From positions 62,001 through 126,000 of the forward strand of contig JAGBHC010000031.1 in the NCBI GenBank assembly GCA_017935625.1: a DNA stretch of 64,000 nt, given 5' to 3'. Shown here piece after piece: positions 1-64,000 of this stretch. Made by a program: the position numbers and the translations under genes. Origin of the DNA: Rikenellaceae bacterium. Its GTDB lineage: Bacteria > Bacteroidota > Bacteroidia > Bacteroidales > Rikenellaceae. Under the pieces are notes generated by a model. The model was given only the letters and a program-made list of their open reading frames with translations. It was not told where the DNA came from and made no database searches. The stretch's first letter is position 1. Each line of letters begins with the position of its first letter.

Positions 1-1265
1 TGCAGCGCAATCTGGTGCGGTCGCATGCCTGCGGCACGGGCGAACGGGTGCCGCGCGAGATTGTCAGGCTCATCCTGCTGCTCAAGGTGCAGTCGCTCTG
101 CTACGGCCACTCGGGCGTGCAGCTCCGCACCGTGCAGCGCTTGTGCGACATGTATAACGAAGAGATTCTTCCAGTGATTTACCAGCAGGGTTCGCTGGGC
201 GCATCGGGCGACCTGGCGCCGCTGGCCCACATGAGCCTGCCGCTGATAGGCGAGGGCGAAGTGGAGTGGAACGGAACGGTGATGCCCGCCGGCGAAATGC
301 TCGCCCGCAAGGGGTGGAAGCCCCTTGAACTGGCCTCGAAAGAGGGGCTGGCGCTGCTCAACGGCACCCAGTTCATGAGTGCCTACGGCGTGTGGGCGCT
401 GCTCAACGCCCGGCGTCTTTCCGACTGGGCCGATGCGGTGGGGGCTCTCTCGCTGGATGCCTTCGACGGCCGCACCGAACCTTTCGAGGAGGCGGTGCAT
501 GCCATCCGTCCCCACCGGGGGCAGCTGGAGACCGCCCGCCGCATGCGGCAGCTGCTGGCCGGCAGCCGCCTGGCCGTGCGCCGCAAGGAGCATGTGCAGG
601 ACCCCTATTCGTTCCGCTGCATCCCGCAGGTGCACGGCGCCTCGAAAGACGCCATCGACTATGCGGCCGGGGTGCTGACTACGGAGATTAACAGCGTGAC
701 GGACAATCCGACCGTCTTCCCGGAACTGGACAGCGTCATCTCGGCCGGCAACTTCCACGGCCAGCCGCTGGCGCTGGCCATGGATTTTCTGGCCATCGCG
801 CTGGCCGAGCTGGGCAACATCTCCGAGCGGCGCACCTACAAGCTGATTTCCGGGGCCCGCGACCTGCCCAAGTTCCTGGTGGCTGCGCCGGGACTCAACA
901 GCGGATTCATGATTCCGCAGTATACGGCCGCCTCGATAGTGAGCCAGAGCAAGGGGCTGTGCATGCCGGCCTCGGTCGATTCCATCCCCTCGTCGCAGGG
1001 GCAGGAGGACCATGTGAGCATGGGCTCCAACGCCGCCACCAAGCTGTGGCGCGTGGTGTGCAACACCGAACGGGTGCTGGCCATCGAACTCTTCAATGCC
1101 GCACAGGCGCTGGAGTTCCGCCGTCCGGAGCGCACCTCGCCGGTGCTCGAGAGACTGGTCGCCGCATTCCGCGAGCGGGTACCTTTTATCGATAACGACA
1201 CGGTGATGTATCCCCACATCGAACAGGCCGTCCGATTCCTGCGCACGTATGAGATTGCTGATTGA
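1..1265 (+). CDS. hutH: Histidine ammonia-lyase (histidase), 5'-truncated by the window edge
   Basis: Deaminates L-histidine to urocanate, the first step of histidine degradation in the cytoplasm. The frame is open from base 3, where it reads QRNLVRSHACGTGE, a conserved internal histidase segment, so the true start lies upstream and the GTG at 15 is not the start. The Ala-Ser-Gly triplet that cyclises into the MIO cofactor is at 201-209 inside GASGDLAPLAHM. The segments DNPTVF and SSQGQEDHVSMG, typical of the family, follow. The stop overlaps the hutI start by 17 bases, so the two are co-transcribed and probably translationally coupled. About 420 residues are present of the usual roughly 500. 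Confidence 0.96.
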   Translation, partial: QRNLVRSHACGTGERVPREIVRLILLLKVQSLCYGHSGVQLRTVQRLCDMYNEEILPVIYQQGSLGASGDLAPLAHMSLPLIGEGEVEWNGTVMPAGEMLARKGWKPLELASKEGLALLNGTQFMSAYGVWALLNARRLSDWADAVGALSLDAFDGRTEPFEEAVHAIRPHRGQLETARRMRQLLAGSRLAVRRKEHVQDPYSFRCIPQVHGASKDAIDYAAGVLTTEINSVTDNPTVFPELDSVISAGNFHGQPLALAMDFLAIALAELGNISERRTYKLISGARDLPKFLVAAPGLNSGFMIPQYTAASIVSQSKGLCMPASVDSIPSSQGQEDHVSMGSNAATKLWRVVCNTERVLAIELFNAAQALEFRRPERTSPVLERLVAAFRERVPFIDNDTVMYPHIEQAVRFLRTYEIAD

Positions 1266-2487
1266 CAATGCCGCGCTGGTGGCGGGAATCGCCCCGGCCG
1301 GCGTTCCGCGGCTGTGCGGCGCGCAGATGGAGCGCTTCGGCGTGATGGAACGGGGGTGGGTGCTGGTCGAGTCGGGCCGCATCGCCGGGGTGGGGGAGCC
1401 CGGCCGGGAGCCCCGTGCCGACCGGGTGCTCGACGCCGGCGGCGGAGCGGTGCTGCCCGCTTTCTGCGATTCGCACACCCACATCGTCTATGCGGGCAGC
1501 CGCGAGGGCGAGTTCATGGACAAAATCCGGGGGCTGAGCTACGAACAGATTGCCGCGCGCGGCGGAGGCATCCTCAACTCGGTGGACCTGCTGCGGCGCA
1601 CCTCCGAGGAGGAGCTCTACCGTCAGGCGATGGAGCGCGTGGGGGAGATGACGGCTTTCGGGACCGGCTGCGCCGAGATAAAGAGCGGCTACGGGCTCTC
1701 GACCCGCGACGAGGTGAAGATGCTGCGGGTGATAGCCCGCATCGCCGAGAGCTCGCCGATGAAGGTGCGGGCCACCTTTCTGGGGGCGCACGCCGTGGCG
1801 CGCGAGTACCGGGGCCGGCAGGAGGAGTACGTGGAGCTGGTGTGCCGGGAGATGATTCCGGCCGTGGCGGCCGAGGGACTGGCCGATTTCGTGGACGTCT
1901 TCTGCGACCGGGGTTTCTTCACCGTGGAGCAGACGCGCCGCATCGTGGAGACGGGGGCGCGTTACGGCATGCGGGCGAAAATCCATGCCAACGAGCTCGA
2001 CTTTTCGGGCGGCGTACAGCTGGGCGTGGCGTGCGGAGCCCTGTCGGTGGACCACCTCGAGCGTTCGGGCGAGGCGGAGATAGCGGCGCTGGCCGGGTCG
2101 CAGACCGTGCCCACGCTGCTGCCGGGCGCATCGTTTTTCCTGGGGATGCCCTATGCTCCGGCCCGGGAGATGATTGATGCCGGACTGGGCGTGGCGCTGG
2201 CTTCGGACTACAATCCCGGCTCTTCGCCCTCGGGCAACATGCGGATGGTGATGTCGTTGGGCTGCATCGCCATGCGGATGACCGCCCGCGAGGCATTGGC
2301 CGCCGCCACCCTGAACGGCGCCTGTGCCATGGACCTGAGCGACGAGTATGGCTCCATTACGCCCGGCAAGGTCGCCAATCTGGTGATTACCAAACCGGTC
2401 CCCTCGCTCGACTACATCCCTTACGCCTATTCGTCGCCTCTCGTCCGCCGGGTGCTGCTGAGGGGCGTGGAGCAGCCCGGCCTTTAG
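1249..2487 (+). CDS. hutI: Imidazolonepropionase
   Basis: Hydrolyses 4-imidazolone-5-propionate to N-formimino-L-glutamate, the third step of histidine catabolism. The 412-residue protein is full length for the amidohydrolase family. Metal and substrate motifs are visible in order: SHTHIVYAGSREGEF (about residue 77), KSGYGLS, HANELDFSGG, SVDHLE and SDYNPGSSPSGNM. The start at 1249 lies inside the end of hutH, as expected for a hut operon. The urocanase and formiminotransferase genes are not seen here and presumably lie upstream of the window. No gene follows in the same operon; a spacer with its own promoter comes next. Confidence 0.97.
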   Translation: MRLLIDNAALVAGIAPAGVPRLCGAQMERFGVMERGWVLVESGRIAGVGEPGREPRADRVLDAGGGAVLPAFCDSHTHIVYAGSREGEFMDKIRGLSYEQIAARGGGILNSVDLLRRTSEEELYRQAMERVGEMTAFGTGCAEIKSGYGLSTRDEVKMLRVIARIAESSPMKVRATFLGAHAVAREYRGRQEEYVELVCREMIPAVAAEGLADFVDVFCDRGFFTVEQTRRIVETGARYGMRAKIHANELDFSGGVQLGVACGALSVDHLERSGEAEIAALAGSQTVPTLLPGASFFLGMPYAPAREMIDAGLGVALASDYNPGSSPSGNMRMVMSLGCIAMRMTAREALAAATLNGACAMDLSDEYGSITPGKVANLVITKPVPSLDYIPYAYSSPLVRRVLLRGVEQPGL

Positions 2488-2828
2488 CTCGCCCGGGTGT
2501 TTTGCGGGGCGGGGGCGCTGGGCGGCGTTTGGCTTGGGCGGAAGCCGGGTTTCGCGGGCGGCCGATGCCTCGCCGATGTTTCGCGGCCGTCCGAACTCCT
2601 CCTCTCTCCCCTTGGGGCGGGCCGTTCCCGTGTGTGACGCCGCCTGTCGGGTTCTTGCGGAAACCGCCGGCGGCAGGGGCGGTCCGTTCATCGGCAGCTG
2701 CGGTCGTTTTTTCGGGGGAAGGAGAGCGGCGGTTCCGCTCTTTTGCTATCTTTGCGGCGGTTTTTAGCGAGGCTCCCTGCAGGAGGCCGATGCGAAAAAC
2801 GATTCAGGTTGATAATTGAGTTGGGTTT
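2488..2828. other. Intergenic spacer, GC-rich
   Basis: No convincing gene is present. The one small plus-strand frame through it has arginine- and glycine-rich composition typical of GC-rich noncoding DNA. It contains a Bacteroidetes -7 box near its right end. Confidence 0.6.
2747..2754 (+). promoter_or_regulatory. -7 promoter box for the MFS transporter gene
   Basis: TATCTTTG matches the Bacteroidetes -7 consensus TAnnTTTG and lies 75 bases before the MFS start. No good TTTG -33 box is visible at the expected distance. Confidence 0.6.
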
Positions 2829-4007
2829 ATGAAAAAAAGTCTCGTTTCCCTCGCCTTCGGCGGCTTGGGACTGGGCATGACCGAGTTCGCGATGATGGGC
2901 GTGCTGCCCGACATCGCCGGCGACCTGCATGTCACCATTCCGCAGGCGGGGCATTTCATTTCGGCCTACGCGCTGGGTGTGTGCGTCGGGGCCCCGACGC
3001 TCATTCTGCTGGCCCGCAATCTGCCGCCCAAGCGCACGCTGCTCGCTCTGATGGCGATGTTTACGCTTTTCAATATCCTCTCCGCCCTTTCGCCCGGCTA
3101 CGGAACGATGCTGGTCATGCGTTTTCTGGCCGGATTGCCCCACGGGGCCTATTTCGGCGTGGGAGCCATCGTGGCCGGACGGCTCGCCGACGAGGGAAAG
3201 GCGGCGGAGGCGGTCTCCATCATGTTCGCCGGACTGACCGTCGCCAATGTGGCGGGGGTGCCGCTGGGGACCTACGTGGGCAATCTCTTCTCGTGGCGCT
3301 ACACCTTCCTGATGGTGGGGGCGTGGGGCTTGGTGACGCTCTGGTTTCTCCGCCGGTGGCTGCCCGTCGTGGAGGCGCAGCCCAGAAGCGACGTGCGCAG
3401 CCAGTTCCGCTTTCTGAAACTCCCCTCGTCGTGGGTGCTCATGGGGGTGACCATGCTCGGCAACTCGGCGCTTTTCAGCTGGTACAGCTACATCATGCCC
3501 ACCATGCGCAGCGTAGCGGGTTTCGGAGCCGACAGCGAGATGCTGATTATGATGGTCGGCGGAGCGGGCATGGTCATCGGCAATCTGCTGGGCGGAAGAC
3601 TCTCCGACCGGCTGACCCCGCAGCGCACCGAGCGACTGCTGCTGATACTGCTCACCGTGTCGCTCGCCGGTTCGTTCGCCCTGACCCATGTGCAGGCTGC
3701 GGCGCTTTGTCTGACGCTTACCGGGGCGGCGCTCGGTCTCTCGCTTTCGGCGCCGATGCAGGTGCTGGTCATCCGCAACGCCGATGCGGGCGGACAGATG
3801 CTGGCGGCCGCTTCGTGTCAGGTCTCCTTCAATCTGGGCAATGCCATCGGGGCCTATTGCGGCGGCCTGCCCGTGGCGGCAGGGATGGACTACACCTGGC
3901 CCGCGGCCGTGGGAGTCGGCTTCTCGGTGGCGGCTTATCTGCTGATGCTCTGTTTCAGGGCCCCTTATCCTGCCGACCGCTATGCGTGCGGCGAATCGTC
4001 GAAATGA
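2829..4007 (+). CDS. MFS transporter, AraJ-like efflux permease
   Basis: Predicted 392-residue inner-membrane carrier of the major facilitator superfamily, probably with 12 membrane helices in two halves. The N-terminus (GLGLGMTEFAMMGVLPDIA) and the loop RLADEGKAAEAVS resemble the AraJ / sugar-efflux branch. The substrate cannot be told from sequence. The start at 2829 is followed by a basic MKKS and a hydrophobic first helix. The gene ends nine bases before the YbaK gene, so the two probably share a transcript from the promoter at 2747. Confidence 0.88.
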   Translation: MKKSLVSLAFGGLGLGMTEFAMMGVLPDIAGDLHVTIPQAGHFISAYALGVCVGAPTLILLARNLPPKRTLLALMAMFTLFNILSALSPGYGTMLVMRFLAGLPHGAYFGVGAIVAGRLADEGKAAEAVSIMFAGLTVANVAGVPLGTYVGNLFSWRYTFLMVGAWGLVTLWFLRRWLPVVEAQPRSDVRSQFRFLKLPSSWVLMGVTMLGNSALFSWYSYIMPTMRSVAGFGADSEMLIMMVGGAGMVIGNLLGGRLSDRLTPQRTERLLLILLTVSLAGSFALTHVQAAALCLTLTGAALGLSLSAPMQVLVIRNADAGGQMLAAASCQVSFNLGNAIGAYCGGLPVAAGMDYTWPAAVGVGFSVAAYLLMLCFRAPYPADRYACGESSK

Positions 4008-4016
4008 TTTGCGTTT

Positions 4017-4499
4017 ATGGCTAAGATAAATAAGACCAATGCGGCCCGGCTGCTCGACCGGGCGGGCATTGCCTACGAACTGGTCCCCTATCGGGTGGAC
4101 GAAGAGCATCTCGATGCGTGTCATGTGGCCGAACAGCTGGGCGAGGACATCGCTTCGGTCTTCAAGACGCTGGTTTTGCGCGGCGACCGGACGGGACTTT
4201 TCGTCTGTGTCGTTCCGGGAGACCGGGAGGTCGATTTGAAGGCGGCCGCCCGCATTTCGGAAAACAAGAGCGCCGAGATGATACACGTGCGCGAACTGTT
4301 GCCGCTGACCGGATACATCCGGGGCGGCTGTTCGCCGATAGGGATGAAGAAGACGCTGCCGACCTTCTTCCATCGTTCCGCCGCAGAGCAGGAGCGGATA
4401 TATGTGAGCGCCGGTGTGCGCGGCCTGCAAATCGCCGTGGCTCCCTCCGACCTCATCCGCTTCGTCGGGGCCCGGGTGGGCGACCTGGTCTGCGAATAG
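4017..4499 (+). CDS. ybaK: Cys-tRNA(Pro)/Cys-tRNA(Cys) deacylase, YbaK family
   Basis: A 160-residue editing-domain protein that hydrolyses misacylated Cys-tRNA(Pro), protecting translation. Family signatures are the N-terminal KTNAARLLDRAGIAYEL, the segment VFKTLVLRGD, KAAARISENKSAEM with the conserved lysine region, and GYIRGGCSPIGMKK. Length is normal for YbaK (about 155-160). It follows the MFS gene after nine bases. Confidence 0.95.
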   Translation: MAKINKTNAARLLDRAGIAYELVPYRVDEEHLDACHVAEQLGEDIASVFKTLVLRGDRTGLFVCVVPGDREVDLKAAARISENKSAEMIHVRELLPLTGYIRGGCSPIGMKKTLPTFFHRSAAEQERIYVSAGVRGLQIAVAPSDLIRFVGARVGDLVCE

Positions 4500-4593
4500 A
4501 CGTCCCGTTCGAGGGCCGGTTCGGGGTCCGGCGGTCGGGGAACGGTATTCGGGGCCCGGCGTTCTGGAGCCGGACGTTGGCGTTCGGGGACAG

Positions 4594-4660
4594 AGTCCGG
4601 CATTCGGAGTCCGGCATTCGGAGTCCGGCGGTCCGTGTCCGTGTCCGTGTCTGTGTCCGG
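4594..4660. repeat. Short tandem repeats (14-mer, then hexamer)
   Basis: AGTCCGGCATTCGG is present twice in tandem from 4594 with a partial third copy at 4622, followed directly by about four copies of the hexamer GTCCGT (one GTCTGT variant). Noncoding microsatellite-like DNA. Confidence 0.75.
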
Positions 4661-4878
4661 GGCGGCGCGGGGTGCTCTTCGGTGTCCGCGGCCGGTGCTC
4701 GGAGTCCGTTGCCGGAGGCTGGATTCGCGGTCGGGCGCAGGGGAATATTCCGCCCGGTTCCGGAGCCGATGCGGGTGTCTGCGCTCCGCAATGCACCCGG
4801 CCGAAGGGCGAAAAGGGGGCTTCCCGGCCGGGGAAAATGAAGATTTGAGAGAAAAGAGTTATTTTTTTGTTCTTTTTC

Positions 4879-4909
4879 TTTGTCGGAAAGAAAAAATGCT
4901 ATATATTTG
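4879..4909 (+). promoter_or_regulatory. Promoter of tRNA-Asn
   Basis: TTTG (4879-4882), 19-base spacer, TATATTTG (4902-4909): a near-ideal Bacteroidetes promoter 55 bases before the tRNA. Confidence 0.85.
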
Positions 4910-4964
4910 CACTCCGAAATGAGACGGTAACTGCTTCGGCAGAGCCTCGCATTGGAATAGAAAT

Positions 4965-5038
4965 TCCTCAATAGCTCAGTTGGTTAGAGCACCTGACTGT
5001 TAATCAGGGGGTCCTAGGTTCAAGTCCTAGTTGAGGAG
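4965..5038 (+). tRNA. tRNA-Asn (anticodon GTT)
   Basis: Complete cloverleaf: acceptor TCCTCAA pairs with TTGAGGA, D-arm GCTC/GAGC, anticodon loop CTGTTAA with GTT at 4999-5001, and T-loop TTCAAGT. The discriminator is G. CCA is not encoded. Confidence 0.97.
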
Positions 5039-5041
5039 CGG

Positions 5042-5077
5042 AGCGGAAAGGTTATTTGACTTTTCCGCTTTTTTTGT
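5042..5077 (+). terminator. Rho-independent terminator after tRNA-Asn
   Basis: AGCGGAAA pairs with TTTCCGCT around a short loop, followed by a run of T from 5070. Confidence 0.85.
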
Positions 5078-5121
5078 TCCCGGAGGGGGGGGAGGTGCGG
5101 CCGGGAGAGAGGAGAGAAAGA

Positions 5122-5154
5122 GAGGGGTTGTCCGTCTCATCCGGACAACCCCTC
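5122..5154 (-). terminator. Terminator hairpin downstream of rubrerythrin
   Basis: Perfect 13-bp stem (5122-5134 with 5142-5154) and six-base loop, 47 bases beyond the rubrerythrin stop on the minus strand. The T-tract on that strand is weak (CTCTCTTTCTC). Confidence 0.65.
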
Positions 5155-5200
5155 GTCGTAGGGAGTGGCGCGGCATGCTCGGCCGCGCGGTGTGCGGGCA

Positions 5201-5743
5201 TCAGTAATTTTCGGCCTTGAGCTGGAAATAGCCCTGCGGGTGGGCGCATACGGGGCAGATTTCGGGGGCTTTCCTGCCTACGGCGATGTGGCCGCAGTTG
5301 GAGCACTGCCACAGGCAGTCGCCGTCGCGCGAGAACACCAGGTCGCCCTCCACGTTGGCCAGCAGCTTGCGGTAACGCGCTTCGTGTTCGCGCTCGATGC
5401 GTCCTACCTCCTCGAACAGTGCGGCGATTCGGGTGAATCCCTCTTTGCGGGCCTCCTCGGCGAATCGGTCGTACATGTCGGTCCATTCGTAGTTTTCGCC
5501 GTTGGCGGCGTCGAGCAGGTTGGTCGCGGTGTCGGGTACCGCATCTCCGTGCAGCAGCTTGAACCAGAGCTTGGCGTGTTCCTTTTCATTCTTTGCGGTT
5601 TCGGTGAAGAGGTCCGAAATCTGGACGTATCCCTCCTTTTTCGCTTTCGATGCGTAGTAGAGGTACTTGGTGTGTGCCATCGATTCACCGGCGAAAGCCT
5701 CCTGGAGGTTCTTCTCGGTGCGGGTGCCTTTCAGATTTTCCAT
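5201..5743 (-). CDS. rbr: Rubrerythrin
   Basis: A 180-residue cytoplasmic peroxidase that reduces hydrogen peroxide in anaerobes with electrons from rubredoxin-like donors. An N-terminal ferritin-like diiron domain shows the repeated ExxH pattern ([20 protein letters not shown] and IEREHEARY). The C-terminal rubredoxin-like domain has CSNCG and CPVC spaced by 12 residues, which bind one iron. This two-domain order and length are typical of classical rubrerythrin. It is a single gene between a terminator hairpin and its own upstream promoter and fits an oxygen-exposed gut anaerobe. Confidence 0.97.
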
Positions 5744-5868
5744 AGTCGTTGTTTTTCGTGTTTTTAACTCTTGTTTCTCCTCGATTCTGCGGTACGGCCG
5801 GGAGCGGTTTGCCGGGGAGGCCTTTGCTCCGGTTCCGGAACGCTATCCGGTCGTATCGTTTTCGGTTA

Positions 5869-5900
5869 CAAAAATAGTAATAATTAATATAAATATGAAA
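5869..5900 (-). promoter_or_regulatory. Promoter of rubrerythrin
   Basis: On the minus strand, TATTTTTG (5876-5869) with a weak TTTC -33 element 20 bases further upstream, in an AT-rich patch. This gives a leader of about 120 bases. Confidence 0.55.
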
Positions 5901-5903
5901 TAA

Positions 5904-6465
5904 TTACAAATTTATTTTCGGATGATTTTCCCCGAAGCGTGCGGCTCGGTCTGCATATCGCTGATATATGGCGATATGTGTTCCGTCAGGGAGGCTTTCG
6001 GGAGTAAGCGGGATTCGGAAACAGACCGATGGCGGAGGAATGTCGTCGGAGATATTTCCGCTATGCGGGTGTCGGAGCGGGGAGCAAGCGGGCTTGGGGG
6101 GATTGGGGAGCAGGCGTGACGGGGCAAGTGTGACGTCGTGGTGTAGTGTGGCGGGCGGATTCGACGGTCGGCTGGCGAGAGGCCGAAGAAAGAGACAGGG
6201 CGGAATACAGGCTTGGGGAGCAGGCGCGGCGGAGGCAAGTGTGACGTCGTGGTGTAGTGTGGCAAGCGGGCACGGCAGTCGGCTGGAGAGAGACCGACGA
6301 AAGAGGCGGGGCGGAATGCGGGCGTGGGGAGCAGGCGTGGCGGGGCAAGTGTGACGTGGTGTAGCGTGGCAAGCGGGCACGGCAGTCGGCTGGAGAGAGA
6401 CCGATGAAAGAGGCGGGGTTGGAAGCGGGCCTTGGGGAGGATTCGGGGCGGTGGCCGGCAGAAAA
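5904..6465. other. Noncoding spacer containing a 110-bp tandem repeat
   Basis: Between the rubrerythrin promoter and the DUF2723 terminator. Long frames run through it on both strands, but the repeat period changes between copies (111 then 110 bases), so no frame is conserved. I see no gene. Confidence 0.6.
6124..6425. repeat. Three imperfect tandem copies of a ~110-bp unit
   Basis: Copies start at 6124, 6235 and 6345, each opening with GCAAGTGTGACGT followed by a GTGGTGTAG motif, GTCGGCTGG, AGA.ACCGA and GGGGAGCAGGCG-type blocks. The third copy decays near 6425. The unequal periods argue against coding. Confidence 0.8.
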
Positions 6466-6496
6466 GAGAGGCGCCCTTCGAAAGAAGGGCGCCTCT
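6462..6496 (-). terminator. Terminator of the DUF2723 gene
   Basis: Perfect 13-bp GC-rich stem (6467-6479 with 6484-6496) with a four-base GAAA loop, followed on the minus strand by TTTT. It lies 28 bases past the stop at 6524. Confidence 0.85.
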
Positions 6497-6523
6497 TCTC
6501 GGTCGTGTGCGCGGAGTGCCGGA

Positions 6524-9500
6524 TTAGACCTCCAGCGTGTCGAAATAGGTGTTGAGACGGTCGGCTATTTCGTCGCGGCCGTATTTGCGCGAAGTCTTGT
6601 AGAGCTCCCACAGAATCACCAGATTCTCCTGCAGGGCGTCCTCGACGTATTCGGCGAAGGCGCCGCCGAAACGCAGGTAGTAGTCGGCCTTCTCCATCAG
6701 ATTGTCGGCATAGGCGTTCAGCAGGGCGTCGCCCTTCTCGATGGCGTCGGCGTTGTAGTAGGCTTCGATGAGCGGCACCGTATTGAAATAGGTGTATCGG
6801 AGCTGGTCGAACGGATAGACCTCGATGGCCCGGTCGATGACCTGCTCGGCCCGCGGTTTGTCGCCCGCGGCGGAGAGCGCGTCGGCCAGTCGGGCGAATG
6901 CCTGGCGGACCTGTGCGGAGTTGAGGTTGTTCTGGATGAAGCTGTCGGCATAGGTGCGCTTGTCGGCGATGTTTCCGAAGCGGAAAGCCGCCTCGAAAGG
7001 TTCGCCGCTGCGGGTCTCGCCCATCAGACGCGGATAGAGGTAGTCGATGTCCACGCGCCCCACCTTCGCTCCGGTGACGGTTCCCTGCTCCTGCGGGGTG
7101 TAGATGGGAACCAGACGGAAGCAGGCGCCGTCGAACTGCATGTAGTCTCTGAGTCCGAGGTTGGCCAGCGAGAGGGTCTGCGTGAAGTAGAGCGGACGTT
7201 TCCAGTCGAAGTGGGCCAGCAGGTCGAGCAGCATCATCTCGTCTTTGCGCAGGCTGTTGCCCGTGATGTTGAGATAGAGGGTGTCGGCAATCAGATGGGC
7301 CTCCTCGGGGCGGACGATTCCGCTGGCCAGCACGTTCTCCTTGTTCACCGGAATGGCGATGTGGCGGGCGGGAACGATGTCCACCGACTTGTTCTCGTCC
7401 AGCTGGTATTGGGTGCGGGGCGAATCGCTGAGGATGAACTCCATCACCTGCGCGATGTCCACCGTGTCGCCGCCTACCAGGTCCTGCACCAGCAGCATTT
7501 CGTTGGTGCGGTTCACGTATTTGCTGCGCGGCAGGGAGAAGGGCACGGGGTCGGAGTCGTTCATCTTGCTCTTCTGCTCCTCGATGTACCAGTCGCCGCC
7601 CAGGTAGGAGAGGTTCATGACGCGGATGTCGGGGCGCACGCCCTCCACCTCCTGGTTGTACCACAGGGGGAAGGTGTCGTTGTCGCCGTAGTTCATCACG
7701 ATGGCGTTGGGCAGGGCCGACTGCAGGTAGTTGTAGCCGATGTCGCGGGCCACGTAGCGGTGGCTGCGGTCGTGGTCGTCCCAGTTCTGGGCGGCCAGTA
7801 TCACGGGTACGCAGCTGCATACGGCGGTGGCGGCCACGGCTCCCCACACGCCGCTCTCTTTTTTGCGCAGGGCCGAGAACATATCCTTGAACCACATGAC
7901 GCCCAGACCTATCCAGATGCAGAAGGCGTAGAACGAACCGGCATAGACGTAGTCGCGTTCGCGGGGCTCTCCGGGCGGGGTGTTGAAGTAGAGCACCATG
8001 GCGATGCCCAGCATGAAGAAGAGCCACAGCACGATGGCGAAGTTGCGCTTGTCGCGGTTGAGCTGGTAGACCAGGCCGATGATTCCCAGAATGAAGGGGA
8101 GGAAGTAGTAGGTGTTGCGCCCCTTGTTGCCGGCGATGTCGGCGGGCAGGTCGTCCTGCGGACCCAGGTAGAGCTCGTCGATGAAGCGGATGCCCGAGAG
8201 CCAGTTGCCGTCGGTAATCTGACCCGTGGACTGGATGTCGCTCTGGCGGCCCACGAAGTTCCACAGGAAATAGCGCCAGTACATGAAGTTGAGCTGGTAG
8301 CTGAAGAAGAAGCGCAGGTTCTCGCCGAAGGTCGGCACGGTGACCATCTGGTCGCCGTAGCGGATTTTACGGCCCTCGACCTGTCCCCACTTCTGATACT
8401 CGGCGGGATAGAAATCCTTGGCGGAGCTGTACATGCGGGGGAAGAAGAAGCGGAACTCGGAGGGGTATTCGTATCCGTTGAACTCCTGGTCGGAGGCGTA
8501 TTTGCCGTTGTCGTCGATGTAGTAGATGTCGCGGTATTTGATGGAGGTGACGGGCGACGAGTAGGCGGGGCCGAAGAGCTGCGGCTGGCTGCCGTACTGG
8601 TCGCGGTTGATGAGCCGCAGCAGGCCGTGGGGGTTGTCGGGGTCGTTGCTGTTCATGGGCGGATTGACCGAGGCGCGGATGACCACCGAGGCGTAGGAGC
8701 CGTAGCCCAGCAGGATGACCGTGACGCAGAGGGCGATGGTGTTGAGCAGCACCTTCCCTCTCTTATAGGTGAACCAGACGGCCCAGCCCATCAGGGCGAA
8801 GAGGGCGAAGACGAAAAAGATGAGGCCGCTGTTGATGGGCAGTCCGAAGACATTGACGAATATCCGGTCGAAAAAGGCGGCTATGGCCACCGTGTAGGGC
8901 ATGATGACGGCGTAGATGGCCAGCAGGATGGCTCCCGAGGCCAGGGTGGCTTTCACCACGCCGCGCCAGGTGACGCAGTCCGACTTGCGGAAGTAGTAGA
9001 TGAAGACCAGCGCCGGAATGGTGAGTAGGTTGAGGATGTGGACGCCTATCGACAGACCCATGAGGTAGGCGATGAGCACCAGCCAGCGGTTGGCATGGGG
9101 CTCGTCGGCCACGTTCTCCCAGCGGAGCATGGCCCAGATGACCAGCGCCGTGAACATCGACGAGAGGGCGTAGACCTCGCCCTCGATGGCCGAGAACCAG
9201 AAGGTGTCGGTGAAGGTGTAGGCCATGGCGCCTATCACGCCGGCGCCTATCACGGTCCAGCTCTCCGCTGCGGTGAGCTGCTCGGGACGCTTGCGGTAGA
9301 TGCCGCGGGCCAGGTGGGTGATGGTCCAGAAGAGGAAGAGGATGGTGAATGCGCTGGCCGTGGAGGACATGGCATTGACCATCGCCGCCGCATACTCGTT
9401 GCCGGGCGCGAAGATGGTGAACAGACGCGATATCATCATGAAGAGCGGCGCTCCGGGGGGATGCCCCACCTCCAGCTTGAAGGAGATGGCGATGAACTCG

Positions 9501-9610
9501 GCGCAGTCCCAGAGACTGGTCGTCGGCTCCATGGTGAGCAGGTAGACTACGGCCGCGGCGAGGAAGACGAGCCAGCCGACCAGAAGGTCGTATTTACGGA
9601 AATAGTTCAT
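6524..9610 (-). CDS. DUF2723 multi-spanning membrane protein (TMEM260-like)
   Basis: A 1028-residue integral membrane protein of the Bacteroidetes DUF2723 family, a GT-C-fold family related to TMEM260-type O-mannosyltransferases; its exact acceptor is not known to me. The start MNYFRKYDLLVG at 9610 is preferred over an in-frame upstream ATG because the extra 28 residues are arginine-rich. Signature segments are MEPTTSLWDCAEFIAIS, KLEVGHPPGAPLFMM and the acidic loop residues near the first helix. The N-terminal half has about ten hydrophobic helices. A large periplasmic/soluble C-terminal part (about residues 640-1028) ends with alanine-rich TPR-like helices. It is transcribed alone. Confidence 0.9.
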   Translation of the reverse strand: MNYFRKYDLLVGWLVFLAAAVVYLLTMEPTTSLWDCAEFIAISFKLEVGHPPGAPLFMMISRLFTIFAPGNEYAAAMVNAMSSTASAFTILFLFWTITHLARGIYRKRPEQLTAAESWTVIGAGVIGAMAYTFTDTFWFSAIEGEVYALSSMFTALVIWAMLRWENVADEPHANRWLVLIAYLMGLSIGVHILNLLTIPALVFIYYFRKSDCVTWRGVVKATLASGAILLAIYAVIMPYTVAIAAFFDRIFVNVFGLPINSGLIFFVFALFALMGWAVWFTYKRGKVLLNTIALCVTVILLGYGSYASVVIRASVNPPMNSNDPDNPHGLLRLINRDQYGSQPQLFGPAYSSPVTSIKYRDIYYIDDNGKYASDQEFNGYEYPSEFRFFFPRMYSSAKDFYPAEYQKWGQVEGRKIRYGDQMVTVPTFGENLRFFFSYQLNFMYWRYFLWNFVGRQSDIQSTGQITDGNWLSGIRFIDELYLGPQDDLPADIAGNKGRNTYYFLPFILGIIGLVYQLNRDKRNFAIVLWLFFMLGIAMVLYFNTPPGEPRERDYVYAGSFYAFCIWIGLGVMWFKDMFSALRKKESGVWGAVAATAVCSCVPVILAAQNWDDHDRSHRYVARDIGYNYLQSALPNAIVMNYGDNDTFPLWYNQEVEGVRPDIRVMNLSYLGGDWYIEEQKSKMNDSDPVPFSLPRSKYVNRTNEMLLVQDLVGGDTVDIAQVMEFILSDSPRTQYQLDENKSVDIVPARHIAIPVNKENVLASGIVRPEEAHLIADTLYLNITGNSLRKDEMMLLDLLAHFDWKRPLYFTQTLSLANLGLRDYMQFDGACFRLVPIYTPQEQGTVTGAKVGRVDIDYLYPRLMGETRSGEPFEAAFRFGNIADKRTYADSFIQNNLNSAQVRQAFARLADALSAAGDKPRAEQVIDRAIEVYPFDQLRYTYFNTVPLIEAYYNADAIEKGDALLNAYADNLMEKADYYLRFGGAFAEYVEDALQENLVILWELYKTSRKYGRDEIADRLNTYFDTLEV

Positions 9611-10009
9611 AAGAAAACGGTTCGTTAAGAAAAACAGTCGTTGCCCGACGCCGGTCCTAACGCAGGGGCGGGGGCGTTTATTGCGCGGACGCACGGCGCG
9701 GCCGCCTCAAAACGCGACAAAATTAGCAAAATAACTCCGGCTTTGAAAGTCCGCAGCCGAACTTTGTCCGAAAAAGGCAATGATGTATTTCTTTTTTCTA
9801 TTCTCCGGGCTTTCCGCCGGCCGGAGACGGCTGGGGCGGTCGGGTGTCGGAGACCGGGCGCTTATGGAAGGTGCTTCGGGCGGCGGGGATGCGTTTCCGT
9901 TTCGGGAGGATGGCTTGGGGGCGTTTCGGGAGGCGCTTCCGCTCCGTTTCGGGAGGTGCGGGTCGCCGGCGCGGGCCCGTGGATGGGGCGGGTGTCCGGG
10001 GCGGGCGGG
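9611..10009. other. Intergenic spacer between queG and the DUF2723 gene
   Basis: About 400 GC-rich bases with no supported gene. It holds the promoter of the DUF2723 gene near 9718-9748. The remainder is G-rich on the plus strand with no clear structure. Confidence 0.55.
9718..9748 (-). promoter_or_regulatory. Promoter of the DUF2723 gene
   Basis: Minus strand: TAATTTTG at 9725-9718, with TTTC at 9748-9745 after a 19-base spacer. It lies about 110 bases before the start at 9610. Confidence 0.6.
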
Positions 10010-10921
10010 TCATCTTCCGGAACCGAGGTTGCGGCGGAGCCGCGGCAGCCCGCCGCGGGCCATGGGGGTGTCGGCGAACCGGCGGTCGAACTCCTCCTCG
10101 CTCAGGGCGTTCCACCACTCGTCGGAGAGCTCCCGCGGGTCGAACAGCGGGTCGAATCGCGGATTGGTGTGCAGAGGCGCGGCGCGGTTGTAGGGGCAGA
10201 CGCTCTGGCAGAGGTCGCAGCCGAACAGCCAGCCGCAGGTTTCCCGGGGGCCGTCGCCCGCTTCGACCGTGAGGCACGAGATGCACCGGCGGGCGTCGAT
10301 GGTGCGCCGCTCGCCTATCGCCCCTTTGGGGCAGGCCCGGAGGCAGGCCCGGCACGAACCGCATCCCTGCTCGGCGCAGGGTTCGGAGTAGCGGTCGAAG
10401 GGGGCGTTCACCACCAGCTCGCCGAGCAGGACGAACGAGCCGAACTGCGGGGTGACCAGCAGCGAGTTGCGTCCCTGCCAGCCCAGTCCGGCCTCGCGGG
10501 CCCAGCACTTTTCGGCCAGCGGGGCCGAATCGACGAAGGCGCGTCCCCGCAATCCGGGGCAGCGTTTCTCGAGCAGGGCGAACAGGTCGCGGAGCATCTC
10601 CCGGATGGAGCGGTGATAGTCGGCGGTGCGGGCGTAGGAGGCGATGCGCGGGGCGGAGCACCCGGCCGGGTAGCCGAGGCTCGTGTCGTTTTTGTAATTG
10701 ACGGCGCAGACGATGACCGAACGGGCCTCTTCGACCAGCAGCGCGGGGTCGAACCGTTTGTCGATATTCCGGCGCAGATATTGCAGGTCTGCATCGCAGC
10801 CCTCGCGCAGCCACTCCTCGAAGCGTCGGCGGGCTTGCTCCTGCGGGTGGCAGGGGGCTGCTCCGCAGAGGTCGAATCCCGCCTCGCGGGCGGAAAAGAT
10901 GGTATGTTCGAGGCTCAGCAT
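10010..10921 (-). CDS. queG: Epoxyqueuosine reductase
   Basis: Catalyses the last step of queuosine synthesis in tRNA anticodons, reducing epoxyqueuosine to queuosine with a cobalamin cofactor. The 303-residue protein has two 4Fe-4S motifs: CGSCRACLRACPKGAI and CISCL with CDLCQSVCPYN. The N-terminal B12-binding segment includes SVIVCAVNYKND and the middle QGRNSLLVTPQFGSF. The start MLSLEH at 10921 is chosen over one nine codons upstream because the promoter -7 box (10944-10937) would then sit inside the longer frame. It is divergent from the acyl-CoA ligase gene. Confidence 0.94.
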   Translation of the reverse strand: MLSLEHTIFSAREAGFDLCGAAPCHPQEQARRRFEEWLREGCDADLQYLRRNIDKRFDPALLVEEARSVIVCAVNYKNDTSLGYPAGCSAPRIASYARTADYHRSIREMLRDLFALLEKRCPGLRGRAFVDSAPLAEKCWAREAGLGWQGRNSLLVTPQFGSFVLLGELVVNAPFDRYSEPCAEQGCGSCRACLRACPKGAIGERRTIDARRCISCLTVEAGDGPRETCGWLFGCDLCQSVCPYNRAAPLHTNPRFDPLFDPRELSDEWWNALSEEEFDRRFADTPMARGGLPRLRRNLGSGR

Positions 10922-10936
10922 CGCATTATTTTTGTG

Positions 10937-10944
10937 CAAAAATA
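10937..10944 (-). promoter_or_regulatory. -7 box of queG
   Basis: Minus strand TATTTTTG at 10944-10937, just 16 bases ahead of the queG ATG, implying a very short leader. No -33 box is clear. Confidence 0.55.
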
Positions 10945-10966
10945 GCATTTAAATAATAGAAAGCCT

Positions 10967-10974
10967 TATCTTTG
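10967..10974 (+). promoter_or_regulatory. -7 box of the acyl-CoA ligase gene
   Basis: TATCTTTG 39 bases before the ATG at 11013, in the 90-base divergent spacer shared with queG. Confidence 0.7.
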
Positions 10975-11012
10975 CGTTTTGTAATGTGAAAAAACGAGAG
11001 AAAAACTTAGAC

Positions 11013-12650
11013 ATGTATTCAACGCTGAAGGAGCTCTACGAGCAGAGTGTGAAGCGGTTCGCCGGAAAGCCCTCTTTCTCGATGCACGAACGTGAGGAGC
11101 TCACTTACGACGATTTCGCCGACCGCGTCGAAACGGTGCAGCGCCTGCTGGTGGGCGCGGGATTGACGGGGGGCGACAAGGTGGCTCTGCTGAGCGGCAA
11201 CATGCCCAACTGGGGCGTCTGTTATTTTGCGGTGGTGAGCGCTGGCATGGTGGTCGTGCCCATTCTTCCCGATTTCACGGGCGCCGAACTCGATATGATA
11301 ATCACGCACTCCGAGGCCAAGGCGCTGCTGGTCTCCGACAAACTCTTTTCGAAGGTGGGCAAGCCGGTCATCGAGGGGCTCAACATCGTCGTGCGGACCA
11401 AAAACCTGGCCGTCATCTCCCAGCGGGTCTCTTCGCCCGGCGAGACGGCCGAACCCCGGAGCGAAGACCTGGCGGTCATCATCTACACCTCGGGCACCAC
11501 ATCCAAGCCCAAGGGCGTGATGCTCACCCACTACAACCTCTGCATGCAGATGGAGATGATTCACGACCTCTATCCCATCGACGAAAACGACAACTTCCTC
11601 TCCATCCTGCCTCTCTCCCACACCTACGAATGCTCCATCGGCATGATATACGCCTTCATGAGCGGCGCACGGGTCACCTACATCGACCGCCCGCCCACGG
11701 CCTCCACGCTGCTGCCGGTGCTCAAGGAGGTGAGGCCGACGCTGATGCTGGTGGTGCCGCTGATTATCGAGAAACTCTATAAGAGCCAGGTGCTCAAACT
11801 TTTCACCCGCAACGCCCTGCTCAAGTGGTGCTATTCCAAGCCTTTCTTCGCCCGGCGGCTCAACCGTCTGGCCGGAAAGAAACTCTACAAGGTCTTCGGC
11901 GGCCGCCTGCGCTTCTTCGGCATAGGCGGCGCGAAACTCGACCTGCAGACCGAGAAGTTCCTCGCCGATGCCGACTTCCCCTATGCCATCGGATACGGAC
12001 TCACCGAGACCGCTCCGCTGCTGGCGGGATACGTGCCCTCCATGAAGCGCCACCTGCAATCGACGGGACCGCTGCTGAGCCGGATAAAAGGGCGTCTGGA
12101 CGGGGTGAACCCCCAGTCGGGAGAGGGCGAACTGGTGGTCAAGAGCCCCAGCACCATGGTCGGCTATTACAAGAATCCCGAAGCCACGCGCGAAGCCTTC
12201 ACCGAGGACGGATACTTCCGGACCAAGGACCTGGGCTATATCGACCGGGACGGATTCCTCTACATCAAGGGGCGGGCCAACAACATGATTGTGGGGCCCA
12301 GCGGCGAGAACATCTATCCGGAGGAAATCGAGAGCGTAATCAACGGCCTGTCCATCGTGACCGATTCGATTGTCAAGTACGAGGAGGGGAAGCTGGTGGC
12401 CATGGTGCAGTTCAACCGCGAGGAGCTGGAGCGCAAGTACCAGGATTTCAAGGACGAGCTCGGCATGCGCCTGGAGGAGATAAAGAAAGACATCATCAAC
12501 TACGTGAACTCCAAGGTCAATAAGTTCTCGCGCATCTCGGTGGTCGAGGAGCACGACGACGATTTCGAGAAGACCCCGACGCATAAAATCAAACGTTACC
12601 TCTATATCAAAAGCGGCCAGCCCGGCAGGGAGCCGAAGAAAAAATCGTAA
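11013..12650 (+). CDS. AMP-dependent long-chain acyl-CoA synthetase/ligase
   Basis: A 545-residue adenylate-forming enzyme that activates a carboxylic acid (probably a fatty acid) with ATP and CoA. Motifs in order: IIYTSGTTSKPKGVMLTH (ATP-binding P-loop), LPLSHTYECSIG, GYGLTETAPLLAG, and YFRTKDLGYIDRDGFLYIKGR followed by NNMIV and the C-terminal lysine region KTPTHKIKR. The ATG at 11013 (MYSTLKELYEQ) is preferred to a GTG nine codons earlier, since the family begins near this residue. The flippase-like gene follows 17 bases after the stop, suggesting a membrane-lipid operon. Confidence 0.9.
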   Translation: MYSTLKELYEQSVKRFAGKPSFSMHEREELTYDDFADRVETVQRLLVGAGLTGGDKVALLSGNMPNWGVCYFAVVSAGMVVVPILPDFTGAELDMIITHSEAKALLVSDKLFSKVGKPVIEGLNIVVRTKNLAVISQRVSSPGETAEPRSEDLAVIIYTSGTTSKPKGVMLTHYNLCMQMEMIHDLYPIDENDNFLSILPLSHTYECSIGMIYAFMSGARVTYIDRPPTASTLLPVLKEVRPTLMLVVPLIIEKLYKSQVLKLFTRNALLKWCYSKPFFARRLNRLAGKKLYKVFGGRLRFFGIGGAKLDLQTEKFLADADFPYAIGYGLTETAPLLAGYVPSMKRHLQSTGPLLSRIKGRLDGVNPQSGEGELVVKSPSTMVGYYKNPEATREAFTEDGYFRTKDLGYIDRDGFLYIKGRANNMIVGPSGENIYPEEIESVINGLSIVTDSIVKYEEGKLVAMVQFNREELERKYQDFKDELGMRLEEIKKDIINYVNSKVNKFSRISVVEEHDDDFEKTPTHKIKRYLYIKSGQPGREPKKKS

Positions 12651-12667
12651 AACGGCCTCCGGGGTGA

Positions 12668-13795
12668 GTGACGAGCCGCACGGCGGACCCCCGGACCCGA
12701 CACAGCAACGGACACGTGGGCACAGAGAGAAGACATAACCCGTTTGCGGGCATCGGTGCGGGCCGTGCGGTGTGGCCCATACTCTTCGGCCTGGGTGTCG
12801 TGGCATGGATGTTCGTGCGCGATTTCGAACCCGGCATGTTCCGCGGCATCCGCTTCACGTGGGCGAGCGCCGCGTGGCTGGCGGTGGCCGTGCTGTGCAT
12901 GTTCGGCCGCGACCTGGGTTACATGATTCGCATCCGCGTGCTCAGCGAAGGACGTCTGTCGTGGAGGCAGGCTTTCCGCATCATCATGCTCTGGGAGTTC
13001 ACTTCGGCCGTCACCCCCTCGGCCGTGGGAGGCACGAGCGTGGCGGTGGTCTACGTACACAAGGAGGGCATCAGCGTGGGCGAGAGCACGGCCATCGTCA
13101 TGCTCACCTCGTTTCTCGACGAACTCTATTTTCTGGTGATGTTTCCCGTGATGCTGCTTGCGGTGGGCGGCCGGCAGCTCTTCGAGATAACGACCGCGAG
13201 CGACGGCATCGCGACGGGACTCATGACCTTCGCGCTGGTGGGCTACGGCCTCAAGGCGCTGTGGGTGGCGATTATGGGGTACGGTCTGTTCTTCAATCCG
13301 AGAGGGCTGAAGTGGGTGATTGTGAAGATTTTCGGTCTCCGATGGCTGCGCCGCTGGCGCGACGGGGGCATCCGGGCCGGCGACGACATCGTGGTCTGCT
13401 CGGCGAGGATACGGCATAACGGCCCGGGCTTCTGGACCAAGGCGCTGGGCTCGACCTTCCTTTCGTGGAGCTCGCGCTATCTGGTCGCCAACGCGCTGGT
13501 CATGGCGATGTTCTCCGTGGGCGACCACCTGCTGCTCTTCGCCCGTCAGCTGGTGATGTGGATTATGATGCTGGTGATGCCCACCCCGGGCGGCAGCGGA
13601 TTCGCCGAATACATCTTTTCGACCTATTGCAGCGACCTGATAACGGTCGCTCCGGCCATGCGGCACGGCGCGGCGGTGCTCATCGCGCTGCTGTGGCGCG
13701 GGGTGACCTATTATCCCTATCTGGCTGTCGGCGCCGTGGTCTTCCCCCGTTGGGTGAACCGCAATTTCGTGCGTCCCGGCGGAAAGAAGCGATGA
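12668..13795 (+). CDS. Flippase-like membrane protein (UPF0104 / LPG synthase TM-region family)
   Basis: A 375-residue polytopic membrane protein of the lysylphosphatidylglycerol synthase TM-region family (AglD/UPF0104). Characteristic segments are EFTSAVTPSAVGGTSVAVVY and, near the C-terminus, MPTPGGSGFAEYIF, both conserved lipid-handling loops. It lacks the aminoacyl-transferase domain of MprF, so it is not a full lysyl-PG synthase. The GTG at 12668 is the earliest start; a start closer to the first helix (about 12720) is possible. Its place directly after an acyl-CoA ligase suggests a role in envelope lipids, but the substrate is unknown. Confidence 0.82.
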   Translation: MTSRTADPRTRHSNGHVGTERRHNPFAGIGAGRAVWPILFGLGVVAWMFVRDFEPGMFRGIRFTWASAAWLAVAVLCMFGRDLGYMIRIRVLSEGRLSWRQAFRIIMLWEFTSAVTPSAVGGTSVAVVYVHKEGISVGESTAIVMLTSFLDELYFLVMFPVMLLAVGGRQLFEITTASDGIATGLMTFALVGYGLKALWVAIMGYGLFFNPRGLKWVIVKIFGLRWLRRWRDGGIRAGDDIVVCSARIRHNGPGFWTKALGSTFLSWSSRYLVANALVMAMFSVGDHLLLFARQLVMWIMMLVMPTPGGSGFAEYIFSTYCSDLITVAPAMRHGAAVLIALLWRGVTYYPYLAVGAVVFPRWVNRNFVRPGGKKR

Positions 13796-13970
13796 CCCCG
13801 GCCTGCGGTCAGGGGCTCGCGGTCCGGCTTGGCCCGCTGCGTGCCGGCTTCCGTTTTTTTTTTTTCCCCCCCCCTCGTTCCGAGAAATGTCAGAGGCCCG
13901 CGATTGCTTCGCGGGCCTCTGGCGGGTTTGCGGGTTTGCGGGTTTGCGGATGGCGCGCGGACCTTCGCAG
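13796..13970. other. Convergent spacer with hairpin, T-tract and octamer repeat
   Basis: A short GC stem (13824-13828 with 13843-13847) precedes a run of about 12 T (13853-13865), a plausible terminator for the plus-strand gene. A stronger stem, 13891-13921, pairs CAGAGGCCCGCGA with TCGCGGGCCTCTG. After it come three to four copies of CGGGTTTG. Confidence 0.6.
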
Positions 13971-15842
13971 TCATTTTACGGTGCGGAGCCACTTCACCCT
14001 TACCTCCCTCTCTTCGAAAGTGGCGATTACCACGGGTTCGGCGGCGGGTGCGGTTTCGGCACTCCGGGCCGTGGCGGAGGCGCGGCGCTCGGCGGCTTCG
14101 GCGCGGGTCTTGCTCGTCAGCAGCCCGCGGACCGCGGTGAGCAGTTTCCCGTCTGCGGGTTCGGGCGTTTCGGGAGCGGGCACATATTCGGTGGCCAGCG
14201 TGGGCACGGTGATTTCGCCCGATATCCGGCTGCTCTTGCCCGGTTTCAGTCCGGTCAGCGGAATCGCCACCTCGACCTGCTCGCCGGGAGCGACGCGGAG
14301 CGGCAGCGTGCCGGAGGCGACGGTCTTCATGCCCGACTTGACCCGGTAGACCACCTCTCCCGCGAAGGGGGTGTGGCGGTAGTTGTTGCGAACGACGAGT
14401 CGGTTGGTGGTGCGTCCGCTCTTGATGCTCAGCCACGGCAGCGAGGTGGGGCGGTAGTCGTCGGCCAGTAGAGCGACTGCGTCGTTGTTCCAGTCGTCAC
14501 CGGCGTGGTAAAAAACCAGCGGACGGGTGTCGCCCAGCGCCTTGTAGGCCCGGAAACTCTCGTAGAAATTGTATCCGTTGGGCGAGTCTCCGCTCAGGGA
14601 GAAACCCACCACCGAGGGGTGGCGCTTGGTGGCGTGGTAGGCCGAGAGCACCCGGTCGGTGAAGAGCTCTTCCCAGGCCGGGTCGTTGGAGACGTTGCCC
14701 CCTTTGGCGATGGAGCTTCCGCCGCGGGAGGTGTCGATGTCGGCCTGCACGCAGACGTAGATGCCGAGCCGGTCGCACCAGTCGAAGAGTTCGCGCGGCT
14801 GGGGCAGCGTCACCTTGATGAGGTTCACGCCCTGCCGTTTCAGCTCCTCCAGCTCGCGGCGCAGCGCTTCGCCCCGGCTCGCGGCCGAGTATTCGCGGCC
14901 GGTGAGGTCGAGCTTGCGGCCGTTGAGCTCGAGTCTGTCGCCCTCGGAGTAGGAGGCGGCCCGGAATCCAACCGGCAGCGAAAGATACTCGCGGAAGCGG
15001 CCTTCGTTCTGTGTCTTGATTTTCAGGGTGTAGAGCGCCGGATTCTCGTGGCTCCACGGCCGGACCGAAGCGAGGCTGGCGAAAAAGCGCACCGTGTCTT
15101 CGCGCTTCATGTCCAGCGAGATGTCGCGGTATCCCTCGGCGACCTTGCTGCCGTCGGGGGCCGTGAGCTCATAGTAGACGGTGTAGGTTTTGGGGTTGAG
15201 CAGGTGGGTTTTCATCACCACGCCCAGATTGAAAAGGCCCTGACCCTCTTCGCAGCGGGCATCGACCGCCACGTCGCGCACCCGCATGCGCGGCTGGCTC
15301 TGCACGTAGGCTTCGCCCCGCAGGCGCAGCGAGGGGTCGTCGCGTCCGCTCTCCAGCTCCCGGGCCGGGCTGTTGGTGAGCACCTCCACGCGCAGCAGGT
15401 TGCTGCCCTCGCGGGAGAAGGAGGTGAGGTCGAATTCGCCGGGAGTGGAGCCGCTCATGTTGCGGCCGACGTATTTGTTGTTCACGTAGACTTCGTAGGC
15501 CGAGTCGGCATGTCCGATGTGGAGAATGGCCGTGCGGTCGCTCCAGGCGAAAGGCATCTTGTAGCGGGCCGAGTAGACCACCCGCTGTTCGCCGCGCGAG
15601 ACGCTCCAGAGCGAGTCGAGCGGCTGGAGGTAGGCCGATGCCGCCCGGCTGCCCGCCTGCGCCTCCTCGGCGGTGGCGTAGCCAATCAGGCTGCCGCGCA
15701 CGGGGTCGCGCCCCTCCGCGGCTTCGTATCGTTTCTCGGCGGGGTTCTTGTCGCTTCGGGGCCGGGGGGCGGCCGTCGTGCCGGCGGTCATGCCCGCGGC
15801 GACGCAAAGGGCCGCCACGGTCGTCTTGAAAAATCTTTTCAC
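13971..15842 (-). CDS. Secreted GH2-like protein with degenerate active site
   Basis: A 623-residue protein with a signal peptide (MKRFFKTTVAALCVAAGMTAGTTAA) and the GH2 beta-galactosidase domain order: sugar-binding jelly-roll (about 50-185), Ig-like domain (about 190-300), and a partial TIM barrel (about 300-480), then a C-terminal Ig-like domain. It aligns by eye with LacZ-type proteins through RHPSVVGFSLSGDSPNGYN, but the acid/base Asn-Glu is Gly418-Asp419 here. The usual nucleophile and HYP regions also look lost (VTLPQP, VQADID, VFYHAG). It may be inactive as a hydrolase or serve in binding. It stands alone, with its own promoter. Confidence 0.8.
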   Translation of the reverse strand: MKRFFKTTVAALCVAAGMTAGTTAAPRPRSDKNPAEKRYEAAEGRDPVRGSLIGYATAEEAQAGSRAASAYLQPLDSLWSVSRGEQRVVYSARYKMPFAWSDRTAILHIGHADSAYEVYVNNKYVGRNMSGSTPGEFDLTSFSREGSNLLRVEVLTNSPARELESGRDDPSLRLRGEAYVQSQPRMRVRDVAVDARCEEGQGLFNLGVVMKTHLLNPKTYTVYYELTAPDGSKVAEGYRDISLDMKREDTVRFFASLASVRPWSHENPALYTLKIKTQNEGRFREYLSLPVGFRAASYSEGDRLELNGRKLDLTGREYSAASRGEALRRELEELKRQGVNLIKVTLPQPRELFDWCDRLGIYVCVQADIDTSRGGSSIAKGGNVSNDPAWEELFTDRVLSAYHATKRHPSVVGFSLSGDSPNGYNFYESFRAYKALGDTRPLVFYHAGDDWNNDAVALLADDYRPTSLPWLSIKSGRTTNRLVVRNNYRHTPFAGEVVYRVKSGMKTVASGTLPLRVAPGEQVEVAIPLTGLKPGKSSRISGEITVPTLATEYVPAPETPEPADGKLLTAVRGLLTSKTRAEAAERRASATARSAETAPAAEPVVIATFEEREVRVKWLRTVK

Positions 15843-15933
15843 CTGTCGTCGTTCGTTTTGTTGAGGTTTCCGTTTTGTCGTTTTATGCCGATTCCGTACC
15901 TTTACGCCACGGAACGCGCGATAATCCGCACCT

Positions 15934-15941
15934 CAAAGGTA
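15934..15941 (-). promoter_or_regulatory. -7 box of the GH2-like gene
   Basis: Minus strand TACCTTTG at 15941-15934, about 92 bases before the start codon. No clear -33 element. Confidence 0.55.
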
Positions 15942-16005
15942 ATTATTTTTTAGGAACTATCCGCCTCCGCACTCTGTTTTTGGAAAGATTGGAAGAACCG
16001 CTGCA

Positions 16006-16500
16006 ATGAAACGAATGCCGGAACTCTCGCTGCCCCCCTGCCGCCTGCGCGTGACCGAACGCGCAGGCCGCGACCTGGTGTGGGACCCGCTGCGCCGCCG
16101 TTGGCTCGTGCTGACGCCGGAGGAGTGGGTGCGCCGGCACGTGATAGCCTATCTGGAGCGGCTCGGCGCCCCGGCGGGCCGCATCTGTCAGGAGTATCCC
16201 GTGGATGTGAACGGACAGCCCCAGCGGGCCGACATCGTGGTGACGGACGGCGGCGGCCGTCCGCTGCTGGTGGTGGAGTGCAAGGCTCCGGAGGTGGAGC
16301 TCACCCCGAAGGTGTATGCCCAGGCGGTGCGCTACAATGCCGTGCTGGGGGCCCGCTACCTCGCCCTGAGCAACGGAAAGACCCATCTGTGGGTCGATGT
16401 CTCCGACCTTTCGGCTCCTGTTTCCGTCTCGCCGCAGGCCATCCGTTTCGGGGAGCGCGTCGCCGGCCCCGGGGAGGGCGGGGAGGTGCTGCCCGAGTAG
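16006..16500 (+). CDS. Small protein with type I restriction HsdR N-terminal-like nuclease fold
   Basis: A 164-residue protein matching the HsdR N-terminal (HSDR_N_2) family that is widespread in Bacteroidetes. The central segment QRADIVV...PLLVVECKAP carries the D...ExK pattern of PD-(D/E)xK nucleases, and TPKVYAQAVRYN follows as in HsdR. It is far shorter than a restriction subunit (about 1000 residues) and has no helicase domain or hsdM/hsdS neighbours, so a restriction role is unlikely. Its cellular function is not known to me. It is divergent from the GH2-like gene and has no evident operon partner. Confidence 0.82.
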   Translation: MKRMPELSLPPCRLRVTERAGRDLVWDPLRRRWLVLTPEEWVRRHVIAYLERLGAPAGRICQEYPVDVNGQPQRADIVVTDGGGRPLLVVECKAPEVELTPKVYAQAVRYNAVLGARYLALSNGKTHLWVDVSDLSAPVSVSPQAIRFGERVAGPGEGGEVLPE

Positions 16501-17078
16501 TCCGGCCGCTCCGCTCTCCGGGAGGAGTCGGCTGCGGCGGCTGGGGGCGGCGTCTTTGCGGAATCCATCCGTTTCCGGCGAAACCGCGGGCGGCCCGCGG
16601 GTGGAGAAGAGACGCCTCTTCCCTCCCTCCGGCATGCGCCGCTGCCGGCGGAACCCTTCGGGCGGCGGCACGAGGGTTGCAGTCTGGGGAAGAAAAAGAG
16701 CGGTTTATTAAAAATATTTCAATAAGAACATTGAATACTTAAAAATAATTAATATCTTTGCGCGGTATTATTAATATTATGCTGCCGTTATGTGGCTGGT
16801 AATGACGTTCGGAGGGGCTCCGGAACGGGGAAACGCCCGGTCCGGTGGGGCCTGGAACGGACGGTCGGCGGCCGTGGCCCGCAGGCGGTGCCCGGGAAGC
16901 GGAAACGGCGGCGTGCAGCGCGAATTTCGAAATATCTTAATATTTAGTATACAGTTTTAATATACAGTGAATCGGTCTGCCCGGTCTGCGGCAGGGGCGT
17001 GCGACGGACGGATGCGTGCCGGCGGCGGAGGCGGAACGACGAATCGGGTTAATCAGGAGTAACGAGGAGTAGAAAGAA
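16501..17078. other. Spacer and long leader upstream of the ROK regulator
   Basis: The first 180 bases are GC-rich and featureless. A promoter at 16731-16760 would give the regulator a leader of about 310 bases. Inside it, at 16920-16967, is an AT-rich patch with two TATACAG repeats. No short gene is convincing. Confidence 0.55.
16731..16760 (+). promoter_or_regulatory. Promoter upstream of the ROK regulator
   Basis: TTG (16731-16733), 19-base spacer, TATCTTTG (16753-16760), in AT-rich sequence. Confidence 0.7.
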
Positions 17079-18308
17079 ATGGCATCTTTAAAGGATTTTT
17101 TCAATCAGCATCAGGACGACGCGGTGAAGGGAATATCTCACAAGAACAGCCTTATCAAGCGGAACATCATCGCCTTTATGGCCGTGAACGGGCAGTGTAC
17201 ACTTGCTGAACTGACCAAGGAGCTGCATATCAGCATCCCCACGATGACCAAGCTGGTGGCGGAGCTGGTGGCTGAAAAGATAGTGACCGACAACGGAAAG
17301 GTGGAGACGCCCGGAGGCCGCAGACCCAACATCTTCGGGCTGGCCAATTCGGCGATTTACTTCGCCGGGGTGGAGGTGAGCCGCGACAATCTGTCGCTGG
17401 TCATCACCGACCTGAAGAACAATATCATCACCCATCATGCCGAGCCCAATTTCGAGCTCATAGACACCCCCCGTGCGCTGGAGCGAATCTGCTCGAGCAT
17501 GGAGAAGTTCATCGCCACGTGCGGCGTGGACCGCAGCAAGATTCTGGGCTGCGGCGTCTGCATGGCGGGAAGGGTGAATCCCAATACGGGCCGCAGCTAC
17601 AAGTACTTCACCTCCAGCGAGAAGTCGCTCTGCGAGATTTTCGAGGAGCGCATCGGGGTGAAGGTGCTGCTGGAGAACGACACGCGGGCCCGGTGTTACG
17701 CGGAGTACTTCTCGGGCAACGTCAAGGACGAAAAGAACATACTCTACCTGCACCTGGGGCGCGGCGTGGCCATCGGCATCATCATCGACGGCAAGCTCTA
17801 CTACGGCAAGAGCGGATTCGCCGGCGAGTTCGGCCACACGCCCTTCTTCGACAACGAGATAATCTGCGCCTGCGGCAAAAAGGGATGCCTGGAGACCGAG
17901 GTGTCGGGCATCGCCATCGAGGATAAAATCGTGTCGCTCATCAAACGCGGCGTGAACACCATCCTGCGCGAGAAGTTCGAGCACGGCGAACCGATACACA
18001 TCGACGACATCATCGCCGCCGCCAAGAACGACGACAACCTGAGCATCGAACTCATCGAGGAGGCGAGCGAGAAAATCGGCAAGAGTATCGCCTTCCTGAT
18101 AAACATCTTCAACCCCGAGCTGGTGATAGTGGGCGGAAACATGTCGCGGGCGGGCGACTACATGATGCTGCCCCTCAAGTCGGCCACCAACAAGTATTCG
18201 CTCAACCTGGTCTACAAGGACACCAAATTCCGCCTTTCGCAGATGGACGAGCGGGCGGGCGCGCTGGGTGCGGCCATGCTCATACGCAACAAGATAATCG
18301 GACTCTAA
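17079..18308 (+). CDS. ROK-family transcriptional regulator/sugar kinase (NagC/XylR type)
   Basis: A 409-residue protein with an N-terminal winged helix-turn-helix (about 25-80, TLAELTKELHISIPTMTKLV) followed by GGRRPNIFGL, then an ASKHA-fold ROK domain. Sugar- and zinc-binding signatures are GEFGHT and CACGKKGCLE; VLLENDTRA and the glycine-rich FNPELVIVGGNM are also typical. Such proteins repress sugar-use genes and respond to a sugar or sugar phosphate; the ligand is not evident. The long leader and nearby exopolysaccharide and glycosidase genes suggest carbohydrate control. The acetyltransferase gene follows after 13 bases. Confidence 0.92.
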   Translation: MASLKDFFNQHQDDAVKGISHKNSLIKRNIIAFMAVNGQCTLAELTKELHISIPTMTKLVAELVAEKIVTDNGKVETPGGRRPNIFGLANSAIYFAGVEVSRDNLSLVITDLKNNIITHHAEPNFELIDTPRALERICSSMEKFIATCGVDRSKILGCGVCMAGRVNPNTGRSYKYFTSSEKSLCEIFEERIGVKVLLENDTRARCYAEYFSGNVKDEKNILYLHLGRGVAIGIIIDGKLYYGKSGFAGEFGHTPFFDNEIICACGKKGCLETEVSGIAIEDKIVSLIKRGVNTILREKFEHGEPIHIDDIIAAAKNDDNLSIELIEEASEKIGKSIAFLINIFNPELVIVGGNMSRAGDYMMLPLKSATNKYSLNLVYKDTKFRLSQMDERAGALGAAMLIRNKIIGL

Positions 18309-18321
18309 CTTTCGGCAGGCG

Positions 18322-18849
18322 ATGCGCGGCGAGACGGTGGGGCTTCGGGCTCTGGAGCCGGAGGATGTCTCCGTGCTCTACCGGTGGGAGAACGACCCGC
18401 AGGTGTGGCGCGTGAGCGGCACGCTGGCCCCCTTTTCCCGTCATGCGCTGGCCCGTTTCATCGAGGAGCAGCAGCTCGACATCTATGCGACCCGGCAGCA
18501 GCGGCTGGTCATCGAGACCGTGGCCGGCGGCGTGGCCGTGGGCGCGGTGGACCTCTTCGACTTCGACCCCCTGCACGGACGTGCCGGCGTGGGGATTCTG
18601 GTCTACGGTCCCGAGGACCGAGGACGGGGGTATGCGGGCGAGGCGCTGGACCTGCTCGCGGAGTACGCCTTCGGGGTGCTCGGACTTCATCAGCTCTATT
18701 GCAACATTCTCAGCGACAATGCGGTCAGCCTGGCTCTTTTCGAGGGGCGGGGCTTCGTGCGCTGCGGCCTGAAACGCGAGTGGGTGCGCACCGGAGAGGG
18801 GTTCGCGGACGAATACCTGTTGCAGCGGCTGCGCGACCCGGTGCGGTAG
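18322..18849 (+). CDS. GNAT-family N-acetyltransferase
   Basis: A 175-residue acetyl-CoA-dependent acetyltransferase resembling the SpeG/RimJ branch. The N-terminal LRALEPEDVSVLYRWENDP is typical of that branch, and the acetyl-CoA loop is DRGRGYAGEALDLL. HQLYCNILSDNAVSLALFE and GRGFVRCG form the usual motif B. The acceptor (polyamine, protein N-terminus or antibiotic) cannot be told. It begins 13 bases after the ROK gene and is probably co-transcribed with it. Confidence 0.88.
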   Translation: MRGETVGLRALEPEDVSVLYRWENDPQVWRVSGTLAPFSRHALARFIEEQQLDIYATRQQRLVIETVAGGVAVGAVDLFDFDPLHGRAGVGILVYGPEDRGRGYAGEALDLLAEYAFGVLGLHQLYCNILSDNAVSLALFEGRGFVRCGLKREWVRTGEGFADEYLLQRLRDPVR

Positions 18850-18993
18850 CGGCGGGGCGTGTCGCTGAAAAAGGTTGGTATCCCGGCGGCGGGCGACGGC
18901 GGTTCCGCCGCTCCGCGCAGGCAGGGGAGACGGGGCGGAAATCCGGCTCCGTGAATGAAATAGCTCCCGAATTCCGATAAGAGGGTCTGAAGT

Positions 18994-19025
18994 TTTGGCT
19001 GTTCGTAAAAAAAGATATATTTTTG
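18994..19025 (+). promoter_or_regulatory. Promoter of the Wza-like gene
   Basis: TTTG (18994-18997), 20-base spacer, TATTTTTG (19018-19025). It lies 64 bases before the start. Confidence 0.8.
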
Positions 19026-19088
19026 TACGTTAAAGGGCGGCCTTGTCGGCCGCAGACCGGAATATTAATTTTAAACGACTTATAAATC

Positions 19089-21524
19089 GTGAAAAGATTT
19101 CTCTCATTGATGGCGATGCTCGTGGCGGTTTCGGCGGCCTGTTTCGCACAAATGACCGACGAGCAGGTGATAGATTATCTTCAGAATGCCAAACAGCAGG
19201 GGCTCTCCCAGCAGGAGGTGCAGGTGTCGCTGCTGCAGCGGGGCGTGACCCGGGAGCAGATTGCCCGTCTGCGGGCGCAGTACGGCAGCGGACAGGCGCA
19301 GAGCGGTGCGGCGGCGACCGCGACCGCGGATGCCGCCGCCCGGCTCCGCACGACCACTCCCATCCGGGAGTCGGTCTCCGCGTCGGGCGTGCTCGAACTG
19401 CTGGAGCCTGACAACGAGGCGGTCCGCCGGGACAGCGTGCTGCGCTACCTGTTCGACCCGCAGGCCGCCGAGGAGAAGCGGATTTTCGGACACGACGTGT
19501 TCACCAACCGGAATCTCACCTTCGAGCCCAATCTCAACATAGCCACTCCGGAGAACTACCTGCTCGGCCCCGGCGACGAAGTCTTCATCGACATGTGGGG
19601 CGATTCGGAGCTCAATGTCCGCCAGGTCATCTCGCCCGACGGCCGTATCATCATCCCCAAGGTGGGCCCCGTCATGCTGGCCGGCCTGACGGTGAAGAAC
19701 GCCACCCACAAGGTGATGAGCGAGCTGGAGCGCACCAACCAGGGCCTGAACACGGGCAACGTCTCGCTGGATGTCTCGGTGGGCAAGATTCGCAACATCC
19801 AGGTGAATGTGATGGGCGAGGTGAGAACGCCCGGCACCTACACCATGCCCTCGCTGGCCACGCTCTTCCATGCCCTCTATCTGGCGGGCGGAGTGACCGA
19901 CCTGGGCTCGCTCCGCAGCATCAAGGTCTATCGCGCGGGGCGCAGGGTGGCCGACGTGGATGTCTACGACTATATTCTTTCGGGAAAAACCTCCTCCGAC
20001 GTGGCGCTGCGCAATGGCGACGTGGTGGTGGTGAGCCCCTATGTCAATCTGGTGGAAATCAAGGGAAAGGTAAAGCGCCCCATGATTTATGAAATGCGGG
20101 CCGGCGAGTCGCTGGACAAGCTCATCGGCTATGCGGGCGGAATGGCCGGCGACGCCAACCCCGAGACGGTTTCGGTGGAGCGTATGGGCGGCGACGAATA
20201 CCGGGTCTTCAACGTGGCGCGCGGTGACTTCGGGAGCTTCAAGATGGGCGACAAGGATGTGGTGACCGTGGGTTCCACCATCCCCCGTTTCGAGAACCGG
20301 GTGGAGGTGAAAGGCGCCGTCTACCGCGAGGGCGTCTATGCGCTGGACGACGAGGTGAAGACGGTCAGACAGCTGATAGAGAAGGCGAGCGGTCTGCGGG
20401 CCGATGCCTTCACGTCGCGCGGCGTGCTCTACCGCGAGCGTCCCGACTGGACGCTGGAGGTGGTGTCGGTCGATGTGCAGGGCGTGATGGACGGAACCGC
20501 GCACGACATCGAGCTGCGCAACAACGACGTACTCTACATCTCCTCCAATTTCGACATGCAGGAGACGCCGACCGTGTCGATTTTCGGCTCGGTGGGCCAG
20601 GCCGGAACCTATCCCTACGCCGAGAACATGAGCGTGGAGGACCTGATTGTGGCCGCCGGCGGACTGAAAGAGGATGCCGCGGTAATCAATATCGACGTGG
20701 CACGTCGGATTAAGGACCCCAAGAGCTTGCAGGTCAATGACGTCCGCAACGAGGTGTTCTCGGTGAGCCTCAAGGACGGCCTCGGCCTCGACGGGGACAA
20801 GGGCTTCATTCTGGAGCCTTTTGACCAGGTGTACGTGCGGCGTTCGCCGAGCTACACCGTACAGAGCAACGTCTCCGTGAGCGGACAGGTGGTCTTCGGC
20901 GGCAACTATGCGCTCAACAAGCGGGGCGACCGCCTTTCGGACGTGATAAAGCGGGCCGGAGGCCTCACGCCGGATGCCTACGCCGCAGGAGCCCATCTGG
21001 AGAGACGGCTCAGCGCGGCCGAGCGCAAGCAGGCCGAGGCGCTGTTGAAGCTGCTCAGAAGACATACCGTGACGGACAAGGACACCACCACGCAGGATTT
21101 GATAGAGGTGGAGGATACCTATCCCGTGGGCATCGACCTGCGGATGGCGATGCTCAATCCCGGGTCGGACTGGGATGTGGTGCTGCGCGACGGCGACCGA
21201 ATCGTGGTGCCCGAATACGACGGGACCGTGAAGATTCAGGGCGCGGTGATGTATCCCAATACGGTGATGTACAACGAGGCGATGTCGCTGAAAAAGTATG
21301 TGAAGATGGCCGGAGGCTTCTCTCAGAATGCCAAGCGCGGCAGCGTGTTCGTGATATATATGAACGGCATGATGGCGGCCGGCAAACACGCTAAGGTGAC
21401 CCCCGGCAGCATTATCGTCGTGCCGGCCAAACTGCCGACCAACGGGGTGAGACTCTCCGATATCATGAGCGTGGCGACCAGCACGGTGTCGATGGCGGCC
21501 ATGGTTACGGCAATCTCCAAATAG
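19089..21524 (+). CDS. Outer-membrane polysaccharide export protein with SLBB repeats (Wza-like)
   Basis: An 811-residue protein with a signal peptide (MKRFLSLMAMLVAVSAACFA) and an N-terminal helical region. A Poly_export domain (about 150-240, with NYLLGPGDEVFIDMWG) is followed by about six SLBB repeats (ISPDGRIIIPKVGPV, then VMGEVRTPGTYTM, VKGAVYREGVYAL, IFGSVGQAGTYPY, VSGQVVFGGNYAL and IQGAVMYPNTVMY). It would form the outer-membrane/periplasmic channel for an extracellular or capsular polysaccharide. It is twice the length of E. coli Wza, as is common in Bacteroidetes. Eight bases separate it from its partner, the chain-length regulator. No glycosyltransferases lie nearby. Confidence 0.92.
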   Translation: MKRFLSLMAMLVAVSAACFAQMTDEQVIDYLQNAKQQGLSQQEVQVSLLQRGVTREQIARLRAQYGSGQAQSGAAATATADAAARLRTTTPIRESVSASGVLELLEPDNEAVRRDSVLRYLFDPQAAEEKRIFGHDVFTNRNLTFEPNLNIATPENYLLGPGDEVFIDMWGDSELNVRQVISPDGRIIIPKVGPVMLAGLTVKNATHKVMSELERTNQGLNTGNVSLDVSVGKIRNIQVNVMGEVRTPGTYTMPSLATLFHALYLAGGVTDLGSLRSIKVYRAGRRVADVDVYDYILSGKTSSDVALRNGDVVVVSPYVNLVEIKGKVKRPMIYEMRAGESLDKLIGYAGGMAGDANPETVSVERMGGDEYRVFNVARGDFGSFKMGDKDVVTVGSTIPRFENRVEVKGAVYREGVYALDDEVKTVRQLIEKASGLRADAFTSRGVLYRERPDWTLEVVSVDVQGVMDGTAHDIELRNNDVLYISSNFDMQETPTVSIFGSVGQAGTYPYAENMSVEDLIVAAGGLKEDAAVINIDVARRIKDPKSLQVNDVRNEVFSVSLKDGLGLDGDKGFILEPFDQVYVRRSPSYTVQSNVSVSGQVVFGGNYALNKRGDRLSDVIKRAGGLTPDAYAAGAHLERRLSAAERKQAEALLKLLRRHTVTDKDTTTQDLIEVEDTYPVGIDLRMAMLNPGSDWDVVLRDGDRIVVPEYDGTVKIQGAVMYPNTVMYNEAMSLKKYVKMAGGFSQNAKRGSVFVIYMNGMMAAGKHAKVTPGSIIVVPAKLPTNGVRLSDIMSVATSTVSMAAMVTAISK

Positions 21525-21532
21525 AATGCGTT

Positions 21533-22687
21533 ATGGAAGAGAAGATGAATGAAAAGCAGTCGGGCGGGCACGCTGCCGGGGAGCAGGAAATCGACCTCGT
21601 CGAACTGATAGGCAAACTTTGGAAAAACCGGGGCCTGATAATCAAGATAACGCTCGGATTCATGGTCTTCGGATTGCTGGTGGCTCTGTTCAGCGCCAAG
21701 AGCTTCACCGCTGGATGCGAGGCGGTGCCGCAGGCGGGCGGCAAGCGGGCCGGCGGTTCGCTCGGTGCGTTGGCCTCGCTGGCCGGCATCAACATGAACA
21801 ACATGGGGGGCGATGCCGCGGTGCTCTCGCCGCTGGTCTACTCCAACATCGTGTCGAGCGTCCCGTTCCGCAAGGAGCTGATGAACACGAAAATCGATTT
21901 CGACGGATACGACCGTCCCATTACGCTGCTCGACTACTACACCAATCCCGAGTACCGGAAGACGAGCGTGCTGGGGACGGTGAAGAAATACACCATCGGG
22001 TTGCCTTTCGTGCTGCTCAATGCGATTCGCGGCAAGCAGGAAGAGCCCGAAATGCTGCTTCCGGGGGGCGGAACCGACGGCCTGGCCTATTTTACGGAGG
22101 AGGAGCAGACCTGTGCGATGATTCTGTCTCAGGCCGTCGCCGTGTCGCTGGACGAGAAGAACGGCTATGTCTCCATAACGGCCAGCATGCCCGAGCCGCT
22201 GGCGGCAGCCCAGGTGGCGCAGGCTACGCTGACTCTTTTGCAGAAGTATGTCTTCGAATTTACCAGCGCCGCGCTGCAGGAGAACCTCGCCTTCATACAG
22301 AAGGTGTACGACGAGTCCAAGAGCAAATTCGAACAGGCGCAGCGGGCGCGGGCCGTATTCCTCGATGCCAACAGAAACCTGGGGACCTATTCGGCCCAGA
22401 TGCGTCTGGAGCAGCTCAACAACGACTATCAGCTGGCCATGACCCTCTATACCGAGTTCGCGCAGCAGCTGGAGCAGGCCAAGATAAAGGTGCAGGAGAA
22501 GAGCAACGTGCTGACGGTCATCAATCCCGTGACGATTCCGCGTGAGAAGTCGAAACCCAAGCGGGGGATGATACTGGTGGCGTTCACCTTCCTGGGCGGC
22601 ATCTTCGGCGTGGGAGCGGTGCTGACGCTTCCGCTGCTGGCCGACATCACCGGCAAGGAGCGGTTCCGCAAGCTGGTCAAGGAGTAG
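21533..22687 (+). CDS. Wzz-type polysaccharide chain-length determinant
   Basis: A 384-residue inner-membrane polysaccharide co-polymerase. The N-terminus has IDLVELIGKLWKNRGLIIK leading into the first helix (about 42-62). A periplasmic coiled-coil region (about 220-330) follows, and then a C-terminal helix with the proline-rich entry INPVTIPREKSKPKRG. It lacks a tyrosine-kinase domain. Together with the upstream SLBB protein it would span the envelope for polysaccharide export. An alternative ATG four codons in (21545) cannot be excluded. Confidence 0.9.
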   Translation: MEEKMNEKQSGGHAAGEQEIDLVELIGKLWKNRGLIIKITLGFMVFGLLVALFSAKSFTAGCEAVPQAGGKRAGGSLGALASLAGINMNNMGGDAAVLSPLVYSNIVSSVPFRKELMNTKIDFDGYDRPITLLDYYTNPEYRKTSVLGTVKKYTIGLPFVLLNAIRGKQEEPEMLLPGGGTDGLAYFTEEEQTCAMILSQAVAVSLDEKNGYVSITASMPEPLAAAQVAQATLTLLQKYVFEFTSAALQENLAFIQKVYDESKSKFEQAQRARAVFLDANRNLGTYSAQMRLEQLNNDYQLAMTLYTEFAQQLEQAKIKVQEKSNVLTVINPVTIPREKSKPKRGMILVAFTFLGGIFGVGAVLTLPLLADITGKERFRKLVKE

Positions 22688-22810
22688 GCGGCGTGTCGCA
22701 CTGCGGCTGCCGCGGAGTCTCTCTTCCGCCGGAGTCTCCGAGGAGGGGGAGCGTCGGCGGAGGGAAAAAGAGGCGGGTGCGATTTTTGCTGTAAAATTTT
22801 TGCCGAAAAA

Positions 22811-22842
22811 TTTGGAGGGTTCATAAAAACGTCCTATCTTTG
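22811..22842 (+). promoter_or_regulatory. Promoter of tRNA-Lys
   Basis: TTTG (22811-22814), 20-base spacer, TATCTTTG (22835-22842); 46 bases before the tRNA. Confidence 0.85.
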
Positions 22843-22888
22843 CACCGCTGTTCAGGGATATATCCTCGCGACGGCGAACCATTACGAT

Positions 22889-22961
22889 GCTTCTTTAGCT
22901 CAGCTGGTAGAGCACGACACTCTTAATGTTGGGGTCCTGGGTTCGAGCCCCAGAGGGAGCA
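22889..22961 (+). tRNA. tRNA-Lys (anticodon CTT)
   Basis: Complete cloverleaf: acceptor GCTTCTT with AGGGAGC, anticodon stem CGACA/TGTTG around loop CTCTTAA (CTT at 22922-22924), T-loop TTCGAGC. The discriminator is A. Confidence 0.96.
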
Positions 22962-22966
22962 CTTCG

Positions 22967-23000
22967 AAGCGACGACTTTTCAGTTCGTCGCTTTTTTTTT
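22967..23000 (+). terminator. Terminator of tRNA-Lys
   Basis: AAGCGACGA (22967-22975) pairs with TCGTCGCTT (22985-22993), followed by a run of T. Confidence 0.9.
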
Positions 23001-23646
23001 GTGTGTATGTGCGACGCCCGGTGCGGTGCCGCCGGCCTTCCTCCTGCGTTCGGTTCCTCCTGCGTCCGGTCATACTGCACCCGGGCGAGCGGATGCAAGT
23101 CGCTCTTTCCCACGTGATTTCGCTCTGCAGAATTTTCCACCCTCCTCCACGGGATTCTGTTCCGCAGAATTTCCCTTTCTTCTCTACGGGATTCCGTCTT
23201 GCAAAATTTTCCTTCTCCTCCACGGGATTTTGCTCCGCAGGATTTTCCTCCCTCCACCATGGGATTCTGTCCCGAAAAAATTTCCTCTCTCCCACGGAAT
23301 TTTTTCTTGCGGAAAATTCCCTCACTTCCAAGGGATTCTGTTCCGCAGAATTTCACCTCCCCCACGGAATCTCGCCCGAAGAGCCGGTTCTAACCCCGTG
23401 AACCGGATTGGCCTCCGGCATTCGCTGCGCTTTTTCTCGCTTGTCCCGCATCCACGGCTTCGTGCCGGCTGTTTCCGTGGGGAAGCATGCAAGCGGGTTT
23501 GCCTTTGCGCTGGCACATTCCGCAATCCACGGCTTCGTGCCGGCTGTTTCCGTGGGGAAGCATGCGAGCGGATTTGCCTTTGCGCTGCTTCCATTCCGCG
23601 ATTTTCGGCCTCATACCGCATTCCTGCCCGGCAAAATGCAAACAAG
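23001..23646. other. Repeat-rich noncoding spacer
   Basis: Holds two separate families of tandem repeats and no supported gene. Frames on both strands show 12- and 25-residue periodicities only because the DNA repeats are near multiples of three; the minus-strand frame would also run through the tRNA-Lys gene. Confidence 0.65.
23120..23385. repeat. Seven degenerate tandem copies of a 36-37-bp unit
   Basis: The core CCGCAGAATTTTCC then CTCCACGGGATTCTG recurs with cores at about 23127, 23164, 23201, 23237, 23272, 23309 and 23345. Copies are contiguous, without spacers, so this is a minisatellite and not a CRISPR array. Confidence 0.8.
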
Positions 23647-23665
23647 TTTGCTTTTGCTCTCGCTT
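23448..23665. repeat. Two ~75-bp direct repeats plus a diverged third end
   Basis: Copies beginning ATCCACGGCTTCGTGCC at 23450 and 23525 are nearly identical over about 70 bases and end in a palindromic GCAAGCGGGTTTGC-like core. At 23638-23662 a diverged version of the end (GCAAACAAGTTTGC then TTTTGCTC) recurs and forms part of the next promoter. Confidence 0.75.
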
Positions 23666-23678
23666 ATTATTATCTTTG
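23647..23678 (+). promoter_or_regulatory. Promoter of the double SGNH esterase gene
   Basis: TTTG (23647-23650), 20-base spacer, TATCTTTG (23671-23678); only 23 bases before the ATG. Confidence 0.8.
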
Positions 23679-23701
23679 TCGAAAGACTAACTTTCTAAAC
23701 T

Positions 23702-25420
23702 ATGGAAACCAAGAGACTTTTCACCATGTTGGCCGCCGCGGCGCTGCTGTGCGGGACGGCCTGCGCACAACAGCAGAATCCTCCCACGGGACCGGCGCGT
23801 CAGGGCAACGGCCGGATGACGCCGCCTCCGGGCGGACAGCGTCCGCAGGGCGGAGCGTTCGTGCCGCCGCCCATGGCCGACACCAACCTCGTCATCGACA
23901 ACACTCTCGACAGCCTCAATAAGGTGCGTACCGTGCGCCCCGAGGCGGGTTCGTCGCGCAAGGGCGACAACCCCGTGCTCTTTCTGGTGGGCGACTCCAC
24001 CATGCGCACCGGCACGCGCGGAAACGGCGACAACGGACAGTGGGGCTGGGGCTACTATGTGGCCGACTATTTCGACCTCGACCGCATCACCGTCGAGAAT
24101 CAGGCGCTCGGCGGCATGAGCAGCCGCACCTTCTACAACCGCTTGTGGCCCGATGTGCTCAAGGGCGTCCGCGCGGGCGACTGGGTGGTGATACAGATAG
24201 GCCACAACGACAGCGGCCCCTACGATTCGGGCCGGGCCCGTTCGTCGATTCCCGGTGCGGGAGAGGAGTACCTCGACGTGACCATTCAGGAGACCGGAGC
24301 GCAGGAGCGGGTCTATACCTACGGCGGCTACCTGCGCAAGTACGTGGCCGATGTGCGCGAGAAGGGGGCCTATCCCGTCCTCGTGTCGCTCACCCCGCGC
24401 AACCGCTGGAACGAGGACGGCTCGTTGCAGCGCTACGACGACACTTTCACCCTCTGGATACGTCAGGTGGCCGAGGAGCAGCAGGTGCCCTTCATCGACC
24501 TGAACAAGATAAGTTCCGATAAGTTCGAACGTTTCGACCGCCGCAAGGTGGACTACATGTTCTATCTGGACAACATCCACACCAGCGCCTTCGGCGCCAA
24601 GAACAACGTGGAGTCGTTCGTCGAGGGGCTGCGTGCGCAGCCCCAAATCGAGCTGGCCTCCTACCTCAAGGCGGAGGATGCGCAGGCCGTGGCGGGCAAG
24701 AACCGGGTCGGCGACCGTCCCGTATTGTTCGTGGTGGGTGATTCGACCGTGAAAATCGACGACACTCCCACCAGCGGCATGGTCGGCTGGGGCGACGTGC
24801 TGCAGGACTATTTCGATGCTTCGAAGATTACGGTGGACAACCAGGCCAAGGCGGGCCGCAGCAGCCGCACCTTCCTCGACGAGGGACGTTGGGAGAAGGT
24901 CTACAAGGCGCTGCGTCCGGGTGACTACGTGCTCATCCAGTTCGGCCACAACGACGGCAGCGAAATCAACACCGGCAAGGCCCGCGGCACCATCTGGGGC
25001 AACAGCGACGACAGTCGGGTGCTGCTCATGCAGGCTACGGGACGTTTCCAGGTCATCTACTCCTTCGGCTGGTACATCCGCAAGTTCTGCATGGATGCCA
25101 TCGAGAAGGGGGCGATTCCCATCGTGCTGAGCCACACGCCGCGCAACCAGTGGAACGAGGACGGCAGCGTGAAGCGTTGCGTCTCGACCTACGGAACCTG
25201 GAGCCGCGAGGCGGCCGAGCAGACCGGAGCGCTGTTCATCGACCTGAACGAGATTTCGGCGGCCAAGATGGAGGCCATGGGGCGCGAGGCGGCCGCTGCG
25301 CACTTCCAGCGCGACCATACGCACTCCTCGGAGCTGGGTGCCCGGCGCAATGCGCAGAGCATCGTCGAAGGGGTGCTGGCTCTCGACGGCTGCGCCCTCG
25401 GGGAGATGGTGAAAAAATAG
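23702..25420 (+). CDS. Secreted two-domain SGNH esterase (rhamnogalacturonan acetylesterase type)
   Basis: A 572-residue secreted protein with a signal peptide ending near CGTACAQQ. It has two SGNH/GDSL esterase domains in tandem. Domain 1 (about 95-320) shows FLVGDSTMR, ENQALGGMSSRTF, IGHNDSG and LDNIHTS. Domain 2 (about 340-560) shows FVVGDSTV, DNQAKAGRSSRTF, FGHNDGS and RDHTHSS. Each domain thus keeps Ser, Gly, Asn and the Asp/His pair. The family removes acetyl groups from rhamnogalacturonan. A proline/glutamine-rich linker precedes domain 1. Nearby GH28, GH106 and sulfatase genes support pectin as substrate. Confidence 0.9.
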   Translation: METKRLFTMLAAAALLCGTACAQQQNPPTGPARQGNGRMTPPPGGQRPQGGAFVPPPMADTNLVIDNTLDSLNKVRTVRPEAGSSRKGDNPVLFLVGDSTMRTGTRGNGDNGQWGWGYYVADYFDLDRITVENQALGGMSSRTFYNRLWPDVLKGVRAGDWVVIQIGHNDSGPYDSGRARSSIPGAGEEYLDVTIQETGAQERVYTYGGYLRKYVADVREKGAYPVLVSLTPRNRWNEDGSLQRYDDTFTLWIRQVAEEQQVPFIDLNKISSDKFERFDRRKVDYMFYLDNIHTSAFGAKNNVESFVEGLRAQPQIELASYLKAEDAQAVAGKNRVGDRPVLFVVGDSTVKIDDTPTSGMVGWGDVLQDYFDASKITVDNQAKAGRSSRTFLDEGRWEKVYKALRPGDYVLIQFGHNDGSEINTGKARGTIWGNSDDSRVLLMQATGRFQVIYSFGWYIRKFCMDAIEKGAIPIVLSHTPRNQWNEDGSVKRCVSTYGTWSREAAEQTGALFIDLNEISAAKMEAMGREAAAAHFQRDHTHSSELGARRNAQSIVEGVLALDGCALGEMVKK

Positions 25421-25471
25421 GCGGGCGCCTCGGCGTGCCGCTTGAAGAGAGGGACCCGGTGCGGGTCCGGC

Positions 25472-25505
25472 AAAGGGTGTCTGCCTGGGGCGGACACCCT
25501 TTTTG
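25472..25505 (+). terminator. Terminator of the SGNH esterase gene
   Basis: AGGGTGTC (25474-25481) pairs with GACACCCT (25493-25500), followed by TTTT. Confidence 0.85.
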
Positions 25506-25694
25506 TCTCTTCTCGTTTCCGTCTTTTCTTGTCGGGCGGACCTTCGCGGCGCGAAGATGCGCTGCCGTGCGGCTTCCGGAGCGGAAGCGAGGAGTGCGGA
25601 CGGACGGCGGGGGAGGCAGAACGGTTCGGCGGTTGGCGGAACGGGGCCCGTGCGGACGGGGAGGGCGGCGTGCGGACGGGCGGCGCGAGGGGGC

Positions 25695-27194
25695 TCACCG
25701 TTTCCTGTGCAGGAACGAGCGTGCGGCGCGGCGGATTTTCGGGCGGCGGTCGAAGGGGGCGGGCTCCTCGTCGTCCGCCCCGGTGCGGTCGGCGGCGGGC
25801 CGGAACGTCCCGGCGGAGAGCGGGGAACCGTCGTCGGCCTCCTTTTCGAGGTCGGTGCCGGCGGGAGAGAACGGAAGCCGCGGCTCCTCGCGGTCGAGAT
25901 GCGAAACGGCGTATTCGAGGTCGGTCAGCAGCCGCTCGATTCGCTCGAAACCGGTGTCGGGCCCCACTTCGATTTGCATCACCTGCGTGCGGTGGAGGTG
26001 CCCCGGCAGCCGTCGCACGGGAATCCGCCAGCCGAGCGGCCGCATGTGCCGGGCCAGGTCGGGAAGCGTCCAGTGGCGCAGGGAGCGTTCCGGCAGGTAG
26101 AAGACCGCTGCGGGGGTGGGCATGGGGTCTGCCAGCAGCCGGAATCCGAGTTCCGTGAGCCGGTCGCAGAGGTAGCGGCACAGGGCGAACCGGTTTTCGG
26201 CGATGCGGCGGTATCCGTTGCGCCCCAGCCGCAGAAAGTGGTAGAGCTGGAGCACCGGTTGTCCGGCCGGACGGCAGGTGAAGGGCGGGGCGAAGCGTCT
26301 GCCGTCGCCCTTGATGTCGGCGGGCAGCAGGTCGGCGTCGCGCCATACGGTCCAGCCCAGTCCCGGGCAGACGAGTCCCGAACGGTCGCCCGCCGTGCTG
26401 ACGGAGTGCACCCAGCGCAGGCGGAAATCCCACGCCGGACGGGAGTCGCGGAAGGGGAGAAGCAGCCCCGTGAAGGCGGCATCGACATGAATCGGGATGC
26501 TCCAGCCGGTGCGTCTGTCGAGCCGTTCGAGCTGGCCGTCGAGCAGCAGGATGTCGTCGATGAGTCCCGTGAGCGGCGACCCGGCGGTGGCGACCACCAT
26601 CGTGGTGCGTTCGTCGCAGAGGGCTGCGGCGCGTGCGGGGTCGAGGGTTGCGGCGCCGGGGTAGAGGGGAACGACGCGCATCTCCAGGTCGAAGAGTTCG
26701 GCGAAGCGCCGCCAGATGCGGTTCCCGGCGGCCGATACCACGAAGTTGGGCCGCTCGCACGAACGCTCCACGGCCCGCCGTCTGCGGCGCCACGAGAGCA
26801 GGGCGGCGGCTCCGCCCGCGATGGCGGCCTGCTCGGCTCCCCCTGCGGCGTATCCCACGGCTTTCGAGGGGTCGGGGGCATTCCACAGCCCGGCCAGGAT
26901 GTGCACGCACCGCCGCTCCAGCTCGTGTTCCGGAGCGCGGGGCGAGTCGTCCGACATTTCGCGGTGCAGAAGCTCGGCCATCAGCCGGCAGGCCGCGGGT
27001 TCCATCTCCGGTGCCGGCGCCCCGATGGAGGTGTCGTGCAGCGAGGGGCCCCGGTCGAGCATGCGTTCGCGGATTATCCGGCTGGCGACGTGGGCGGGCA
27101 TGCCCTCGCGGGGCAGCTCTGCGGAGGGCAGCGAGAGGAGCCGGCGCTCGAGCGTGAGGATGTGGGAGGAGGAGATATCGTCTTTGTGTTTCAT
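25695..27194 (-). CDS. Glutamate decarboxylase homologue lacking the catalytic lysine
   Basis: A 499-residue protein that follows group II PLP decarboxylases (GadA/B) along its length. Visible matches are LERRCVHILAGLWNAPD, IHVDAAFTGLLLPF (His236, Asp238) and GLGWTVWRD, then RPAGQPVLQLYHFLRLGRNGY. In E. coli GadB the PLP-binding lysine lies in the sequence SASGHKFGL; here the segment is STAGDRSGL, with Asp270-Arg271 in place of His-Lys. The substrate loop GSSEA is changed to GGAEQ. Decarboxylation by the normal mechanism is therefore unlikely. No gadC antiporter or glutaminase is adjacent. It may be a decaying gene or a repurposed fold; the frame is fully open. Confidence 0.82.
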   Translation of the reverse strand: MKHKDDISSSHILTLERRLLSLPSAELPREGMPAHVASRIIRERMLDRGPSLHDTSIGAPAPEMEPAACRLMAELLHREMSDDSPRAPEHELERRCVHILAGLWNAPDPSKAVGYAAGGAEQAAIAGGAAALLSWRRRRRAVERSCERPNFVVSAAGNRIWRRFAELFDLEMRVVPLYPGAATLDPARAAALCDERTTMVVATAGSPLTGLIDDILLLDGQLERLDRRTGWSIPIHVDAAFTGLLLPFRDSRPAWDFRLRWVHSVSTAGDRSGLVCPGLGWTVWRDADLLPADIKGDGRRFAPPFTCRPAGQPVLQLYHFLRLGRNGYRRIAENRFALCRYLCDRLTELGFRLLADPMPTPAAVFYLPERSLRHWTLPDLARHMRPLGWRIPVRRLPGHLHRTQVMQIEVGPDTGFERIERLLTDLEYAVSHLDREEPRLPFSPAGTDLEKEADDGSPLSAGTFRPAADRTGADDEEPAPFDRRPKIRRAARSFLHRKR

Positions 27195-27671
27195 GGGAGT
27201 CGTCTGTTTGTCGGCGGGGCGGAGCCGGGACGCACGGATGCGTGCGGAGCCGGGCGCGGAACCTTTTGGCCGGAACCGGTTCGGCGCAAAAACCGTACCT
27301 CGTGCGGCATCCCGCAGTGCGGGCGGGCGCGGGGGCGGAAGACGGGGCGGAGAGCGGAGAGACGGGTAGGAGGCGAGAAATAGTGAATAGTGAATAGGGA
27401 ATAGTGAATAGGGAAGAGGGAAGAGTGAATAGGGAAGAGTGAATAGTGAATAGGGAAGAGGGAAGAGGGAAGAGTGAAGAGGGAAGAGGGACTAGGGAAT
27501 AGGGAAGCGGGAAGAGGGAAGAGGGACGAGGGAAGAGGGAAGAGTGGGGTCGGTACGGGACGCCCGGGGAAAAGCATTGCGCCCCTCCCGGGCGGGGAGA
27601 GGCGCAACATTCGGATTTGCGGATGGCCGGGCCGAATCCGCCGCACGGCGGAGCCGCGCCGGATGCCGGCA
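27195..27671. other. Spacer with purine-rich low-complexity repeat
   Basis: No gene. The middle is a long GGGAAGAGTGAATA-type repeat; the flanks are GC-rich. I see no promoter with both boxes for the decarboxylase homologue. Confidence 0.6.
27377..27545. repeat. Purine-rich microsatellite (GAATAGTGAATAGG / GGAAGAGG units)
   Basis: About 170 bases built from 7-8-base units GTGAATA, GGGAATA, GGGAAGA and GAGGGAA in varying order, almost pure purine plus T. Such tracts are prone to length change by slippage. Confidence 0.85.
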
Positions 27672-28979
27672 TTATTCGGTGACGCGGACCTTCTTGATTT
27701 TGAAGCGCTCGACGGCCTGGGTGTCGCAGGCGCCGTTTTTGCGGGCCTTGATATCGAGATTCTCGAACGTGAAGTCCGAAAGTCTGTACTGCGAATCGTC
27801 GGTCGAGACATTGAAGAAGGTGTCGCACTCGAGGTCGATGTTGCGCATGGTGACGTGCGAGGAGTAGGACATGGGCACGTCCTTGCGGTCCTTCAGGTCG
27901 AAGAACTGGGTCCACGGGTGGACGTAGAGGAAATTGTTGGCGTTGCCGGTGATGTCCTCCACCAGGATGTATTCGTAGTTCTGCGGGGTGTCGGGACGCA
28001 TCTTGAGCCACAGCAGCCGGTTGGCCTTGTCGATGCGGCAGCGGCGCACGATGATGTTGCGGTCGTGTATCGATTCGCTTCCGCAGGTCAGACAGCCGTG
28101 GCAGAAGCCGTAGATGCAATCCTCGATGATGATGTTGTAGTTGCCTCCGTTGTCGGGGTCGGTGTCGGCCCAGGGGCCTTTGCCGCCCTTGAGGGCCACC
28201 GCATCGTCGTTCACCGACATGTAGCACCCCTTGATGAGGAAGTCCTTGCAGACGTCGATGTCCACGGCGTCGGTGCTGGGGGCCTTGACGGGAGCGGCCG
28301 GCGAGTAGATGTGGAGGTCGAGCAGCTTCACCCGTTCGCAGCGGTAGAAATGGGAGGTCCAGAAGGGCGAATTGACCAGCCGCACGCCCGAAATCTGCAC
28401 GTCCTTGCTGTTGGAGACGTAGAGCAGCCGGGGGCGCATCTCGTCCATGTTGGTGCACTTGGGATTGACTGCGCGGCGCAGCCAGAACGAGCGCCAGTAG
28501 CGCAGTCCGTTGCCATCGACGGTGCCTTTGCCCGAGAGGGTGAATCCGTCCACGCCGTCGGCGTTGATGAAGGCCGAGAAGTATTTGAGGCTCTGTCCCT
28601 CGATGCGGGTCTGCACGATGGGGAAGTTGCTGATGTCGTCGCTGCCCTTGAGGCGTGCTCCTTCGAGCAGGTGGAGGTGGGTGCCCGGCTTGAAGAAGAG
28701 GGCGCCGCTGAGGAAGGTGCCTCGGGGAACGACCACCACTCCGCCGCCGGCCGCGGCCGCACGGTCGATGACGGCCTGAATCCGTTCGGTCTGCAGCAGG
28801 GTGCTGTCGCCGGCCGTCACGCCGTAGTCCGTGATGAGGTAGCGGGTGCCGAGGGTCTCGATATCGACGATGCGATTGTCGCGGAACCAGTCGGGAATGG
28901 GGGTTCCGTCGGGGAATTTCTCTTTGGCGGGCAGTTGCAGACAGAGCAGCAGGGCCAGCAGGGTCGTAGTTAATTTCAT
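27672..28979 (-). CDS. Glycoside hydrolase family 28 (polygalacturonase-like)
   Basis: A 435-residue secreted right-handed beta-helix enzyme with a signal peptide (MKLTTTLLALLLCLQLPAKE). GH28 active-site blocks appear in order: STDAVDIDVCKDFLI (the NTD motif, with Ser for Asn), NDDAVALK (the catalytic Asp pair), GFCHGCLTCGSES (the GHG motif variant) and LLWLKM in place of RIK. It is expected to cleave galacturonic acid linkages in homogalacturonan or rhamnogalacturonan; the changed RIK motif suggests a non-standard subsite. It acts with the neighbouring esterase and GH106. A promoter lies at the end of the upstream hydrolase gene. Confidence 0.9.
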   Translation of the reverse strand: MKLTTTLLALLLCLQLPAKEKFPDGTPIPDWFRDNRIVDIETLGTRYLITDYGVTAGDSTLLQTERIQAVIDRAAAAGGGVVVVPRGTFLSGALFFKPGTHLHLLEGARLKGSDDISNFPIVQTRIEGQSLKYFSAFINADGVDGFTLSGKGTVDGNGLRYWRSFWLRRAVNPKCTNMDEMRPRLLYVSNSKDVQISGVRLVNSPFWTSHFYRCERVKLLDLHIYSPAAPVKAPSTDAVDIDVCKDFLIKGCYMSVNDDAVALKGGKGPWADTDPDNGGNYNIIIEDCIYGFCHGCLTCGSESIHDRNIIVRRCRIDKANRLLWLKMRPDTPQNYEYILVEDITGNANNFLYVHPWTQFFDLKDRKDVPMSYSSHVTMRNIDLECDTFFNVSTDDSQYRLSDFTFENLDIKARKNGACDTQAVERFKIKKVRVTE

Positions 28980-29037
28980 GGTTTACAGGTTGTTTTTAGT
29001 TGTTTTCTCGCTGTGCGGGCCGAATCCGGCCGTTTGT

Positions 29038-30060
29038 CTACAAAGGTAGTGCAATTTCGCGACATACGCAACTGCGTTCCTTGGGGCGGGAGGCCTCCCC
29101 GGGAAGGGGGCGGTCCATGAACTCCGTCATGCGGCGCATCACCCGCCGGCGCACTTCGGGGCGGGAGAGCGTCAGGTCGTGGAGACCGCCCTCGAAGGCC
29201 TCCGTCTCGACCCGGGAGCCGAGACGCGGGGCCAGCCGGACGATGTCGGCCACGTCGAGCACCGTGTCGGTGGAGAGCGCCTCGGGGTCCCACGCTTCGT
29301 GCCACGACGAGCGGGCCGAGTGCAGGACCAGCACCGGCAGGCGCAGCCCCAGTCCGCGTGCCGCCTTCCGCTGGGCGCTCCGCACGGCTCCCAGCCAGGC
29401 GAAGTAGAGCGGAATGGTGCGCGGCTTGTAGTGCAGGTCGAAGTCCCATTCGCCGCAGGCGGAGCGGTGGATGCTGAGAAAATAGTTGTCGCTGAGCCGG
29501 TTTCGGGCGGACATGTAGGGAAAGATGCGGCTCAGCGCCCCGGCCAGCGGAATCATCACCCGGCGCTCCCACGCTCCGGCGTTGAAGGCCAGAAAGGGGG
29601 AGTTGAGTATCAGCCGCGAGATGCGTTCGCGGAAGTTCCCCTCCGCGCAGTAGAGTGCGGCGAGCAGCCCGCCCGTCGAATGGCCGACCAGGGTGATGTC
29701 GTCGTGCCCCGCCAGACGCATGGCCTCCAGCGCCCGGTCGATTTCGGGATAGTATTCGTCCAGCCGGCGGCAGTAGTCGAAGTGTTGCCCCGGCAGGTAG
29801 GAGCGGCCGTATTTGCGCAGGTCGAGCGCATAGAAGCTGCGCCCCGAGTCGAGGATGCGGCGGGCGAAGTGCTCCTGGAAGAAGTAGTCGAGATAGCCGT
29901 GGAGATAGAGCACGGCGCCGCGGGGCGGAGAGGAGAGGTCGCATGCGGCGGGGCGCTCCTGCGTCAGGCACGGGCGCGGATGGGCCTCGATGAGGGTGGC
30001 GATGACGCGCCCTTCGTAGTCGTCGGGCAGGTCGATGGTCGTAAAGCGGAATCCGGTCAT
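29038..30060 (-). CDS. Alpha/beta hydrolase, lysophospholipase-like
   Basis: A 340-residue alpha/beta-hydrolase. The oxyanion segment VLYLHGYLDYFFQEHFA is followed by the nucleophile elbow VGHSTGGLLA, and the C-terminal FEGGLHDLTLSRPEVR supplies the His of the triad; the acid is probably in the LSTDTVLDVADI region. No signal peptide is seen, so it is probably cytoplasmic. The start MTGFRF at 30060 is preferred to an upstream in-frame ATG that would lie at the promoter. Monoacylglycerol lipase or lysophospholipase activity is the closest guess; substrate is unknown. Confidence 0.85.
   Translation of the reverse strand: MTGFRFTTIDLPDDYEGRVIATLIEAHPRPCLTQERPAACDLSSPPRGAVLYLHGYLDYFFQEHFARRILDSGRSFYALDLRKYGRSYLPGQHFDYCRRLDEYYPEIDRALEAMRLAGHDDITLVGHSTGGLLAALYCAEGNFRERISRLILNSPFLAFNAGAWERRVMIPLAGALSRIFPYMSARNRLSDNYFLSIHRSACGEWDFDLHYKPRTIPLYFAWLGAVRSAQRKAARGLGLRLPVLVLHSARSSWHEAWDPEALSTDTVLDVADIVRLAPRLGSRVETEAFEGGLHDLTLSRPEVRRRVMRRMTEFMDRPLPGEASRPKERSCVCREIALPL
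29041..29072 (-). promoter_or_regulatory. Promoter of the GH28 gene
   Basis: Minus strand: TTG near 29071-29069, 20-base spacer, TACCTTTG (29048-29041); 62 bases before the start. It overlaps the last codons of the hydrolase gene. Confidence 0.65.
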
Positions 30061-30139
30061 AGGCTTTTCGGTTGCGGTTCTGCGGCGGAGAGGGGGCTGC
30101 GGCGGCTCGTGCCGCGCCGGTCGCGCCGCAAACCCCGAG

Positions 30140-30147
30140 CAAAGATA
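30140..30147 (-). promoter_or_regulatory. -7 box of the alpha/beta hydrolase gene
   Basis: Minus strand TATCTTTG at 30147-30140, 80 bases before the start. It supports the 30060 start because the longer frame would begin next to it. Confidence 0.65.
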
Positions 30148-30278
30148 GTGCAAGAGGCAAAAAACGGGAAAAGAATGCGGAAAATCGGATAAAAAGAGGT
30201 ACCTTTACACGAATTTTACGATTGGGAATACCGACAAAATTAATAACAGACCACTTTTCACTCAAACTTTCAAGACCT

Positions 30279-31772
30279 ATGGACACGAAAAAGCTTCTCT
30301 ATCTTTCCGGCGGTCTGACCGGTGCTGTTGCGGCCCTGAGCGGCTGCAGCTCGCAGAAAGCTCCGGAACAGACCGCTCCGAACATCATCTACATCATGGC
30401 CGACGACCTGGGAATAGGCGATATCACTCCCTACGGACAGACCCTCATCAAGACGCCCAACCTCGAGCGGCTGGCCGCTCAGGGCATGCTCTTCACCCAG
30501 TGCTATTCGGGTACCGCCGTTTCGGCCCCCTCGCGTGCCTCGCTCATGACGGGCTGCCACACCGGCCACACCTTCGTGCGCGGCAATCTGGGCGTGGACC
30601 CCGAAGGCCAGGTGGCGATGCCCGCCGGAACCTTCACCATGGCCACCATGTTCAAGGGTGCCGGCTATGCCACCGGCTGCTTCGGCAAGTGGGGACTCGG
30701 CTTCCCCGGCTCCGTGTCCGACCCCACCGAAGTGGGATTCGACCGCTTCTTCGGCTACAACTGCCAGACCCTGGCCCACGACTACTATCCCGACCATCTG
30801 TGGGATAACAAGCAGCGCGTGGAGCTGGCCGAGAACTACGAAAACAAGGAGGTGACCTACTCGGCCGACCTGATTCACAGCCATGCCATCGACTTCATCA
30901 AGGAGAACGCCGGAAAGCCTTTCTTCGAGTTCCTCTCCTATACCATTCCCCATGCGGAGCTGATTCTGCCCAAAGATTCGGTCTACGACTACTATGTGAA
31001 CGTCATCCCCGTCGAGGACGACAAGGCCTTCATCCAGAACAATCCTTCGCGCAAGGGCGCTTACGGCTCCGCCGAGCGTCCGCTGGCCGCATTCGCAGCC
31101 ATGGTGACCCGTCTGGATGCCTACGTGGGCGAAATCATGGACCTGGTCGATTCGCTCGGCATAGGTGACAATACGTTGATAATCTTCACCTCCGACAACG
31201 GTCCTCACCGCGAGGGCGGTGCCAACCCCGACTACTTCAAAAGCTACGGACCCTATCGCGGCATCAAGCGCGACCTCTACGAGGGCGGCATCCGCATGCC
31301 GATGATTATGCGCTATCCGGGCAAGGTGGCGGCCGGCACCACCAACGACCACATCATGGCCTTCTGGGACATGCTGCCCACCTTCTCCGAACTGGCGGGC
31401 TACCAGGGCGAAATCACCACCGACGGCCTCTCGTTCGTTCCCACCCTTCTGGGCAGGGAGGGCCAGCAGGAGCACAAATACCTCTACTGGGAGTTCCACG
31501 AGATGGGCGGCAAGCAGGCCGTGCGCTACGGCGACTGGAAGGGCGTGCGCCTCAATGTGGGCGACCCCGAGAAGACCGTTTTCGAGCTCTACAACCTCAG
31601 CGAGGACATTCACGAGGACAATAACGTGGCGGCGCAGCATCCCGAAATCGTGGCCGAAATGGAGGCCTTCATGGAGGAGTCGCACACCGAATCGGAGCTC
31701 TTCAACTTCGGCCGCGGTCAGAAGCCCATCAACAACGTGCAGGCGGCCTTGAACGGCACCGCCGCGAAATAA
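30279..31772 (+). CDS. Sulfatase (arylsulfatase, S1 family), lipoprotein
   Basis: A 497-residue exported sulfatase with a lipobox-like SGCSS at residues 21-25. It begins IIYIMADDLGIGD (metal-binding Asp42-Asp43). The formylglycine motif is SAPSR at 82-86 with Ser82 as the residue to be modified, so it is a serine-type enzyme needing an anaerobic maturase (anSME). GTAVSAPSRASLMTG, GCFGKWGLG and FTSDNGPHREG are typical. It would release sulfate from a sulfated glycan, possibly host mucin or glycosaminoglycan. No maturase gene is in the window. It precedes the GH106 gene by 34 bases, in one operon. Confidence 0.93.
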   Translation: MDTKKLLYLSGGLTGAVAALSGCSSQKAPEQTAPNIIYIMADDLGIGDITPYGQTLIKTPNLERLAAQGMLFTQCYSGTAVSAPSRASLMTGCHTGHTFVRGNLGVDPEGQVAMPAGTFTMATMFKGAGYATGCFGKWGLGFPGSVSDPTEVGFDRFFGYNCQTLAHDYYPDHLWDNKQRVELAENYENKEVTYSADLIHSHAIDFIKENAGKPFFEFLSYTIPHAELILPKDSVYDYYVNVIPVEDDKAFIQNNPSRKGAYGSAERPLAAFAAMVTRLDAYVGEIMDLVDSLGIGDNTLIIFTSDNGPHREGGANPDYFKSYGPYRGIKRDLYEGGIRMPMIMRYPGKVAAGTTNDHIMAFWDMLPTFSELAGYQGEITTDGLSFVPTLLGREGQQEHKYLYWEFHEMGGKQAVRYGDWKGVRLNVGDPEKTVFELYNLSEDIHEDNNVAAQHPEIVAEMEAFMEESHTESELFNFGRGQKPINNVQAALNGTAAK

Positions 31773-31806
31773 TTCCCGGTTCAGTCACCAAGAAAAAGAT
31801 TAAGAT

Positions 31807-34677
31807 ATGATTAGGAAATCCGTTTATGCAATATTCGTGGCGCTGCTCGCGGTTCTCTCGTGGGTCGGCTGCGGCGGCGACGCCGTGCGCGAGACCGGCG
31901 AGCTGAAATGGCCGGAGATAACGCAGCAGACCAAACCCTGGTCGCGCTGGTGGTGGCCGGCGAGCGCCGCCTCCGAGCAGGATATCGCCGCGCTGCTCGA
32001 AAAATATGCCGAGGTCAATCTCGGCGGACTGGAGATAACCCCCATCTACGGCGTGAAGGGCGCCGAGGATAAGTTCATCGACTTCCTCTCGCCCGAGTGG
32101 ATGAAGCTCTTCTCCTACACCCTCGACCAGGCCCGCGCCCGTGATTTGGGCATCGACCTGGCCAATGCCTCCGGATGGCCCTTCGGCGGTCCGTGGGTGA
32201 CTCCCGATTACGCATGCCGCTACCTGGCTCCCAAAGTGTGGCAGGTGAAGGGGGGCGAGGGCGTTCCCGAGAAAATCGTCTTTGTCGAGACCCCCATGGT
32301 GCGCACCCTGGGCAAGAAGGCCGACATCTCGGAGCTGAAATATCCCATCGCGGCCAATGACAGCATGCAGCAGTATGCCTTCGAGCAGGTGCGCTATCCC
32401 CTGTCGCTGCCGCTGATTGCCGTCACGGCCAACAGCGCCGCCGGCGAATACGTGGAGCTCACCGACAAGGTGGCCGAAGACGGCACGCTCGACTGGACCG
32501 CCCCCGAGGGCGACTGGACGGTGTGCGCCCTGTTCCTCGGCTGGCACGGCAAGATAGTGGAGCGTGCGGGCCCCGGCGGAGAGGGCGATGTCATCGACCA
32601 CTTCTCGGGCGATGCCATCACCCGCTATCTCGACCGCTTCGACAAGGCTTTCGAGGGCTACGACCTGAGCTACCTGCGCTACTACTTCAACGACTCCTAT
32701 GAGGTGGACGACGCCCGGGGCAACTCCGACTGGACGGAGCATCTGTTCGAGGAGTTCGAGGCCCGTCGCGGATACGACCTCAAGAAGCACATGCCCGAGC
32801 TGCTGGGCGTGAGCGGCGACCCGGAGACCCAGAACCGGGTGGTGTTCGACTACCGCACGACCATCGGCGACCTGTTGCTGGAGAAGTATTCGACCCTGTG
32901 GCAGCAGTGGGCGGCACGTCAGGGCAAGGGCATCCGCAACCAGGCGCACGGCTCGCCCGCCAACATACTCGACCTCTACGGCGTGAGCGACGTGCCCGAG
33001 ACCGAAGGCCGCAGCATCGTGGGCATGAAGACCGCCTCGTCGGCCGCGCACGTCAAGGACAAGCCCCTCACCTCGTCGGAGTCGGCGACCTGGCTCAACG
33101 ACCATTTCCGTTCGACGCTGGGCGACGTGAAGAGTGCGGTGGACGTCTATCTGCTGTCGGGCATCAACCACATCTTCTATCACGGAACCTGCCTCTCGCC
33201 CGAGGATGCGGCGTGGCCCGGATGGCTCTTCTATGCGGCGGTGCATTTCCACCCCTCGAACAGCTTCTGGGGCGATTTCGCGGCCCTCAACAAATACGTC
33301 GCCCGGTGCCAGACCTTCCTGCAGGCCGGTAAGCCCGACAACGACATCCTGCTCTTCTTCGACGCCACCGACCTGCTCTCCGAGCGCGGACGCGAGCCAC
33401 TGCTCTACCACATGACCCAGCATACGCCGGTTCAGAGCGCCATCGGCGAATCGGCCACCTATCTCTACGACAAGGGCTACACCTGGGACTATGTGACCGA
33501 CAAGATGGTGGTCGAGGACCTCGACGTGGACGGCGGGGCAATCGTCACCCGGGGCGGAACCCGCTACGGCACGCTCATCGTGCCCAAGTGCGACAAGATG
33601 CTTTACGGCACTTTCGAGAAACTGGTGGAGATGGCCCGCAAGGGTGCGACCATTCTGGTGGAGGGAGAGCTGCCGGCGGATATTCCCGGTCTGGCCGACC
33701 TGGAGGCGGGCAGAGCCCGGTTCGCGGAGCTCAAGAATTCGCTCCGCTTCACCACCGAGGGGGACGTGCAGGTCGCAGCGTACGGCAAGGGACGCATCCT
33801 CGTTTCGGACGACCTCGATGCCATGCTCGGCAAGGCGGGCATCACCCGCGAACGGATGTTCGACCTGGGATTGCAGTCCATCAGCCGCGTGAAAGCGGAC
33901 GGCGGACGCTACTACTTCGTGAAGAACTCCGCCGACAAGCCGTTCGAGGGGTGGGTTCCCGTGGATGCGGCGGCCCGCACCATCGGCATCTACGACCCCA
34001 TGACCGACCGGCTGGGCTACGGCCGGGTGCGTCAGGCATCCGACGGCTGCGCCGAGGTCTTCATGAAGCTGGAGCCCGACCAGTCGCTTCTGCTCGAGAC
34101 CTTCGCAGGCAGCTACGCCGGCCAGGCCTATCCCTTCTACGAGGAGCAGGGCGAGGCGCAGACGGTGACCGGTCCGTGGACGCTGACCTTCACCCAGGGC
34201 GGTCCGTCGCTTCCCGAATCCCGTGAGGTAGGGGAGCTCGGCTCGTGGACCGCATACGGCGAGGAGTTCGAACGTTTCAGCGGTACGGCCGAGTACAAGA
34301 CCCAGCTGCCCGCACTCGCAGGCGATGCCGCCGCATGGAGGCTCGACCTGGGCGACGTGCGCGAGAGCGCGGCGCTCTATCTCGACGGCGAATACCTGGG
34401 TACGCTCTTCTCGAAGCCCTTCGCCGTGACGCTCACCGGCGAACAGGCGGCCCGCGGCGGCGAACTCACCGTGCGGGTGTCGAATTCGATGGAGAACCGC
34501 ATCTCGTGGATGGACCGCAACGACATGAAGTGGAGAATATTCTACAATACCAACTTCCAGAGCCACGGCCGCGACAGCCGCGGTGCCGACGGCTACTTCT
34601 CGGCAGCCGGCTGGGCCGTAGAGGATTCGGGCCTGATGGGTCCCGTGACCCTTACCCCGCTGCGTGAAGCGGAGTAG
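31807..34677 (+). CDS. Glycoside hydrolase family 106, alpha-L-rhamnosidase
   Basis: A 956-residue secreted protein with a lipoprotein-like signal (VLSWVGCGGD). GH106 signatures are PWSRWWWPASAAS, NLGGLEITPIYGV and ASGWPFGGPWV at the N-terminus. YYFNDSYEVD carries a catalytic acid region, and SSESATWLNDHF with HIFYHGTCLSPEDAAWPGW lies in the barrel. The C-terminal galactose-binding-like domain (about 820-950) includes LYLDGEYLGTL. The enzyme removes alpha-L-rhamnose, most often from rhamnogalacturonan. It follows the sulfatase in an operon and ends at a strong terminator. Confidence 0.92.
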   Translation: MIRKSVYAIFVALLAVLSWVGCGGDAVRETGELKWPEITQQTKPWSRWWWPASAASEQDIAALLEKYAEVNLGGLEITPIYGVKGAEDKFIDFLSPEWMKLFSYTLDQARARDLGIDLANASGWPFGGPWVTPDYACRYLAPKVWQVKGGEGVPEKIVFVETPMVRTLGKKADISELKYPIAANDSMQQYAFEQVRYPLSLPLIAVTANSAAGEYVELTDKVAEDGTLDWTAPEGDWTVCALFLGWHGKIVERAGPGGEGDVIDHFSGDAITRYLDRFDKAFEGYDLSYLRYYFNDSYEVDDARGNSDWTEHLFEEFEARRGYDLKKHMPELLGVSGDPETQNRVVFDYRTTIGDLLLEKYSTLWQQWAARQGKGIRNQAHGSPANILDLYGVSDVPETEGRSIVGMKTASSAAHVKDKPLTSSESATWLNDHFRSTLGDVKSAVDVYLLSGINHIFYHGTCLSPEDAAWPGWLFYAAVHFHPSNSFWGDFAALNKYVARCQTFLQAGKPDNDILLFFDATDLLSERGREPLLYHMTQHTPVQSAIGESATYLYDKGYTWDYVTDKMVVEDLDVDGGAIVTRGGTRYGTLIVPKCDKMLYGTFEKLVEMARKGATILVEGELPADIPGLADLEAGRARFAELKNSLRFTTEGDVQVAAYGKGRILVSDDLDAMLGKAGITRERMFDLGLQSISRVKADGGRYYFVKNSADKPFEGWVPVDAAARTIGIYDPMTDRLGYGRVRQASDGCAEVFMKLEPDQSLLLETFAGSYAGQAYPFYEEQGEAQTVTGPWTLTFTQGGPSLPESREVGELGSWTAYGEEFERFSGTAEYKTQLPALAGDAAAWRLDLGDVRESAALYLDGEYLGTLFSKPFAVTLTGEQAARGGELTVRVSNSMENRISWMDRNDMKWRIFYNTNFQSHGRDSRGADGYFSAAGWAVEDSGLMGPVTLTPLREAE

Positions 34678-34693
34678 GCGTGCGGAAGACGAA

Positions 34694-34741
34694 ACGAACG
34701 GGAGGCCGGTCCGGCGAAAGGACGGCCTCCCGTTCGTTTTT
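34694..34741 (+). terminator. Strong terminator after the sulfatase-GH106 operon
   Basis: Perfect 15-bp stem (34694-34708 with 34723-34737), 14-base loop, then a T run. Confidence 0.92.
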
Positions 34742-34775
34742 GCGCCGCATTCCCGTGCGGCGGGCGGAGCAGGTG

Positions 34776-34806
34776 TTGGCTTTTCGCCGGAAAATCGTTA
34801 TCTTCG
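34776..34806 (+). promoter_or_regulatory. Promoter of aminopeptidase C
   Basis: TTG (34776-34778), 20-base spacer, TATCTTCG (34799-34806), one mismatch to the consensus. Confidence 0.6.
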
Positions 34807-34839
34807 CCCGAAACAATCAGCCATTAAAACCGAAAAACC

Positions 34840-36225
34840 ATGAAAAAAGTTCTTTTTACTCTCCTTCTCCTCTGCTCCTCGCTCGGCCTCGCGGCCCAGA
34901 ACGGAGCGGGCGGCATCAGCGAGCAGATGCTGGCGCGCATCCGCCGGGGCTACCAGGCGACGCCGGAGCAGAAGGCCGCCAAAAACGCACTGGCATCGAA
35001 CCCCATCGCCGCACTGGCCGTCAATGCCGACAACCTGGCCATGTGCGACACCCATTTCTCCGACCGCGTTGCCACGCGCGGCATCACCAACCAGAAGTCG
35101 TCGGGCCGCTGCTGGCTCTTTACGGGCCTGAACGTGCTGCGTGCCAAGATGATTGAGAAATATGACCTGCCGGAGTTCGAGTTCTCGCAGAACTACTGTT
35201 CGTTCTACGACCTGCTCGAAAAGTCGAACCTCTTCCTGCAGGCCGTTATCGACACCCGCGCCCTGCCGCTGGACGACCGCAAGGTGGAGTGGCTGCTCAA
35301 GAATCCCATCGGCGACGGCGGGCAGTTCACGGGCGTGTCGAACCTCATCATGAAGTACGGCGTGGTGCCCAAGGCGGCGATGCCGGAGACCTACCAGAGC
35401 GAGAACACCTCCCAGATGGCGACCATCCTCAAGCTCAAACTGCGCGAGTATGCCCTCGAGCTGCGCGGCGCGAAGCCCGCTGCGGCCGCGGAGCGCAAGA
35501 CGGAGATGCTGACCGAGATTTACCGCATCCTGGTCGAGTGCCTGGGCCTTCCGCCCGCCGAGTTCGAGTGGACGCGCTATGACAGGCAGGGCGAACCGGT
35601 CTCGACCGAGCGCTACACGCCCCGGAGCTTCTACGAGCGCTACATCGGCGAAGACCTGGAGCACAACTACGTGATGATTATGAACGACCCCACCCGCGAG
35701 TACGGCAAGGTCTACGAAATCGAGTACGACCGCCACGTCTACGACGGCGAGAACTGGCTCTATGTCAATCTGCCCGTAGAGCGCATCAAGCAGATGGCCA
35801 TCGCCTCCATCAAGGACAACACGGCCATGTACTTCTCCTGCGACGTGGGCAAGTTCCTCGACCGCACCAAGGGGACGCTCGATGTGGCCAACATCGACTA
35901 CGAGTCGCTCTTCGCCACCTCGTTCCCCATGGACAAGAAGGCCCGCATCCAGACCTTCGCCAGCGGCTCGTCGCATGCCATGACCCTCATCGCCGTCGAT
36001 TTGGACGCCGCGGGAAAACCCCGCAAGTGGATGGTCGAGAACAGCTGGGGAGCCGCTTCGGGTTATAAGGGCTGTCTGATTATGACCGACGAGTGGTTCG
36101 ACGAGTACATGTTCCGGCTGGTGGTCGAAAAGAAGTACGTGCCGGCCGACGTGCTCGGACTGCTCGACGAGTGCGAACCCGTGCTGCTCCCTGCCTGGGA
36201 CCCCATGTTCGCTCCGGAGGAGTAA
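34840..36225 (+). CDS. pepC: Aminopeptidase C (bleomycin hydrolase family, C1B) with signal peptide
   Basis: A 461-residue papain-type cysteine peptidase that removes N-terminal residues from peptides. Catalytic residues are visible: Cys in NQKSSGRCWLFTGLN, His in GSSHAMTLIAVD and Asn in WMVENSWGAASGYKG. Unlike cytoplasmic PepC, it starts with a signal peptide (MKKVLFTLLLLCSSLGLAAQ), so it should act in the periplasm, a pattern frequent in gut Bacteroidales. The gene has its own promoter and terminator. Confidence 0.95.
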   Translation: MKKVLFTLLLLCSSLGLAAQNGAGGISEQMLARIRRGYQATPEQKAAKNALASNPIAALAVNADNLAMCDTHFSDRVATRGITNQKSSGRCWLFTGLNVLRAKMIEKYDLPEFEFSQNYCSFYDLLEKSNLFLQAVIDTRALPLDDRKVEWLLKNPIGDGGQFTGVSNLIMKYGVVPKAAMPETYQSENTSQMATILKLKLREYALELRGAKPAAAAERKTEMLTEIYRILVECLGLPPAEFEWTRYDRQGEPVSTERYTPRSFYERYIGEDLEHNYVMIMNDPTREYGKVYEIEYDRHVYDGENWLYVNLPVERIKQMAIASIKDNTAMYFSCDVGKFLDRTKGTLDVANIDYESLFATSFPMDKKARIQTFASGSSHAMTLIAVDLDAAGKPRKWMVENSWGAASGYKGCLIMTDEWFDEYMFRLVVEKKYVPADVLGLLDECEPVLLPAWDPMFAPEE

Positions 36226-36255
36226 CTCCCGGAGGTGTTGCGGGAAGACCGGACG

Positions 36256-36290
36256 GAAGCCCGGCGGAATCGGTTCCGCCGGGCTTCTTG
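36256..36290 (+). terminator. Terminator of aminopeptidase C
   Basis: 14-bp stem (36256-36269 with 36274-36287) with a four-base TCGG loop and a short T-rich tail. Confidence 0.8.
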
Positions 36291-36381
36291 CGTTCGAAAA
36301 TGCGTCGCGGGTGATAGATTCTCTGCTGCCGGAGGCTCTTTATAGGCAAAAGTGAAACGAACGAAAAAACTTCGACGGATT

Positions 36382-36891
36382 ATGAACGAGCGATACGATT
36401 TGAACGGCCGGAAGGTCGATGAGCGCGCCAGCGGGCGCAGGATGAGCAGTTACGAGATGGCATACCGGTGGATTCCCGCGGTGGTGGAGGCGGTTTCGGC
36501 AGCCGGAGCGGACGATTCGGCGCTGGAGAATGTCGCCGCCTGGCGCGAATACCTCTCCTCCCGGGAGGTGGATTTCGACTGGGGCGCGATGCATGCGGAG
36601 AGCCGCGAGACGGCCGACGGCCGCCGCTGGCTGCTGTATCGGTTCCCCGAACCGCAGCGGATGACCGAACCGCGCTACGGAGCGGTCTGCCGCGACGCAC
36701 GCCGCCGCTTGCGCTACTATACTCTCGAAATGTCGGACGAGGGAGCGTGGATGATTGGCTGCATGCACCGCAACGAGCACCGCTCGCTGCGGCTCGTGCA
36801 GGGAGCGCCGACGGCCGAACGGTTCATCGAAGAGGCGGCCGCGCTGCTCCCCGGCGCGAAATCCCGCCGTGCGTGCCGGTGCGGACGATAG
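36382..36891 (+). CDS. Hypothetical protein, 169 residues
   Basis: I do not recognise this family. The ATG at 36382 (MNERYDLNGRKVDER) is preferred to a GTG ten codons upstream. The protein is arginine-rich and soluble, with no signal peptide or membrane segment. EMAYRWIPAVVEAVSAAG looks helical, and RRLRYYTLEMSDEGAWMIGCM looks like a beta-sheet pair, followed by a basic C-terminus. Codon use and GC match the host chromosome. It is the last host-like gene before the AT-rich island. Confidence 0.6.
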   Translation: MNERYDLNGRKVDERASGRRMSSYEMAYRWIPAVVEAVSAAGADDSALENVAAWREYLSSREVDFDWGAMHAESRETADGRRWLLYRFPEPQRMTEPRYGAVCRDARRRLRYYTLEMSDEGAWMIGCMHRNEHRSLRLVQGAPTAERFIEEAAALLPGAKSRRACRCGR

Positions 36892-37084
36892 AATTTTTTC
36901 CGTAATTCTGGAAAGTTTTGTTAGTGCCTTATACAAAGGACTTTGGGAGAATTACCCGATTTTGAAGTAATGACTTGGCAACTATGCCATTTGCTGCGTT
37001 CTGCCTTGATTTGCTATTCAAGTAACTCGTTTGAAAAATATTGGAGGCTATAGCACAAAATGAGAAAAAGCTAATACTTTTTTT

Positions 37085-37128
37085 GCAAAAGAGAGCCATA
37101 ACTATTTTTCTTTATGGTTCTCTTTTGC
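37085..37128. terminator. Hairpin at the end of the AT-rich operon
   Basis: 16-bp stem (37085-37100 with 37113-37128, one G-T pair) directly after the last stop codon of the minus-strand operon. T-tails on either strand are imperfect, so it may act as a terminator or 3'-end protector. Confidence 0.6.
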
Positions 37129-37135
37129 TATTTAA

Positions 37136-38170
37136 TTAAACAGCATTCATTTGTTCCATTACATCATTTGCATCTTTTTCAGCTTTGCTTATTTCTGTTT
37201 TATTGATGATATTTTGGTCTGAACTGTTGGATTTTCGCACTAATTGCACTTTACACATATTGTACAACACCCCTACAATCAGGACCATGTTTTCTATAAC
37301 AAGCCGTTCTTCCATTGATAGATTATACCAATTTATACGTTTTTCACTATATGACTCAATAATATTCCGCATCTTAGTAAGTTGTTTCAAATACAATGAG
37401 CGCATACGCAATAATGTAGCATTATATCTTTCAGCAGTTCTTTGCAAATCATAGAGATAGCTATATATATTGTTGATTTTTAGTTCGTTAGAAATTATTT
37501 GTTCCCATGCTTCATCCGCTTTACTTGAAAGTTTAGAACCTGTACAGCTAAATATGACACCTCCAACTAATAAACTTACTCCTAATGTCGCAGCGCCTAA
37601 AATCGTAGTACCTAAAGCTATTCCACCACCTCCTGCAGCAAGTGAACCGCCACCGAGAGCGGCAAGAGTTGCATTAGTCGCAGCAGCTCCACTTAAAGCA
37701 GGAATTGCAGTTCCTGTTGAAGCTGTACCAAGAGCCATGACAGCAGCCGTTGTTGCACCTGATGCAGCAAACCCACCAGCTGTACCTAAAGCAGCCCCAA
37801 CTAAACCTCCAACAAGAACACTTGCTCCGACAGATGCTTTCTTGATTTCTTCACTCTCAAATTTTGGTATTGAGACATTACCAATTTTTATATCTGCAAA
37901 CTCCGGTCGATTTTTAATTCGTTCAAACAAATCGGAGAATAGTTGAAATTCGGAAAGGACTTTCATTTCATTCTCACCCAAGATATCCATAGCTTTACAA
38001 GCATTTTTATTCATCCTTTCAAGGCGAGCATTGTTTGAATCATTCCTTTTTTGAGCCTCTTTTAACTTATCATTGGCTTGTTTCATCTTGACACCACCAC
38101 GAACTCCCAATCCAACACCTGCAATTCCTGCAACAGCAGCTGCTATTCCTAAGATTAATGGTAATGGCAT
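37136..38170 (-). CDS. Membrane-associated glycine-zipper protein, unknown function
   Basis: A 344-residue protein. It begins with a hydrophobic glycine-rich helix (LGIAAAVAGIAGVGLGVRGG), followed by a charged helical stretch (about 30-105). A long small-residue region (about 110-215, SVGASVLVGGLVGAALGTAGG and onwards) has many GxxxG/AxxxG steps, as in pore-forming or membrane-inserting proteins. The C-terminal 130 residues are helical and charged. There are no catalytic motifs. It is the last gene of the AT-rich operon, two bases after the TerB-like gene. A membrane pore-forming role is inferred only from composition. Confidence 0.7.
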   Translation of the reverse strand: MPLPLILGIAAAVAGIAGVGLGVRGGVKMKQANDKLKEAQKRNDSNNARLERMNKNACKAMDILGENEMKVLSEFQLFSDLFERIKNRPEFADIKIGNVSIPKFESEEIKKASVGASVLVGGLVGAALGTAGGFAASGATTAAVMALGTASTGTAIPALSGAAATNATLAALGGGSLAAGGGGIALGTTILGAATLGVSLLVGGVIFSCTGSKLSSKADEAWEQIISNELKINNIYSYLYDLQRTAERYNATLLRMRSLYLKQLTKMRNIIESYSEKRINWYNLSMEERLVIENMVLIVGVLYNMCKVQLVRKSNSSDQNIINKTEISKAEKDANDVMEQMNAV

Positions 38171-38172
38171 GG

Positions 38173-38536
38173 TTATTCTCCTTTCTCTACTAAATTAATT
38201 AATGACATATAAGCTGAAATGTAAGCGTCTTCTAAATTAATCGCTTGTTCTATAAATGTTCTATCAATTTCAAAAACATTCGCCAACTGTTGTACTAATA
38301 CCTTTTCTTCAGCGGCATAGTTTCCATCAGCAAACGCCAATGCCAGCAGTTCTAAAAATAATATTATCAGCATCATTTTGTTCATAAAGGTCGCAAATAG
38401 GAATCTGCATTTCACTAGCATAAGCGGACAAAATCCGCTTTTCAGATTCTTCAACAACGCCATCGGCTTTTATTACTGCCACAGCAAGTTTCACAAAATT
38501 ATCCTTTTCTGTGGGAGTGAGTAAATTTAAAAACAT
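38173..38536 (-). pseudogene. TerB-like protein interrupted by a +1 frameshift
   Basis: Two overlapping frames together encode a TerB-like helical protein. The N-terminal part reads KLAVAVIKADGVVEESEKRIL and the C-terminal part LELLALAFADGNYAAEEKVL, the paired ADG-acidic repeats typical of TerB. The break lies at an A5 run (38354-38358, T5 on the coding strand); with four T the reading is NIILELLALAFADG and the product would be about 120 residues. This is either a true mutation, a phase-variable tract, or a sequencing error in a homopolymer. A start at 38563 is also possible. It overlaps the gene before and lies two bases from the next. Confidence 0.75.
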
Positions 38537-38784
38537 AGTTCTTTGTTTTTTAGTTTGTTGCATATTTCATAGTTGAGTTTATAAAACTCATCACAGGTAT
38601 ATGTTTCTTTGAAGAATTGTTCGTAGCAATCATCTATCCGACAAAACAACGGCCTATCCTCATAGATACTGCATAGATTCCCTTTTAGGTATCTACAAAT
38701 ACCATCGCCTCTGTCTAATTCAGCATAAATTGATATACCTTGCAGATGTCTACAACATTCTCCGCATTTGTCACATTCAAACAT
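38527..38784 (-). CDS. YkgJ-type cysteine-cluster protein
   Basis: A small protein of 85 residues beginning MFECDKCGECCRHLQG, the CxxCxxCC metal-binding signature of the YkgJ/Fe-S cluster family. Further cysteines occur in CRYLKGNLCSIYEDRPLFC and in the C-terminus. It probably binds zinc or an iron-sulfur cluster. Its ATG shares one base with the upstream stop (TGATG), so it is translationally coupled to the HNH-like gene. Confidence 0.8.
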   Translation of the reverse strand: MFECDKCGECCRHLQGISIYAELDRGDGICRYLKGNLCSIYEDRPLFCRIDDCYEQFFKETYTCDEFYKLNYEICNKLKNKELCF

Positions 38785-40433
38785 CAGCAGAATTTTAATT
38801 TGCTATTAGGGTCAGCCATAAAAGAATTCATGTTATTATGGCAATCAATAGGTGAATTAATTTCTAATCGTTTGCATACAGTCCGCAAGGCGAAATTCAA
38901 TTCTTGCTCATTGTTCGCATTCTCTAAGGTGAATACTGCTTCACTATAAGACTGTGCTTCTTTTTGGAATGTAGCCAAGTCAATATCCATCAGTTTGGCG
39001 CAATATTCTTCCAACAACAGTGCTTGTGCTCGATAATATACTACGGTATCATCAATGGTCGGAATTGAATTAAGCACTTGTACTATTTGATTAACAGTAG
39101 AATTTCTATCCAAAAGATATAACAATGAACAACTCAATATGCCTGTAATAAATGTTCCGCAAAATGTTTGCACAATGTCTCCAACAACAGGTATTGCTGT
39201 AACTCCTGTTGTGGTTATCAAATCACCAACCATTGTACCTGCAACAACGCTGGCTCCTGTTGCTATAATTTTTGCAGCCGCCCTAAATCGTTCACCCAAA
39301 AGAAGAAAATCAGGATTGAACAATAGTATTTTAGTCGCTTCAACTAAAGAAGCCCACGATTGACGGATAATTCTTATCACATTCTTAGCCGTAGTAAAGA
39401 ATATATTGCAGAGCGTTGTGGTTAATGAAGCCAATATACCTCCTACTGTACCTTCTATAAACTTATGCCATAATTCTTTATACTTGAGCTTGGCATTTTC
39501 AAAACCTTTTTTTACTCCTGAGGCAATGCTGTTGAACAACGCTTTGCCATCCTCTTTACCTTGTTTTATTTCATCACGAACTGCGAACCATATTTCACTA
39601 AAAACTAAACCGAGCGCTTGACGCAATCCCATTGCCACACCCACCTTTCCTGCGGCTTTTGCTGTATCTTTAAAGAAAGCAGGACTGGTATAATAAGCTC
39701 TATTGATTTGAGTGTCATAGGCCTTGCGTGATTTTTCATATTGAGCTAACATTCTATTCTTAGTTTCCAAATCTATTTCTGGATGCTCTTTAAGATATGC
39801 CACCATATCAACCTCAGATAGAGGAGCGTCACAGCCATATTTTTGTTCCCACTTGTCATTTTTGTGCCGTGCCCAACTTCCCATTGAAGCATTAAGACTT
39901 TTATTTGTCCACGCTAAGTTTTCATCTGAATTAGCAAGGGTAACTCCACTTAACCCAGAAAGTACACGCCCACGGTCATCATGAATAGCCTTACATTCCA
40001 CAACATGGTCTAATTCTACTCTTACATCTTTTGGAACATCAGTCGCTTTGGTATATTTCAAATTCTTTCCTGTATAAGTATCTTTTAATAGTGTACCATG
40101 TTCATTATATTCTTGACGCGCTTCGCTCTTTTTTGTTGCAAACCTTGGGTCAGAATGGTATTCACCATAATTATATTCTCCCCTTTTGTTATAAGTTTCT
40201 TTATTCTGCTGATTCTTATATTTCATTTTTTCATCTTGACCAATCTGCCGCACGTTATGAATTGTATCAACATCACCTCCGTGTTGGTCGCGTACTAAGA
40301 AGTCAAGTCCAAACGATGTAATAAGGCTCTGTATTACCACACGTTCATACTGTTCAAATATGCTATTGTATACATTTGTTTCAGTATCATAGTTTCTGCC
40401 TATTTGCTTTACAAAGTTCTCAGTCATAATCAT
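38784..40433 (-). CDS. HNH-like nuclease domain fused to a hydrophobic C-terminal region
   Basis: A 549-residue protein of unknown function. The N-terminal half is hydrophilic. At 141-186 it shows LDHVVECKAIHDD followed by ANSDENLAWTNKSLN, which fits an HNH/endonuclease fold (His143, Asn172, Asn177/181); this assignment is by motif only. The C-terminal half (about 265-460) has several amphipathic or hydrophobic segments (GVAMGLRQALGLVFSEIWFA, IIATGASVVAGTMVGDLI, GTFITGILSCSLLYLLD), suggesting membrane insertion. A second ATG two codons in is possible. It leads a four-gene operon and is the likely effector if this is a defence cassette. Confidence 0.65.
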   Translation of the reverse strand: MIMTENFVKQIGRNYDTETNVYNSIFEQYERVVIQSLITSFGLDFLVRDQHGGDVDTIHNVRQIGQDEKMKYKNQQNKETYNKRGEYNYGEYHSDPRFATKKSEARQEYNEHGTLLKDTYTGKNLKYTKATDVPKDVRVELDHVVECKAIHDDRGRVLSGLSGVTLANSDENLAWTNKSLNASMGSWARHKNDKWEQKYGCDAPLSEVDMVAYLKEHPEIDLETKNRMLAQYEKSRKAYDTQINRAYYTSPAFFKDTAKAAGKVGVAMGLRQALGLVFSEIWFAVRDEIKQGKEDGKALFNSIASGVKKGFENAKLKYKELWHKFIEGTVGGILASLTTTLCNIFFTTAKNVIRIIRQSWASLVEATKILLFNPDFLLLGERFRAAAKIIATGASVVAGTMVGDLITTTGVTAIPVVGDIVQTFCGTFITGILSCSLLYLLDRNSTVNQIVQVLNSIPTIDDTVVYYRAQALLLEEYCAKLMDIDLATFQKEAQSYSEAVFTLENANNEQELNFALRTVCKRLEINSPIDCHNNMNSFMADPNSKLKFC

Positions 40434-40476
40434 TTAAATTCTTAATAAAAAGAGGAAGGCGGAACTGTATGCCACA

Positions 40477-40612
40477 CTTCTTTATGTACAGGCCCTGAGA
40501 AAACCTATGGAAACAGATGAGGGAAAACAGTCCCACGTATATGCGTAGAAACCATTACATCATCTTTTGTTTCATTTATTTGAAGGTTCTCAGGCTTCGT
40601 ACATATAAGAAG
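40477..40612 (-). promoter_or_regulatory. Long inverted repeat in the leader of the AT-rich operon
   Basis: Left arm 40477-40501 and right arm 40587-40612 pair almost fully: a 13-14-bp outer stem, a 5x5 internal loop (40490-40494 with 40594-40598), then CTGAGAA with TTCTCAG. The enclosed 85 bases can extend the stem (ACAGATGA with TCATC). It lies in the transcribed leader between the probable promoter and the HNH-like gene. It could be a regulatory RNA or a protein-binding site. Confidence 0.6.
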
Positions 40613-40666
40613 ACATAACGTCTCTTATTTTCAATATGTTATGGAAAGGTTATCTCAATCCAATTA

Positions 40667-40674
40667 CAAAAATA
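40667..40674 (-). promoter_or_regulatory. Possible -7 box of the AT-rich operon
   Basis: Minus strand TATTTTTG at 40674-40667, about 235 bases before the first start. The -33 element is weak, and AT-rich sequence makes chance matches likely. Confidence 0.4.
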
Positions 40675-41011
40675 CAAAAAACTGTGATATGGCATTCAAT
40701 CATCACGATTTTATTTGATTTACAAGTTAATATCCCGATTTTGTAGGTACATCTAATTTTTTCTAAACTCACTCATTTCCTTTCTGAACCAGCCCACGTG
40801 TGAAACCCCGTCTATCTTGAAATCGAATTCTCCGCTTTCATTCTGTTTGATGGAGCAGACGGAGTTGTCGGGTATCAAAACTTCGGTTAAATTCAGAAGA
40901 ACCGTTTGTCGAGTGCAACGGTATTATCTGGAATAATTTTCCCGTCCGCATGATAGATTCCGGAGTCATGAAGTCTCTTTACGGACAAACCTACTAAAAA
41001 CGGAGACTGTC

Positions 41012-42145
41012 ATGAAAAGCATGAATCGGATTGCCCAGGCGTTGCTGGGCGCAGCGGCCGCTTGTTGTCTGCTGCTTGTCGCGAGCGGGCGGCTCGCATG
41101 GAGGAATCTCAAAACGGGAGAACATCGCCGGCTTTGGCGCACCGTGGCCGGACTGTGCGGAGCGCTTCTGCTGTTTTGCGTCGTGTCGGCCGGTTGCGAT
41201 ATCTATCGGTGTGTGCGCGGCCGGTGGCGCTACCGCGACGAAAGTCTCGGAAAATATCTGGAGGTGCGAGCTTTCCGCGACAATACCTACCGTGTCTACG
41301 ATGTCCGCACGAAGCGTTACACCACGCCGCGGTTGCAGTGGGTGGCGTCGATGCCCGAACGCGATTCGCTGACCGTGTTCAGCCGCAACGGCCTGCGCGG
41401 ATTCCTCAATACGAACGACGGACGCATCGTCCTCCAGGCGCAGTACGACCATGCGTGGGTCTTCTCCGAGGGGCTGGCGGCAGTGGTCAGGGAGGACAAA
41501 ATCGGATTCATCGATGCCGCGGGCCGCACGGTACTGCCCTTCTCGTTCGATTTCCCCGACCGGGAGTTCGCCATCGACTACCTTTTCCGCGACGGGCTGT
41601 GCCCCATGACCGACGGCCGGGGAGGCTGCGGACTTATCGACACTGCGGGCCGCTGGGCGGTCGAACCGCTCTACGATTGCATCGGGACTCCGCATGACGG
41701 ATACCGAATCGTCGAGAAAGAGGGAAAATACGGGCTGCTGGACCGGAATCTCGATTTCGTCTATCCCCTCGAGTACGACCGCATCGGGTTCGCGCCCGAC
41801 GGCCGGGGGATGCTGCTCTGTCGCGACGGCATCCAATGGCAGGTCGGGTTCGACGGAGCGGTGGTCCGTCCGTTCGTCTACGAAAGCTCCTGCTGGCTCA
41901 GCTATCCGACCGGCATGACTACCGATGACGACGGCGAGCAGGTGATGGCGGAGGCGCTCTCGGACTATCTTTCCTTCTGGGTCGATGGCAAGGTGGGCGT
42001 GATGCGTCGGGACGACGGCCGGGTGGTGATACCGGCTTTGTACGAGGAGGTGACCATGTGTTCCGAGACGCTGTTCGAAGTGCAGCTGCCCGACGGGGGA
42101 GACTTCATCCTGCTCGGCCTCGACAACCGGCCCGTGAAACCGTAG
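41012..42145 (+). CDS. WG-repeat protein with N-terminal membrane helices
   Basis: A 377-residue protein with two hydrophobic segments at the N-terminus (about 8-26 and 45-62), then a large domain built of WG-type repeats (GLRGFLNTNDGRIVLQAQYD, KIGFIDAAGRTVLPFSFD, GCGLIDTAGRWAVEPLYD, KYGLLDRNLDFVYPLEYD, KVGVMRRDDGRVVIPALYE). Such repeats form beta-propeller-like binding surfaces; the partner is unknown. GC content is host-like, so it is outside the AT-rich island. A relic of a paralogue lies at 42622-42705. Confidence 0.85.
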   Translation: MKSMNRIAQALLGAAAACCLLLVASGRLAWRNLKTGEHRRLWRTVAGLCGALLLFCVVSAGCDIYRCVRGRWRYRDESLGKYLEVRAFRDNTYRVYDVRTKRYTTPRLQWVASMPERDSLTVFSRNGLRGFLNTNDGRIVLQAQYDHAWVFSEGLAAVVREDKIGFIDAAGRTVLPFSFDFPDREFAIDYLFRDGLCPMTDGRGGCGLIDTAGRWAVEPLYDCIGTPHDGYRIVEKEGKYGLLDRNLDFVYPLEYDRIGFAPDGRGMLLCRDGIQWQVGFDGAVVRPFVYESSCWLSYPTGMTTDDDGEQVMAEALSDYLSFWVDGKVGVMRRDDGRVVIPALYEEVTMCSETLFEVQLPDGGDFILLGLDNRPVKP

Positions 42146-42232
42146 CGGTCCGCCGCAAAGGTTGTGGCTGTCGCAAAGGCTGTCGCGAGGCCGTCGGGCG
42201 TGGCGGAAGCCCGACCCCCGGCCGAACGCAAG

Positions 42233-42271
42233 AACCCCTCCGGGGCCGATTTTCGGGAGCCCGGAGGGGTT
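42233..42271 (+). terminator. Terminator of the WG-repeat gene
   Basis: AACCCCTCCGG (42233-42243) pairs with CCGGAGGGGTT (42261-42271) and is followed by a short T run. Confidence 0.75.
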
Positions 42272-42348
42272 TGCCGGTCCGGTCGCAGCCGGAATTGCGG
42301 AGGGTGTGTTCGCCGGCGGACGACGAAGTGTGAAAAAAATCGTTTGAC

Positions 42349-42380
42349 TTTGGATTTTTACAAAATTATATTTAATTTTG
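42349..42380 (+). promoter_or_regulatory. Promoter of the candidate small RNA
   Basis: TTTG (42349-42352), exactly 20 bases, TAATTTTG (42373-42380): both boxes match the Bacteroidetes consensus, yet no open frame follows. Confidence 0.8.
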
Positions 42381-42385
42381 GTGTA

Positions 42386-42541
42386 GCGAAATGAAAAGGG
42401 CACGCTGTTTATCTAATCCATAAAGCCAAATTTTCCAATCAAACAGATAAGCAGCTGGGGCTGTGCTGTATGCGCGGTTCTCGGCTGACTGTTTGATACA
42501 TTGGCTTTGTAGGATTGGTAAGCCGGGTTCCGCGTTTTTTT
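42386..42541 (+). ncRNA. Candidate structured small RNA (6S-like architecture)
   Basis: About 155 bases between a full promoter and a T7 run, with no coding frame. It folds as one long rod. CTAATCC (42413-42419) pairs with GGATTGG (42512-42518), and AAGCCAA (42423-42429) pairs with TTGGCTT (42501-42507). ATCAAACAG (42438-42446) pairs with CTGTTTGAT (42489-42497), and a bulge of 8 against 3 bases separates the last two stems. A GC-rich apical part follows. A rod with a central bubble and upstream promoter is the architecture of 6S RNA, which is known in Bacteroidales, but I cannot confirm the family by eye. Confidence 0.55.
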
Positions 42542-42559
42542 ATCCGATTCCGAATCGGG

Positions 42560-42860
42560 AAAAGAAGTATTCAGGTCGTACTGCCGGAAGAGTTTTCCGG
42601 TAGATGGAATTGCTACACGGTTTAGGAAAGATAATCCGAAAGCATCTCCACCATCACCTGCTCGCCGTGGTCATCGGCAGTTATGCCGGTCGGATAGTTG
42701 AGTCGGATAGTTGTGCCTAAGGCTGAAGGTTCCGGACCGGGAGAGAAGCCGGCGGCGGATGTTTCCGGTTGAGGATATTCGAGTGAGGGCGGTACGACGG
42801 CCGGAAGAACGAGAAAAAGAAACGAACAGGAGCGCCAGTCTTGCGACCGGCGCTCCTGTT
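42560..42860. other. Spacer with WG-repeat relic and old tRNA terminator
   Basis: Between the small RNA and the mobile element. It holds a minus-strand relic of a WG-repeat gene (42622-42705) and a perfect hairpin at 42826-42859. No intact gene. Confidence 0.6.
42622..42705 (-). pseudogene. Relic of a WG-repeat gene, C-terminal fragment
   Basis: Minus-strand translation gives YPTGITADDHGEQVMVEMLS then DYLS and a stop. It matches YPTGMTTDDDGEQVMAEALSDYLS of the WG-repeat protein at 41012-42145 in about 19 of 24 positions. No Met start or further WG repeats remain. It is in opposite orientation to the intact gene, about 500 bases away. Confidence 0.65.
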
Positions 42861-42862
42861 TT
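42826..42862 (-). terminator. Displaced terminator of tRNA-Met
   Basis: Near-perfect stem (42826-42840 with 42845-42859). Read on the minus strand it is followed by a T-rich tract (TTCGTTTCTTTTTC). It sits just outside the left attachment repeat, where the end of the tRNA-Met transcript would have been before the element inserted. Confidence 0.65.
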
Positions 42863-42865
42863 GCT

Positions 42866-42910
42866 GTGGGCCCAGTAGGGCTTGAACCTACGACCCCCTG
42901 ATTATGAGTC
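42866..42910 (-). repeat. Attachment site (left), 45-bp duplicate of the tRNA-Met 3' part
   Basis: Identical to 52136-52180. It covers the tRNA from the 3' end of the anticodon arm to the discriminator base. It lacks the 5' half and so is not a functional tRNA gene. Confidence 0.93.
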
Positions 42911-43004
42911 GTAATATATTCCTTTTTGGCGTATTTTATTTTTACACAAAAGTGTGTATAAATAACAATTAATCAAGGTAATAAATATTAAGTTCTTTTC
43001 CGTT

Positions 43005-43012
43005 TATTTTTG
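43005..43012 (+). promoter_or_regulatory. -7 box near the integrase gene
   Basis: TATTTTTG 89 bases before the integrase start, overlapping the region of the arm-type repeats. No -33 box is clear. Confidence 0.4.
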
Positions 43013-43038
43013 TTGTTTTCCCGATATTCCTTGCTTTT

Positions 43039-43059
43039 GTGTGTACATTGTGTGTACAT
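43039..43059. repeat. Arm-type repeat pair, left end
   Basis: GTGTGTACAT twice (43039-43048 and 43050-43059), 11 bases start to start. The same pair occurs at the right end (52068-52088). Confidence 0.7.
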
Positions 43060-43100
43060 ATTTGAAGGTGGCAATCGAAAATTCAAAAATTTAACAGACT

Positions 43101-44327
43101 ATGAACTACGCAAAAGACGGCATAACGGTGGCCGTTATGCTCGACAGCCGACGGCCCGGAAAAAACGGACTTTGCCCGGTAAAAATACGGGTTACCTACC
43201 AGCGGGAAAGGCAATACTACCCCACGGGCAAGACCCTCGCCCCGGAACAGTGGGCCATACTTCCGACCAGCAGGACCCGTACAATGCTCGACGTGCGCCG
43301 GGACCTGGAGAGCAGCTACCAAATCGTGCGTAATACGGTCGAGGAGCTGGCCGCCGCCGGCCGTTTTTCTTTCGATGCGCTCAATCGCCGCCTGAAAAGC
43401 GGGGCGGCCGACTCCGTCAATACGATGTTCAGGGCCAAAATAGAGGCCCTGAACAAGGCGGGACGCGTCGGCAGTATGCTCGTATACAAAAATGTTTTGG
43501 ACAACCTGGAGCGCTTCGGAGGAGGCCGCATAAAGCCCGTCGCCATCACTCCCGGCTGGCTCGAGCGGTTCGAGCGCTTTTTGAGAGACGAAGACAAGAG
43601 CCAAACGACGATTGCCATCCACCTGCGCCACCTGCGCGCTATCCTCAACGAGGCCAAAAGGGCCGGGGCACTCCGGGAGGCGCAGTACCCGTTCGGGCGC
43701 GGTCGGTATGAAATACAATCCGGGGAGGGTCGGAAAATGGCCCTTACGCTCGAACAGATAGGCCGGATTGCGAAATATGACGACGGGAGCCCGGCAACGG
43801 CAAAATACCGGGATTACTGGCTGTTTCTTTACCTGTGCAACGGCATTAACGTGGCGGACTTCATCAAGTTGAGGCGCCGGGATATCCGGGACGGGGAGAT
43901 ATGTTTCGTCCGTCAGAAGACCGAACGGACGACCAAGGCACGCAGGGAAATCCGCGTTACCCTCACCGAGCCTATGCGGCGTATCATCGACAAGTGGGGC
44001 GGCCCTGCGGATGCGGACGCCTTTCTGTTTCCGATACTGAACGGAACCGAAGACGCTTTCACCCTCAAGCGCAAAACGAAAGAGCTGACGAGGGCCATAA
44101 ACAAACGCATGTCCGCCGTTGGGGCCGCACTCGGTATCGGCCGTATCTCGACTTACACGGCCCGCCATTCGTTCGCCACCGTGCTGAAGCGTGCCGGGGC
44201 GAATATCGCCTATATTTCGGAGTCTTTGGGGCATCAGGACCTGAAAACGACGGAGAACTACCTGGCAGGCTTCGAACGGGAGGAGCGACAGAAAAACGCG
44301 GAACTGCTGCTTCCTCCGGTTCTTTAA
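43101..44327 (+). CDS. int: Tyrosine recombinase (integrase)
   Basis: A 408-residue site-specific recombinase that integrates and excises the element. It has an N-terminal arm-binding region (about 1-90), a SAM-like core-binding domain (about 105-200), and a C-terminal catalytic domain. Visible catalytic residues are Arg355 in YTARHSFATVLKRAG, His378 in SLGHQDLKTT and the nucleophile Tyr387 in ENYLAGF. The first-arginine region reads CNGINVADFIKLRRRDI, with Asn250 where many integrases have Arg, as in a common Bacteroidetes subgroup. It starts 190 bases inside the left attachment site, as usual for tRNA-targeting elements. Confidence 0.95.
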   Translation: MNYAKDGITVAVMLDSRRPGKNGLCPVKIRVTYQRERQYYPTGKTLAPEQWAILPTSRTRTMLDVRRDLESSYQIVRNTVEELAAAGRFSFDALNRRLKSGAADSVNTMFRAKIEALNKAGRVGSMLVYKNVLDNLERFGGGRIKPVAITPGWLERFERFLRDEDKSQTTIAIHLRHLRAILNEAKRAGALREAQYPFGRGRYEIQSGEGRKMALTLEQIGRIAKYDDGSPATAKYRDYWLFLYLCNGINVADFIKLRRRDIRDGEICFVRQKTERTTKARREIRVTLTEPMRRIIDKWGGPADADAFLFPILNGTEDAFTLKRKTKELTRAINKRMSAVGAALGIGRISTYTARHSFATVLKRAGANIAYISESLGHQDLKTTENYLAGFEREERQKNAELLLPPVL

Positions 44328-44522
44328 TGCTAATTGTTGATAATAATTTGATAACCAGTGGTATAAAACAAAACGTGACTCGAAGGCCCCCTTTTGAGTC
44401 TTTATATTAGCGAGGTCCCGATAGTACCGGGGTCAAGACGGAAATAGGCTTTTCCCATCTTTATTATGAAGAGGCCCCGGGCGCCCACGTTGGGTGGCGG
44501 TAAAAACCTCGTTAAAAAAACT

Positions 44523-44867
44523 ATGAAAAATTTTAATTCTTCTGAGAATGACCTTCGCGCCATTGTCCGCGAGGAAGTCAGGGCGGCCCTGTCCCCGAAA
44601 GGGCGGGCGCCTCAACCCGAAGCGCGAGAGGTGCTCAACCTGGAGGGCGCCCTGCGCCTGCTCGACGAGCTGGGCGTACCCTTGACGCGTAAAACCGTCT
44701 ACAACCTTACCACCGACCGGGCTATTCCGTACCGTAAGAACGGGCGGCGGCTCGTTTTCTCCCGCCGGGAGCTTACGGCATGGGTGGATGCCCGTATGGT
44801 AGCCCCCTCCGAAAGTAGAAAGGCCGCTGCGTTGAGGCTGGCACAAAACGCAAACTTAAAACGCTAA
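44523..44867 (+). CDS. Helix-turn-helix excisionase-like protein
   Basis: A small DNA-binding protein of 114 residues. The start MKNFNSSENDLRAIV at 44523 is preferred over an upstream in-frame ATG (44466). A MerR/Xis-type winged helix-turn-helix lies in the middle: LNLEGALRLLDELG, then LTRKTVYNLTTDRAIPYRKN and RRLVFSRRELTAWVDARM. This pattern is standard for Bacteroidetes element excisionases. It probably helps the integrase at the arm sites. The next gene starts seven bases later. Confidence 0.85.
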   Translation: MKNFNSSENDLRAIVREEVRAALSPKGRAPQPEAREVLNLEGALRLLDELGVPLTRKTVYNLTTDRAIPYRKNGRRLVFSRRELTAWVDARMVAPSESRKAAALRLAQNANLKR

Positions 44868-44874
44868 AAACAGC

Positions 44875-45456
44875 ATGGACAACGTAAAAAAGCCCGCCCC
44901 CGCGACGAACAGCGGAAACGGGCAAAGTGTAATCGACAGAGCCAACGACAAAAGTAAAGACAATTTTCCAAACGGGCAACAGCCGTCCCCCTATTTCGAC
45001 GAGTACGAAAACGGGCTGATAGACATCTACGCCCCCGGGCGGGTACGCCGTTTTCTCTTCGTCTCGCCGTTCTTGCAGCAGATGGACATGCTGGAGTTTC
45101 CCGTCCACCGTCGGGACGACGACTCGCCGTGCCAACCCGTACGACGCGTACAGCTGGCTCCGCCGCCTCTCACTTGGAATGTGAGGGACAGACAGAACAA
45201 GGCCTACGAAACCCTCGACTGTGTCGAGTTCACGCGAGTCATTGCGCCTATACTGGGCGTGGCTCCCGTTCTTTACCGCTGGGATATAGTAGACGGGGAT
45301 ACCACCGAGGCGGAGGCCGAGGAGTGGCGCCGCGACTTCTGGCAGGACCTGTGCGTGCCCGACCAGCTGATGGGTGCGCGGGAGGCTCTATACATCTGGG
45401 AGGACGGCCACAAAACTCCATCTGACCTAAGAGGAGGGGGCGTGATATGGCTATAG
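44875..45456 (+). CDS. Unknown protein of the mobile element, 193 residues
   Basis: I do not recognise the family. It is hydrophilic, with a Lys/Asn/Gly-rich N-terminal 40 residues. A globular middle (VRRFLFVSPFLQQMDMLEFP) and an acidic tryptophan-rich segment (TTEAEAEEWRRDFWQDLC) follow. There is no signal peptide or membrane segment. Its last ten bases overlap the primase-helicase start, so it is co-transcribed and probably coupled. Position suggests a replication accessory or regulator. Confidence 0.7.
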   Translation: MDNVKKPAPATNSGNGQSVIDRANDKSKDNFPNGQQPSPYFDEYENGLIDIYAPGRVRRFLFVSPFLQQMDMLEFPVHRRDDDSPCQPVRRVQLAPPPLTWNVRDRQNKAYETLDCVEFTRVIAPILGVAPVLYRWDIVDGDTTEAEAEEWRRDFWQDLCVPDQLMGAREALYIWEDGHKTPSDLRGGGVIWL

Positions 45457-47987
45457 GACAGACCGGGGAGAAAAGCGCCGCACCGGCGGCGCTCCTCCAT
45501 ATCTCGGAACTCAAAAGCCCGAAGAACCTGGGAACCGTCCGCCCCCTGGCCGTAACGTGGCGGGAGTTCGTCGGGCGTTTCCGGAAAGCCCGAACTGCAG
45601 ACAAGGGCGCGGCGGGGGCTTATGTTGGCGCACGGCTTAAAGACGGCAAGCGGTGCCGGGCCTCTCTTCTCGACGCGTCCCTGTTGTCTCTCGACTTCGA
45701 CGGCGGGGCGGTCATGGACGACGTAGATTTGGTGCTCGGCTGCTTGCCCTACTCCTATCTGATTTACCCCTCCCACAACCACGGGATAGCCAAAGACGGG
45801 GCCCCGGCCTGCGACCGGTTTCGCGTGGTCATACCGCTCAGCCGCCCGGTCAGCCGGGAGGAGTACGGGCGCCTGTCGCGGCGGCTTCTGGAGCAGCTGG
45901 GGAACCCGGAGGTAGACCGCACGTGCCTGGACGAGCCGGAGCGGCTTTTCTACTATCCGACTCGACCGGCCGGGGAGTCCTACGAGCCCCGTATCTATGA
46001 CGAAGACTGCGTTCCGCTCGACGTCGATGCGGTGCTCGCTTCGTGTATGTCCTCTATTTCGCACGGAAACGGCTTAAAAATCGATTCAAATTCGAAAGAC
46101 GATAAATGTATCAACTCGGAGGGGAACGATGTAATATCGGCCTTTAATGGCGTTTTCGATATTCACGAGGCTATCGCCGAATTTTTGCCCGAAACCTACG
46201 TGCCCTGCCCGGAAAGGGGAGATGCGTACTACACCTACGCCGCCGGCACTACGACGGGCGGCCTGTGTGTGGAGCCGGACGGGCGGCGGGCCTACTCCCA
46301 CCATAGCAGCGACCCGGCCAGGACCGGGTATTGGGTGAATGCGTTCGACCTGGTCCGCCTCCACCTGTTCGGCGAACTCGACAAGGGGCTGCCCGACGGC
46401 ACACGGATGGGAGAGCGGCCCAGCTTCCGGGCTATGACCGAGAAAGCGGAGAGTATACCGGCCGTGCGGGAGGCTCTCTGGAAGGCTCGGGTGCGGGCCG
46501 CGCTGGCCGACTTCGGCAGCGAGCCGGATTCGACGTTCCCCGCTGAAGACGGCAGGACGAGCCCGGCGGGTACTTCGTCCGTCCGTGCCGCTCTGGAGCG
46601 TGCCTTGTGCTTTAAGGACCGGCCCCCTTCCGGGGAGCGGGAGTCGTGGGGCAAACCGTCGGACCGTCTGGTCGCCGACAAGGCGGCGGAATGGCTCCTC
46701 AAGGCCGGCGAGGCAACGGGAGCTCCTTTCCGGTACTATTCGGAGACGCCGGGCGAAAGAGACAAGGCGAACGGGTTCCCCGTCATCTTCACCGGTACGC
46801 ATTGGGAGCGTGTCGGGGGCGCCTGGCTGCGGCGCGCGCTGTCGGGGGCGGCCGGGGCCGTAGGGTTTCCCCCGCTCTGTTGCCGGGCCGCTCCCGTGCT
46901 GGACCTGGCCGTCCGGCAGTTTACGGAACGCGCCGGTGCGTTCGACCGGATGCGTATCCCGGAGGGGGCTTTCTTTCGGGCAAACCTGCTCAACGGAACT
47001 CTGACCATAACGGAGCGGGGGGAGACTTTCGAGGAGCACGACCCCGCGGACGGCTTCCGATACGTGCTGCCTTTTGAATACGACCCGGGGACCGGCTGCC
47101 CGGTTTTCCGGAAGTTCTTCGACCGGGTTCTGCCTCAACCCGACGCGCAGCTGGTTCTAATGGAGCACGTCGCGGTGCTTTTCTGCGACGGGTTCAAGCA
47201 GGAGCGGCTGCCCGTGCTCTACGGGGACCAGGGGGCGAACGGCAAGAGCACCTTTGCCGAGCTGGTGAAAGACCTGGTGGGCGGTCTGGCCTCGTCTTTC
47301 TCGCTGGGGCAGCTTACGACCCCGGAGAAGTCGTGGTATCGCAAGGAGCTGCTCGGCTGTCTGGTGAATATCTGCTCCGAGCTCGACGGTGTCAAGAGTC
47401 TGGAGATATTCAAGCAGCTGGCCAGCCGGGAGTGTATCGCCGCCGAGAAGAAAGGGGGCACTCCGGCGACGATGTGCGGATATGCCCGGCTGTTGATATG
47501 CACGAACAGCCTGCGGGGGATGGGGCAGATGGACAATGCCGCCCGGCGCCGCGTGCATGTCTTCCCCTTTACCGAGAGTATTCCCGAGCACGAGCAGGAC
47601 CGGCAGCTGCGCGACAAGCTCCGCAAGGAACTGCCGGGCGTATTCGCTCTGGTTGCGGAAGCCGCACGGGGGCTTATCGGGCGAAAGGGCCTGCACTCTC
47701 CGTCCGAGACGCTGAAAGAGAGCGGGCGCATGCTGCTAATGGAGACGGACAGCTTTTACGCCTTTGTCGAGGAGCGGTGCGAGTATGTTCCGGGGGCTGT
47801 GTTGCCGCTGTCGGGGCTGCTCGCGGAATACGACGCCTATTGCCAGGAGGAGGGCTACCCCGCGGCACGCGCCGACGCGTCCCGGCGCAAAAGGCTCTCC
47901 GCGGCTCTCGTCAAGAAGTTCGGAGACCCGGTAAAAAGATACGCACGAAACGGTACCGTTTTCGCGGTACGGGTCCGAAACGAGTGA
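45447..47987 (+). CDS. P4-type primase-helicase
   Basis: An 846-residue replication protein. The N-terminal part has archaeo-eukaryotic primase hallmarks: SLDFDGG (Asp83, Asp85), YPSHNHG (Ser109-His110) and CDRFRVVIPL. A zinc- or DNA-binding middle follows. The C-terminal superfamily 3 helicase has Walker A GDQGANGKSTF (about 593-603), an NICSELDGV Walker B-like segment, the sensor LLICTNSL, and TDSFYAFVEE in the winged-helix tail. The same order occurs in the alpha protein of satellite P4, which melts and primes its own origin. The iteron array lies 110 bases after its stop. Confidence 0.88.
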   Translation: MAIGQTGEKSAAPAALLHISELKSPKNLGTVRPLAVTWREFVGRFRKARTADKGAAGAYVGARLKDGKRCRASLLDASLLSLDFDGGAVMDDVDLVLGCLPYSYLIYPSHNHGIAKDGAPACDRFRVVIPLSRPVSREEYGRLSRRLLEQLGNPEVDRTCLDEPERLFYYPTRPAGESYEPRIYDEDCVPLDVDAVLASCMSSISHGNGLKIDSNSKDDKCINSEGNDVISAFNGVFDIHEAIAEFLPETYVPCPERGDAYYTYAAGTTTGGLCVEPDGRRAYSHHSSDPARTGYWVNAFDLVRLHLFGELDKGLPDGTRMGERPSFRAMTEKAESIPAVREALWKARVRAALADFGSEPDSTFPAEDGRTSPAGTSSVRAALERALCFKDRPPSGERESWGKPSDRLVADKAAEWLLKAGEATGAPFRYYSETPGERDKANGFPVIFTGTHWERVGGAWLRRALSGAAGAVGFPPLCCRAAPVLDLAVRQFTERAGAFDRMRIPEGAFFRANLLNGTLTITERGETFEEHDPADGFRYVLPFEYDPGTGCPVFRKFFDRVLPQPDAQLVLMEHVAVLFCDGFKQERLPVLYGDQGANGKSTFAELVKDLVGGLASSFSLGQLTTPEKSWYRKELLGCLVNICSELDGVKSLEIFKQLASRECIAAEKKGGTPATMCGYARLLICTNSLRGMGQMDNAARRRVHVFPFTESIPEHEQDRQLRDKLRKELPGVFALVAEAARGLIGRKGLHSPSETLKESGRMLLMETDSFYAFVEERCEYVPGAVLPLSGLLAEYDAYCQEEGYPAARADASRRKRLSAALVKKFGDPVKRYARNGTVFAVRVRNE

Positions 47988-48096
47988 CACCGGGAAAACG
48001 GATACGGGGGCTGCACTTACGGTGCGGCCCCTTTTTTCTTGGGGTCGCGGGCCTGTCTGTCGTAATGTGCTGAAAAACAACGGATAGTGGGAGAGC

Positions 48097-48356
48097 GTGA
48101 AGATGCGGTGAAGATGATGTGAAGATAGTACGGGGGTTAAGTTATTGACAATCAACACATGTTAAGATGTGAAGATATTTTCAATACTTTATACACGCGT
48201 GAGTGATATGTGTTTTATCTCTTACGTCTTATTTATCTGCTTTTTTTTCTTTTTCTCACGCGTAGAAGTGTAGAATATCTTCACATCTTAACATGAATTG
48301 ATATACAGATAGTTAAGGTGTGAAGATGCCCCTTTTTATCTTCACCGCATCTTCAC
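48097..48356. repeat. Iteron array, candidate replication origin of the element
   Basis: Eight copies of GTGAAGAT: forward at 48097, 48108, 48119, 48169 and 48320, reverse at 48277-48284, 48338-48345 and 48349-48356. The first three are exactly 11 bases apart, as are the last two. A perfect 22-base inverted repeat (48158-48179 with 48274-48295) encloses an AT-rich 94-base core. That core has a nested inverted ACGCGTGAG (48195-48203) / CTCACGCGT (48255-48263). Iterons plus an AT-rich core next to a primase-helicase mark an origin. Confidence 0.8.
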
Positions 48357-48736
48357 ACTCGGCGGCTTCTGACTCCGCATCCCCGGAAAATGTTATAAGT
48401 ATATAATACTTATAACATAATTTTTTTTTCGGCTTTTTTCGAATTTCCAACCACACAAGACAAGTCCGGCCCCGCATCGGGCGGGGGTTTCGAAATCGGG
48501 CGGGAAGAGGGGCGGCGATACCTTATTATTTATTGTCCCATCCAATGGGAACCGGGTGGGGTGTACTCCTCTAATGTGGGAAAAGCCTGCGCGAGCACGA
48601 CAGGCCCGTGCCGAAATGTGGCGAACCCCCGCGCGAAAACAGCGAGGGCCCCGCCGCAGCGGAGCCCCTCCCCTCAGATAGGCTGCTCTTTGTTTTCGCC
48701 GTTCTGCCCGCTTGGGGGCCCCGACGACCGGCGCCC
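48357..48736. other. Noncoding remainder between origin and antirepressor
   Basis: Holds the palindrome at 48390-48418 with its T9 tail and otherwise GC-mixed sequence. No gene supported. Confidence 0.55.
48390..48429. terminator. Perfect AT palindrome with T9 tail
   Basis: 13-bp perfect stem (48390-48402 with 48406-48418), ATA loop, then AA and nine T. It may end transcription from the replication genes or be part of the origin. Confidence 0.65.
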
Positions 48737-49594
48737 CTATTCCTGTTCTTTGCCGGCCTTTTCGAGCTGTGGGGCGTCCTTACCTGCCAGCACCTGTTTT
48801 GCGTTTACGGGAGATATGACCGAGCGCCCCAGCTGGGCTTCCAGTTGTCGCCGGGCCGCCTTTGCGACACTGCCACCGCTTTTCGCGACTTTTGCGTTTT
48901 GCTGGAATCCTTTGGGCCTCTGCTGCCTGGAAATCTCAGTTACCGAGGCTTCGGCCAGCGTATTGAGCGCTAATTCGACGTTGGTCATGTTGTCGCGCAG
49001 ATTCTCTTTTTTCAGCCCTTTGTATTGCTTGTAGGCCTTTGTCGTCCGTCCGGCCCACTCCATCGTTATGATATCGGTAAGGGTGGCGTATTGCTGTCCC
49101 TCGATTCCCCGCCGCTGCCACTCGTCCGTCAGTTCCTTGCGCACCTCCATGCTTTTCAAACGCTGGTTTATCCAGTTGTCCGAATATCCCAACCGTTTGT
49201 AATCGGTCATCGCCTGGCCGATAGACAGCTCGGGGTCCTGCATCTGGTCAAGACGGTCGGCGGCGACTTGCGCCATCCATTGTTTGAACGGTTCGGCCTT
49301 GGGCGACGGTATGGACTGAATCAACCGGAAAAGCTGTTCGGAGTCTGCAACGTCTGTGAGGCGCATTTTACCGTCGGCGGCGGGCAGTTTCAAAGCGTGA
49401 CAATTTGTCACGGTTTCGTTTCCCTCCTCGATTAGCCGCTGTTTGAGCTTGCGCCAGTATGCCTGCGGGTTGGTGCTGTCGGTCAGGGCGCCGATTACAT
49501 CCACGACAGAGAAGTACCACCGTTCGGCCTCGTCGTCCCAAACGGTACGTACTTTTCGCTGCTCGAATAATTGTATGGCTTGCTTCTGTGTCAT
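48737..49594 (-). CDS. BRO-N-type phage antirepressor-like protein
   Basis: A 285-residue protein with an N-terminal BRO domain: FEQRKVRTVWDDEAERWYFS, VVDVIGALTDSTNPQAYWRKL, and LTDVADSEQLFRLIQSIPS. The C-terminal part is helical and charged (WAGRTTKAYKQYKGLKKENL, then a Lys/Ala/Gln-rich tail). Such proteins counteract phage repressors or respond to DNA damage (DinD-like). It is in an operon with the small repressor upstream, four bases apart. It probably controls the switch between integrated and replicating states. Confidence 0.85.
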   Translation of the reverse strand: MTQKQAIQLFEQRKVRTVWDDEAERWYFSVVDVIGALTDSTNPQAYWRKLKQRLIEEGNETVTNCHALKLPAADGKMRLTDVADSEQLFRLIQSIPSPKAEPFKQWMAQVAADRLDQMQDPELSIGQAMTDYKRLGYSDNWINQRLKSMEVRKELTDEWQRRGIEGQQYATLTDIITMEWAGRTTKAYKQYKGLKKENLRDNMTNVELALNTLAEASVTEISRQQRPKGFQQNAKVAKSGGSVAKAARRQLEAQLGRSVISPVNAKQVLAGKDAPQLEKAGKEQE

Positions 49595-49597
49595 GCT

Positions 49598-49840
49598 TTA
49601 CCCCCTTTCCTTAATCTCCAGCACCGTTCCGCATTTCGGGCAGACAATCGTGTTCGACTTCGGCGTAAAGAGTTCCGATACCTCGACATTCAAAATATCA
49701 GCTATTTCTTGCAGTCGCTTTAAGGGCGGGTTCCCGTTGTCGCCAATAGCAATGCTTAACCCCGTTTCAGTCATTCCAAGACGTGCCGCCAATTCTTTGG
49801 CAGTCATTCCCCGCTCCTTTAATAATTCTTTGACTCTCAT
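49598..49840 (-). CDS. Small XRE-type repressor with a C-terminal zinc-ribbon half
   Basis: An 80-residue protein. Residues 1-60 form a lambda-Cro/XRE helix-turn-helix (LLKERGMTAKELAARLGMTE, LKRLQEIADILNVEVSELF). It ends with CPKCGTVLEIKERG, a single CxxC knuckle that could bind zinc as a dimer. It is the likely repressor of the element, next to divergent promoters and followed by an antirepressor-like gene. Confidence 0.88.
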   Translation of the reverse strand: MRVKELLKERGMTAKELAARLGMTETGLSIAIGDNGNPPLKRLQEIADILNVEVSELFTPKSNTIVCPKCGTVLEIKERG

Positions 49841-49859
49841 TTTGACGTGTTATTTGTTA

Positions 49860-49890
49860 CAAATATAGTAATGTTTACACAAATGGCAAA
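49860..49890 (-). promoter_or_regulatory. Leftward promoter of the repressor-antirepressor operon
   Basis: Minus strand TTTG (49890-49887), 19-base spacer, TATATTTG (49867-49860). It lies 20 bases from the repressor start. Confidence 0.75.
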
Positions 49891-49927
49891 TAGTTTTAAT
49901 GTCAATTAAATTTTTATCTCAAAACCC

Positions 49928-49958
49928 TTGTGTGTTATCAAAATGATATTTATATTTG
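49928..49958 (+). promoter_or_regulatory. Rightward promoter of the small-gene operon
   Basis: TTG (49928-49930), 20-base spacer, TATATTTG (49951-49958); 32 bases before the first start. With the leftward promoter it forms a divergent switch region of about 150 bases, where repressor operators would be expected. Confidence 0.75.
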
Positions 49959-49989
49959 TATTCAGTAATCAAAATAATAGTTAAATACT

Positions 49990-50265
49990 ATGACCGCCGC
50001 TACCCAAACCGAACTGATGCAAATTGCCAAAGAAGCCGCAGCGTACATCACGAAGCTGAACGGCGAAAGCGCTACTTTCGAAATCGAGGGCGACACCCTG
50101 ACCGCCGTAATCGAGTACAAGGCCGAGATAGGCTATGACAAGGGCGACTACTGGACGGCGCCCTGTTCGTGGGTCGAGCGTGACGAGATAAAGGTCGTAA
50201 CGGTCTATGGCGAAAAGGGTGACGATACCGAGGCCGCTGAATGGCTCACTAAGCGACTGAATTAA
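49990..50265 (+). CDS. Small unknown protein, 91 residues
   Basis: Acidic soluble protein (MTAATQTELMQIAKEAAAYI, then ESATFEIEGDTLTAVIEYKA and a C-terminal EAAEWLTKRLN helix). I do not recognise it. First gene of the rightward operon and close to its promoter, so it may be an early product. Homologues are expected only in related elements. Confidence 0.65.
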   Translation: MTAATQTELMQIAKEAAAYITKLNGESATFEIEGDTLTAVIEYKAEIGYDKGDYWTAPCSWVERDEIKVVTVYGEKGDDTEAAEWLTKRLN

Positions 50266-50313
50266 CAGGAATAGGGGCGCCGGTCGTCGGGGCCCCGCAA
50301 CGAGAGAATAACG

Positions 50314-50631
50314 ATGAAAAGACAAGATTTATCGACCATCATGCGCCGGGCGTGGCAGATTGCCCGGGTTACGGGCAAGGCGTTCGCCGTGGCCCTCTCG
50401 AAGTCGTGGCAGCTCTACCGGCTGACCAAACAAATGCGGGCCGGCTTGGTGCGGTTCGCTTACGAAAAGGCAGACGGCACGCTGCGCAAGGCCGTAGGAA
50501 CGCTCCGAGACACGGCGGCGCTGGTCAAGGGTACGGGCCGTCCCGACGACGGGCGTACGGTCAGGTATTACGACGTTGAGGCGCAGGGCTGGCGCTCGTT
50601 CAGGGCCGAGAATTTTGTGGTCGTGTATTGA
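50314..50631 (+). CDS. Small DUF2693-like protein, 105 residues
   Basis: A basic helical N-terminus (about 1-45) is followed by KADGTLRKAVGTLRDT and RTVRYYDVEAQGWRSFRAEN, which resemble the small SH3-like DUF2693 proteins found on Bacteroides mobile elements. The function of that family is unknown. It lies 48 bases after the previous gene. Confidence 0.65.
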   Translation: MKRQDLSTIMRRAWQIARVTGKAFAVALSKSWQLYRLTKQMRAGLVRFAYEKADGTLRKAVGTLRDTAALVKGTGRPDDGRTVRYYDVEAQGWRSFRAENFVVVY

Positions 50632-50743
50632 GCCGCTCCATGAACGAAACAGTAACGGAGTGCCCTGGCCGGCTGGAGGCGGAAATGTTTCCGGCGGGTC
50701 CCGGCAATTCCAGAACAATAAAAACCAATCTTAAAAAAAAACT

Positions 50744-51064
50744 ATGGAAAACAAACCTGTGGAGCGCAACACCGCCAGAGAGGCGGAAGCGCTCGAAAAA
50801 GAAAAGCGAGCGAAGAACCAGGCGTGGGACTTTATTACGCAACGGGGACTGCTCGACGACTTCCTGCGATACGTCGAATCCGGGCAACTGCCGCCCACAC
50901 ACGACAAGCGGCCACAGACCGGCTACGGCCGGCGCATCGAGGTTTCCCGGTACAGCCTTGAAAGGCTGGCGCATGTCGTGCGCGGTGTGCGTAGCCCGCT
51001 CGAATGGGTGGAGGGGCTCGCCTCTATTCTGCGCGGTTACTCCGAGATGCTGTCCGATATTTAG
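50744..51064 (+). CDS. Small unknown protein, 106 residues
   Basis: Charged helical N-terminus (EREAEALEKEKRA-like), then TQRGLLDDFLRYVESGQLP and ISRYSLERLAHVVRG-like segments that look all-helical. The start follows an A-rich ribosome-binding region (AAAAAAAACT). No family recognised; codon use matches the other element genes. Confidence 0.6.
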   Translation: MENKPVERNTAREAEALEKEKRAKNQAWDFITQRGLLDDFLRYVESGQLPPTHDKRPQTGYGRRIEVSRYSLERLAHVVRGVRSPLEWVEGLASILRGYSEMLSDI

Positions 51065-51088
51065 AACGGCGTAGGGGGTTCGCGCAGA

Positions 51089-51247
51089 ATGCAGAACGAA
51101 GACCCCGCCGCCGTGCTGGACAGCCTGCGCGAACGGTACGCCCCCGACGCATCGGAGGAACACGACCGCGCCTACTTTCTTGCCGACTTCATCGAGCTGC
51201 TACAAGTTGCCGACGGTGTGGCCGGTTTTGTCTCGGGGAGCGAATAA
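51089..51247 (+). CDS. Very small acidic protein, 52 residues
   Basis: ATG at 51089 opens MQNEDPAAVLDSLRERYAPD, a clean acidic amphipathic reading ending FVSGSE and a TAA at 51245-51247. It fits between the genes on either side without overlap. Short length makes it less certain. Confidence 0.45.
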   Translation: MQNEDPAAVLDSLRERYAPDASEEHDRAYFLADFIELLQVADGVAGFVSGSE

Positions 51248-51267
51248 CATTCTAAATTTTGTAAAGT

Positions 51268-51648
51268 ATGAACACACAAGAAAAACCGGCTGTGCGAGTC
51301 TATGCACAGCACGCCTACGAACTGAAAGGGCCCGGTCGGCTTACTTTTTCCGTCTCGGTCCGGGGTAACATCGAGTTGGATGACCTCGACGCGGACGAAC
51401 TCAAGGAACTGTTCTACGTGGCTGGCCGTGTCCTGAGTGCCGCTGGCCTTTTACCTCCTTCAGACGCGAAAGGCGGGGACGTTCGGGACCAGATAGACGT
51501 AACGGTGCCCGACGGGGCTGTCCTCAGAGGGTACGAGGAGGAGTACCTCGATGACCGGACGACCGGGGACGCCCGTCGTGCAGGTTTCAAGACGACCGCC
51601 ACGCGCGAGGAATCCCAGTCACATAATCAAAAACGGGTTAAGCTATGA
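51268..51648 (+). CDS. Small unknown protein, 126 residues
   Basis: Contains a beta-rich N-terminus (VRVYAQHAYELKGPGRLTFS), an acidic middle (IELDDLDADELKELFYVAG) and a hydrophilic tail. No family recognised. Its stop overlaps the next start by four bases, so the two are coupled. Confidence 0.6.
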   Translation: MNTQEKPAVRVYAQHAYELKGPGRLTFSVSVRGNIELDDLDADELKELFYVAGRVLSAAGLLPPSDAKGGDVRDQIDVTVPDGAVLRGYEEEYLDDRTTGDARRAGFKTTATREESQSHNQKRVKL

Positions 51649-52061
51649 AACGGAAGAACGGGCCGCGGCATACTGAGGTCTTCCACGAGGCCGAATACGG
51701 GCAGGGCAGGGCCCCGCATCATGCCTTTTACCTGCGGCGCAGGGGAGACAAGACGGTACGGTACACACCGGAGGAGGCGGCCGCGCTGTACAAAGCTCTG
51801 GGGCAGGCGCTTGCACGGTATCGAAACGAAGTTACGGAACACACAGACGAGAGGTGCGTCCATCGGATTAGCGTATATGGTCGCCGGGAAGGGCCTTTCG
51901 AGGTATACCGGATGATAAGCGGCTGGGGAGAGGAGCCCGCCGGGGGTACTTGCGGTGGACGGCAGGCACAGGAGAGGCCGGCGGATGAGTGCCGGGCCCG
52001 GGCTCGGTGCCCGTCGATGAGGCCCCGTCACGGATGTAGGTTCAACCGGAAAAACCGTTAG
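51645..52061 (+). CDS. Small basic protein, 138 residues
   Basis: Arginine-rich protein starting MKRKNGPRHTEVFHEAEYG; the middle (YTPEEAAALYKALGQALARY) looks helical. The last 40 residues are Cys/Arg-rich (CRARARCPSMRPRHGCRFNR) and may be readthrough of GC-rich DNA or a metal-binding tail. Last gene of the element. Confidence 0.5.
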   Translation: MKRKNGPRHTEVFHEAEYGQGRAPHHAFYLRRRGDKTVRYTPEEAAALYKALGQALARYRNEVTEHTDERCVHRISVYGRREGPFEVYRMISGWGEEPAGGTCGGRQAQERPADECRARARCPSMRPRHGCRFNRKNR

Positions 52062-52067
52062 TTTTTC

Positions 52068-52088
52068 GTGTGTACACTGTGTGTACAT
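52068..52088. repeat. Arm-type repeat pair, right end
   Basis: GTGTGTACAC (52068-52077) and GTGTGTACAT (52079-52088), again 11 bases apart, mirroring 43039-43059 in the same orientation. Confidence 0.7.
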
Positions 52089-52098
52089 AGACAAAGAA

Positions 52099-52132
52099 AG
52101 AGGCACTTGTGTCACCGTAAGTGCCTCTTTTT
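52099..52132. terminator. Bidirectional terminator at the right end of the element
   Basis: AGAGGCACTT (52099-52108) pairs with AAGTGCCTCT (52119-52128), with T5 on the plus side and a T-rich tract on the minus side. It can end both the element operon and the tRNA-Met transcript. Confidence 0.8.
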
Positions 52133-52135
52133 CAG

Positions 52136-52180
52136 GTGGGCCCAGTAGGGCTTGAACCTACGACCCCCTGATTATGAGTC
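52136..52180 (-). repeat. Attachment site (right), within tRNA-Met
   Basis: Exact 45-base match to 42866-42910. Here it completes the tRNA gene, so insertion keeps the tRNA functional. Confidence 0.93.
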
Positions 52181-52211
52181 AGGTGCTACTAACCAACTGA
52201 GCTATGGGCCC
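52137..52211 (-). tRNA. tRNA with CAT anticodon (Met, or Ile2)
   Basis: Acceptor GGGCCCA pairs with TGGGCCC; anticodon loop CTCATAA holds CAT (52176-52174), and the T-loop is TTCAAGC. It is an elongator-type tRNA, not initiator; a lysidine-modified tRNA-Ile(CAT) cannot be excluded by eye. It is the integration target of the element. Confidence 0.93.
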
Positions 52212-52246
52212 CTTCGAATCGGTCGGAAAGACCTTCAAAGTGAGTG

Positions 52247-52278
52247 CAAAAATAGGGATTTGGAGACAATTTCCCAAA
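52247..52278 (-). promoter_or_regulatory. Promoter of tRNA-Met
   Basis: Minus strand TTTG (52278-52275), 20-base spacer, TATTTTTG (52254-52247); 36 bases before the tRNA. Confidence 0.85.
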
Positions 52279-52638
52279 TTTAGCGATAAAAATGTGGCAT
52301 TTTTCGATGGCGGCGGGTGTTTCGCCGGTTTGCGGCGGGGCGGGAACCGGGCGCAGGGGCTGTCGGGTTTGCGAAAGGCGCGGAGTTTGCAGTAGCGGAC
52401 GCTGCGGAGTTTCTCCGGAAGCGTCCGCTACGGGGAAGCGGCACCGATTCGAATCGGGGCGTCGGGGGACAGGGACCGGAGTATTCGAGGGTCGGAGAGA
52501 GGGGCCGGGCGACTGGCGGTGCGGTGGAGAGCCGGGGTGTTTCGTCGCGGTCAGCGCCGGGTTTCTGCCGGTGCCGGAGCGGAGGGGGGAGATGAGGTTT
52601 TTCGAGAAACGGAAGATACATCTTGGCAAGAATATATC
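52279..52638. other. GC-rich spacer with one strong hairpin
   Basis: No gene supported. A 12-bp inverted repeat (52392-52403 with 52420-52431, GTAGCGGACGCT and its complement) could form a hairpin; there is no T-tail. Confidence 0.55.
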
Positions 52639-52646
52639 TATCTTTG
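52639..52646 (+). promoter_or_regulatory. -7 box of the coiled-coil lipoprotein gene
   Basis: TATCTTTG 30 bases before the ATG; no clear -33 box. Confidence 0.65.
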
Positions 52647-52675
52647 CAGCCGGTATTTCAAAATAGTAGAGTGCT

Positions 52676-53557
52676 ATGAAAAAGATGATTTTTGCGCTTG
52701 TCGCATTGTCTATGTTTTCGTGCGTGAGCCGGAAAAGTGCCGAACACCTGCAGGAGCAGCGGGATTCGCTGTCGGGGGTGGTCGCACAGAAGGATTCGAT
52801 GATTAACAGTGTGTTTGTGACGCTGAACGGCATCACGGAGAATCTGAACGCCATCAAGAGCCGGGAAAATATTCTGACGGCGGCGGTCGATAACGGTGAA
52901 ATCAAGAAGAGCGCCGCGACCCAAATCAGCGAGGATATCACCGTCATCGGCGAGTTGCTGGAGAGCAATCGGCGCAAAATCGCGCAGCTGCAGAGCACGG
53001 CGGCCAAACTGAAAGCGGCCAACGTGGAGATTGCCTCGCTCAACAAGCTGATTGCCGAGCTGCAGACCCAGGTGGATAACAAGAACAGCGAAATCGCCGC
53101 TCTGAAAGAGTCGCTGGCGAAGATGAGCATCGAGGTGCAGGACCTCACCGCGCGCGTGGAGACGCAGAACGACACCATCGAGCTGCTGACCGAAACCCGC
53201 ACCAGCCTGGAAGAGGAGGTGAAGAGCAAGAGCGACCTGCTCAGCACGGCCTACTACATCGTGGGTTCGCAGAAAGAGCTTATCGGCGACCACATCATCT
53301 ACAAGAGCGGATTCGTGGGCCGCACTCTGAAAATCAATGAGAACCGCAATCTCGACAACTTCACTGCCGTGGATACGCGGACGTTCGACCGGGTGGAAAT
53401 CGGACATCGGAACGTGACGGTGGTGACCAATCATCCGGCCGATTCCTACGAATTGCTGATGGACGACAGCGGTGCGGTGGCTTCGCTGGTCATTCGCGAC
53501 CCGGCCCGCTTCTGGGAGCTTTCCAAAGTGCTGGTCATCAGCTATCGTTCGAAGTAG
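52676..53557 (+). CDS. Coiled-coil lipoprotein
   Basis: A 293-residue exported lipoprotein with a short signal and lipobox (LVALSMFSC, Cys16). Residues 20-200 are a long coiled coil with heptads (LQEQRDSLSGVVAQKDSM, KLKAANVEIASLNKLIAEL, EIAALKESLAKMSIEVQDL). A C-terminal beta-rich domain (about 205-293) includes SGFVGRTLKINENRNLDNF. It probably sits in the outer membrane facing the periplasm. Proteins of this layout are common in Bacteroidetes and mostly uncharacterised. Confidence 0.8.
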   Translation: MKKMIFALVALSMFSCVSRKSAEHLQEQRDSLSGVVAQKDSMINSVFVTLNGITENLNAIKSRENILTAAVDNGEIKKSAATQISEDITVIGELLESNRRKIAQLQSTAAKLKAANVEIASLNKLIAELQTQVDNKNSEIAALKESLAKMSIEVQDLTARVETQNDTIELLTETRTSLEEEVKSKSDLLSTAYYIVGSQKELIGDHIIYKSGFVGRTLKINENRNLDNFTAVDTRTFDRVEIGHRNVTVVTNHPADSYELLMDDSGAVASLVIRDPARFWELSKVLVISYRSK

Positions 53558-53629
53558 CCGGTCCCGGACGCGCGCAGGAGCGCGGGAGTCGGGGCGGATG
53601 GAACAAAAATGCCAGAAATATGCGGGTAA

Positions 53630-53662
53630 AGTTTGTTTGTTCGGAAAAATGAACTATCTTTG
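53630..53662 (+). promoter_or_regulatory. Promoter of rpmE2
   Basis: TTTG (53630-53633), 21-base spacer, TATCTTTG (53655-53662). A second TTTG at 53634-53637 gives a 17-base spacer. Confidence 0.75.
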
Positions 53663-53700
53663 CCCCACTGAAATTCATTAATAACAAAACACAACGACAA

Positions 53701-53970
53701 ATGAAAAAAGGTATTCACCCTGAAAATTATCGTTTGGTGGCATTCAAGGACATGTCCAATGACCACGTGTTTTTGTGCAGGTCCGCCGTTTCGACAAAAG
53801 AGACCATCGAAGTGAACGGCGAAACCTATCCCGTGTATAAGATGGAAATTTCCAACACCTCTCACCCGTTCTACACCGGTAAGATGAAGTTGGTAGACAC
53901 CGCAGGACGCGTTGATAAGTTTATGAGCCGCTATCAAAAGCACTACGATAAGAAGAAGGCCGCCAAATAG
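53701..53970 (+). CDS. rpmE2: 50S ribosomal protein L31, type B
   Basis: An 89-residue ribosomal protein of the zinc-free type: it starts MKKGIHPENYRLVAFKDMS and lacks the CxxC pairs of type A L31. SNTSHPFYTGKMKLVDTAGR is the family signature. It has its own promoter and terminator. Confidence 0.97.
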   Translation: MKKGIHPENYRLVAFKDMSNDHVFLCRSAVSTKETIEVNGETYPVYKMEISNTSHPFYTGKMKLVDTAGRVDKFMSRYQKHYDKKKAAK

Positions 53971-54000
53971 TTTTTCGACGGCACTTTTCAAGAAGACGGA

Positions 54001-54036
54001 CGAGGAATCCATTGCGGATTCCTCGTTTTCTTTTTT
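54001..54036 (+). terminator. Terminator of rpmE2
   Basis: CGAGGAATCC (54001-54010) pairs with GGATTCCTCG (54016-54025), then a T-rich run. Confidence 0.9.
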
Positions 54037-54039
54037 CGA

Positions 54040-54875
54040 GGGGAGAGAGAAAGAGAGAGGGGGAGGAGGAGTTTTTCGTTTTTCAGGTTTCTCTTTTGAC
54101 GGAGTGCTTTTCCGGAGAGAGTGTACTTGCCGCAGGCGGTTCGTTTGGCCTGTCCTGTTCGGCCTCGTTGGTTCTGTTCGGTCAAGTGCTGTGTCGTCTC
54201 GTTCTGTCTATCTTAGTTAGTCTTGCCCTGCTCCCTCTTGCGTCCGATTGCCTTTAGCCCGTCCTCGTCATACTCCTTGTCGTGTTTTTGTCCTATCTTG
54301 TTTAGTTTCGTTTGGTCTGCTTCCTCCTGTTATGTCCGTTGCGTTTTGTCCTATCCTCGTCATGTCCTGTCTTGTTGTGTCTGTTGTCGAGCCGTGTTTA
54401 ATCCTATCTTATCTATCCAGCCCTGATTATCCGTAGAATGCGATTTTCGACGGGGCGGAAGATAGGGAGCGAGTGGAACGGGAGGAGTGGATGAAGTGTG
54501 AGGAGCGGAGGAAATGGGCGAAGTGGAGAAAGGGGTAGAACCAGGTGAGGTGGCTGAAAGGGGAATAAGGGTAAAGCAGGAGAGACGGATAGAATGGGTA
54601 AGCGGGTGGAGAGCCGGAGCATGTTGTGGCGGGCTGTGTATGGCTGTTGTCTGAAGCCGTCGTGTCTGAAATCATCGCTGCGTCGGATTGTCGCCTCGGG
54701 AGATATTTTGCGTGATGCGGCTGTCTGGGGTAGCGGGCCCTCTGGGGCAGCGGAACTTCGGGTAGGCGGAGTAGCGTTCATCGGGTCGGTGGCGGGTCGG
54801 TGGCGGGCCGGTGGACCGGGGCGGAGAGTGGAGGCGGCGTGTCGCCGGTCGCGGGGTGTTCCCGGCACGTCCGTA
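54040..54875. other. Noncoding spacer with strand-asymmetric composition
   Basis: From about 54,150 to 54,420 the plus strand is T/C/G-rich with repeated CCTATCTTG-, GTCCTG- and TCCTGTC-like words and almost no A. From about 54,440 to 54,600 it switches to purine-rich (GGAGGAGTGGATGAAGTG-like). No start-to-stop reading with normal composition exists in either direction. I see no RNA gene. Confidence 0.6.
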
Positions 54876-54917
54876 AAAACAGACAGCGGATTTCCCTATT
54901 CGGGGAAATCCGCTGTC
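54876..54917 (-). terminator. Terminator of pyruvate:ferredoxin oxidoreductase
   Basis: Perfect 15-bp stem (54882-54896 with 54903-54917), followed on the minus strand by TGTTTTTACGG. Confidence 0.9.
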
Positions 54918-54974
54918 CGGTATGCGTTGCGATGCCGGACCGGAGGGGCCGGCATCGCGGGTGTTACGGTCGGA

Positions 54975-57900
54975 TTACTTCTTGGAGTAGTCCATGCCGG
55001 CGCGACGGACGTAGGTCTCGTAACGCCACTTGGCATTCTCCTCGGCGGCGGCGAACAGCTCGGCTGCCTCGGCCGGGAAGGCCTTCATGAGCGAAGTGTA
55101 ACGCACCTCCTTGTTGAGGAAAGCCTGGAACTTGCTCCAGTCGGGCTCTTTCGAGTCGAGCTTGAAGGGGTTCTGTCCGGCTGCCTCCAGCGAAGGATTG
55201 TATCTCCACAGATGCCAGTAACCGCACTCTACGGCCTGCTTGCCGATGGTCTGGGTGCGGGTCATGCCGCCCTTGATACCGTGGTTGATGCAGGGTGCGT
55301 AGGCGATGATGAGCGACGGGCCGGGATAGGCCTCGGCCTCTTTGAGCACCTGAAGCAGCTGGTTCTGGCTTGCGCCGATGGAGACCTGAGCGACGTATAC
55401 GTAACCGTAGGTCATGGCGATGGCGCCGATGTCCTTCTTGCGGATGCGCTTGCCGCTCGATGCGAATTTGGCTACCGCACCGATGGGGGTGGACTTCGAA
55501 GACTGGCCGCCGGTGTTGGAGTAAACCTCGGTATCGACAATCAGCACGTTCACGTCCATGCCCGAAGCCAGCACGTGGTCCACGCCGCCGAAGCCGATGT
55601 CGTAGCCCCAGCCGTCGCCGCCGATAATCCACTGGCTCTTCTTGACGAAGTAGTTCTTCATCTCCAGCAGCTCCTTGCAGGCGTCGCAGCCGCAGGCCTC
55701 CATCATGGGGATGAGGCGGGCGCTCACCTCGGCGCTCTTCTCGCTGCTGCCGCGGTTCTCAATCCACTCCTTCATGACGCCTTTCAGCTCGTCGGAGCAG
55801 CATGCGCACTCGGCGATGGCACGTTCCATCTTGGCCTGTACCTTGTCGCGGAGTTTCTCCATGCCGATGTGCATGCCCAGACCGAACTCGGCGTTGTCCT
55901 CGAAGAGCGAGTTGGCCCATGCGGGACCCTGGCCCTTGCTGTTGGTGCAGTAGGGGGTTGAGGGAGCCGAACCCGAGTAGATGGAGGTACAGCCGGTGGC
56001 GTTGGCAACCATCATCTTGTCGCCGAAGAGCTGGGTGATGGTCTTGATATAGGGAGTTTCGCCGCAACCTGCGCAGGCTCCGGAGAACTCGAAGAGCGGT
56101 TGTACGAACTGGGTGCCTTTGACGGTCTTGGTCTTGTCCATCACGGAGTCTTTGTAGCCGACGGTGCCGTGCATGTAGTTCCACTTCTCGACCTGGTCCA
56201 TCTGGCTCTCCAGCGGTTTCATGGCCAGCGCCTTGGTGGGGGCGGGGCAGACGTCCACGCAGTTGCCGCAGCCGGTACAGTCGAGCGGGCTCACCTGGAT
56301 GCGGAACTTGTACTCCTTGGTACCGCCCAGGCCCTGCTTGAAGGTGGTGCCTGCGGGTGCGCCTTCGGCCTCGGCCTCGGTGGCCAGGAAGGGACGGATG
56401 GCGGCATGGGGGCAGACATAGGAGCACTGGTTGCACTGGATACAGTTGTCTACGGCCCACTCGGGAACATTCACGGCGATGCCGCGCTTCTCATAGGCTG
56501 CGGTTCCGTTGTCCCAGGTGCCGTCCTCGCGGCCGTTGAATGCGCTCACGGGCAGGGTGTCGCCCTTGAGGTTGTTGATGGGCTCCACGATTTTGGTCAC
56601 GAACTCGGGCTTGCAGCCGCAGCTCTTGGCCTCGGCCGCGGGCTCGGTCAGCGCGGCCCATTCGGCCGGAACCTCCACTTTCTCTACGGCCGCACCGCCG
56701 GCATCGACGGCTGCGTAGTTCATATTGACGATGTCCTCGCCCTTCTTGCCGTAGGTCTTGTAGATGGCGTGCTTCATCTCCTCGACGGCCTTGTCGAAGG
56801 GAATCACGTTGGCAATCTTGAAGAATGCGCTCTGCATGATGGTGTTGGTGCGGTTGCCCAGGCCCAGCTCGGCAGCAATCTTGGTCGCGTTGATGATATA
56901 GAAGTTAATCTTGTTCTTGGCCAGGTAGACCTTCATGTGTACGGGCAGCGTCTGGCAGGTGGTCTTGGCGTCGTGCACGCTGTTGAGCAGGAACGAGCCG
57001 CCGCTCTTCAGACCCTTCAGCACGTCGTACTTGTCCACGTAGCTCGGCACGTGGCAGGCCACGAAGTCGGGGGTGGTCACCAGGTAGGGCGAGGTGATGG
57101 GCTGGTCGCCGAAACGCAGGTGCGAAGAGGTGTAGCCGCCCGATTTCTTGCTGTCGTAGGAGAAGTAGGCCTGGCAGTATTTGTCGGTCGAACCGCCGAT
57201 GATTTTAATTGAGTTCTTGTTGGCGCCCACCGTACCGTCGGCACCCAGACCGAAGAAGAGGGCCTCGAAGGTACCGGGCTTGGCCAGCGAAATCTCTTCG
57301 CCGACGGGCAGCGAGAGGTTGGTCACGTCGTCCACGATACCCACGGTGAAGTGGTTCTTGGGCTCGGCTGCGGCCAGGTTCTTGTAGACGGCCAGCATCT
57401 GTGCGGGCGTGGTGTCCTTGGAGGAGAGACCGTAGCGGCCGCCGATGATTTCGGGGGCGTTGGTCTTGCCGTAGAAGATATCCTTCACGTCGAGGTAGAG
57501 GGGTTCGCCGTTGGCTCCCGGCTCCTTGGTGCGGTCGAGCACGCAGAGGCGCTTCACGCTGGCGGGAACCGCAGCCATGAAGTACTTCTCGGAGAAGGGG
57601 CGGTAGAGGTGTACGGTGATGACGCCCACCTTCTGGCCCTGGGCGGTGAGGTAGTCCACGGTCTCCTTGAGGGTCTCGGTAACCGAACCCATGGCGACAA
57701 CCACGTTCTCGGCGTCGGGGGCACCGTAATAGGTGACGGGCTTGTATTCGCGGCCGGTGATGGCGGAAATCTTGGTCATGGCCTCGGCCACCATGTCGGG
57801 AACCGCGTCGTAGAACTTGTTCGACGCCTCGCGGGTCTGGAAGTAGATATCGGGGTTCTGTGCGGTGCCTCGGGTCACGGGGCTTTCGGGGTTGAGGCTG

Positions 57901-58520
57901 CGCTTGCGGAAGGCGTCGAGCGCCTGGCGGTCGAGCAGCGGTGCGAGGTCGGCCTCTTCCATGAGCTCCACCTTCTGAATCTCGTGCGAGGTGCGGAAAC
58001 CGTCGAAGAAGTGCAGGAACGGAACGCGGCTTTTGAGCGCCACGAGGTGTGCGACGCCGGCCAGGTCCATCACCTCCTGTACGGAGCTGGTAGCCATCAT
58101 GGCGAAACCGGTCTGGCGGGTGGCCATGACATCCTGGTGGTCGCCGAAGATGGAGAGCGACTGTGCGGCCAGCGCACGGGCCGATACGTGGAATACGCCC
58201 GGAAGCAATTCGCCTGCAATCTTGTACATGTTAGGAATCATGAGCAGCAGACCCTGCGAAGCGGTGAAGGTGGTCGAGAGAGCACCCGACTGCAACGAGC
58301 CGTGGAGCGCACCGGCGGCACCTGCCTCCGACTGCATCTCGACGACCTTGACTGTTTCGCCGAACAGGTTCTTGCGTCCTCCGGCAGCCCATTCGTCCAC
58401 ATATTCTGCCATGGTGGACGACGGGGTGATGGGGTAAATCGCGGCAACCTCGCTGAACATGTAAGCGATGTGGGCTGCGGCGTAATTACCGTCACACGTG
58501 ATAAATTTCTTCTTTCCCAT
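54975..58520 (-). CDS. nifJ: Pyruvate:ferredoxin (flavodoxin) oxidoreductase
   Basis: A 1181-residue single-chain enzyme that oxidises pyruvate to acetyl-CoA and CO2, passing electrons to ferredoxin; central to anaerobic energy metabolism. Domains follow the standard order. First is the N-terminal pyrimidine-binding domain (ITCDGNYAAAHIAYMFSEVA, AIYPITPSSTMAEYVD), then CoA-interacting and gamma domains. Next come two ferredoxin clusters (CIQCNQCSYVCPHAAI and CTGCGNCVDVCPAP). Last is the TPP domain (GGDGWGYDIGFGGVDHVL, TEVYSNTGGQSSKSTPIG), with a further cluster-binding CAGCGE. The gene is monocistronic with a full promoter and a strong terminator. Confidence 0.98.
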   Translation of the reverse strand: MGKKKFITCDGNYAAAHIAYMFSEVAAIYPITPSSTMAEYVDEWAAGGRKNLFGETVKVVEMQSEAGAAGALHGSLQSGALSTTFTASQGLLLMIPNMYKIAGELLPGVFHVSARALAAQSLSIFGDHQDVMATRQTGFAMMATSSVQEVMDLAGVAHLVALKSRVPFLHFFDGFRTSHEIQKVELMEEADLAPLLDRQALDAFRKRSLNPESPVTRGTAQNPDIYFQTREASNKFYDAVPDMVAEAMTKISAITGREYKPVTYYGAPDAENVVVAMGSVTETLKETVDYLTAQGQKVGVITVHLYRPFSEKYFMAAVPASVKRLCVLDRTKEPGANGEPLYLDVKDIFYGKTNAPEIIGGRYGLSSKDTTPAQMLAVYKNLAAAEPKNHFTVGIVDDVTNLSLPVGEEISLAKPGTFEALFFGLGADGTVGANKNSIKIIGGSTDKYCQAYFSYDSKKSGGYTSSHLRFGDQPITSPYLVTTPDFVACHVPSYVDKYDVLKGLKSGGSFLLNSVHDAKTTCQTLPVHMKVYLAKNKINFYIINATKIAAELGLGNRTNTIMQSAFFKIANVIPFDKAVEEMKHAIYKTYGKKGEDIVNMNYAAVDAGGAAVEKVEVPAEWAALTEPAAEAKSCGCKPEFVTKIVEPINNLKGDTLPVSAFNGREDGTWDNGTAAYEKRGIAVNVPEWAVDNCIQCNQCSYVCPHAAIRPFLATEAEAEGAPAGTTFKQGLGGTKEYKFRIQVSPLDCTGCGNCVDVCPAPTKALAMKPLESQMDQVEKWNYMHGTVGYKDSVMDKTKTVKGTQFVQPLFEFSGACAGCGETPYIKTITQLFGDKMMVANATGCTSIYSGSAPSTPYCTNSKGQGPAWANSLFEDNAEFGLGMHIGMEKLRDKVQAKMERAIAECACCSDELKGVMKEWIENRGSSEKSAEVSARLIPMMEACGCDACKELLEMKNYFVKKSQWIIGGDGWGYDIGFGGVDHVLASGMDVNVLIVDTEVYSNTGGQSSKSTPIGAVAKFASSGKRIRKKDIGAIAMTYGYVYVAQVSIGASQNQLLQVLKEAEAYPGPSLIIAYAPCINHGIKGGMTRTQTIGKQAVECGYWHLWRYNPSLEAAGQNPFKLDSKEPDWSKFQAFLNKEVRYTSLMKAFPAEAAELFAAAEENAKWRYETYVRRAGMDYSKK

Positions 58521-58620
58521 TTTCTGATTAAAGATTTTCTTACTGTATTGTATCTTTATTGGTTCATTCTCTTGCTGATAGGGGGTATGGGTCCCCGGAA
58601 GGGGCGCATACCGCGCACCG

Positions 58621-58652
58621 CAAAGATAGTATTTCCCGGAATCATAACCAAA
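58621..58652 (-). promoter_or_regulatory. Promoter of the PFOR gene
   Basis: Minus strand TTTG (58652-58649), exactly 20 bases, TATCTTTG (58628-58621); about 100-base leader. Confidence 0.88.
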
Positions 58653-58718
58653 TACTCATACCCAAATATTTATAATAAAACGGCCCGTCGGCCGGCCGGC
58701 GCCGGCCGGGTGCGGCGG

Positions 58719-59123
58719 CTATCCGAGTTCCTTCTTGAGGGTGAGTCCTCCCCACTGATTGACCGCGTATTCGGTCCGCTCGGTCAGGCGGCCGTCGGTG
58801 TAGCAGGCCACGGCGGCGGCGAACGGCGGCGAATTGCGGATGATGTCCGAGTGGGGGAAGGTGTTGGCCACGGCGTAGAGGAAGAATTCCGCCCGGACGC
58901 AGGGCGGCGTTTCGAGCGTCACCTTCGCACCGCGGGCGTAGCCGGCCGGGCGGGTGCGCGATTCGATGCCGCTGCCGATGTCGTAGACCTTGTCGGAGAG
59001 ATTGACGTAGTCGGCAATCCCTCCGTCGGCATCGTAACATGCCGCACTTATATATAAATTGTAGCGCCACCACTCTTCGTAGTCGCACTCCAGCTCTATA
59101 CGGTATCTTTTCAGCTCTTTCAT
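58719..59123 (-). CDS. Hypothetical protein, 134 residues
   Basis: Start MKELKRYRIELECDYEEWWR at 59123 is preferred; the in-frame ATG at 59180 would lie upstream of the promoter -7 box. The protein is beta-rich with no signal peptide (VYDIGSGIESRT, AEFFLYAVANTFPHSD, YAVNQWGGLTLKKELG). No family recognised. Transcribed divergently from yceD. Confidence 0.7.
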   Translation of the reverse strand: MKELKRYRIELECDYEEWWRYNLYISAACYDADGGIADYVNLSDKVYDIGSGIESRTRPAGYARGAKVTLETPPCVRAEFFLYAVANTFPHSDIIRNSPPFAAAVACYTDGRLTERTEYAVNQWGGLTLKKELG

Positions 59124-59165
59124 CGGTACGGATGCGACGTCCGGAACGGGGCGTCTTTGCGAGGC

Positions 59166-59173
59166 CAAAGTTA
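59166..59173 (-). promoter_or_regulatory. -7 box of the hypothetical gene at 58719
   Basis: Minus strand TAACTTTG at 59173-59166, 43 bases before the start at 59123. Confidence 0.65.
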
Positions 59174-59191
59174 CAAACATTTACACAAATC

Positions 59192-59222
59192 TTTGCAAAT
59201 AGATTAAAAATGTATAACTTTG
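59192..59222 (+). promoter_or_regulatory. Promoter of the yceD-rpmF-plsX-fabH operon
   Basis: TTTG (59192-59195), 19-base spacer, TAACTTTG (59215-59222), 20 bases before yceD. It sits back to back with the leftward promoter. Confidence 0.8.
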
Positions 59223-59242
59223 CACCCTATTATTAGCTTGAA

Positions 59243-59854
59243 ATGGATGTTTTGAGAGAATATATCATCCCTTTCAAAGGCCTGAAAAACGGCGACTACG
59301 ACTATTCGTTTCCGGTCGATGGCGCTCTTTTCCAGGCGTTTGAGAGCGCCGAAATAAAAGACGGCAAGGCGGTGGCCGACGTGGCGATGACCAAGGGCGA
59401 CACCGCGTTGCAGTTGCGTGTGACGATATGCGGAGAGGTGGTGGTCGAGTGCGACCGATGCCTGGAGGACTGCACGCTGCCGGTGCGTTTTTCCGGCGAG
59501 CTGGAGGTGCGTTTTTCCGAGCAGGGCGAGGAGTTCGACGGAGAGACGATGTGGCTGGAGCCCGGTGAGCGGGAGCTCGACCTGGCGCAGTACATCTACG
59601 AGAGCGTGGTGCTGAGCCTCCCCTACCAGCGGGTGCATCCCGCGGGGCCCGACGGAGAGCCGACCTGCGACCCGCAGATGCTGTCGCGCTTTAGAATCGT
59701 CACCGAACAGGAGTTCGAGCGCATCGAAGAGCAGGCCGTCGAGCGGCAGATGGCGGAAGATGCCGAGACCATCGAGGAGAAGCTCCGGGGCAACGGCGAC
59801 TTCGCCAAGTTGCAGGCCGTGAAGGAGTCGCTCGAAAAAGAGACGAAAGATTAG
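59243..59854 (+). CDS. yceD: DUF177 (YceD) family protein
   Basis: A 203-residue cytoplasmic protein of the DUF177 family, always linked to rpmF and fatty-acid genes and associated with 23S rRNA accumulation. Signature residues are the metal-like CDRCLEDCTLPV and the acidic ELDLAQYIYESVVLSLPYQR. The C-terminal 50 residues are a charged helix. It heads a four-gene operon. Confidence 0.93.
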   Translation: MDVLREYIIPFKGLKNGDYDYSFPVDGALFQAFESAEIKDGKAVADVAMTKGDTALQLRVTICGEVVVECDRCLEDCTLPVRFSGELEVRFSEQGEEFDGETMWLEPGERELDLAQYIYESVVLSLPYQRVHPAGPDGEPTCDPQMLSRFRIVTEQEFERIEEQAVERQMAEDAETIEEKLRGNGDFAKLQAVKESLEKETKD

Positions 59855-59879
59855 GTAAACTTAAAATAAACATAGAGAA

Positions 59880-60062
59880 ATGGCACATCCTAAACACAGA
59901 GTTTCCTCTACCAGAAGAGACAAAAGAAGAACGAATTACAAGGCGGTAGCTCCTGCCGTAGCGACTTGCTCGAACTGCGGTGCATCGGTTCTTTTCCACA
60001 GAGTATGCCCCGAGTGCGGTTTCTACCGCGGCAAACTGGCTATCGAGAAGAAGGCCGAGTAG
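59880..60062 (+). CDS. rpmF: 50S ribosomal protein L32
   Basis: A 60-residue ribosomal protein: MAHPKHRVSSTRRDKRRTNY, then zinc-binding CSNCG and CPECG spaced 13 residues. Follows yceD by 25 bases. Confidence 0.98.
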   Translation: MAHPKHRVSSTRRDKRRTNYKAVAPAVATCSNCGASVLFHRVCPECGFYRGKLAIEKKAE

Positions 60063-60280
60063 TCGTGCGCTCTCCCCGCGGGGAGACGCGTGCAGCCGTC
60101 CGGCTCCGGAAGGGAGATGCGGTGCGGCGTAGTGTAACATGCAGAGAACGGGCGTCGTCGGGATTCGGCTTCGGACCGCTGGCTCCGCAGGGTTCCGGTC
60201 ACGGAACAATAAAGGGGCGGCACGGAGCGTTCTGTTCCCGACGGACGTGTCGTAACAGCTAACAAACGAGTGATACAATT

Positions 60281-61225
60281 ATGCTTAGAATAGGCGTAGA
60301 CGCAATGGGCGGGGATTATGCTCCCGAAGCCGCCGTGAAAGGGGCCGTTATGGCCGCCCGCGAAATCGGCTCCGAGAGCAGAATCGTGCTCTTCGGCGAT
60401 AAAGAGCGTATCGAGGCCATTCTCGCCGGCGAAGGCGTCGGCTCCGAAGGGTTCGATATCGTTCCTACTACCGAAGTGATAACCATGTCGGACCATCCGG
60501 CGCAGACTTTCATCAAGAAGCCCGACTCCAGCATCGCGGTGGGCTTCGGCTGGCTCAAGGCGGGCAAAATCGACGGATTCGCGAGCGCCGGAAGCACCGG
60601 TGCCATGCTCGTCGGTTCCATGTATACGGTCAAACCCATCGAGGGCGTCATCCGCCCCGCCATCTCGTCGGTCATTCCGCTGGTCGGCGGCGGGTCGGCC
60701 ATCGTGCTCGACGTGGGCCTGAACGTGGACTGCAAGCCGGAGGTGCTCTGTCAGTACGGTATCATCGGCAGCATCTATGCCCAGGGCGTATTGGGACTCG
60801 AATCGCCGCGCGTGGCTCTGCTCAACATCGGCGAGGAGAAGGAGAAGGGCAACCAGCTGACCAAGGCCGCTTACGAGATGATGAGCGAATGCGGCATGTT
60901 CAACTTCGTGGGCAACATCGAGGCCAAATATCTGTTTACCGGCCAAATCGCCGACGTGGTGGTCTGCGACGGCTTCATCGGCAACACGGTGCTCAAGGAG
61001 GCCGAGGGCTTCTACGAGGCGGCCAGCAAGGCGGGCCTGTGCAACGAATTCATCCGGCGGATGAACTACGAATACGTGGGCGGCACTCCGGTGCTGGGCA
61101 TCGACTCGACGGTCATCATCGGCCATGGATGCTCCACTCCCTTAGCTATCAAGAACATGATTCTCCAGACCGAAAGGACTGTCAAGGCCGACGTGGGGAA
61201 CAAACTCAAAGCAATATTTAAGTAG
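60281..61225 (+). CDS. plsX: Phosphate acyltransferase PlsX
   Basis: A 314-residue enzyme that converts acyl-ACP to acyl-phosphate for phospholipid synthesis by PlsY. Family segments are IGVDAMGGDYAPEAAVKGAV, ASAGSTGAMLVGS, RPAISSVIP, NIGEEKEKGN and FVGNIEAKYLF. It lies 218 bases after rpmF, a rather long gap without a clear promoter, and nine bases before fabH. Confidence 0.97.
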   Translation: MLRIGVDAMGGDYAPEAAVKGAVMAAREIGSESRIVLFGDKERIEAILAGEGVGSEGFDIVPTTEVITMSDHPAQTFIKKPDSSIAVGFGWLKAGKIDGFASAGSTGAMLVGSMYTVKPIEGVIRPAISSVIPLVGGGSAIVLDVGLNVDCKPEVLCQYGIIGSIYAQGVLGLESPRVALLNIGEEKEKGNQLTKAAYEMMSECGMFNFVGNIEAKYLFTGQIADVVVCDGFIGNTVLKEAEGFYEAASKAGLCNEFIRRMNYEYVGGTPVLGIDSTVIIGHGCSTPLAIKNMILQTERTVKADVGNKLKAIFK

Positions 61226-61234
61226 AAAAGACAG

Positions 61235-62245
61235 ATGGGAAAAATAACAGCTGCAATTACAGGCGTTGGCGCCTATTTGCCCGACTACATTCTCGATAAC
61301 GACGAACTGAGCCGGATGGTGGACACCTCCGACGAGTGGATTATGTCGAGAATCGGTATCAAGACCCGGCACATCCTCAAGGGCGACGGACTCGGTACCT
61401 CCTACATGGGCAGCAAGGCGGTCATTGACCTCCTGGAAAAGACCAACGTGGACCCGGCCGACATCGACCTGGTCATTTGTGCAACCGTAACCCCCGACAT
61501 GATGTTTCCCTCGACGGGTAACCTCATCGCCTACAAGTCGGGATGCCGCAATGCGTTCGCTTACGACGTTTCGGCTGCCTGCTGCGGATTTCTGTTCGCT
61601 CTGACCACGGCATCCAAATTCATCGAGACCGGCACCTGCAAGAAGGTGGTCGTAGTCGGCGGCGACAAGATGTCGTCCATCATCGACTACACCGACCGCA
61701 ACACCTGCTGCATCTTCGGCGATGCGGCCGCTGCGGTGCTGCTGGAGCCCGATACCGAGGGATACGGCATCAACGACGCGATTCTCCACTCCGATGCTTC
61801 GGGTGCGGAGGCCCTCTACATGAAGGCGGGCGGTTCGGCCTATCCCGCGAGCCCCGAGACCGTGGCCAACGGATGGCACTACGTCCATCAGGAGGGACAG
61901 ACGGTCTTCAAGGCCGCCGTGTCGAAGATGGCCGACGTATCGGTCGAGATGATGGAGCGCCATCACCTCACGGCCGACGACATCCGTTACCTGGTGCCCC
62001 ATCAGGCCAATCTGCGCATCATAGACGCTACGGCCCACCGCATGGGCCTCTCCCGCGAGAAGTGCATGATAAACATAGACAAGTTCGGCAACACGACGGC
62101 TGCGACGCTGCCTCTGTGCCTGTGGGACTACGAGAGCCGCCTCAAGAAGGGCGACAACCTGATTCTCTCGGCGTTCGGCGGCGGTTTCACCTGGGGTGCC
62201 ATCTATGTGAAGTGGGCTTACGACGGAGGCGACTTCAGCAAGTAG
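61235..62245 (+). CDS. fabH: 3-oxoacyl-ACP synthase III (KAS III)
   Basis: Condenses acetyl-CoA with malonyl-ACP to start fatty acid synthesis. A 336-residue thiolase-fold enzyme with catalytic Cys in [13 protein letters not shown], His in VPHQANLRI and Asn in [33 protein letters not shown] and [10 protein letters not shown] are N-terminal signatures. It ends the yceD-rpmF-plsX-fabH operon. Confidence 0.98.
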
Positions 62246-62377
62246 CCAGACAATCGTTTTCGCAAAGCAGAGGCGGGCGGCGGAATGTTTTCCGCCCCGG
62301 CGGGCGTTCTGCCTTGCGCAAGGCGGTGCCTCTTTTCCGCATGCGGGATTCCGCGTGCGCTCCTGTCAGTAAGGAAT

Positions 62378-62449
62378 GCCTTTGTAGTTCAAGGGATAGA
62401 ACGTGGGTTTCCTAAACCTAAGATTCGAGTTCGAGTCTCGGCGAAGGTA
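62378..62449 (+). tRNA. tRNA-Arg (anticodon CCT)
   Basis: Acceptor GCCTTTG pairs with CGAAGGT, anticodon stem TGGGT/ACCTA around TTCCTAA (CCT at 62411-62413), and T-loop TTCGAGT. No promoter with both boxes is seen directly upstream; readthrough from fabH is possible. Confidence 0.93.
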
Positions 62450-62454
62450 CGAAT

Positions 62455-62486
62455 CGGCCGGCAACGATTGCCGGCCGGTTTTTTTT
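62455..62486 (+). terminator. Terminator of tRNA-Arg
   Basis: CGGCCGGCAA (62455-62464) pairs with TTGCCGGCCG (62468-62477), followed by T8. Confidence 0.93.
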
Positions 62487-62643
62487 GTCCCGCAGGGGCC
62501 GGAGGCCGGTCGGGCCGGGCCGAGCTTTCGAGAGGCGTTCGCGGTGGCGGGCGGAGTCGTTGCGGGGCGTGAAAGAACGGTGCGCGGCGGGCCGCAGGGG
62601 CGGTTCGCCGCGATTCGTGCGGCTGCGGAGGCCGCGGGGCGTG

Positions 62644-63963
62644 TCAGCCGCCGAAGACCAGGGTGAAGGTGACGCGGCCGGGACGGTTGGCGGTGAGCTT
62701 GATGGAGCCGTTGTGCAGCAGCATAATCTGGCGCGAGAGGCTCAGACCGATGCCGGAGCCGTTGCTCTTGGTGGTGAAGAAGGGCATGAAGATGTTGCCG
62801 GCCACTTCGGGCGGAATGGCGTCGCCGTTGTTGGTGACCTCGATGACGATGTTTTCGCTGGGGTCTATGCGGGCGGCAATCTCCATGCGGGGAGGCCGGT
62901 CGGCCGGGTTGCCCTCCATGGCCTGCACGGCATTGCGGATGAGGTTGGTCAGCACCTGCATGGCCAGGTTGGGGTCGGCGTAGACGAGCATCTCCTCGGG
63001 GCAGATGCGCAGGTCGGTGGCGCAGCCGCCCGAAGCGCCGTGCAGCGCCACGGTGCGGGAGAGGAATTCGCCCACCGGGAAGAGCTCCTTCTCGGGAGTG
63101 GGGACGCGCGAGAGCTTGCGGTAGGAGTCCACGAAGGAGATGAGACTGCGGGAGGTGGAGGCGATGGTCTCCAGTCCGCGGGCCAGGTCGCCCTGTTTGT
63201 CCTCGTTGATGTCGATGAGCGCGTCGGAGAGCGAGACGATGGGCGAGAGCGAGTTCATGATTTCGTGGGTCAGCACCCGGATGAGCCGGCTCCACGATTC
63301 GAGCTCCTTTTCGTCGAGTTCGTTGCTCAGGTCGGCCACGAAGACGACCCGCAGCGACTTGCCGTTGGCCTTGATGCCCGAGGCCCGCAGCGAGACGGTC
63401 GTGGCGCCGCGGCTGTCGGCGAAGGAGGCCGAGCGCTGTTCGCCCGACTCGATGTTGCGGAGCTGTTCGGCGAGCTCGCCGCTCACGGGCCGCAACTGCT
63501 CGAGATGAGTCATGCGGGGGAGTCCGAAGATGCGGAGCGCCTCGCGGTTGATGTTGTAGACGGCCCCTTTTTCGTCGAGGGTGACGATGCCGGTCTGTGC
63601 GCCGTCGATTATCAGCTCGAAATATTTCTCGCGTTCGACGGCCCGCTGCTTGGCATCGGAGAGGATGCTCCGGATGCGGTTGAGCACCGAGTTGAACATG
63701 TGGTCGTCGCGGTTCGGGTCTTCGGTGAACTTGAAGGCGTAGTCGTCGTTCTCGATGGCGTTGAACATGAAGGTGACTTTGCGCAGGGTGCCGTAAAAGA
63801 GGTCGAATATCTTGTAGACGGCCCAAATCCCGAGCGGGATGGAAATCGACAGCAGCGGCATGTAGCCCCGCGCGGCGAGCCATATCGACCCGCAGATGCT
63901 CCCGGCGAAGAGCCCCAGCAGCCAGCAGAGCTGGCCGACGGGCAGCATGCTCCACCTTATCAT
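62644..63963 (-). CDS. Sensor histidine kinase with PAS domain (NtrB-like)
   Basis: A 439-residue membrane kinase. Two N-terminal hydrophobic segments (about 5-50) and a short linker are followed by a PAS domain (about 110-215, YFELIIDGAQTGIVTLDEKG) and a dimerisation helix with the phospho-His in LTHEIMNSLSPIVSLSDAL. The ATPase domain shows NLIRNAVQAME (N box), and the glycine-rich box is NGSGIGLSLSRQIM. It overlaps the upstream response-regulator gene by ATGA, so the two form a two-component system. The regulator's C-terminus suggests sigma-54-dependent activation. Confidence 0.93.
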   Translation of the reverse strand: MIRWSMLPVGQLCWLLGLFAGSICGSIWLAARGYMPLLSISIPLGIWAVYKIFDLFYGTLRKVTFMFNAIENDDYAFKFTEDPNRDDHMFNSVLNRIRSILSDAKQRAVEREKYFELIIDGAQTGIVTLDEKGAVYNINREALRIFGLPRMTHLEQLRPVSGELAEQLRNIESGEQRSASFADSRGATTVSLRASGIKANGKSLRVVFVADLSNELDEKELESWSRLIRVLTHEIMNSLSPIVSLSDALIDINEDKQGDLARGLETIASTSRSLISFVDSYRKLSRVPTPEKELFPVGEFLSRTVALHGASGGCATDLRICPEEMLVYADPNLAMQVLTNLIRNAVQAMEGNPADRPPRMEIAARIDPSENIVIEVTNNGDAIPPEVAGNIFMPFFTTKSNGSGIGLSLSRQIMLLHNGSIKLTANRPGRVTFTLVFGG

Positions 63964-64000
63964 AATTCGTAGCGTTTGATTTTGTTGTAAAGCGTCTGGC
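63960..64000 (-). CDS. Sigma-54-type response regulator, C-terminal end only
   Basis: The last 12 codons read QTLYNKIKRYEL then TGA on the minus strand, the standard end of Fis-type helix-turn-helix domains in NtrC-family activators. The rest lies beyond the window. Its stop overlaps the kinase ATG (ATGA), showing translational coupling. Confidence 0.8.
   Translation of the reverse strand, partial: QTLYNKIKRYEL

Follow-up and report, generated by a model that had tools for sequence, protein, structure and literature searches.

A probable replication origin with two inverted iteron sets next to the primase-helicase gene of a satellite-like integrative element in Bacteroidota

The initiator of P4 (the alpha protein) binds short iterons. 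PICI origins are located after pri-rep, which is sometimes a fusion, and are composed of two inverted iteron sets around AT-rich DNA; the origin of EcCICFT073 has been tested with pri-ori plasmids, and the organization has been described as "shared by ... no other known bacterial replicon" (PMC6092414). It has been reported that SaPI Rep and SCCmec Cch2 use their C-terminal domains to bind iterons immediately 3′ of the genes that encode them (PMC7581432). A different arrangement was described for pRN1, in which the essential element is a stem-loop of 100 nt (stem, 21 nt; loop, 58 nt) that lies 3′ of the gene for the fused primase-helicase (PMC4234260).

In this study, we analyzed a 64-kb stretch of DNA from a Bacteroidota genome (referred to below as the window). 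The segment at 48097-48356 is very probably, judging from its sequence and that of its relatives, the replication origin of a 9.3-kb integrative element resembling a phage satellite. The limits of the element are exact 45-bp direct repeats (42866-42910 and 52136-52180), and it is integrated in a tRNA-Met gene; attL (42866-42910, + strand) repeats the 3′ part of that gene and attR (52136-52180, + strand) lies within the intact copy (52135-52211, − strand). The gene order is integrase, HTH_17 protein, an unknown protein, primase-helicase, the iteron array (mid-way along the element), Bro-N, a Cro-type regulator, and small genes. The tyrosine integrase (43101-44327, + strand; 408 aa) matches Pfam PF17293, PF13102, and PF00589. 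The HTH_17 protein (44466-44867, + strand; PF12728) is excisionase/AlpA-like, with a weak match to PHROG excisionases. The predicted initiator is a fused primase-helicase of 846 aa (45447-47987, + strand; D5_N, DUF5906, PHROG 256/1156, TIGR01613). A Bro-N antirepressor-like gene (48737-49594, − strand; PF02498; PHROG 15286, E 2.6e-117) is convergent with it and is followed by a Cro/CI-type HTH regulator (49598-49840, − strand; PF13443/PF01381), which is directed opposite to 49990 (+ strand). A divergent master repressor is a feature of PICIs. The small genes include a WYL_2 protein (50314-50631, + strand; PF10902) common to the sister elements. No phage structural or lytic genes and no terminase gene were identified among the ORFs of the element scanned with Pfam and PHROGs, and PADLOC gave no match to defense genes among its small ORFs. 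Members of the Bro-N protein's family were found in 36 of the 268 host-family genomes, mostly at 53-87% identity, and also in short unannotated human-gut phage contigs. Elsewhere in the window, outside the element, a 7-bp motif (GAAGAGG) is repeated in tandem about 22 times, in degenerate form, at 27392-27544, and diverged tandem repeats of period 37, 73, 75, and 110 bp cluster at 23110-23587.

The array begins 110 bp past the stop codon of the primase-helicase gene, between convergent gene ends, in agreement with the original prediction, which had located it directly after that gene. A terminator-like site of the helicase transcript (48006-48037, + strand; 12-pair stem with 8 GC pairs, T-run) lies ahead of it, although about one site of this kind is expected by chance in the region. 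No promoter signal above chance was detected at the array. Because it is positioned 3′ of the terminator-like site and between convergent genes, the array is more likely to act as DNA than as a promoter or transcript. An Rfam scan of the element matched its tRNA alone and thus gives no indication of a known structured RNA.

Exact copies of GTGAAGAT occur eight times in 48097-48356, five on the + strand and three on the − strand. The left set (48097-48126, + strand) has three copies in 11-bp steps, starting at 48097, 48108, and 48119. The right set (48320-48356, − strand) has copies at 48320 (+), 48338 (−), and 48349 (−), the last two again 11 bp apart and the first oriented opposite to the remaining right-hand sites. 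Between these sets are two 22-bp arms with the sequence CATGTTAAGATGTGAAGATATT, at 48158-48179 (+ strand) and 48274-48295 (− strand), which are perfectly complementary. The left arm carries GTTAAGAT at 48161 and GTGAAGAT at 48169; the right arm carries an inverted iteron at 48277 and GTTAAGAT at 48285. As a one-mismatch iteron (GTTAAGAT) thus abuts an exact one (GTGAAGAT) in each arm, the arms are partly built of iterons. Taken together, two inverted iteron sets (48097-48176 and 48277-48356) enclose a core of 94 nt (48180-48273), the predicted melting region, which has a GC content of 33% vs 60% across the window and contains a nested 9-bp inverted repeat, ACGCGTGAG (48195-48203/48255-48263). 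The eight sites, the perfect 22-base arms, and the AT-rich core with its nested repeat had all been noted in the original prediction and were recovered here. The near-palindrome is prolonged by an outer 23-bp pair (48093-48115/48338-48360, 96%). Just right of the array (48390-48418) lies a perfect AT-rich palindrome of 13 bp with a run of T behind it, perhaps a terminator or a further element of the origin.

This arrangement is far from random. The whole window contains 14 copies of GTGAAGAT vs 1.45 expected, and same-strand pairs 1-20 bp apart were found nowhere else in the 2.2-Mb genome. The inverted-iteron score of 7 exceeds the maximum of 4 in 2000 dinucleotide shuffles of the region, the longest inverted arm (22 bp) exceeds the 12 bp seen in 1000 shuffles, and the inner palindrome folds strongly as single-stranded DNA (z −9.5). 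Similarity searches with the array DNA gave nothing, or weak matches to a short AT-rich part, among phages and plasmids, and only short weak matches among genomes of the bacterial family. Scans of viral contigs with iteron patterns gave match numbers that, for the 16-base pattern, are those expected by chance.

Support for an origin comes from the 3′ flanks of homologous genes. Many of those of the first 20 homologues contain two inverted short-repeat sets around AT-rich DNA, and the repeats themselves differ (CTACATT, GTAAACG, TAGGGAT, ATCCCAT, TTTTTCA). An inverted-iteron test (a 7-mer in two or more copies followed by two or more copies of its reverse complement, all inside 430 bp) was devised after these 20 flanks had been viewed and was left unchanged for the later sets. 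The first set, with the window included, gave 8 positives in 21 flanks vs 0.84% of background windows. A set collected by the helicase domain, in which three loci repeat the first set, gave 32 in 154 vs 1.5% of background windows; after removal of duplicates the figures were 20/129 vs 4/1290 shuffles, and 109 of the 129 flanks thus fail the strict test. Collection of homologues by the N-terminal domain gave 39 positives among 53 clusters and, with stricter duplicate removal, 38 among 50 distinct phage homologues. Other intergenic gaps and other gene ends in the same loci served as controls and were rarely positive (2/94 and 3/229; Fisher p = 8e-22 and 1e-32, respectively), as were shuffled flanks (2/500). 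The claim of an iteron origin beside the primase-helicase gene is strongly backed by this comparison. Phage Sfi21 was used as the positive control: across 20 kb (456 windows), every window that scored positive overlaps the origin annotated in the record, a 302-bp feature directly 3′ of the primase gene.

Distant relatives keep the two-set architecture with other repeat sequences, and what is conserved across the homologues is, on this comparative evidence, architecture without sequence. Spacing is part of what varies. The 11-bp phasing emphasized in the original prediction is real in this array, but it is no general rule: neighboring iterons in the homologues are most often 9 bp apart (69/137), with 11 bp in 10/137, and helical phasing was rejected as a rule. 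A conserved priming site at ACGCG in the core was also considered and dropped, since CGCG shows no clear excess in the homologous flanks (0.84 per flank vs 0.57 in one set, 1.06 vs 1.29 in the other).

Long inverted arms are enriched in the homologous flanks, which raises the question of whether the palindrome itself is the functional element. As in a pRN1-type origin, the 22-bp arms might extrude a cruciform or stem-loop that the primase-helicase recognizes by shape, with the iterons less important. The strong fold of the inner palindrome and the enrichment of long arms are consistent with this, as is the pRN1 stem-loop, which is needed 3′ of the fused gene without having a conserved sequence (PMC4234260). 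Yet the usual finding in homologous flanks is separated tandem iteron sets, not a single long stem, the arms are themselves partly iterons, and a stem does not need the outer sites spaced by 11 bp. We regard recognition mainly by shape, the closest alternative, as rather unlikely; its probability overlaps that of the origin reading, because the stem-loop is a variant within it, and the two modes can be combined.

Sister elements in the same bacterial family keep parts of the gene set, with the intervening module swapped. Two of them, L279 and L280, have counterparts of the integrase (69% and 66% identity, respectively) and Bro (86% and 83%), and also of HTH_17, Cro, and WYL_2. A related helicase is encoded in both L280 and L292, with a CTACAT-type array at the same place. 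In L279 the place of the primase-helicase is taken by genes for DnaB, tape-measure, and GP3 packaging proteins (3889-5301, 6256-9321, and 9318-9815 of that locus), which points to phage satellites; such a tape-measure/packaging module was not found in the element studied here, and GP3_package is absent from this genome assembly. The relatives L176 and L195 are Alistipes. The sister elements possibly constitute a family of phage satellites of Alistipes whose modules can be exchanged.

The module exchange also bears on what else the array could be. Its repeated, inverted, operator-like sites are close to regulator genes and might form an operator or silencer for the Cro-type HTH or Bro protein of the element, controlling transcription. 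We find this very improbable: convergent genes end on either side of the array, the promoter signal there is not above chance, phages with other neighbors have equivalent arrays 3′ of primase-helicase genes, and L278, L279, and L281, with the same Bro gene and another module, have no inverted-iteron window. A recombination site, such as arm sites for integrase or excisionase, is extremely improbable. It is true that repeats in 11-bp steps are likewise present at the probable integrase arm sites of the element, where two TGTGTGTACAT sites 11 bp apart lie beside attL (43037-43060, + strand) and sites of the same type and spacing adjoin attR (52067-52089, with one TGTGTGTACAT at 52078). But the att sites, with these TGTGTGTACAT sites of their own, are 5.2 and 3.8 kb from the array, and L279, whose integrase is 69% identical and whose replication module is different, shows no inverted-iteron array. 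An att-arm role was rejected by position and by the separate arm-like sites.

Packaging signals are needed by satellites, P4 possesses a crr site, and in some plasmids copy number is controlled by pairing of iterons; the array might therefore be a packaging (cos/pac) or copy-control (crr/incompatibility) site instead of an initiation site. This seems very improbable, since its position and architecture fit origins rather than packaging sites, the element has a single such array, and no terminase gene was identified among its scanned ORFs. Incompatibility could be a secondary effect of an iteron origin.

The predicted initiator supports assignment of the array as an origin. Its helicase half scores 109.6 vs a cut-off of 108.7 with NCBIfam TIGR01613 ("phage/plasmid primase, P4 family"). 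An AlphaFold model of this half (residues 430-846; pLDDT 80) has as its top VIA match the SaPI5 primase-helicase 7ola (Z 24.4, rmsd 4.2, 355 residues), followed by the primase-helicases of African swine fever virus and poxvirus, and a profile search agrees (7ola, E 7.9e-21). On the strength of the modeled fold and the profile match, the initiator appears homologous to SaPI Rep in its helicase half. The N-terminal half gave no Toprim match in Pfam. Residues D83xD85 and H110/H112 are invariant among five homologues, a pattern that we take to be the one expected of an AEP primase-polymerase; the best match of the modeled structure is the S-2L PrimPol domain, although weak (E 9.5e-4). The assignment of this half as an AEP-like primase is tentative because the model is poor (pLDDT 59). 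No helicase relatives above 38% identity were found, and when the protein alone served as query, neither viral nor genome contigs gave close ones.

The origin reading is thus favored because the two-set organization recurs 3′ of homologous genes, including at the annotated Sfi21 origin, and because the helicase half folds like SaPI5 Rep and the array is organized like PICI origins. In the proposed scheme, the element would excise and then circularize. The fused primase-helicase (45447-47987) would recognize the GTGAAGAT iterons, probably via its C-terminal domain, and assemble as two rings facing opposite ways, on the left set and on the inverted right set. Melting of the AT-rich core would follow, the helicases would load, the N-terminal primase-polymerase domain would prime, and replication would probably proceed both ways. 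Two inverted sets fit the loading of two helicase rings, and bidirectionality is probable; copy control through iteron pairing, raised in the original prediction as a possibility, is speculation.

The array belongs to a known kind, for which a PICI/Sfi21-type origin rather than that of P4 is the closest fit. What may be new is a PICI-type origin in Bacteroidota satellites, together with evidence that this organization is widespread in phages with this type of initiator and not exclusive to PICIs; in the open-access literature, at the level of titles and abstracts, none was found reporting a PICI-like origin in Bacteroidota satellites or beyond PICIs. The comparison questions the exclusivity of the origin organization to PICIs. 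It is reasonably likely that an inverted two-set iteron origin 3′ of the primase-helicase is a general type for this initiator family, in phages and in integrative elements including Bacteroidota satellites, with no status as a PICI hallmark, and that the geometry is retained although the repeat drifts freely, presumably together with its cognate C-terminal DNA-binding domain. If the repeat drifts and the geometry persists, origins could be located from sequence alone, and the comparative test would be a simple way of doing so in phages and satellites with this initiator type. The primase-helicase and array would make up a compact replicon of about 3 kb in a gut Bacteroidota lineage, placing PICI-like replication in elements for which the satellite literature examined reports none.

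Comparison with pRN1 orf904 shows a large stem-loop in each case 3′ of a fused primase-helicase gene (here a 22-bp stem, z −9.5); the pRN1 functional element is, in the part of the description consulted, a stem-loop (PMC4234260), whereas iteron sets are prominent here. The P4 likeness proposed in the original prediction stands for the helicase half, which is above the cut-off of the P4-family model TIGR01613 (109.6 vs 108.7). It does not extend to the N terminus, where no match to Toprim, the primase of the alpha protein, was found and the modeled half is weakly AEP PrimPol-like, or to the ori/crr arrangement, as a single array with no second crr-like array was seen; architecture and closest fold are of the PICI/SaPI and Sfi21 type. 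Sfi21, a Streptococcus thermophilus phage (NC_000872), likewise has a non-coding region of 302 bp 3′ of its primase with inverted iteron pairs around AT-rich DNA. It differs in its iteron (TTAGTTAC, 8-bp spacing), in being a full phage, and in having its primase and helicase recorded as separate frames; the identity is only 23% over 236 aa. With PICIs and SaPIs the likeness, at the level of organization, is in an array directly 3′ of a fused pri-rep with iteron sets flanking AT-rich DNA, and in a helicase of the 7ola fold. Unlike the PICIs, the element has perfect 22-bp inner arms, a Bacteroidota host, a length of 9.3 kb vs 12-15 kb, and no recognized packaging or interference gene. Like them, it is a small integrative element that encodes a Y-integrase, regulators, and an excisionase-like protein, has att repeats (45 bp, in tRNA-Met), and is free of phage structural and lytic genes among the ORFs scanned.
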